This document shows, one piece after another, positions 1-21,416 of a stretch of DNA of 21,416 bases. Numbering within the stretch: position 1 is the first letter of the stretch; every line of letters begins with the position of its first letter. The stretch covers positions 1 to 21,416 of IMG/VR virus record IMGVR_UViG_3300046535_001476; one strand, written 5' to 3'. The position numbers were made by a program, and so were the translations under genes. Source of the DNA: a virus. Under the pieces are notes generated by a model. It had not been told where the DNA came from and did not search any database. It saw only the letters and a program-made list of their open reading frames with translations.

Positions 1-78
1 GCCGATCGTGACCAGCGAGTAGCCCGTCGCCAGACGATAGGCGCGCGCGACTTTGAGAAGCTCGTCCGGGCTGAGCAT
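1..78 (-). CDS. Partial phage gene divergent from the repressor, possibly Cro-like
   Basis: The first 26 codons of a gene that runs off the left edge. It starts at an ATG (bases 78-76) and begins MLSPDELLKVARAYR. Short proteins beginning with a Pro-Glu/Asp-Glu-Leu-Leu helix are common in rhizobial phages, next to and divergent from the repressor; some are Cro-like regulators. That role is inferred from position, since too little sequence is visible to show a DNA-binding motif. The intergenic region shared with the rightward repressor gene holds operator-like palindromes, so the two genes are probably controlled together. No strong ribosome binding site is visible upstream. Confidence 0.6.
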   Translation of the reverse strand, partial: MLSPDELLKVARAYRLATGYSLVTIG

Positions 79-89
79 GGCCTATTCTG

Positions 90-125
90 GGAGAAGTCAA
101 TTACTCTCGCAAGCAATGATTCTCC
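90..125. promoter_or_regulatory. Degenerate operator half-sites between divergent genes
   Basis: GGAGAA at 90-95 and TTCTCC at 120-125 match the two halves of the perfect palindromes at 184-199 and 1136-1151, but their partner halves are degenerate. The right site continues as TTCTCCGTAACG (120-131), a string repeated exactly at 1146-1157 beside the other strong operator. These are probably weaker binding sites for the same repressor, close to the start of the leftward gene. Confidence 0.45.
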
Positions 126-152
126 GTAACGCATATCAATCCCGGTAGTGCA

Positions 153-182
153 TTGACAGGCAAACGATAAAATATCTATATC
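153..182 (+). promoter_or_regulatory. Candidate sigma-70 promoter for the repressor gene
   Basis: A perfect -35 box TTGACA (153-158) is followed after 18 bp by TATATC (177-182) as the -10 box, in an AT-rich stretch that stands out from the GC-rich surroundings. The perfect palindrome at 184-199 begins just after the -10 box and would cover the transcription start, as expected for a repressor-controlled promoter. Transcription would run rightward into the gene at 267. Confidence 0.6.
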
Positions 183-183
183 A

Positions 184-199
184 AGAGAACTATTTCTCT
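184..199. promoter_or_regulatory. Perfect palindromic operator over the promoter start
   Basis: AGAGAA-CTAT-TTCTCT is a perfect inverted repeat with a 4-bp centre. The palindrome extends to 8 bp per arm at 182-201. It has the same architecture as GGAGAA-GTGT-TTCTCC at 1136-1151. It is the likely binding site of a dimeric phage repressor, probably the product of the gene at 267-746. Confidence 0.65.
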
Positions 200-266
200 T
201 GCCACGCTGTTCTGGTAGGGTTACCGGCCTGGTGCCGTATCCGGTTTATAAAGAAAGGGTCGGCCA

Positions 267-746
267 ATGGACGACGACGAGGACGTTGAAGCCGCTGAAG
301 CTGAGGAAACCGGGGTCGGCAGCGAGCGACAGCAGGGCCGCCGGCGGTTGGAGCGGCTGTGGGACGATGCCGGTTTTTGCGAACGGTATGTCCAGGTCTG
401 CGGGGCGCGCGGAGTAACGCCGCGGGCGGTCAATATCGCAATCGGCACGTCGCCGAAATATCACCTGATGCCGGCGCCGAACGGGCGGAACACGAATATC
501 GTGATGCGCATTGCCAAACGGCTCGATGTCCATCCGGCTTACCTGATGTTCGGCATCATCACCGATTCCGAGACGCCACTCACGCTGCCAGCCAAGACCA
601 TCGACAAGGCGGCGACAGCCGGGCAACGCCTAGCGATGATCGGCCAGATCTGCGCGCTATACTGGATGCACGCCTCGATCGACGCCAACGCCGCGGACAG
701 TACCGCCGACGTGATCCTGCGCGAGATCGCGACGATAACCCGGTAA
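267..746 (+). CDS. Probable phage repressor with HTH domain
   Basis: A 159-aa protein that starts at an ATG preceded by AAAGGG. Residues about 30-95 look like an XRE/CI-type DNA-binding domain: a short helical lead-in, a Gly-Val-Thr-Pro-Arg-Ala turn region, then a helix ending in LDVHPAYLMFG, a position where phage repressors often have a WLLxG-like motif. The first 30 residues are acidic and probably disordered. The C-terminal 60 residues have no visible LexA/CI-type Ser-Lys autocleavage motif, so induction may not use self-cleavage. The gene lies between a divergent gene and a convergent small gene, with operator-like palindromes on both sides (184-199 and 1136-1151). Repressor function is inferred from the fold-like pattern and this layout. 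Confidence 0.6.
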   Translation: MDDDEDVEAAEAEETGVGSERQQGRRRLERLWDDAGFCERYVQVCGARGVTPRAVNIAIGTSPKYHLMPAPNGRNTNIVMRIAKRLDVHPAYLMFGIITDSETPLTLPAKTIDKAATAGQRLAMIGQICALYWMHASIDANAADSTADVILREIATITR

Positions 747-977
747 CTAGTCTTTCAGCTTGATAGTCTGGCCCGGCAGCGGGCTCCAGTGGGTCGGGTA
801 CAGCCGCTCGCCATCGTCGCGAAGCCAATATCCAGCCTCGGCATCGCGATAGCCATTTTCCCAAGGATATTCGACGCCGGGGCTTAGCAATGCGTCGAAA
901 CGCTCGCCGTCTTTGATCGGCGCAGTGGCAATCGGGTGGATCGTGCCGCCCCTGGCAACCCTGCTCTTTTGCGCCAT
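747..977 (-). CDS. Small DUF551-like phage protein
   Basis: A 76-aa protein of unknown function. The ATG at 977 is chosen over upstream starts because GGGGAG sits just 5' of it. The sequence has an IATAPIKDGERFDALL segment, an aromatic middle (YPWENGY, GYWL) and ends with YPTHWSPLPG. This matches the general pattern of short phage proteins of the DUF551 / 'IETAPKDG...THWMPLP' type, whose role is not known. The gene is convergent with the repressor gene; the two stop codons abut (746/747). It is therefore transcribed toward the repressor from a start near the second operator cluster. Confidence 0.7.
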   Translation of the reverse strand: MAQKSRVARGGTIHPIATAPIKDGERFDALLSPGVEYPWENGYRDAEAGYWLRDDGERLYPTHWSPLPGQTIKLKD

Positions 978-1082
978 ATTTGCTCCCCTGGTTGGGCAAG
1001 CCATTGATTTTAACCAATCGCACCGCACCGTGACGCCGGACGATGCAAAGTTAACGTAAGGCGACTCGTTGTCGCATCCAAG

Positions 1083-1098
1083 CGAGAAATGACTCTCT
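1083..1098. promoter_or_regulatory. Imperfect operator copy
   Basis: CGAGAA-ATGA-CTCTCT has the 6-4-6 layout of the perfect operators, with one mismatch to the TTCTC half. It lies in the 211-bp gap between the DUF551-like gene and the first gene of the early operon. An AT-rich segment with TAAAAT (1105-1110) follows and could hold a -10 box, but no convincing -35 partner is visible. Confidence 0.45.
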
Positions 1099-1135
1099 CG
1101 GCATCTAAAATAGAAAACTCAAAAACCCGTAGACG

Positions 1136-1151
1136 GGAGAAGTGTTTCTCC
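1136..1151. promoter_or_regulatory. Second palindromic operator, upstream of early operon
   Basis: GGAGAA-GTGT-TTCTCC is a perfect inverted repeat with a 4-bp centre, the same architecture as the operator at 184-199. It is followed by GTAACG, as at 126-131. It lies 38 bp upstream of the first early gene (1189), so it probably controls the rightward early operon. The two operator regions bracket the repressor gene, much as the lambda OL and OR regions bracket cI. Confidence 0.6.
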
Positions 1152-1188
1152 GTAACGTGTCCTCACCCTATCCCCAGAGGGTGCCCGG

Positions 1189-1401
1189 ATGCCCCGCCTA
1201 TCGCTCGATCAGCTTCTCTGGCGTGTCTTTCGCGAAGCGCAGTGCCTGCTACGCGAGGCTGAGCGGCTGGATGCGGGCCGGCTGCCGCGGATTGCCGAGC
1301 GGCTGATGCCGCTGAGCCGGGCGGTGGAGGCGGTGGAGGACCACGAGCAGCGCGCGGCCGAGGCCGAGGACCGGGCGGCGGCGCGGATGGGCTGGCTGTG
1401 A
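1189..1401 (+). CDS. Small helical protein, first gene of early operon
   Basis: A 70-aa protein, rich in Glu, Arg, Ala and Leu and almost certainly all alpha-helical. The segment from about residue 35 (AVEAVEDHEQRAAEAEDRAA) looks like a coiled coil. The ATG is preceded by AGAGGG. Its stop codon overlaps the GTG start of the next gene (GTGA), so the two are translationally coupled. No family is recognised. As the first gene after the operator at 1136-1151 it is expected to be expressed early. Confidence 0.6.
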   Translation: MPRLSLDQLLWRVFREAQCLLREAERLDAGRLPRIAERLMPLSRAVEAVEDHEQRAAEAEDRAAARMGWL

Positions 1402-1577
1402 GCGACGATCGCGAGTTGGTGCGGCTTGCCGATCAGATCCTGGCCGACATCAAGCTGGATGCGCACGACGCTGTCGTGCTGCGCAACCGCATCGTCGGTG
1501 CTTTGATCTACGTGCGGCAGGAGGCGGGGCGGGCCTTTCTCGGCAGCGCCCTCACGCGGGGGCGCGGCGATGACTAA
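1398..1577 (+). CDS. Small hypothetical early protein
   Basis: A 59-aa reading frame that starts with GTG inside the stop codon of the previous gene and ends inside the start of the next (ATGACTAA overlap). The product begins MSDDRELVRLADQILADIK, is mostly helical and has a basic C-terminal tail (TRGRGDD). No family is recognised. The tight overlaps at both ends are the main reason to believe it is translated. Confidence 0.55.
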   Translation: MSDDRELVRLADQILADIKLDAHDAVVLRNRIVGALIYVRQEAGRAFLGSALTRGRGDD

Positions 1578-1929
1578 CGCCCTCGCCATCGGAGTTTGGG
1601 TCACGGCGGGCTTGACCTTGCCTATCGCCCAAATGCCAGCCGGGACGGTAGTTGCAAATGCCGTCCCGGCCCAAGTCTTGTTGGCGGCCGATACGGTCGA
1701 GCCGCAGGTATTGTCGATCGAGTGGCCGGACGGTGTCGAGATTGTGGCGGCGACCAATGCCGGGATCTGCGCCATTGCGGTGAGTGCGCTGCTGAGCGGT
1801 CTGTGGCGCCCGGTGGGGCGGCCCGAGCCGCCGCTGAGCGCGAGCTGCAGCACCGGCAATGCGTTTGCCGCCGATGCGTTTTGCATACACGGATTTACCT
1901 GCGAGAAGAGGGGCCGCAATGCCCGTTAG
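1570..1929 (+). CDS. Hypothetical early protein with N-terminal hydrophobic segment
   Basis: A 119-aa protein of unknown function that starts at ATG 1570, 8 bp before the end of the preceding gene, behind a G-rich stretch. Residues 1-30 are hydrophobic and could be a signal or membrane segment, and a second hydrophobic stretch lies near residues 60-80. Cysteines cluster at the C-terminal end (Ser-Cys-Ser-Thr, Phe-Cys-Ile-His, Thr-Cys-Glu). It overlaps the next small gene by 11 bp. No family is recognised; the evidence for coding is position and coupling, not similarity. Confidence 0.5.
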   Translation: MTNALAIGVWVTAGLTLPIAQMPAGTVVANAVPAQVLLAADTVEPQVLSIEWPDGVEIVAATNAGICAIAVSALLSGLWRPVGRPEPPLSASCSTGNAFAADAFCIHGFTCEKRGRNAR

Positions 1930-2053
1930 TTTCTCGAATGTCGTATTCGACGGCCCGCGTAAGCGCCGCCGGATGCGGTCGTTGTTTGTGCCGGCCGGGC
2001 TCGTGCTGTGGGTAGCCGCGATCGGCTGGGTGCTGGCGGCGCTGGCGCTGTGA
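1919..2053 (+). CDS. 44-aa single-span membrane peptide
   Basis: The ATG follows GAGAAGAGGGG, a strong ribosome binding site. The peptide has a basic middle (PRKRRRMR) followed by one clear transmembrane helix (about residues 24-43) running to the end, so the N-terminus probably stays in the cytoplasm. Its TGA overlaps the ATG of the exonuclease gene (TGATG). Function is unknown; small membrane peptides of this kind are common in phage early operons. Confidence 0.6.
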   Translation: MPVSFSNVVFDGPRKRRRMRSLFVPAGLVLWVAAIGWVLAALAL

Positions 2054-2955
2054 TGATCCGCGAAAGCTGGCAGATCACCTCGATCGGCGAGTGGCTGGAG
2101 CGTCGGCAACACCACATCACCGCGAGCCGGATCGGCGCGTTATTCGACGAGCATCAGTATCTCACCCGCGAGGGGCTGGCGGCGGAATTGCGCGGCGAGA
2201 GCGCCGAGGTGCCGAATGCCAGCATGCGCGCCGGCAACATCCTCGAGGGCGGTTTCCCGGCGGCGGTGCGGCTCGACGGCAAGCCGTGGGCGCTGAGCAA
2301 GGCTGACACCTATCACTGGTTGCCGGAGCACCGGCTCGGCGCCACCCCGGACTTCTGGATCGACGATCCGCCCGGCGGGCTCTTCCAGGCCAAGACTGCC
2401 AGCACCGAGCAGTGGCAGCGATGGCGCGGGCACCCGCCGCTGATGTATCTGCTCCAGACCCTGACCGAGCTGATCGTCACCGGGCGCTCGTGGGGCGTGC
2501 TGGGAGTGATGATCCGAGCCGGCGGCTATCCTATCCATTATTACGACGTGGCCCGCCACGAGGCTGCGGAGCGGCGCATACTGGATGCTGCGGCGGCCTG
2601 GTGGCGCGCCTTCGATGCGGGTGAGTTTCCGGCGGCGGTGCCGAGCGCGGAGATCGCCGAGATGCTCGACGACGGCAGCCACCTCGACCTTTCCGATAAC
2701 AATTACCTTTGCTCCGGCCTGCTGCCCGAGCGCGAGAAATTAAAGGCAGAGCTTTCGGCCGGCGAAAAACGCGTGTCCGAGATCGACAGCATCATCAAGG
2801 CAGCGATGGGCAACGCGTCGAGTGCGTGGATACCTGGTTACAACATCACGTTCCGCTCGCAGAGCCGCAAGGAAGTGGTCATTCCGGCCAAGACGTTCCG
2901 CGTCCTGCGGGTGCGCGCCGCTGCCGAGGAGGAGGGAGCCGATGCCAGCCAATGA
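2053..2955 (+). CDS. YqaJ-type phage exonuclease
   Basis: A 300-aa nuclease that probably degrades one strand of duplex DNA to make single-stranded ends for recombination. The N-terminal part has the YqaJ signature ITASRIGALF (residues 22-31). Candidate active-site positions of the PD-(D/E)xK fold follow: Glu65 (GNILEGG), Asp100 (GATPDFW) and Lys114 (LFQAKT). The acidic residue usually found two positions before the lysine is Gln112 here, which is unusual. A C-terminal helical region (about 240-275) is probably a coiled coil. The ATG overlaps the stop of the membrane-peptide gene, and the last 14 bp overlap the RecT-like gene. The pairing of YqaJ nuclease with RecT is well known in phages and supports both calls. 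Confidence 0.85.
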   Translation: MIRESWQITSIGEWLERRQHHITASRIGALFDEHQYLTREGLAAELRGESAEVPNASMRAGNILEGGFPAAVRLDGKPWALSKADTYHWLPEHRLGATPDFWIDDPPGGLFQAKTASTEQWQRWRGHPPLMYLLQTLTELIVTGRSWGVLGVMIRAGGYPIHYYDVARHEAAERRILDAAAAWWRAFDAGEFPAAVPSAEIAEMLDDGSHLDLSDNNYLCSGLLPEREKLKAELSAGEKRVSEIDSIIKAAMGNASSAWIPGYNITFRSQSRKEVVIPAKTFRVLRVRAAAEEEGADASQ

Positions 2956-4057
2956 ATTAGCGCCGCTGCCGTTCGCGGACATGCAGGCGTTGGCGCTGTC
3001 GATCGCGCGCAGCGGCATGTTCGGTATTAAGACACCGGACCAGGCTCTCGTTTTAATGAGCATCGCCCAAGCAGAGGGGCGCCACCCGGCGCTCGCGGCG
3101 CGCGATTATCATGTGATCAACGGCTCGCCGAGCAAGAAGGCCGAGGCGATGCTGCGCGACTTCCTGACCGGCGGCGGCCGGGTGACCTGGCACGAGCTGA
3201 CCGACGACGCTGCCGAGGCAACGTTCTCGCATCCGCAAGGCGGCGAAGCCAAGATCCGCTGGGACGCCGCCCGCGTCGCCAGGGCTCAGCTCAGCAATCC
3301 CATGCACCGCAAGTTCCCACGGCAGATGCTGCGCTCGCGCGTGGTGTCGGAAGGTGTCCGCACCGTGTGGCCGATGGCTACGGGTGGCATGATGGCGCCG
3401 GAAGAGGCGGCCGAGATCCGGCGCGAGGAGCGCGAGCCGATCGACGTGACGCCGGCAACCCCGATCGACACCGCGGCCGACCTCGACGCGTTTGCAGAGG
3501 GCGACGTGATCCCCGACGACACCGGATTATTCAACGCCGCCCATTCGGCAGCAATCAGCGGCGCGGTGGCGTTTCGGAGCTTCTGGGCGGCGCTCAATCC
3601 GACGCAGAGGGGCGTCTTGCGATCAGGACTTCCCGGCTATCAGGAAATCGCCGCTGCGGCCGACAACGAGCGGGCGCGGGACGAAGACCCTTTCGGCCTG
3701 CCACCGCTGCCAAGCGGCGAGGTTACTGCCGCGCATGCCGGGAGCGGAAAGGATGTTACCTCCATGGGCGACTCCCCTATCCCATCCGATATTGGTGACG
3801 CCGAAGCGCCCGCGGTGCCGTTCGCCGCGGCGGTGCGCGCGCTGGTGCCGGTGGCCGGGGACGACGGCGAGCCGAACTGGCGGGCGTGGTCCGAGGCGTT
3901 TGTGGCGCTGGTCGAGCAGGCGACGCCGGCCGAGGCGCGGAAATGCCGGCTCAGCGATTTGCCGCATTATGGCAAGTGTCGCACTGAGGATGGCGATGCT
4001 GCGGCGGTCGTGCAGGCCGCGGTGAATGCCAAGAGCAAGGAGGCGCCGCCGCCGTGA
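2942..4057 (+). CDS. RecT-family single-strand annealing protein
   Basis: A 371-aa protein that should bind single-stranded DNA and anneal complementary strands, working with the exonuclease encoded just upstream. The ATG at 2942 follows GAGGAGGGA; longer in-frame extensions lack such a site and would overlap the exonuclease gene widely. Residues about 10-165 match the RecT/Bet core: an AxAEGxHPALAARDYHVINGSPSKK region, then NPMHRKFPRQMLRSRVVSEGV and the MAPEEAAEI segment. The C-terminal half is Pro/Ala/Asp-rich, ends in a compact helical module (about 290-360), and is longer than in typical family members. The TGA overlaps a GTG that opens a frame into the first 18-bp array. Confidence 0.85.
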   Translation: MPANELAPLPFADMQALALSIARSGMFGIKTPDQALVLMSIAQAEGRHPALAARDYHVINGSPSKKAEAMLRDFLTGGGRVTWHELTDDAAEATFSHPQGGEAKIRWDAARVARAQLSNPMHRKFPRQMLRSRVVSEGVRTVWPMATGGMMAPEEAAEIRREEREPIDVTPATPIDTAADLDAFAEGDVIPDDTGLFNAAHSAAISGAVAFRSFWAALNPTQRGVLRSGLPGYQEIAAAADNERARDEDPFGLPPLPSGEVTAAHAGSGKDVTSMGDSPIPSDIGDAEAPAVPFAAAVRALVPVAGDDGEPNWRAWSEAFVALVEQATPAEARKCRLSDLPHYGKCRTEDGDAAAVVQAAVNAKSKEAPPP

Positions 4058-4076
4058 CGACGCAGCCGCGCTGCGC

Positions 4077-4280
4077 GAGAGTGCCGAACTTGGGGAGCGA
4101 GCCGAGCCGTAGGAGGGTGCCGTGCCGTAGGAGCGAGCCGGGCCTCCGGAGAGTACCGGGCGAAACGAGCGAGCCGCTAATCACGAGGGTGCCGAAATCC
4201 GGGAGCGAGCCGCGGCCATGGAGCGTGCCGAAGATACGGAGCGAGCCGAAAGTTCAGAGAGTACCGAGAAAAAGGAGCGC
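4077..4280. repeat. Array 1 of 18-bp alternating repeats (11 units)
   Basis: Eleven consecutive 18-bp units without a single indel. Each is a 10-bp core plus 8 variable bases. Core types alternate strictly: GAGnGTGCCG or GAGnGTACCG (4077, 4113, 4149, 4185, 4221, 4257) and GAGCGAGCCG (4095, 4131, 4167, 4203, 4239). A degenerate twelfth core, GAGCGCC, starts at 4275, and array 2 ends in the same way. AAGGAG at the array end doubles as the ribosome binding site of the gene at 4283. Read on + from the GTG at 4054, the array encodes SEPxxxRVPxxx repeats, but that frame then runs out of phase through the next gene. On the - strand it encodes GSLxxxGTLxxx, interrupted by a TGA in the spacer at 4249-4256. 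Function is unknown. Confidence 0.95.
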
Positions 4281-4282
4281 CT

Positions 4283-5218
4283 ATGGAAACGACGCACACC
4301 GAGGATCAATGGCTGGACCCCGTCGCCAGACTCGGCCGCGATCTGCGCGTCGCCGCCGCAACGCTGAGCGATGCCGAGGCGCGCTTCCTCGTCGACGCGT
4401 TTTATATGATGCAGGACGATCGCAAGCGTGCCCGCAATCAGGAGCGGGCGCTCGGCGAAGCTTCGGAACCGCACCTCGTGATCAACTGGCTCGCAGAGCA
4501 ATCGCGGGTGCTGGAAACGCAGATCCTGGTCGCGCTCGATCGCTACACCAGCCAGCACCAGATCGGCGACTGGATGCGGGGAGTATACGGTATCGGCCCC
4601 GTGTTATCGGCCGGTCTGCTGGCGAATATCTATATGGGACATTGGTGCGCTGTCTGCCGCGGGCGTACCGGGGATGAGTGCCGCGAGCGGCAGGAAGACA
4701 AGAAGCGCAAGCTGGCGGCGCACGAGTGGCAGCCGGTGGTGAGCTGCCCCACCGCCGGCACGATCTGGGCTTTCGCCGGGATTGCCGGCATCGATCAGAA
4801 GCCATGGGAGCGTGGCACCAAACGACCGTGGAATGCGCGACTGAAGACGCTCGCCTGGAAGATCGGCGACTGTTTCGTTAAGTTCAGTAACAACGAGCAA
4901 TGCATCTACGGGAAGCTCTACCGGCAGCGGAAAGAGATCGAGGTTGCCCGCAACGAAGCCGGCGTGTTTGCGCCGATCGCGGCCGAGAGGATCGCGCGCG
5001 ACAAGGAGCGCAAGCGGCGGTCGGCGGAGGCGCCGTACCATGACGCCGGCAAGCTGTCTCCGGGACACATCGACCTGCGGGCGCGGCGGTGGGCGGTGAA
5101 GATATTTCTCAGCCATTTGCATCAGGAGTGGTTTCGCCGCCAGTTCGGGACGGAGCCGCCCGCGCCGTTCCCGATCGCCATACTGGGACACGCACACATG
5201 ATCCCGCCGCCGCATTAG
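4283..5218 (+). CDS. Helix-hairpin-helix protein resembling IS110 transposase C-terminus
   Basis: A 311-aa protein flanked on both sides by 18-bp repeat arrays. Residues 98-113 (MRGVYGIGPVLSAGLL) form a helix-hairpin-helix DNA-binding motif like that of the IS116/IS110/IS902 C-terminal domain. The following GTIWAFAGI and KRPWNARLKTLAWKIG segments also fit that domain. Between them is a cysteine-containing insert (C122, C125, C133, C155) that may bind zinc. The C-terminus has a KIFLSHLHQEW helix and ends in a proline cluster. The N-terminal DEDD nuclease domain of true IS110 transposases is absent, so transposase activity is unlikely; DNA or junction binding is the best inference. The ATG is preceded by AAGGAG from array 1. 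Proteins of this kind occur in other phages, with unknown function. Confidence 0.6.
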   Translation: METTHTEDQWLDPVARLGRDLRVAAATLSDAEARFLVDAFYMMQDDRKRARNQERALGEASEPHLVINWLAEQSRVLETQILVALDRYTSQHQIGDWMRGVYGIGPVLSAGLLANIYMGHWCAVCRGRTGDECRERQEDKKRKLAAHEWQPVVSCPTAGTIWAFAGIAGIDQKPWERGTKRPWNARLKTLAWKIGDCFVKFSNNEQCIYGKLYRQRKEIEVARNEAGVFAPIAAERIARDKERKRRSAEAPYHDAGKLSPGHIDLRARRWAVKIFLSHLHQEWFRRQFGTEPPAPFPIAILGHAHMIPPPH

Positions 5219-5640
5219 CCGCTATGCGCGAGTGTGCCGTAACGGGAGAGCGAGCCGCGGCGTTGGAGTGTGCCGACGAACTGGAGCGAGCCGCGTTTTC
5301 GGAGAGTGCCGCGCCTGAAGAGCGAGCCGTAACAGCGAAGAGTGCCGAAGAAATCGAGCGAGCCGGGAAAAGCGAGAGTGCCGGATGTGGAAAGCGAGCC
5401 GCTTTCGCAGAGAGTGCCGTCGAAGCAGAGCGAGCCGATCTCGCGGAGAGTACCGGACCGAGGGAGCGAGCCGAGCCGTAGGAGAGTGCCGTGCCGTAGG
5501 AGCGAGCCGGAAGGGTGGAGAGTGCCGGACTCGCGGAGCGAGCCGCTAGGCTTGAGTGTGCCGTATCTCGAGAGCGAGCCGAGCCGCGCGAGTGGACCGA
5601 GTGAATTGAGCGAGCCGGGGTTTAGGAGCGTACCGAGCAC
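5215..5640 (-). CDS. Possible repeat protein (GSLxxxGTLxxx) antisense over array 2
   Basis: A 141-codon frame on the - strand that coincides almost exactly with array 2. It encodes about 23 hexapeptides alternating Gly-Ser-Leu-xxx and Gly-Thr-Leu-xxx. All core changes in the array except one (Thr to Pro at 5590-5599) are silent in this frame: the Thr codons are ACT, ACA, ACC or ACG, Gly is GGC or GGT, and Leu is CTC or CTT. This suggests past or present selection on a protein, perhaps a beta-solenoid. Against it, the frame begins with GTG and no ribosome binding site, has no visible promoter, and runs antisense to an operon. The Ser codon never varies in the whole family. Treat it as a candidate only. 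Confidence 0.3.
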   Translation of the reverse strand: MLGTLLNPGSLNSLGPLARLGSLSRYGTLKPSGSLRESGTLHPSGSLLRHGTLLRLGSLPRSGTLREIGSLCFDGTLCESGSLSTSGTLAFPGSLDFFGTLRCYGSLFRRGTLRKRGSLQFVGTLQRRGSLSRYGTLAHSG

Positions 5641-5650
5641 CGCGAGCGCC
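5230..5650. repeat. Array 2 of 18-bp alternating repeats (23 units)
   Basis: Twenty-three consecutive 18-bp units in perfect register (first core 5230, last full core 5626), plus a degenerate GAGCGCC at 5644. The two core types alternate exactly as in array 1. Twelve cores are of the GAGnGTGCCG type, with GAGTGGACCG at 5590 the most divergent. Eleven are GAGCGAGCCG, with AAGCGAGCCG at 5392. The 8-bp spacers are mostly unique, but spacers AGCCGTAG and TGCCGTAG occur consecutively in both arrays (4105-4130 and 5474-5499), which points to shared ancestry or exchange between arrays. The array fills the gap between the helix-hairpin-helix gene and the excisionase-like gene. The + frame is open from a GTG at 5342 straight into the latter gene. 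Confidence 0.95.
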
Positions 5651-5680
5651 CAGCAACAGGAAGCAAATAGGAGAGCGCCG

Positions 5681-6079
5681 ATGGCTGTCCCCCCAGCCGT
5701 TGATATTCAGCCGCTGATGTACGAACACGAGGCAGCCCGCATGATCGGCGTGCCGGCGCGCGCGCTGCGGTCCGAGCGCACCGCTGGCCGCATCCAATAT
5801 CGCAAAGTCGCCGGCCGGATCATGTACCGCGCCGACGATCTGAAAAACTGGCAGGAGAACATTGCATGCCCCGTCGCGCCGAAGGACCGAAGCTTAGACC
5901 CAATCCGAAGCGGGGCGGGCTATACTACATCTTCTGGACTGAGCGAGGACGGGGCCGCGAGCGTAGCACGGGCACTCGCGACCACCGCCAGGCTGCGGCA
6001 ATCTTTACGGAGTGGCTCGGCGGCCAAGCCCGACCGGTCGAATGGTCCGGGCCAGCTCGTGCCTCTGAGACGCGAATAG
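5681..6079 (+). CDS. Excisionase-like HTH protein
   Basis: A 132-aa protein. Residues about 12-58 are a winged-helix/MerR-type HTH of the kind found in excisionases and AlpA-like regulators: MYEHEAARMIGVPARALRSE followed by GRIMYRADDLKNWQE. The ATG at 5681 has AGGAG upstream. The same frame stays open upstream through the 18-bp array to a GTG at 5342, so a longer form with SEP/RVP repeats is possible. The last 214 bp overlap the integrase gene in another frame, reminiscent of the lambda xis/int overlap; the C-terminal 70 residues are Ser/Arg-rich and low in pattern. The likely role is directing the integrase toward excision, or regulating its gene. Confidence 0.6.
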   Translation: MAVPPAVDIQPLMYEHEAARMIGVPARALRSERTAGRIQYRKVAGRIMYRADDLKNWQENIACPVAPKDRSLDPIRSGAGYTTSSGLSEDGAASVARALATTARLRQSLRSGSAAKPDRSNGPGQLVPLRRE

Positions 6080-6915
6080 CGGATGTCCTGGCGCTCTATG
6101 CCACCGAGCACGTCGCCAGCGACAAGGTGGCGTCGAAAGCCACAGCCACCTACTCGATCGATACATTGCTGCGCTGGTGGGGCGGGCGCACCTGCGACTA
6201 TGTCACGCCGGAGACGTGCGAAGCTTATGTGCGGGACCGGGTTGCAGCCGGCTGGAAGGACAGCACTGCTGCCCGAGAGCTGACGGTGCTGCGGGCGGCA
6301 CTCACCCGCGCGCACAAACGCGGCAAGATGGTGGAATTGCCCGCCGTTGAAATACCGTCGCGGCCGCCTGGCAGGGACCGCTGGCTGACGCGATCGGAAG
6401 CGGCTCGGCTGCTGTGGGAGAGCCGGCGCGACCCGCAGGCGCGCGGGCATTTGCCGTTGTTTATCCTGCTCGCGTTGGCGACAGGCGCGCGCTCCGGTGC
6501 ACTGTTCGATCTGCAATGGACGCAGGTCGATTTCACCGGCAACACGATCAATTTCAACCCGCCGGGCCGCCGACAAACGGCCAAAACCCGGCCGATCATT
6601 GCTATCCCGCGGCGGCTGCGCTGGTTCCTGCTGGCGGCGCATGCCCGAGCATCCTCTGCGCATGTGCTTGCCTTCAACGGCAAGCAGATCAAGAGCGTCA
6701 AGAAGTCATTCCGGGCGGCACGCGATCGTGCCGGGCTTGGGCCGGAGGTGGTGCCGTATACGCTGCGGCACAGCGCCGGCACCTGGCTGGCGCAGGCCGG
6801 CGTCGACCTGTGGACGATTGCCGGGTGGCTCGGGCACAGCCAGCAGAAGACGACCGAGCTGTACGCACACCACCATCCGAGCTTTCTGGCGGCGGCGCGC
6901 AAGGTGATGGATTGA
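5866..6915 (+). CDS. int: Tyrosine recombinase, phage integrase
   Basis: A 349-aa site-specific recombinase that should insert the phage DNA into the host chromosome and excise it. The ATG follows AGGAG. The N-terminal arm-binding domain (about 10-55) contains GGLYYIFWTERGRGRERSTGT. A SAM-like core-binding domain spans about 68-150, and the catalytic domain about 172-345. Active-site residues: Arg209 (ATGARSGAL), Lys240 (AKTRP), Arg301 (YTLRHSAG), His324 (WLGHS) and nucleophile Tyr333 (ELYAHHHP). The first position of the usual HxxR motif is Tyr298 instead of His, a replacement I believe also occurs in other alphaproteobacterial integrases. Candidate arm sites lie about 220 bp downstream of the stop codon. 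The enzyme looks intact. Confidence 0.92.
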   Translation: MPRRAEGPKLRPNPKRGGLYYIFWTERGRGRERSTGTRDHRQAAAIFTEWLGGQARPVEWSGPARASETRIADVLALYATEHVASDKVASKATATYSIDTLLRWWGGRTCDYVTPETCEAYVRDRVAAGWKDSTAARELTVLRAALTRAHKRGKMVELPAVEIPSRPPGRDRWLTRSEAARLLWESRRDPQARGHLPLFILLALATGARSGALFDLQWTQVDFTGNTINFNPPGRRQTAKTRPIIAIPRRLRWFLLAAHARASSAHVLAFNGKQIKSVKKSFRAARDRAGLGPEVVPYTLRHSAGTWLAQAGVDLWTIAGWLGHSQQKTTELYAHHHPSFLAAARKVMD

Positions 6916-6924
6916 GGCTCTGCT

Positions 6925-7152
6925 ATGACCGAAGACGAAGCCAAAGCCGAAATCGAGAAAGCCGGAGAAATTATTCTGGATAGTGTTGCCCACCTTCCAC
7001 CTCCAATCGCTGCGGTCGCAATGGTTGGTGCTCTGGCTGCCCAGGCCACACTCGCAAATTTTAATCTTGAGAATGTTATAAACGCCCTCCGATCCGCCTG
7101 GGCTGACATCCACCGGAACGAAGCGGGAAACGTCCGAATAACGTCCGAATAA
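6925..7152 (+). CDS. Small hypothetical protein after the integrase
   Basis: A 75-aa protein starting 9 bp after the integrase stop. The N-terminus is acidic and helical (MTEDEAKAEIEKAGEIILD), then comes a hydrophobic stretch (about residues 25-47, PPPIAAVAMVGALAAQATLA) that may be a membrane helix. No family is recognised. The last codons and the stop lie inside two tandem copies of GTCCGAATAA, so the end of the gene doubles as a possible recombinase binding region. The ribosome binding site is weak (GAGG, rather far from the ATG). Confidence 0.5.
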   Translation: MTEDEAKAEIEKAGEIILDSVAHLPPPIAAVAMVGALAAQATLANFNLENVINALRSAWADIHRNEAGNVRITSE

Positions 7153-7315
7153 CCCCCGTATTTGTCCGAATAATGCCGTCAAACCCCGCCGCCATCGTCA
7201 ACAAAATCAACGGCTTATAGGGGGAACCCGTCCCTTCACACGGGAGTAGGCACGGGAGATTTGGTGAATGTTTTCAGTAAGTTACCGAGGAGCGTCCGAA
7301 GAACCGTCCGAATAA
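7132..7315. other. Candidate attP region with integrase arm-type repeats
   Basis: GTCCGAATAA occurs at 7132-7141, 7143-7152, 7164-7173 and 7306-7315, with a variant GTCCGAAGAA at 7294-7303. The first three are spaced 11 and 21 bp apart, close to whole helical turns, and the last two are 12 bp apart. Two clusters of short direct repeats around about 120 bp of sequence just downstream of an integrase gene is the layout of a tyrosine-recombinase attP, with arm sites on both sides of a core. The enclosed stretch contains an inverted repeat CCCGT...ACGGG (7227-7231 and 7240-7244) and a direct repeat CACGGGAG (7239-7246 and 7251-7258), which are core candidates. The exact crossover site cannot be told from this window. 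Confidence 0.5.
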
Positions 7316-7329
7316 CGTTACGAGAGTCA
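7302..7329 (+). repeat. 28-bp direct repeat, copy 1
   Basis: This 28-bp segment contains CCGTCCGAATAACGTTACG and is repeated at 7585-7612 with a single difference (position 22, A or C). The copies are 283 bp apart and enclose the small gene at 7363-7557. The GTCCGAATAA core is the same as in the putative integrase arm sites. Confidence 0.9.
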
Positions 7330-7362
7330 ACGGGCGAAAGACAATCTATGGAGGAACATCAG

Positions 7363-7557
7363 ATGAAACGCTATGGGATGACGCGGGAGCACCTGCCCGG
7401 TATCGCCGAATTGCACAAGATTGCTGATCAGGTTGCCGACAAGATTCAGAACCTGTTCATACAGCAATTGCCGATGATGACTGCGACCCAGAAAGGGAGC
7501 ATTCGGAATGCTGTCCTCGATGCTTTGCTGGCCGCGACACAGGAGGACCAGCCGTAA
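7363..7557 (+). CDS. Small hypothetical protein between 28-bp repeats
   Basis: A 64-aa product starting at the ATG at 7363, which has a very strong ribosome binding site (GGAGGA, 7 bp upstream); an in-frame ATG at 7348 lacks one. The protein is helical, with the segment KIADQVADKIQNLF followed by LPMMTATQKGSIRNAVLDALLAA. No family is recognised. The gene and its leader are flanked by 28-bp direct repeats, so it may be a cassette gained or duplicated through recombination. Confidence 0.6.
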   Translation: MKRYGMTREHLPGIAELHKIADQVADKIQNLFIQQLPMMTATQKGSIRNAVLDALLAATQEDQP

Positions 7558-7584
7558 ATGTCCGAGATTAATCGAGCGGCGAAT

Positions 7585-7612
7585 AACCGTCCGAATAACG
7601 TTACGCGAGTCA
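7585..7612 (+). repeat. 28-bp direct repeat, copy 2
   Basis: Second copy of the 28-bp repeat (27 of 28 identical to 7302-7329). It ends three bases before the ATG of the next gene (7616), as a leader segment. It carries a further GTCCGAATAA copy at 7589-7598. Confidence 0.9.
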
Positions 7613-7615
7613 GCT

Positions 7616-8059
7616 ATGCAGGCACAACCGAAGAGAGACACGTTTCGTTTTCACCATTTCGAGCGGCCGATTGAGCGGCTGCCGTTCAACCCTGGCTACA
7701 GCGAGGAACGTCGCTGCACGATCTGCGGACAGGACGAGTATTCGTCCGGCCCGCAAGGCGCGGAATGCCCTGGTCCACCACCGCAAAAAGCGGCGATGCA
7801 GACACAACCGAGCGAGATGATAGATCGGGTGGCGGCGGCAATTTACGGTGTTGCGCCGGTTGGCGAGCGCCCCTGGAAAGACGCCCCGGCGACCACGCGC
7901 TATGACTGTGTGCTTCGCGCATGCGCCGCCATCGAGGCGATGCGCGAGCCGACCGAGGCGATGCTCGAGACGGGCGGCAAGGTTGTGTTGCATATCGGCG
8001 AGCATCGCAGCTCGGCCGATGTCTGGCGCGCGATGATCGACGAGGTTATGGGCGCGTAG
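7616..8059 (+). CDS. Two-part phage protein with Cys motif and MREPTEAM module
   Basis: A 147-aa protein that seems to be built from two modules. Residues 1-60 carry a possible zinc site (RRCTICGQDEY, then AEC). Residues 61-147 begin again with MQTQPSEM and contain IEAMREPTEAML and VWRAMIDEVMGA. This second module is homologous to the next gene, which also begins MQTQPS. An internal ATG at 7796 could start the second module separately. The function of the MREPTEAM family, known from rhizobial prophages, is not known. The last codons and stop (GGCGCGTAG) form part of a 23-bp copy of the tRNA-Val 5' end. Confidence 0.6.
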   Translation: MQAQPKRDTFRFHHFERPIERLPFNPGYSEERRCTICGQDEYSSGPQGAECPGPPPQKAAMQTQPSEMIDRVAAAIYGVAPVGERPWKDAPATTRYDCVLRACAAIEAMREPTEAMLETGGKVVLHIGEHRSSADVWRAMIDEVMGA

Positions 8060-8072
8060 CTCAGCGGCAGAG
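8050..8072 (+). repeat. Partial copy of the tRNA-Val 5' half
   Basis: These 23 bp are identical to the first 23 bases of the tRNA-Val gene at 8391 (acceptor strand, D-stem and most of the D-loop region). No anticodon arm or T-arm follows, so it is not a functional tRNA. It overlaps the end of the preceding gene, and AGAGGG at its end serves as the ribosome binding site of the gene at 8080. Confidence 0.9.
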
Positions 8073-8079
8073 GGCATCG

Positions 8080-8400
8080 ATGCAGACACAACCGAGCGCG
8101 ATGGTCGAGCGTGTAGCGCGCGCAATCGATGCCGATACCGGGATCTGGATGCGCACCAATAAGGGTGAGCGGTTGCCCTTCGAGATCATCGACCGCTCTG
8201 GCGAGCCGATTCTTTTGTCTGCCTGGGGTAGCCTTGAGGAAGCCAAAGCGGCGTGCGCGCGCACGGATCTTCTACGCCGCGCGGAAGCCGCCATCGCCGC
8301 GATGCGCGAGCCGACCGAGGCGATGATCTACATCGGCGAAGGCGTCGAGTTTCGCGGTGAGATATGGCGAGAAATGATTGACGCAGCTTTGGGCGCGTAG
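8080..8400 (+). CDS. Paralogue of the MREPTEAM-module protein
   Basis: A 106-aa protein starting with MQTQPSAMVERVARAI, which aligns with residues 61 onward of the preceding protein. Both share the helix AAIxAMREPTEAM and the ending WRxMIDxxxGA. The middle (residues about 20-60) is unrelated between the two. The ATG follows AGAGGG, which lies in the partial tRNA copy. The last ten bases lie inside the tRNA-Val gene, whose bases 8-10 provide the TAG stop codon. The function is unknown; a tandem duplication is the simplest origin. Confidence 0.65.
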   Translation: MQTQPSAMVERVARAIDADTGIWMRTNKGERLPFEIIDRSGEPILLSAWGSLEEAKAACARTDLLRRAEAAIAAMREPTEAMIYIGEGVEFRGEIWREMIDAALGA

Positions 8401-8465
8401 CTCAGCGGCAGAGCACCGGCCTCACATGCCGGGGGTCGCAGGTTCAATCCCTGCCGCGCCCACCA
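8391..8465 (+). tRNA. tRNA-Val (anticodon CAC)
   Basis: A complete cloverleaf of 75 bases. Acceptor GGGCGCG pairs with CGCGCCC, D-stem GCTC with GAGC, anticodon stem CCGGC with GCCGG around the loop CTCACAT (anticodon CAC, reading GTG), and T-stem GCAGG with CCTGC around TTCAATC. The 3' CCA is encoded (8463-8465). It reads the abundant GTG codon of these GC-rich genes. Since phage genes lie on both sides, it is probably phage-borne, but an old integration target cannot be excluded. Confidence 0.95.
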
Positions 8466-8469
8466 CGCC

Positions 8470-8687
8470 GAAACCAGGCTGTTAACCCTGTTTCTCAATT
8501 GCTATTGTAACTTGAGGTTACTATGTGTCCCGGTGCCGCGGGGAATGAGCCCCGCGGTTTACCAGGGAGGGATGGATGCAAATCCACCTCTTCCTGTCGC
8601 TTCGTTGGATGCGGCTCCGGCTAAAGATCCGTATCCGCCTGTAGCGACAGGGCGCCGGGGAAGTTAGCAGCTTCCTCGGCCGCCCTG
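8470..8687 (+). ncRNA. Candidate structured RNA or leader with five hairpins
   Basis: A 218-base stretch without a convincing gene but with successive helices. Hairpin 1 (8470-8494) pairs GAAAC/GTTTC plus AGG/CCT just after the tRNA and may be a terminator or processing site. Hairpin 2 has 8 bp, CCGCGGGG (8536-8543) with CCCCGCGG (8550-8557). Hairpin 3 pairs 8567-8577 with 8582-8590, has a 2-base bulge and is capped by a GCAA tetraloop. Hairpin 4 pairs CCTGTCGCT (8593-8601) with AGCGACAGG (8643-8651) around an inner 8-bp helix. Hairpin 5 pairs 8648-8663 with 8671-8687, about 16 bp with one bulge and one G-U pair. Helices 4 and 5 share four bases. No T-run follows hairpin 5. The gene at 8707 starts 20 bp later, so this may be its regulatory leader. 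No known family is recognised. Confidence 0.5.
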
Positions 8688-8706
8688 GCAACATAGGGAG
8701 ACTTGA

Positions 8707-8889
8707 GTGAATCGACAAGAAATACGCGAGGCACGCGAACTGCTGGGGATAACCCAAGGACAGCTCGCGCTCGCGTTGGGCGTCACCCGGAAGGCGGTAA
8801 ACCGGTGGGAGAAAGGCGAAGCACCGATCAGCACGGTGGTCGCGCTGGCGATCCGCCACCTCCTCGATCAGCACGAGGCCGCGGAATGA
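8707..8889 (+). CDS. Small XRE-family HTH regulator
   Basis: A 60-aa protein consisting of a single helix-turn-helix domain (LGITQGQLALALGVTRKAVNRWEKGEAPIS, residues 13-42) of the Cro/CI/XRE type, with a short helical tail. The start is GTG, with GGGAG (8696-8700) six bases upstream. Its TGA overlaps the ATG of the next gene (ATGA). It lies downstream of the hairpin-rich segment. It may control the small operon it heads or act as a second phage regulator. The domain call is strong; the target is unknown. Confidence 0.85.
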   Translation: MNRQEIREARELLGITQGQLALALGVTRKAVNRWEKGEAPISTVVALAIRHLLDQHEAAE

Positions 8890-9170
8890 AGCACCTTATC
8901 CTCGGCGCGCTTGCCGCCGCCGGCCTCGCCTTCACGGCGGCGGCCGAGCCCAACGCCGACATCGTCGGCGCCTGCCGCATCGCCAGCAGCAGCTACGTCG
9001 CGATGGAGAAATGCATTGCCGACGAGCGCAAGGCGCGCAACCTGCAGAGCTGCCTCGACGCGCTGTCGTCCTGGCCGAAGGACACGCCCTGTCCGACCGA
9101 GTGGCTGCAGGCCGCCGTCAGCAATATCCGGCAAGGGCTGCCGTGCCAGATGAGCGAGGTGCGGCAATGA
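8886..9170 (+). CDS. Secreted small Cys-rich protein
   Basis: A 94-aa product starting at the ATG at 8886 inside the preceding stop codon. Residues 1-20 form a signal peptide (MKHLILGALAAAGLAFTAAA) with an AxA cleavage motif. The mature part of about 74 residues has five cysteines (GACRIA, EKCIAD, QSCLDAL, TPCPTEW, LPCQM), suggesting disulfide bonds in the periplasm. No family is recognised. Its place just before a membrane peptide and the end of the early transcript would fit an envelope-directed role such as lysis assistance or superinfection exclusion, but this is only inference from location. Confidence 0.65.
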   Translation: MKHLILGALAAAGLAFTAAAEPNADIVGACRIASSSYVAMEKCIADERKARNLQSCLDALSSWPKDTPCPTEWLQAAVSNIRQGLPCQMSEVRQ

Positions 9171-9250
9171 CCATAGCTCTGATGTGGTTTCTGATTATTG
9201 GGGTCGCCGTCGTCATAGAGGAGGTGTTACGCGCTCGCGCCCGGTGGTGA
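9167..9250 (+). CDS. 27-aa membrane peptide
   Basis: A reading frame too short for most gene finders. It starts at an ATG that overlaps the stop of the secreted-protein gene (ATGA). The peptide is one hydrophobic helix (MTIALMWFLIIGVAVVIEEV) followed by a basic end (RARARW), so its C-terminus would be cytoplasmic. It is shorter than known holins. It ends nine bases before the stop of the convergent late operon. Coding is supported by the coupling and the clear amphipathic design, not by homology. Confidence 0.5.
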   Translation: MTIALMWFLIIGVAVVIEEVLRARARW

Positions 9251-9259
9251 ATCCAACGG

Positions 9260-11407
9260 CTACGGCCCGAGCAGCCCATTCATACGCGATGGGATATTCG
9301 CCTGCGTCGTTGCCGCCAGAAGCCCGCTTAGCGGCGCCAGATACGGACGAGGTGGAGCCGGCGGGTTTGCCCCTAAAAGCCTATCAATGATCATCTGCCG
9401 CTGTGCCGGGTTGGTGGCCATCAGCATCTCGGCGGCCGAGGCTTGCACCTGCGGGTTCGGCCCGAACATCCGGTCAGCCATCCGGCTCACAAGGTTTTTG
9501 CCCAATCCAATGCCCAGAGTCCCTGCGGCAGCCGGCAGACCTCCCGTACCAAGGGCGATAGCGGTAGGCATCACGAGATCCGTTGCAGATGGCGGACCCT
9601 GATCAGCCGCCCGCCGCTCGGCGGTTTGCGGGCCTCCCATCACGTCAAATTTGGTGCGGAACATGGTCCGCTCATTGTGGACGGTCTGCATGAACTGGTT
9701 GAAATCGGCGTCATTGTCGAACAGGTGGCGCACGCGATTCTCCGCACCTTTGCTGCCGGTGATGCCAAGGCTTTCATCCCCGCCATAACCCCTGTTGTCG
9801 ACGTTTTCCCGCAGCTTCTGGGCCGCGCCCATCCGATAATACTGCAGATCGGTTGGCGACATGCCTTTGACCATCCCGCCGACCTCATCCGGCGTGTGCG
9901 AGAGGAAAGCATAGCCGTCCTTCATTACTCCTTGCGAGTGGCTCGGTCCGCCCCAGGCCGCGCGAGCGGCAGCGTAATCGGGATTAAGACTGTCCAGCTC
10001 ATCAAGATAAGCTCGTTGCACGCCATAAAGAGCCCGACCTTCGTCGGTGAGTTTCCCGGTGGTGGGATCGCGCGCGCTCGCGATCTGCTGATCAAGCCCG
10101 CGCTTGGCGGCATCGAGTGTGCGCATGTTCATACGCCCGCCGAAATGCGGCACACCCGCAGCGTCATAGGTCACCGAGTAATCGGCCGGATTGAATGGCA
10201 GGCCCTGCTCGAGCGCCTCGCGGCGATGTTGATCCATGCCGAATTTCAAACCCGCCTGCAAATCAGGATCGTCGGTGAACTGTTTTAGGCGATCCGAATA
10301 AATCGGCCGGGTATCGTCCATGGCAGTCTGGTAAAGCGGTGCCGAGTTGGCGCGCTTCTCGGCATCGAGCGCGGCTTGCGCTTCCACCACATTGCGCGTC
10401 GGCGAGATGTTCTGATCAATCAGCGTATGGAGCCGATCGCCGGCGCCTTCATCGCGCCTGACGAGCGCGCCGCCGGGCATCAGCGGACCACCCGAGGGGC
10501 CGCCGATGATCTCGCTTGCAGGCGTATCAGAGCGGTAGAGGGTGCCGGTTAACCGCTGCACTGGCTTGCCGCCGACATCAGCGAGAGTTAGCGGTTCGTT
10601 GGTGCTTCCGAGCCGCTGCCCCATCGTTTCGAGATTGGGGCCGCCCGCCTGGGCCGTCTTGTCGGTGGCGCTCTGGATCAGCCGCAGAGCCTGCTCGTCG
10701 ATCTTATCGGCTGCCGTCCGGGCGGGCGCCTCGCCCGGCAGCGACGGTAGAACCGATCGTTCCAGCCACGGCGATAGCAAACCGCCAAGCCGCATGAAGG
10801 GTGGCAGGGCACCGCCCAGGACGGCTCCGAGCAGGCCGCCGTACCCCGCGCCCCGCGCCGCCTCGCCAACGGAAGCCGCATTGTCCGCCGCCCCGGTGAC
10901 CCCGCCAAATAAAGTGCCGAGCCCAGCACTGCGCAGCGTCTGCGCGATCAGCGATGGAGCTTCCACCATAGGAACCCCGGCGCCACCGCCCCCAAGGCCG
11001 AGGCCGCCAACCAGGTTGAGCAACGTGTTTGCCCATGGATTGGCTCCCGCATAGGATTCGCGTCCTCGCTGCATCTCGCGCGAAGCCTGCGGGTAATCGA
11101 AGGGTTGGCCGCCGAATACCCAGCGGTTGGCGGCCAACCCGAGGGCTTGCGCCGGGTCCGACAGTCCGAGCGTGAAACCGTGAGCGACAGCGTCTTTAGG
11201 CCCGTAGGGCGCGGCCGGCAGGATGTAATCGCCACGAGCCGATGTGTCGGTTGCCGAGGGCGCGCTGCGGTTTTGGTAGCGCGCCCACGGGTCGTCGTCG
11301 GCAGGTGTGTCAGGGCGGAGAGCGCCTCCGACTGCCAGCCCGCCGGGTGCTGCGTTGGGGTTACGGGCTTGGTATCGAGCCCAAGGATCATCGGGAGTGT
11401 CTGCCAT
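9260..11407 (-). CDS. Large internal virion or ejection protein
   Basis: A 715-aa protein, the last gene of the leftward late operon. The N-terminus has two copies of DPWARYQ (residues 7-13 and 39-45) in disordered surroundings. Residues about 125-205 are Gly/Ala-rich and hydrophobic (LLNLVGGLGLGGGG, YGGLLGAVLGGALP), and a second hydrophobic stretch lies near 625-650. The middle and end are helical, with several coiled-coil-like parts. This profile and the position next to a lysozyme-bearing protein fit ejection proteins of podoviruses, which leave the capsid and help form a channel through the cell envelope (compare T7 gp15/gp16). Direct similarity to a named protein is not seen. The ATG overlaps the stop of the upstream gene (TGATG). 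Confidence 0.6.
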   Translation of the reverse strand: MADTPDDPWARYQARNPNAAPGGLAVGGALRPDTPADDDPWARYQNRSAPSATDTSARGDYILPAAPYGPKDAVAHGFTLGLSDPAQALGLAANRWVFGGQPFDYPQASREMQRGRESYAGANPWANTLLNLVGGLGLGGGGAGVPMVEAPSLIAQTLRSAGLGTLFGGVTGAADNAASVGEAARGAGYGGLLGAVLGGALPPFMRLGGLLSPWLERSVLPSLPGEAPARTAADKIDEQALRLIQSATDKTAQAGGPNLETMGQRLGSTNEPLTLADVGGKPVQRLTGTLYRSDTPASEIIGGPSGGPLMPGGALVRRDEGAGDRLHTLIDQNISPTRNVVEAQAALDAEKRANSAPLYQTAMDDTRPIYSDRLKQFTDDPDLQAGLKFGMDQHRREALEQGLPFNPADYSVTYDAAGVPHFGGRMNMRTLDAAKRGLDQQIASARDPTTGKLTDEGRALYGVQRAYLDELDSLNPDYAAARAAWGGPSHSQGVMKDGYAFLSHTPDEVGGMVKGMSPTDLQYYRMGAAQKLRENVDNRGYGGDESLGITGSKGAENRVRHLFDNDADFNQFMQTVHNERTMFRTKFDVMGGPQTAERRAADQGPPSATDLVMPTAIALGTGGLPAAAGTLGIGLGKNLVSRMADRMFGPNPQVQASAAEMLMATNPAQRQMIIDRLLGANPPAPPRPYLAPLSGLLAATTQANIPSRMNGLLGP

Positions 11408-13959
11408 CAGTTCCTCGCCGGGACGACGTCGCTATGTCCATCTGGCATGAGGATCGGCGTGCCGGGCGGCAGGTTCTGCATCTGCTGCGGGTTGTAGATC
11501 GGGATCGGCACCTTGTAGAGCCCGGGATCGACGGCCCTTTTGCCGCCATCAGTCAAGCGGTCGTAGCCCTGATGCTGCAATTCGAGCGCCCGCCGGTTAG
11601 TTCGGTCCACCATGTCAAGGATATTGAGAAGCGTCTGCTTATCTAGCTGCGCCGAGCCGCCCGCGAGCTGTTTGGCGTTTTCGACGTCTCGCTCGGTGAT
11701 GCCGGCACCCGAGCCGAACCGCTTGGCAATCCGGCTGGCTTGATCGAGCTGGTTAATCAAATACGTCTGGGTCGCGACGACGCCGTCGCTATCAGAAAGG
11801 CCGGCCGCCTTGAGCGCGCGCCCAAATTCCAGCCGGGTGTCGGCGCCATAGCCAGCGATCATCTTGTCGACCAAAGGCCGGACCCTTGCGGTGTTTTGCA
11901 GGCCGAATTGCGCATCCTCGGCGGATTGGAGTTGGTCGATTGTTCTCTGTCCAAATTGTTCGGCCAACTTCGTTCGCCCCGCCTGGGCCGCAGGGTCTTC
12001 CTGAGCTTGGTAGGGGTTCCCAGTCGCACCCGTGATCAGCCGCCCGTTAGCGTCGACCCAGACCTTGCCGCCGCCCGGCACATCAACCTGGCGCCAGTTA
12101 CCCTGGCGTTCGCCGAATTGCTGCTGACGGGTGGTTTCGCGCGCGATGTCGGCCTCGGCTTGCTTGGGCGCCGTCACCGTCGCCCCGGTCACCGCCTTCA
12201 CGGCATCCGGGTCGATCGCGAGCTTGATGTTACCATCGGCATCCTTGGTGGTGATGATGGCTTTCGTCGCATTGTCCGCCTTGATGCGTTCGAAATTCTG
12301 CGCGGCGGCGACCGGGCCAGCGGTTCGAATATCCTGCTCGGCCTTGAAATATGCCTGAGCTAATGCGTAAGGCAGCTTGGCCGCCTCGATCGGACCCACC
12401 CCGGCGATCTCGACCTGTTTGTTGAAAAGCGTCTGCGCCTGTTCGAACGGCTGGGCGGCCCCCTTCTCCGCGATTATCTGTTGCGCCCGATAGCCCGGGC
12501 TGCCCTTGAACACTTCCAGAAGCGGGCTGAGCGCGTCCGGCAATCCCGACGCTTTTACCAACCCCGCGGCTACGGCGAGCTGTCTGGCGTAGTCATCAAA
12601 GGCCGGGTTCACCCGCGGCAGCGCGGCGGCGGCCGGCATGCCAGGCTGCGACAGCAGGCCCGGCCCGGGCGCGGCGGGCGCGGCTGCGGCGGGAGCCGGC
12701 GCGGCCAGCGGGCCTTGCATCGGCGGCAACTCGATCCCGGCCGGACCCATCACCGGCAGCGGCGCCCGCGGTGTCGCCGGACCAGCGGGTCCAGCCGGGC
12801 CGGGATCGCCAGCGGGGCCTTGCGGCGTCACGTAGTTGTCGGTGCCCGCCCCGGCTGGGACAGCGAGCGGCCCACCGCCGCCGGCGCCGGGCAGGTCCAT
12901 AGGCCAAGGCCGCGCCGGCAGCGGTAACGAACCATCGGGCAATCGACCGCCTGCCACTGGAGCCGGGCGCGCCAGATACCGCGCCACCATCTCCGGCGAC
13001 ATGCCGGCGGCGAGATGGTCGGCACCAGCGGCTTGCGGACCTGCAGCAGCTTGTGGTCGAGCGGCGGCGGGCCTGGCGATCGGAAGCATCGGCTCGGCGT
13101 CGGACAGCGGGTTCGGCGCTGTCGGCGCCAGCAACCCGCTGGTCCCGGCCCCGACAGGAGCCGCGGCAGTCGGGGCGGTGCCACGAGTGCCGATAGCGGA
13201 GGCGAGCGCCGGGTTATAGGGCGCCCAATGTCCGAACCCTTTATCGGCGTAGGCCGCCTCAAATACTCGGTCCTGGCTGGCCGGCGAGAAATCCGTAATG
13301 CCGAGCGGCTTCGCATACCGCGCCCAGGTGCCTGGCTGGAATTGATAACGTCCGGCAGCGTGAGAATTGTCTTTCCCTTCCCACTGCGGAAAACCGTTCT
13401 CGTCGCGCGGCGCGTTAGACAAGTCCTTGCCGCCATAGGCGATATTATACGGGGAGATGCCGAGCTTTTTCGCCAACCCCTCGGACTCAAAGTTACCAAC
13501 CAGATTTGCCGCTTCGCTCGCGCTGCCGCTGCCGCCTCCCCCGCCGGCACCCGGCGGAGCCGCCGCGCCGCCGCCGGTACTGCCGGAGCCCTCGCCGCCG
13601 CCAGCACCGCCGCCAGCGCCGGGCCATTGCCCGGCCAGCTTGCCGAGGACCGGGCCGAGCTGCTTGTAGTAATCCAGCTCCTGCTCGAGCTTGCGCCCCT
13701 TCTGCGCCGTCAATATCGCATTCAGCGCCGCCGTCCCGGCCCCCTCCTGGCTGGCACCGTAGGCGCCCGCCGCCTGCCCGAGAGCGGCGCCGAAATCCGG
13801 CACCGGCGAAAACGACGGACCGGCCAGTTGCCCAAGTTTTCCGGCCAACGCGAGCAACCCGATATTGCCCAAGCCGCCGCGCTGCTCCGGCGTCAGCAGG
13901 CCGTTGCCGTATATGTCGCTACTGCGACCGCTGAGCAGATCTTCGAGCAGGCCCGCCAT
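11407..13959 (-). CDS. Internal virion protein with lysozyme-like domain
   Basis: An 850-aa protein. Residues 1-110 are helical and a Gly/Ser-rich linker follows (113-148). Residues about 150-258 form a murein-degrading domain like lambda endolysin. It has an early glutamate (NFESEGL, Glu158 or Glu160 the likely catalyst), PYNIAYGGKDL, AAGRYQFQPGTW (201-212) and ITDFSPASQD (221-230). A long Pro/Ala/Gly-rich segment spans about 260-445. The rest is mainly helical. The domain probably opens the cell wall locally during DNA ejection, as the transglycosylase of T7 gp16 does. The ATG has AAGGA upstream and lies 12 bp after the preceding stop. Confidence 0.75.
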   Translation of the reverse strand: MAGLLEDLLSGRSSDIYGNGLLTPEQRGGLGNIGLLALAGKLGQLAGPSFSPVPDFGAALGQAAGAYGASQEGAGTAALNAILTAQKGRKLEQELDYYKQLGPVLGKLAGQWPGAGGGAGGGEGSGSTGGGAAAPPGAGGGGGSGSASEAANLVGNFESEGLAKKLGISPYNIAYGGKDLSNAPRDENGFPQWEGKDNSHAAGRYQFQPGTWARYAKPLGITDFSPASQDRVFEAAYADKGFGHWAPYNPALASAIGTRGTAPTAAAPVGAGTSGLLAPTAPNPLSDAEPMLPIARPAAARPQAAAGPQAAGADHLAAGMSPEMVARYLARPAPVAGGRLPDGSLPLPARPWPMDLPGAGGGGPLAVPAGAGTDNYVTPQGPAGDPGPAGPAGPATPRAPLPVMGPAGIELPPMQGPLAAPAPAAAAPAAPGPGLLSQPGMPAAAALPRVNPAFDDYARQLAVAAGLVKASGLPDALSPLLEVFKGSPGYRAQQIIAEKGAAQPFEQAQTLFNKQVEIAGVGPIEAAKLPYALAQAYFKAEQDIRTAGPVAAAQNFERIKADNATKAIITTKDADGNIKLAIDPDAVKAVTGATVTAPKQAEADIARETTRQQQFGERQGNWRQVDVPGGGKVWVDANGRLITGATGNPYQAQEDPAAQAGRTKLAEQFGQRTIDQLQSAEDAQFGLQNTARVRPLVDKMIAGYGADTRLEFGRALKAAGLSDSDGVVATQTYLINQLDQASRIAKRFGSGAGITERDVENAKQLAGGSAQLDKQTLLNILDMVDRTNRRALELQHQGYDRLTDGGKRAVDPGLYKVPIPIYNPQQMQNLPPGTPILMPDGHSDVVPARN

Positions 13960-13971
13960 CGGGGGGTGTCC

Positions 13972-14361
13972 TTATTCTTTCGAGCGGCTGCTGCTGTGGC
14001 TGGCCGAGGTGCTGCGGGTGCTGCCGGCGCTGGCGCTCATCGCCGCAGCGCCGGGGATCTCGACCGCGCTGGACGGCGCCGCAAGCGTGCCGTGCGGGTT
14101 GGTGGCGGTGACGGTGCAGGTGACCGAGGTGCCGGCATCGGCCGCCGCGACCTCGTAGGTGGTGCCGTCGGGGCCGACGGTGCCGCCGCCGGACCAGGCG
14201 TAGGCGAGCGTTGGCGTGTCGCTCCAGCTTCCGGGAGTGCAGGTCAGCGTCGAGCCGATCTCGCCGTTGCCGGAGACAACAGGGCCGTCGCCGCGCAATT
14301 CGGGCGGCAGCCGCCCTTCCAGCTCATAGACGCGGCTGGCTAGTTCACCGAAATCAGACAT
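13972..14361 (-). CDS. Ig-like domain phage protein (second of a pair)
   Basis: A 129-aa protein. The N-terminal helix (MSDFGELASRVYELEGRLPPELR) probably forms a short coiled coil. Residues about 27-100 form one bacterial Ig-like domain with the expected cysteine pair and tryptophans: STLTCTPGSWSD, LAYAWSGGG and VTCTVTATNPHG. The last 25 residues are Ser/Ala-rich and likely disordered. AGGAG lies upstream of the ATG. It is homologous to the preceding gene's product. Such domains on virions are usually thought to help weak attachment to carbohydrates or cell surfaces. Confidence 0.7.
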   Translation of the reverse strand: MSDFGELASRVYELEGRLPPELRGDGPVVSGNGEIGSTLTCTPGSWSDTPTLAYAWSGGGTVGPDGTTYEVAAADAGTSVTCTVTATNPHGTLAAPSSAVEIPGAAAMSASAGSTRSTSASHSSSRSKE

Positions 14362-14379
14362 GGTGGTGCTCTCCTCTGG

Positions 14380-14709
14380 TTAAGGGATGGCGATGGCGTT
14401 GCTGGCCGGCGCGATACTGGTGCCGTTGGCATTGGTGGCGCTGACGACACAGGTCATGGAATGACCACTGTCACCGGCGACGACGGTGTAAGTCGGGACG
14501 CTGGTGCCGACATTCACGGCATTGCTCTTCCATTGGTACGCATACCCGGTGGGCACCCCGAACCAGTTGCCCAGCGTGCAATTCAACACCGAGCCAACCA
14601 CAGCCGGCGGGGTCGTCGGGTAGATCGCCGGCACGTCAATATATTGCGGTGCGATACGTCCGGCGGCGACGCGCGCCTGCTCGCGCAGCATTCCATAATC
14701 GCTAGGCAT
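14380..14709 (-). CDS. Ig-like domain phage protein (first of a pair)
   Basis: A 109-aa protein. After a short helical N-terminus (about 1-25), residues about 30-107 form a single Ig-like domain: PPAVVGSVLNCTLGNWFG, YAYQW, then YTVVAGDSGHSMTCVVSATN. Cysteine and tryptophan positions match those of the next gene's product, so the two are paralogues. The first 8 bp overlap the end of the S74 tail-fibre gene, which implies coupled translation and possibly assembly with that fibre. The exact role is not known. Confidence 0.7.
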   Translation of the reverse strand: MPSDYGMLREQARVAAGRIAPQYIDVPAIYPTTPPAVVGSVLNCTLGNWFGVPTGYAYQWKSNAVNVGTSVPTYTVVAGDSGHSMTCVVSATNANGTSIAPASNAIAIP

Positions 14710-15289
14710 GGACGATGTCCTCCAGGGTGGCGATGCGCGCTTCCAGCAGCGCGTTCTCGGCTGCCAATTCCTTGACTGCGTTTATCAACAAATAATTTGT
14801 GTGTGTCGGCATCAGCGTTAGCCGAGCCTCGCCGTCGACATCGACCTCGCCGACCATCTCCGGCACGACCGGCACCACGTCCTGCGCGATCAGCCCGTAG
14901 CGCGGCACGTCGCTGGCGAGATAGCGATACTGCACCGGCCGCAGAGCCAGCACCGCCTGCAAGCCTTTGTCGTAAGGCCGGATCGAGTCGGCTGCCTTGG
15001 CCCGCGCGTCACTGATGAATTGCCACGAACCCGTGACGTTGTACGTGCCGGTCGTGTCGAACCGGGCGATGTCGATGCCGTCTCTCAGCGTGCCGCCGGT
15101 CAGTGACAGATACGTCGTCGGCAGTGCCGCGAGCGCCGAGGTGACGGTGTTGTACCATCGCCGGACGGCTCCCATCATCATCCGGCAAGCATCGTTAAGT
15201 CCAGAAGGAGCCATATTCTCAGGAAATCCATTTGGTGGCGCACTATTATTATTATTATCGACCGGATCCCATGTGGATACTTCAGACAT
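14702..15289 (-). CDS. Tail fibre with C-terminal S74 chaperone domain
   Basis: A 195-aa protein. The ATG at 15289 is preceded by AAAGGTG; a longer frame exists but lacks support. The N-terminus (MSEVSTWDPVDNNNNSAPPNGFPENMAPSG) is typical of rhizobial phage tail proteins. The C-terminal half is an intramolecular chaperone domain of peptidase family S74, with the start motif SDARAKAADS. Ser93 and Lys98 are five residues apart, as in the catalytic dyad, followed by GLQAVLALRPVQYRY, GLIAQDV and a coiled-coil end. In this family the chaperone trimerises the fibre and then cuts itself off. The fibre part is unusually short, so it may be a chaperone-carrying tip rather than the main fibre. Confidence 0.85.
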   Translation of the reverse strand: MSEVSTWDPVDNNNNSAPPNGFPENMAPSGLNDACRMMMGAVRRWYNTVTSALAALPTTYLSLTGGTLRDGIDIARFDTTGTYNVTGSWQFISDARAKAADSIRPYDKGLQAVLALRPVQYRYLASDVPRYGLIAQDVVPVVPEMVGEVDVDGEARLTLMPTHTNYLLINAVKELAAENALLEARIATLEDIVHA

Positions 15290-15923
15290 TCGACACCTTT
15301 GCTTTGAACCGCGTATCTCGTTTAGAGAATATCTCCTCAATCGGCCAACCCAACCGCTCCCGCGCTAAGAGCGTATGCCGACTGATGCCGGTGCGCCGCT
15401 CCCATTCGGTGACGCCGTGAGTTTCGCCGTTGAACGTCAGTCTATGATTGTTGCTACGGTTATTCTGCTGGCCCTTCATGTCGAGCCAGCGGCAATTATC
15501 CGGAGCATAATCGCCGGACACGTCAATTCGATCGATTGTCATGCCTCGCGGTGGCTCGCCCATATCAGCGAGAAAGTTTGCAAAATTTTCCCACCGCTTA
15601 CAAACACGCACCCCGCGCCCACCATAGACGGGATAATGAACTGATGCGGGATTGGTGCAGCGTTGCACCATGTTCGTCCACACGATGTATGCCTTGCTTT
15701 TCTTCCCTCTAGGCGCGTGGCCATGCTTTAACGACCGCGCCCGTGTTGTGTCAGGTTGCAAGCAACCGCAAGAGCGTGTTTTCCCGCTATTCAGCGCGCT
15801 GGTGCCAGGCTTACTTTCCTTGCCGCAGTCGCACAGACAGCGCCAGAATGAGCGTCCGAGGTAGGCTTTAACGACGAGCCTTCCGTATCTTTTCCCAACG
15901 ATGTCATAGGGTACCGCCGGCAT
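15282..15923 (-). CDS. Free-standing HNH homing endonuclease
   Basis: A 213-aa protein if started at the ATG at 15923, which has GGGG and AAGG close upstream; ATGs at 15938 and 15947 and a TTG at 15971 are alternatives. A Cys cluster (C29, C31, C33, C52, C54) suggests a zinc ribbon. The nuclease region (about 78-150) has MTIDRIDVSGDYAPDNCRWLD, the pattern of HNH homing enzymes, followed by QQNNRSNN. The C-terminal part (about 161-200) is a NUMOD-like DNA-binding segment (LTFNGETHGVTEWERRTG). It sits alone between two virion genes and overlaps the start of the fibre gene by 8 bp, as mobile endonuclease genes often do in phages. Base composition looks somewhat more AT-rich than its neighbours. 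Confidence 0.85.
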   Translation of the reverse strand: MPAVPYDIVGKRYGRLVVKAYLGRSFWRCLCDCGKESKPGTSALNSGKTRSCGCLQPDTTRARSLKHGHAPRGKKSKAYIVWTNMVQRCTNPASVHYPVYGGRGVRVCKRWENFANFLADMGEPPRGMTIDRIDVSGDYAPDNCRWLDMKGQQNNRSNNHRLTFNGETHGVTEWERRTGISRHTLLARERLGWPIEEIFSKRDTRFKAKVSNV

Positions 15924-15960
15924 ATCCTTGCCCCGCATTGATTGCATAGGGAAGTATACG

Positions 15961-16392
15961 CTACTGGCCAACCGCAGGGATCACCTCTTTCTCGTAAGCG
16001 ATGGCGCTGACCCGATAGCCGGGCAGGACGCGCTCGAAACCGCGGCGGCCGAGCCCCTCGATCAGGTCGAGCCCTTGCGCGCGGGCGAAGTCTTCCAGCG
16101 CCGCCGCCATCGGCTCGGCCCAGGCGTCACGGTCGTGCCCGGCGATAAACAACACGTTGAGAGCTTTGCGCCGCGCGTACTTCAGCTTCTCGGCGATGGC
16201 GCAGCCGACCACATCCCAGCCATTGACCGCAACCCAGCAACCGAAACGGCCACCCTCGATCCCGGCCAGGACATCCTCGACTTGCATGCGCCCGCTGGTC
16301 CGCGCCACCGCCGGCTCCAGCATGGCTTCCAGCGTCTCGGGCCAGAGCAACGCCGTGTCTTCCGTCGATAGCAATCTGATCGTTGCCCTCAT
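15961..16392 (-). CDS. GNAT-fold virion-region protein
   Basis: A 143-aa protein with a probable acyl-CoA N-acyltransferase (GNAT) fold: a central FGCWVAVNGWDVVGCAIAEKL strand pair, ALNVLFIAG, and a late helix (WAEPMAAALEDFARAQG) leading to a strand and a GRRGFER motif. It resembles the product at 17873-18343, which ends the same way (GRPGWAR). Small GNAT-like proteins occupy the position of T7 gp13 in related podoviruses, so it may be an internal virion or assembly factor; acetyltransferase activity is not established. The ATG overlaps the preceding stop (ATGA). Confidence 0.6.
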   Translation of the reverse strand: MRATIRLLSTEDTALLWPETLEAMLEPAVARTSGRMQVEDVLAGIEGGRFGCWVAVNGWDVVGCAIAEKLKYARRKALNVLFIAGHDRDAWAEPMAAALEDFARAQGLDLIEGLGRRGFERVLPGYRVSAIAYEKEVIPAVGQ

Positions 16393-17873
16393 AGGGCGAG
16401 CAACGGAAGAGCACTAGCGGCGCTCTTGCCCGCCGCTCCGGCTGCGGGAGCGGCAGAGGCCGCAAGTGCTTCTGCGGGCGCGCTAAAGCCAAATCCCTCT
16501 AGTGGCAGGCCGCCGGCGATTGCGTCACCCAGAGAGCTAAACCCCGCCCCGGCGGTGCCGCCGCCACCGAAAGTCCCTCCCAGTGCCGAACCGCCGCCGC
16601 CGCTAAACAAGCTGCCGACCCCCAGTTCCTTGCCGAGTCCGACGAGGCCGGTGGCACCCGACAGCGCGGAGGTGAGCGGATTGCCGAAGATCGGCTGCGT
16701 CGCGCTGGCCCCGCCGCTCGGCGCCCCGATTGTCGCCATGTACTGCCGCAGCCTCTCGAATGGCGCGTTGTAGGCTTGCTGCTGCAGGGTCTGCTGCCCG
16801 GTGCCGGCCTCGATCTCGCCGCGCGCCGCAGCTAATTGCTGCGCGCTAAGGCCGGCGCCGGCTTGAGCTGTCGCCAGCCCTGGTGCGAACAGCGATTGTA
16901 TAAATTGCGGAAAGCTCGTCAGCGCATTCTGCTCCGCCGTGAGCCCGCGGCCAAAGCCGGTGTCGAGCCCGGAAAGGCCGGCAGTCTGCCCGCGCTGGGT
17001 CAGGTCGGCGGCGGAAAGTGCGGTGCGCTCGCCCTGATCGACGAGATTGCCGGCGGCTTGCTGCAGGTTGCCTGCGGTCGTCAAGCCCTGATTAAACAGC
17101 GACCCGTATTGCTGCGATGCGGCGGCTTTCCGGTCCATGGCCGCCTTGAAGTCGGCATAACTCATATTCGTTGAAATATCGCCCAAACTGCCGGCGAGTG
17201 CGCTCTCGTCGCGAACCCTTGCCGCGTCATTGGCGCCGCTGCCGTATCGCCCTGCACCGGAAAAGCGGGCGTCGGTGGTCGGAGCCGTGCTCTCCTGGTA
17301 GGCGAGCTGCACCGGGCGCTGTGCCGCAGCAATCGCTGCCGGCAGATACGGATTTGCGTCGTACCCGCCGCTCGCAAATTTGCCGAGTTCCGACAGGCCG
17401 AGATTGTTGTTAGCCCCCGCCGCACTGGCGTAGCCGGTGATCGGGTTGGCGTAACCATAGGCGGCGTTAACGGCGTTCCCGACGACCCGGTCGGCGGTCT
17501 GCTGCGGCCCGCCCTGTCCGGCGGCGAATTGCGCATAGCCGGGCTGAGCCGGGCTGGTGCCGCCGCCGGCAATCAGATTGCCATAGGCATCATAGGTTTT
17601 AGCTGTCGGCCAATCCTGAACATTTCCGGCGGTGTCGGCGACATTGTAAAGACCACCCGTCTGCACCTGGTTCGGCCGGGTGGCGGCAAACAGGTCCGGG
17701 TAGCCCTGCGTCTGCCACGGGGACGGCGGCGCATAATTTGGATACGTCGTCTCGTCGCCGTAGATCCTCCCGGCATTCTGCAACCCGGCTTGGAAGTAGG
17801 GGAATTGCGCGGCGCCGGCCCGGCTCTCGGCCGAGGTTGTCGACGAGCCCGTCTGTTGTGACCCCTTTGGCAT
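16389..17873 (-). CDS. Gly/Ala-rich virion protein, gp14-like by position
   Basis: A 494-aa protein. The ATG at 17873 overlaps the stop of the upstream gene (TAATG); an in-frame extension to 18029 only overlaps that gene. The N-terminal 130 residues are low-complexity, rich in Gly, Gln, Tyr and Pro. The middle (about 170-375) is helical with many Gln and Ala. The C-terminal 100 residues are Gly/Ala-rich with hydrophobic stretches (LFSGGGGSALGG, ending ASALPLLAL). This composition is typical of ejection proteins that enter the cell envelope. Lying between two GNAT-like genes and upstream of the big internal proteins, it may correspond to T7 gp14. No sequence similarity to a named family is seen. 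Confidence 0.5.
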   Translation of the reverse strand: MPKGSQQTGSSTTSAESRAGAAQFPYFQAGLQNAGRIYGDETTYPNYAPPSPWQTQGYPDLFAATRPNQVQTGGLYNVADTAGNVQDWPTAKTYDAYGNLIAGGGTSPAQPGYAQFAAGQGGPQQTADRVVGNAVNAAYGYANPITGYASAAGANNNLGLSELGKFASGGYDANPYLPAAIAAAQRPVQLAYQESTAPTTDARFSGAGRYGSGANDAARVRDESALAGSLGDISTNMSYADFKAAMDRKAAASQQYGSLFNQGLTTAGNLQQAAGNLVDQGERTALSAADLTQRGQTAGLSGLDTGFGRGLTAEQNALTSFPQFIQSLFAPGLATAQAGAGLSAQQLAAARGEIEAGTGQQTLQQQAYNAPFERLRQYMATIGAPSGGASATQPIFGNPLTSALSGATGLVGLGKELGVGSLFSGGGGSALGGTFGGGGTAGAGFSSLGDAIAGGLPLEGFGFSAPAEALAASAAPAAGAAGKSAASALPLLAL

Positions 17874-18343
17874 TACCGCTGATCCTTCACGCCGCGCACG
17901 ATGAGCACGTTGCCGGTGAGTTCGCCACCCCAGGCGCGCGCCCAGCCTGGCCTTCCGATCGTTGCGATGTGCTCGCAGCCGGCTTGCCGCGCGTGCTCGT
18001 CGAGAGCGTCGATCGCCTCCGATAACCAATCGCGCATGTTGCCGCCGCCAGTAAACATCACTTCAAGGATGCGGCGCCTGGGGTACTGTTTGATCTCGGT
18101 GACAATCGCGGCCCGGATCATGCCGGCGACCTCGCAGACCCAGATGCCGACTTGGCCGCGCATCGCCATCGCCAGCAAGTCGATCGGCTCATAGCAACCC
18201 GTGATGACCGTCGCCTTGCGCAGCAGCTTTGAAATTTCCGGCCATTTGTCGCCGACCTCGTCGATCGGCGGCAGGCGCACCTCGACCCGCGGCAGGTGCA
18301 GCTTCACCCGTGGCCGCGGCTCATCCCATACCGTCAGGGTCAT
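17873..18343 (-). CDS. GNAT-fold virion-region protein, paralogue
   Basis: A 156-aa protein. After a Pro/Arg-rich N-terminus the core shows a GNAT-like pattern: VGIWVCEVAGMIRAAIVTEI, RRILEVMFTGGGNMRDWL, a helix with LDEHARQAGCEHI, and GRPGWARAWGGEL. It shares this layout with the protein at 15961-16392, although overall identity is low. The start and stop overlap neighbouring genes by one base each (TGATG and TAATG), so it is translated as part of the late operon. A T7 gp13-like role is inferred from fold and position. Confidence 0.6.
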   Translation of the reverse strand: MTLTVWDEPRPRVKLHLPRVEVRLPPIDEVGDKWPEISKLLRKATVITGCYEPIDLLAMAMRGQVGIWVCEVAGMIRAAIVTEIKQYPRRRILEVMFTGGGNMRDWLSEAIDALDEHARQAGCEHIATIGRPGWARAWGGELTGNVLIVRGVKDQR

Positions 18344-20190
18344 CAGTTGAAATTGAATGTCATCTGGATCTGGCTGGTGTTGCTGAAGTTGGCGTCAGTG
18401 ACAAGCGCCACGGCGGTCGCCCCGGCCGTCAACAACTGCAGGTTCGCCAGTCCTCCGCTCTGCACCAAGCCATAGGGTGCCGAGGGCAGGCCGACGAGGT
18501 TGGCGTAATAATTTATCGAGCCGACGCCGTTACGAAGTGCGCTGATGCCCGGCGGGCCACTGATCCCCGCCGGCCCGGTCGAGCCGCCCTTAGCCGTAAG
18601 CGTGATGGCAACATCGCCGTGGGTCTGGTTGGTGTAAATATTTCTTGTATAGGAACCGTTCGCAACCGAGGTCGTCATCCCGGCGCTGGCGCCGCCAAAA
18701 GCAAGCGTCGGGGTATAGGTCTTGGTGTACCAGCCGCCTACAGAGATGATTCCGCCGCCCTGCGAGTAAACCGGGGCCGAGCCGCCGTCGTAGAACGCCG
18801 TCACCGGCACGCCGAAATCGATCCCGCTGGTCGAGCCAGCGGTCAGCTTGAAGGCGGGCGATCCCGTCGCGTCACGATTGTAGCCGTACACCGTGGCGAC
18901 GCCGACCTTGACGACGTTACCGCCGCCAGTGGTTATGTCGTCGATGCAGGACAGCCCCGTATAGAAGCAGTAGAGGCTAGGGAAGTTCATCAAATTAGCG
19001 GTGCCCTCGATCCGCACAGCCTCGGAACCCACGTTGTCGCCGCCGGACAAGTAGCCGACAATCTGGTGGCCGTAGGTATTGCTCGCCGTGATCCAGATCG
19101 AATATTTGCTGGCGTCGCAATTCAAGTCGCCGATGATCGCGGTCGGGTTCCCATACCCGAGCGGGCTCGTCGCCAAGTGCAGGCAGGACTTCATGAAGAT
19201 GCCGAAGATGTTTTTCAAGAAGATGCTGTCGGTGCGGTAGGCGAGAATCATCTCGGCATTGGCCCACGTCCAGGTATTGACGGCGGCCTGGTTGGTCGTG
19301 CCGGTCGACCAGAAATTCCACATATGGAAATTGGTCAGGGTCGTGACGTCGTAGAGCGGGTCGCCGGTCCAGGTGATATGAAACACCTGGCCGCGGATGT
19401 CGGTGTGGGTGCAGCGCGCCGAGTTGTTCGCGTTGGTGCCGTCGTAGACGCCGTAATAGTAGATGTTGTGAATGTGGCAGCCGGGCGCCGAGCTCAGGTT
19501 GAACACCGGCGGGTAGACGGTCGGCGCCCAGCCTGGCGCCGGGGCCGGGTGATCCTGGCAGATGCCGATATTGCCGATGTCGCTGCCCCAGCTATCCTGC
19601 AACGTTCCGCCGCTGCCCTGCGAGATATTGAACGGCGAGACGCTGGTGCTCGAAATGTGTATCCAGGTGCCGCGCGGCGTCCCGGTCGGGCAGGCGCCGG
19701 TGCCCTGGATCTCGGCCGGATAGTCGCCGGTCAGCAGCAGGCGGTTGTCTGAATAGGTCTGGTTGCTCGTGAACTTCCAGATGCCGATCGAGCCGGGCAG
19801 ATAGACCCCGACCCCGGCATTGAAGGCGGCTTTGACAAAGACCGCGGTGTCGGTCGTGTTGTCCGGCTTAGCCCCGAACTGGCGGATATCGACCCGGCCG
19901 CGGTCGGCGAACTGCGCCAGCCAACATTTACTGTCGAGGCTCTTGACCTGGCTGCCGTCGTCGCCGTTGCCAGCGTTCAGCGAGCAGGCGGCGTTGGATG
20001 ATTTGTAGACCAGCGGCGGCGCGTCGCCGGCTACGGCAAAGCCCATCCGCATGATGAACGGCGCCGCAGTCGACGGAATGTTCTTCAGCTTGGCGGTATT
20101 CTCGGCGCTGTTGACCGCGTCGGGCGAGTACGCCCCGGTGATGAAGACAAACGCCGCCAAACTGAATGCCAGCAGCAGAAGCCGCTGCAC
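18343..20190 (-). CDS. Pectate-lyase-fold tailspike with signal peptide
   Basis: A 615-aa protein starting with GTG at 20190, sharing one base with the upstream stop (TAGTG). Residues 1-20 look like a signal peptide (MQRLLLLAFSLAAFVFITGA). A rhizobial-phage tail motif follows (MRMGFAVAGDAPPLVYK, then CSLNAGNGDDGSQV and CWLAQF). From about residue 99 comes a right-handed beta-helix of the pectate lyase 3 type, opened by VDIRQFGAKPDNTTDTA and VYLPGS, running to about 450. A short collagen-like piece (GPAGISGPPG) lies near the C-terminus. It probably binds or cuts capsular or exopolysaccharide at the cell surface. The signal peptide is odd for a virion protein, unless it is retained as an N-terminal anchor or the protein is also exported. 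Confidence 0.75.
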   Translation of the reverse strand: MQRLLLLAFSLAAFVFITGAYSPDAVNSAENTAKLKNIPSTAAPFIMRMGFAVAGDAPPLVYKSSNAACSLNAGNGDDGSQVKSLDSKCWLAQFADRGRVDIRQFGAKPDNTTDTAVFVKAAFNAGVGVYLPGSIGIWKFTSNQTYSDNRLLLTGDYPAEIQGTGACPTGTPRGTWIHISSTSVSPFNISQGSGGTLQDSWGSDIGNIGICQDHPAPAPGWAPTVYPPVFNLSSAPGCHIHNIYYYGVYDGTNANNSARCTHTDIRGQVFHITWTGDPLYDVTTLTNFHMWNFWSTGTTNQAAVNTWTWANAEMILAYRTDSIFLKNIFGIFMKSCLHLATSPLGYGNPTAIIGDLNCDASKYSIWITASNTYGHQIVGYLSGGDNVGSEAVRIEGTANLMNFPSLYCFYTGLSCIDDITTGGGNVVKVGVATVYGYNRDATGSPAFKLTAGSTSGIDFGVPVTAFYDGGSAPVYSQGGGIISVGGWYTKTYTPTLAFGGASAGMTTSVANGSYTRNIYTNQTHGDVAITLTAKGGSTGPAGISGPPGISALRNGVGSINYYANLVGLPSAPYGLVQSGGLANLQLLTAGATAVALVTDANFSNTSQIQMTFNFN

Positions 20191-20699
20191 TAGCGGACGC
20201 CCCACATGGCGCCGGTCCAGTACAACTCGGCCGCCTGATAGTCGGAGAACATGTAATAGTCGGCGCCGCCGTCGATGGTGCCGGCGGTCGGGACAATGCG
20301 GATCGGATAGGTCGAGGCGTTGCCGGCAATGTCCTTGAGCCGGTAGGTCTGGTCGGCCGCCGAGGCCGGCAATGTTATCGTGATCAGCGCGCCCGTGCCG
20401 TTGTTGATATTGACTGAGGCCCGAGTAACGCCCGGCAACGTCATCGAGCCGGTAACCGATATTGGCGCGCTGTCGCTGGGCCCGGCAGACCCAGTGGGTC
20501 CGGCTGGGCCGGTTGGGCCTGCTGGCCCGGCTGGTCCAGGTGGGCCTGGTGTGCCGCTCACCGTTCCGGTGTTGATCGTGGCGCCGAGCTGATTGGTCGC
20601 CCGCGCCATTTCTCGCAACCAGGCGGGCCAACCCGATTGTGGCTGATCCGGCTGGACCGGGGTGATGAAGGTTGCGGTGGTGGGGGTATGCGCAGCCAT
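20190..20699 (-). CDS. Collagen-like tail fibre protein
   Basis: A 169-aa protein. After an N-terminal segment probably used for attachment (about 1-45), residues 49-75 are collagen Gly-X-Y triplets rich in proline (GTPGPPGPAGPAGPTGPAG). These should form a trimeric stalk. The C-terminal part (about 80-169) is beta-rich with ADQTYRLKDIAGNASTYPIRIVP and ends ELYWTGAMWGVR, a pattern seen in phage tail-fibre heads. The ATG overlaps the upstream stop (TGATG), and its own TAG overlaps the tailspike GTG, so fibre and spike are translated together. Confidence 0.75.
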   Translation of the reverse strand: MAAHTPTTATFITPVQPDQPQSGWPAWLREMARATNQLGATINTGTVSGTPGPPGPAGPAGPTGPAGPTGSAGPSDSAPISVTGSMTLPGVTRASVNINNGTGALITITLPASAADQTYRLKDIAGNASTYPIRIVPTAGTIDGGADYYMFSDYQAAELYWTGAMWGVR

Positions 20700-21416
20700 C
20701 AGCGCAGCATCCCTTCCGGCCGAGGCGTCAATTCAATCCCTTGCAAATGCCGAAATTCCTGCGCTGCCGGCATTTGCATGCGGAAGCGCACATATCGCCC
20801 CGTCACCCGTTGCGGGCACTCGCCGAGCACGTTGATTGCGACTGGCGGCTCCCAGATCACCGGGTCTTGCAATCCCTCGCGATGGCCGACCGCGACGGTG
20901 GCGACGCCGCCATCGATCAGCGGCCGGACCAGATCGACCCAGGCGCGGCGACCTGGCGCCGGCTGCAATTCCGCCGTCTCCAGGGTCGGCGCCATCGCCG
21001 CGCCGCCGCCGATGTTGAGACGGTGGTCGCGGTGGAAGAGGGATAATTGCATGCTAGCGTTGCCGGCCCAGAACGGATCATCGAATGATGGCTGGATGGT
21101 GTCGAGATTGCCGAAGCTGTCGATGCCGTCCAAGGTGTAACCGGTGCCGAACATGCTCGTGGTGAGCCACTCGATATGCTGCGCCGGGTCGTCCAGCTCG
21201 ACCAAGGTCGCGCGGCTAAGCTCCCAGTTGTAGACCAACACCCGGTTGAGGATGCCGCCGCTGCCGATCGACGGAAAGGCCCAGAGGATGGAGCGGGTGC
21301 GCGGGTCGTTGGTGCCCTGGACCCGGTTGATGTAGGCGTTGTCGACCAGGCGATAGAAAGTGCGGTCGAATTTCTGCGCGCCGATCGGAAAGCTCGTCGA
21401 GCCGTCAAAAGCAGCG
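20699..21416 (-). CDS. Partial tail hub or stabilisation protein
   Basis: The C-terminal 238 residues of a larger gene; the frame is open to the window edge, so the true start lies outside. Motifs such as FDRTFYRLVDNAYINR, DPRTRSILWAFPS and ILNRVLVYNWELSRATLVE look like successive beta-propeller blades. This is the pattern of podovirus tail hub proteins (T7 gp12-type, or P22 gp10-type stabilisation proteins). The last 90 residues (WVDLVRPLIDG to RYVRFRMQMPAA) form a beta-sandwich-like region. It lies first in the visible part of the late operon, just before the fibre genes, as expected for a tail component. The exact family is uncertain. Confidence 0.6.
   Translation of the reverse strand, partial: AAFDGSTSFPIGAQKFDRTFYRLVDNAYINRVQGTNDPRTRSILWAFPSIGSGGILNRVLVYNWELSRATLVELDDPAQHIEWLTTSMFGTGYTLDGIDSFGNLDTIQPSFDDPFWAGNASMQLSLFHRDHRLNIGGGAAMAPTLETAELQPAPGRRAWVDLVRPLIDGGVATVAVGHREGLQDPVIWEPPVAINVLGECPQRVTGRYVRFRMQMPAAQEFRHLQGIELTPRPEGMLR

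What the first reader, a model, noticed from the sequence alone, without database searches (positions are those of the whole stretch)
4077..5650. Two strict 18-bp alternating arrays flanking a helix-hairpin-helix gene
34 units in two arrays keep an exact 18-bp period with no indel. A conserved 10-bp core is followed by 8 free bases, and the two core types (GAGnGTGCCG and GAGCGAGCCG) alternate without exception, giving a 36-bp super-period. Two consecutive spacers are shared by both arrays, and both end in the same degenerate GAGCGCC. The arrays enclose exactly one gene, whose product has a DNA-binding motif. This is neither CRISPR nor an ordinary minisatellite. Possible roles: binding platform for the enclosed protein, iteron-like replication site (lambda ori also uses 18-bp iterons, but these cores are GC-rich), or repeat-protein coding sequence.
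Basis: partly seen in the sequence, partly recalled or inferred. Interest (0 to 1): 0.9.

Follow-up and report, generated by a model that had tools for sequence, protein, structure and literature searches.

The report
Phage TIGR-Tas RNA-guided targeting locus
The two repeat arrays are guide-RNA stores of a recently described CRISPR-like system called TIGR-Tas, here in a soil phage, and the gene between them makes the guide-carrying protein; the system is a known kind, but its guides appear to be replaced much faster than the protein changes.

Summary
In detail: 34 ten-bp cores, strict 18-bp period, two alternating core types, one enclosed gene. It is a TIGR-Tas system (Faure et al., Science 2025, PMC12045711), not an iteron or protein-binding platform. 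GAGCG^AGCCG is the edge repeat and GAGnGTRCCG the loop repeat. Each array starts with the half-edge AGCCG and ends with the half-edge GAGCG, giving exactly 6 x 36 and 12 x 36 bp, i.e. 18 predicted 36-nt tigRNAs with 8+8-nt spacers. The enclosed 311-aa protein matches NCBIfam TIGR_Tas_endo (172.7 bits, cut-off 100) and the solved TasR and TasH structures. It has no N-terminal nuclease, so it is TasA-type. Arrays and tas co-occur across viral contigs. Edge bases 4 and 7 covary as a base pair, and the box C base covaries between edge and loop, as the published RNP predicts. Predicted targets were not found in the window, own contigs, or 1.3 Mb of related phage DNA. One useful new result: between this phage and its closest relative (Tas 96% identical) only 1 of 17 guides is recognisable, against about 14 expected from synonymous-site divergence. 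New member of a known kind.

The parts
4064..4279 (+). TIGR array 1: six 36-bp tigRNA units, AGCCG-spacerA(8)-GAGnGTRCCG-spacerB(8)-GAGCG
4064..4068 (+). 5'-truncated edge repeat (AGCCG) that opens array 1
   Evidence: same half found at array starts across the family (mean 3.88 of 5 matches, against 1.35 for the other half)
4275..4279 (+). 3'-truncated edge repeat (GAGCG) that closes array 1; GGAG at 4274-4277 is positioned as the Shine-Dalgarno of tas
   Evidence: SD role is inference from position
4283..5218 (+). tas gene, 311-aa TasA-type Nop-domain protein without nuclease domain
5217..5648 (+). TIGR array 2: twelve 36-bp tigRNA units; its first half-edge AGCCG overlaps the tas stop codon TAG (5216-5218)
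4100..4135 (+). tigRNA 2 of array 1 (AGCCGTAG / TGCCGTAG), guide duplicated in array 2
5469..5504 (+). tigRNA 8 of array 2 (AGCCGTAG / TGCCGTAG), the duplicate guide
5681..6079 (+). downstream ORF with HTH_17 excisionase-like domain (context; not part of the TIGR system itself)
5866..6915 (+). tyrosine integrase (context)

Best explanation
This is a dual-repeat TIGR-Tas locus of the TasA type carried by a temperate soil phage. The two arrays are read as one same-strand transcript with tas and cut in the middle of each edge repeat (GAGCG^AGCCG) into 36-nt tigRNAs. A dimer of the Nop-domain protein binds each tigRNA. Spacer A pairs with one DNA strand and spacer B with the other, so a target is predicted to be a 16-bp site reading spacerA followed by revcomp(spacerB), with a 0-2 bp gap. 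With no nuclease domain, the complex most likely bends and blocks the target DNA rather than cutting it, probably to silence competing mobile DNA. Shown here: array anatomy, family membership, absence of a nuclease domain, RNA-type covariation, guide turnover. Inferred from the published TasA/TasR/TasH work: processing, pairing, DNA binding. Inferred without direct evidence: the biological role.
For: NCBIfam NF052498 TIGR_Tas_endo: 172.7 bits against a cut-off of 100, E 9.9e-51, and all 53 relatives match. Profile search of solved structures: TasR 9mty 4.9e-25, TasH 21kl 1.5e-13, IS621 1.3e-5. AlphaFold2 model (pLDDT 84): TasH Z 16.8, TasR Z 15.6, IS621 Z 11.5, Nop5 of a box C/D RNP Z 6.3; the aligned part starts at residue 26-31 for TasH and TasR, leaving no room for a nuclease. 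Arrays are exact multiples of 36 bp with the half-edges the paper describes. Spacers are nearly unconstrained and the cores nearly invariant over 1,119 windows. Edge positions 4/7 covary C-G, U-G, U-A (odds ratio 20, p 5e-23), and the box C last base matches between edge and loop in 190 of 199 arrays with a G or A majority in both. Array and gene co-occur.
Against: No terminator-like site follows array 2, while published arrays usually end with one. No target was found, so the role is untested. Expression and processing cannot be seen from sequence. Covariation tests are not corrected for relatedness.
Confidence: 0.92

Rival explanations
1. The same TIGR-TasA locus, but it serves the phage's own lysogeny: guides direct TasA to bend att or promoter DNA and help the neighbouring integrase/excisionase (a role suggested in the TIGR-Tas paper).
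For: In this window array 2 runs without a detected terminator into an excisionase-like ORF and a tyrosine integrase.
Against: No guide has a target in the window above shuffled pairs. Own-contig hits equal shuffles across all loci. No gene family with a recognisable integrase is a conserved neighbour of tas. Rapid guide turnover does not suit a fixed att site.
Confidence: 0.1
2. DNA binding platform or iteron: the 10-bp cores are protein binding sites on duplex DNA and the enclosed protein (or another) coats them.
For: Conserved cores at strict spacing with free spacers.
Against: Half-edges at exactly the tigRNA cut point, edge 4/7 base-pair covariation with G-U intermediates, and a guide-RNA-binding protein family. 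Unique, fast-replaced spacers are not expected of a platform.
Confidence: 0.03
3. Repeat-protein coding sequence.
For: The 18-bp period is a multiple of three, and one frame across array 1 is open (ORF 4054-4677).
Against: Arrays are almost free of gene calls across 157 arrays (mean 3.8% covered). In the window, stops occur in spacers in candidate frames (e.g. CCGTAG, CCGTAA).
Confidence: 0.01

Closest known systems
TIGR-TasA, dual-repeat type (e.g. Flavonifractor plautii FpTIGR), Faure et al. 2025, PMC12045711
   Same: Solo Nop-domain protein beside arrays of alternating edge and loop repeats; 36-bp unit; half-edges at both ends; arrays up- and downstream of tas; phage context
   Different: Edge GAGCGAGCCG and loop GAGnGTRCCG; box C is CCG where the paper's TasR arrays have CCA; 8-nt instead of 9-nt spacers; no terminator detected; array 1 supplies the likely ribosome-binding site of tas; cysteine-containing insertion of about 40 residues in Tas
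TIGR-TasH (Salicola phage CGphi29, SpTIGR; TasH structures PDB 21kl, 9vzx, 9w02-9w04)
   Same: Best structural match; SpTIGR also has 8+8-nt spacers
   Different: TasH has an N-terminal HNH nuclease; the window protein has only about 26 residues before the shared fold
TIGR-TasR (Thermoproteota TaTIGR; PDB 9mty)
   Same: Best sequence match among solved structures; box C/D arrangement; extra edge base pair
   Different: TasR has an N-terminal RuvC nuclease and 9-nt spacers
IS110/IS621 RNA-guided transposases
   Same: Shared C-terminal Nop-like (Transposase_20) domain
   Different: No DEDD RuvC domain here; an array instead of a single bridge RNA

Membership tests
TIGR-Tas, dual-repeat arrays | Two distinct alternating 8-12-nt repeats separated by about 9-nt (8-12) spacers | tested here: met
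   10-nt edge and loop, 8-nt spacers, strict alternation in the window; 1454 AB and 1412 BA against 69 AA and 30 BB steps over the viral loci
TIGR-Tas, dual-repeat arrays | 36-nt unit with cut in mid edge; [quoted passage not shown]
   Arrays are 216 and 432 bp, AGCCG at the start and GAGCG at the end; same trend over 211 arrays. Actual cutting not tested
TIGR-Tas, dual-repeat arrays | Adjacent Nop-domain Tas protein | tested here: met
TIGR-Tas, dual-repeat arrays | Box C/D motifs shared by edge and loop and covarying; extra edge pair supported by covariation | tested here: met
   (not corrected for relatedness); L109 ends in CCA in both repeats, L106 mostly so
TIGR-Tas, dual-repeat arrays | Rho-independent terminator after the array (typical, not universal) | tested here: not met
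   No terminator-like site in 3900-7400 by simple scan; the paper calls it typical, so not treated as defining
TIGR-Tas, dual-repeat arrays | Array transcribed and processed to 36-nt RNA bound by Tas, guiding tandem-spacer DNA binding | not testable with these tools
   needs small-RNA sequencing and binding assays
TasA subtype | Nop domain alone, no HNH or RuvC | tested here: met
   Structural alignment to TasH and TasR runs from residue 26-31 to 311; no nuclease-domain family hit in Pfam, PHROGs or NCBIfam beyond the Tas model itself
IS110 transposase | N-terminal DEDD RuvC domain plus single bridge RNA | tested here: not met
   Alignment to IS621 covers only its residues 125-321; arrays instead of a bridge RNA
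CRISPR-Cas | One repeat of about 25-40 nt, long spacers, cas genes | tested here: not met
   10-nt alternating repeats, 8-nt spacers; no PADLOC hit among the four proteins scanned

The most novel reading that the evidence does not exclude
Phage TIGR arrays swap whole guides by an active process (recombination with a circulating guide pool or an unknown acquisition route) on a timescale shorter than synonymous drift in tas, so the guides track changing targets as CRISPR spacers do, although TIGR loci carry no known adaptation gene.
Probability: 0.45. Interest if true: 0.75.

Novelty: new member of a known kind. Interest (0 to 1): 0.45.

Why it matters
TIGR-Tas was described in 2025 with two stated gaps: natural targets, and how arrays gain or change guides. 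This family gives about 1,700 distinct predicted guides in one repeat type, with closely related pairs of loci. That lets guide turnover be measured, and it gives a first negative result on self-targeting by phage TasA guides.

Tried and rejected
Edge = A core: rejected, because the half-repeats at array ends are halves of B; a first target search covered both assignments and found no enrichment. Self-targets in the window (one 2-mismatch hit, within the range of 0-3 for shuffles) and in own contigs (0 exact, 3 against 2.7 at one mismatch, 47 against 44.6 at two). Targets in 1.34 Mb non-redundant related phage DNA (no excess over shuffles or wrong-geometry controls). Two of six guides of the KBS 96 prophage against its own host genome (none). 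A guide shared by otherwise unlike phages, scanned over all viral contigs: 38 stretches against 46 for a swapped control. Palindromic or complementary spacer pairs: no clear excess. Conserved neighbour genes of tas: none, apart from a ParB-like ORF in five loci. Named phage records: no tblastn match to the Tas protein. Exact array pattern in 396 genomes from the phylum of G001: none.

Full report
What is there. The window is an IMG/VR virus record of 21,416 bases.

The arrays are longer than reported and are whole multiples of 36. Before the first core of each array, at the right spacing, stands AGCCG (4064 and 5217); after the last core stands GAGCG (4275 and 5644). These are the two halves of the B core, GAGCG^AGCCG. 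Array 1 is 216 bp (6 x 36) and array 2 is 432 bp (12 x 36), and every unit reads AGCCG - 8 nt - GAGnGTRCCG - 8 nt - GAGCG, with three single-base departures in array 2. The same half-repeats occur over 211 arrays in related loci: at 5' ends 3.88 of 5 bases match AGCCG against 1.35 for the other half, and at 3' ends 3.82 match GAGCG against 1.24.

Packing. The final half-edge of array 1 supplies GGAG at 4274-4277, five bases before the tas start codon, and the first half-edge of array 2 begins inside the tas stop codon. No terminator-like site was found between 3900 and 7400. Arrays, tas, an excisionase-like ORF and the integrase therefore probably share a transcript (inference).

A widespread family. 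The A-N8-B pattern occurs in 97 stretches of viral contigs. In these, 18-bp steps dominate, alternation is nearly perfect (1454 AB and 1412 BA against 69 AA and 30 BB), arrays lie between genes on the genes' own strand (140 to 2), and spacers are nearly free while cores are nearly invariant.

The protein. Pfam gives nothing for the window protein itself, PHROGs says 'transposase', and 47 of 53 relatives weakly match Transposase_20 of IS110. NCBIfam's TIGR_Tas_endo matches it at 172.7 bits (cut-off 100) and matches all 53 relatives. The best solved relatives are TasR and TasH. The AlphaFold2 model aligns with TasH (Z 16.8), TasR (15.6), IS621 (11.5) and the archaeal box C/D protein Nop5 (6.3). 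For TasH and TasR the alignment runs from residue 26-31 to 311, so there is no room for an HNH or RuvC domain: this is the TasA form. The NCBIfam name says endonuclease, but this protein has no nuclease part.

Comparison with the literature. The TIGR-Tas paper (PMC12045711; [quoted passage not shown] All the sequence-level features were tested and met except the typical terminator. In edges lying between two loops, positions 4 and 7 are C-G 1088, U-G 61, U-A 33, C-A 29 (odds ratio 20), and the last box C base agrees between edge and loop in 190 of 199 arrays with a G or A majority in both. Neither test is corrected for relatedness.

Link between gene and arrays. Of 68 loci found by the gene alone with enough flank, 63 show 36-bp periodicity beside it; three of the rest have a 37-bp period, and the other two (L181, L189) still show alternating arrays in the core scan. 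Of 91 array-bearing pieces, 66 hold tas, nearly always within 200 bp. Many of the other 25 are contig ends or other pieces of contigs that do hold tas.

Targets. From the published geometry (8-nt 3' overhangs) I derived that a target strand reads spacerA + revcomp(spacerB), gap 0-2. No excess of such sites was found in the window, in own contigs, or in 1.34 Mb of related phage DNA, against shuffled pairs and wrong geometries. A guide shared by otherwise unlike phages was at chance level in all viral contigs. The guides therefore do not detectably aim at their own phage or near relatives as sampled; targets in hosts or unsampled elements remain open.

Guide turnover. The closest relative, L011, has a Tas 96% identical in protein, 93.5% in DNA, and third-position divergence 0.138. 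Drift at that rate would leave about 14 of 17 guides recognisable (3 or fewer mismatches in 16); one is (p about 7e-12). Even at a divergence of 0.2 about 10 would be expected (p about 5e-6); at 0.3 the test is only marginal (p 0.054). Three other close pairs show the same, and one pair (L041/L045, 6 of 8) does not differ from drift. Retained guides are partly out of order, and single spacers are shared with new partners more often than in unrelated pairs (16 of 222 against 39 of 1999). Some identical guides occur in otherwise unlike arrays. This points to replacement and exchange of guide units rather than point mutation. Caveats: the second array of L011 runs to the contig end and may be incomplete, tas and arrays may recombine apart, and some non-coding DNA may evolve faster than third positions.

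How it most likely works. Transcription gives a precursor; TasA dimers and a host RNase yield 36-nt tigRNAs; each RNP opens and bends a matching 16-bp site without cutting. The likely use is silencing of competing mobile DNA. These steps rest on the published systems and inference; no target is in hand.

Verdict. A new member of a known kind. Its value is the densely sampled guide repertoire and the turnover result.

Noticed in passing
window 4283-5218, residues 117-156: Insertion of about 40 residues with CxxC and further cysteines (WCAVCRGRTGDEC...SC), seen also in Tas of L011, L010, L001, L015 and L097 but not in most relatives; possibly metal-binding.
   Followed up: partly
L014, L020, L044, L092; L006, L048, L134: Identical 16-nt guide pairs in arrays that otherwise share almost no guides (e.g. 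CGAGCTTG/TGATAGCC; GGTCTTCG/ATGACTGA), suggesting exchange or retained guides.
   Followed up: partly
L106 5072 and 6374; window 4112 and 5481: In both loci one guide is present in the array upstream and in the array downstream of tas.
   Followed up: no
L138 8357-9139: ParB-like ORF just downstream of tas in five loci, probably the TasParB of the TIGR-Tas paper (identified by eye only).
   Followed up: no
L109 (Acidobacteriaceae KBS 96), 9977-10997: TIGR-Tas locus in a sequenced genome, with CCA in place of CCG in both repeats and six 36-bp units; a possible laboratory model.
   Followed up: partly
L027, L035, L069, L070: Related pieces with a TIGR array but no tas in the stretch fetched; may be arrays far from tas or orphan arrays.
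   Followed up: no
window 5681-6079 and 5866-6915: The excisionase-like ORF runs on for about 210 bases over the start of the integrase gene in another frame.
   Followed up: no
window 2053-4057: YqaJ/RecE-like exonuclease and RecT-like annealing protein genes just upstream of array 1.
   Followed up: no
window 8391-8465: tRNA-Val(CAC) gene downstream of the integrase; phage-borne or part of an attachment site.
   Followed up: no
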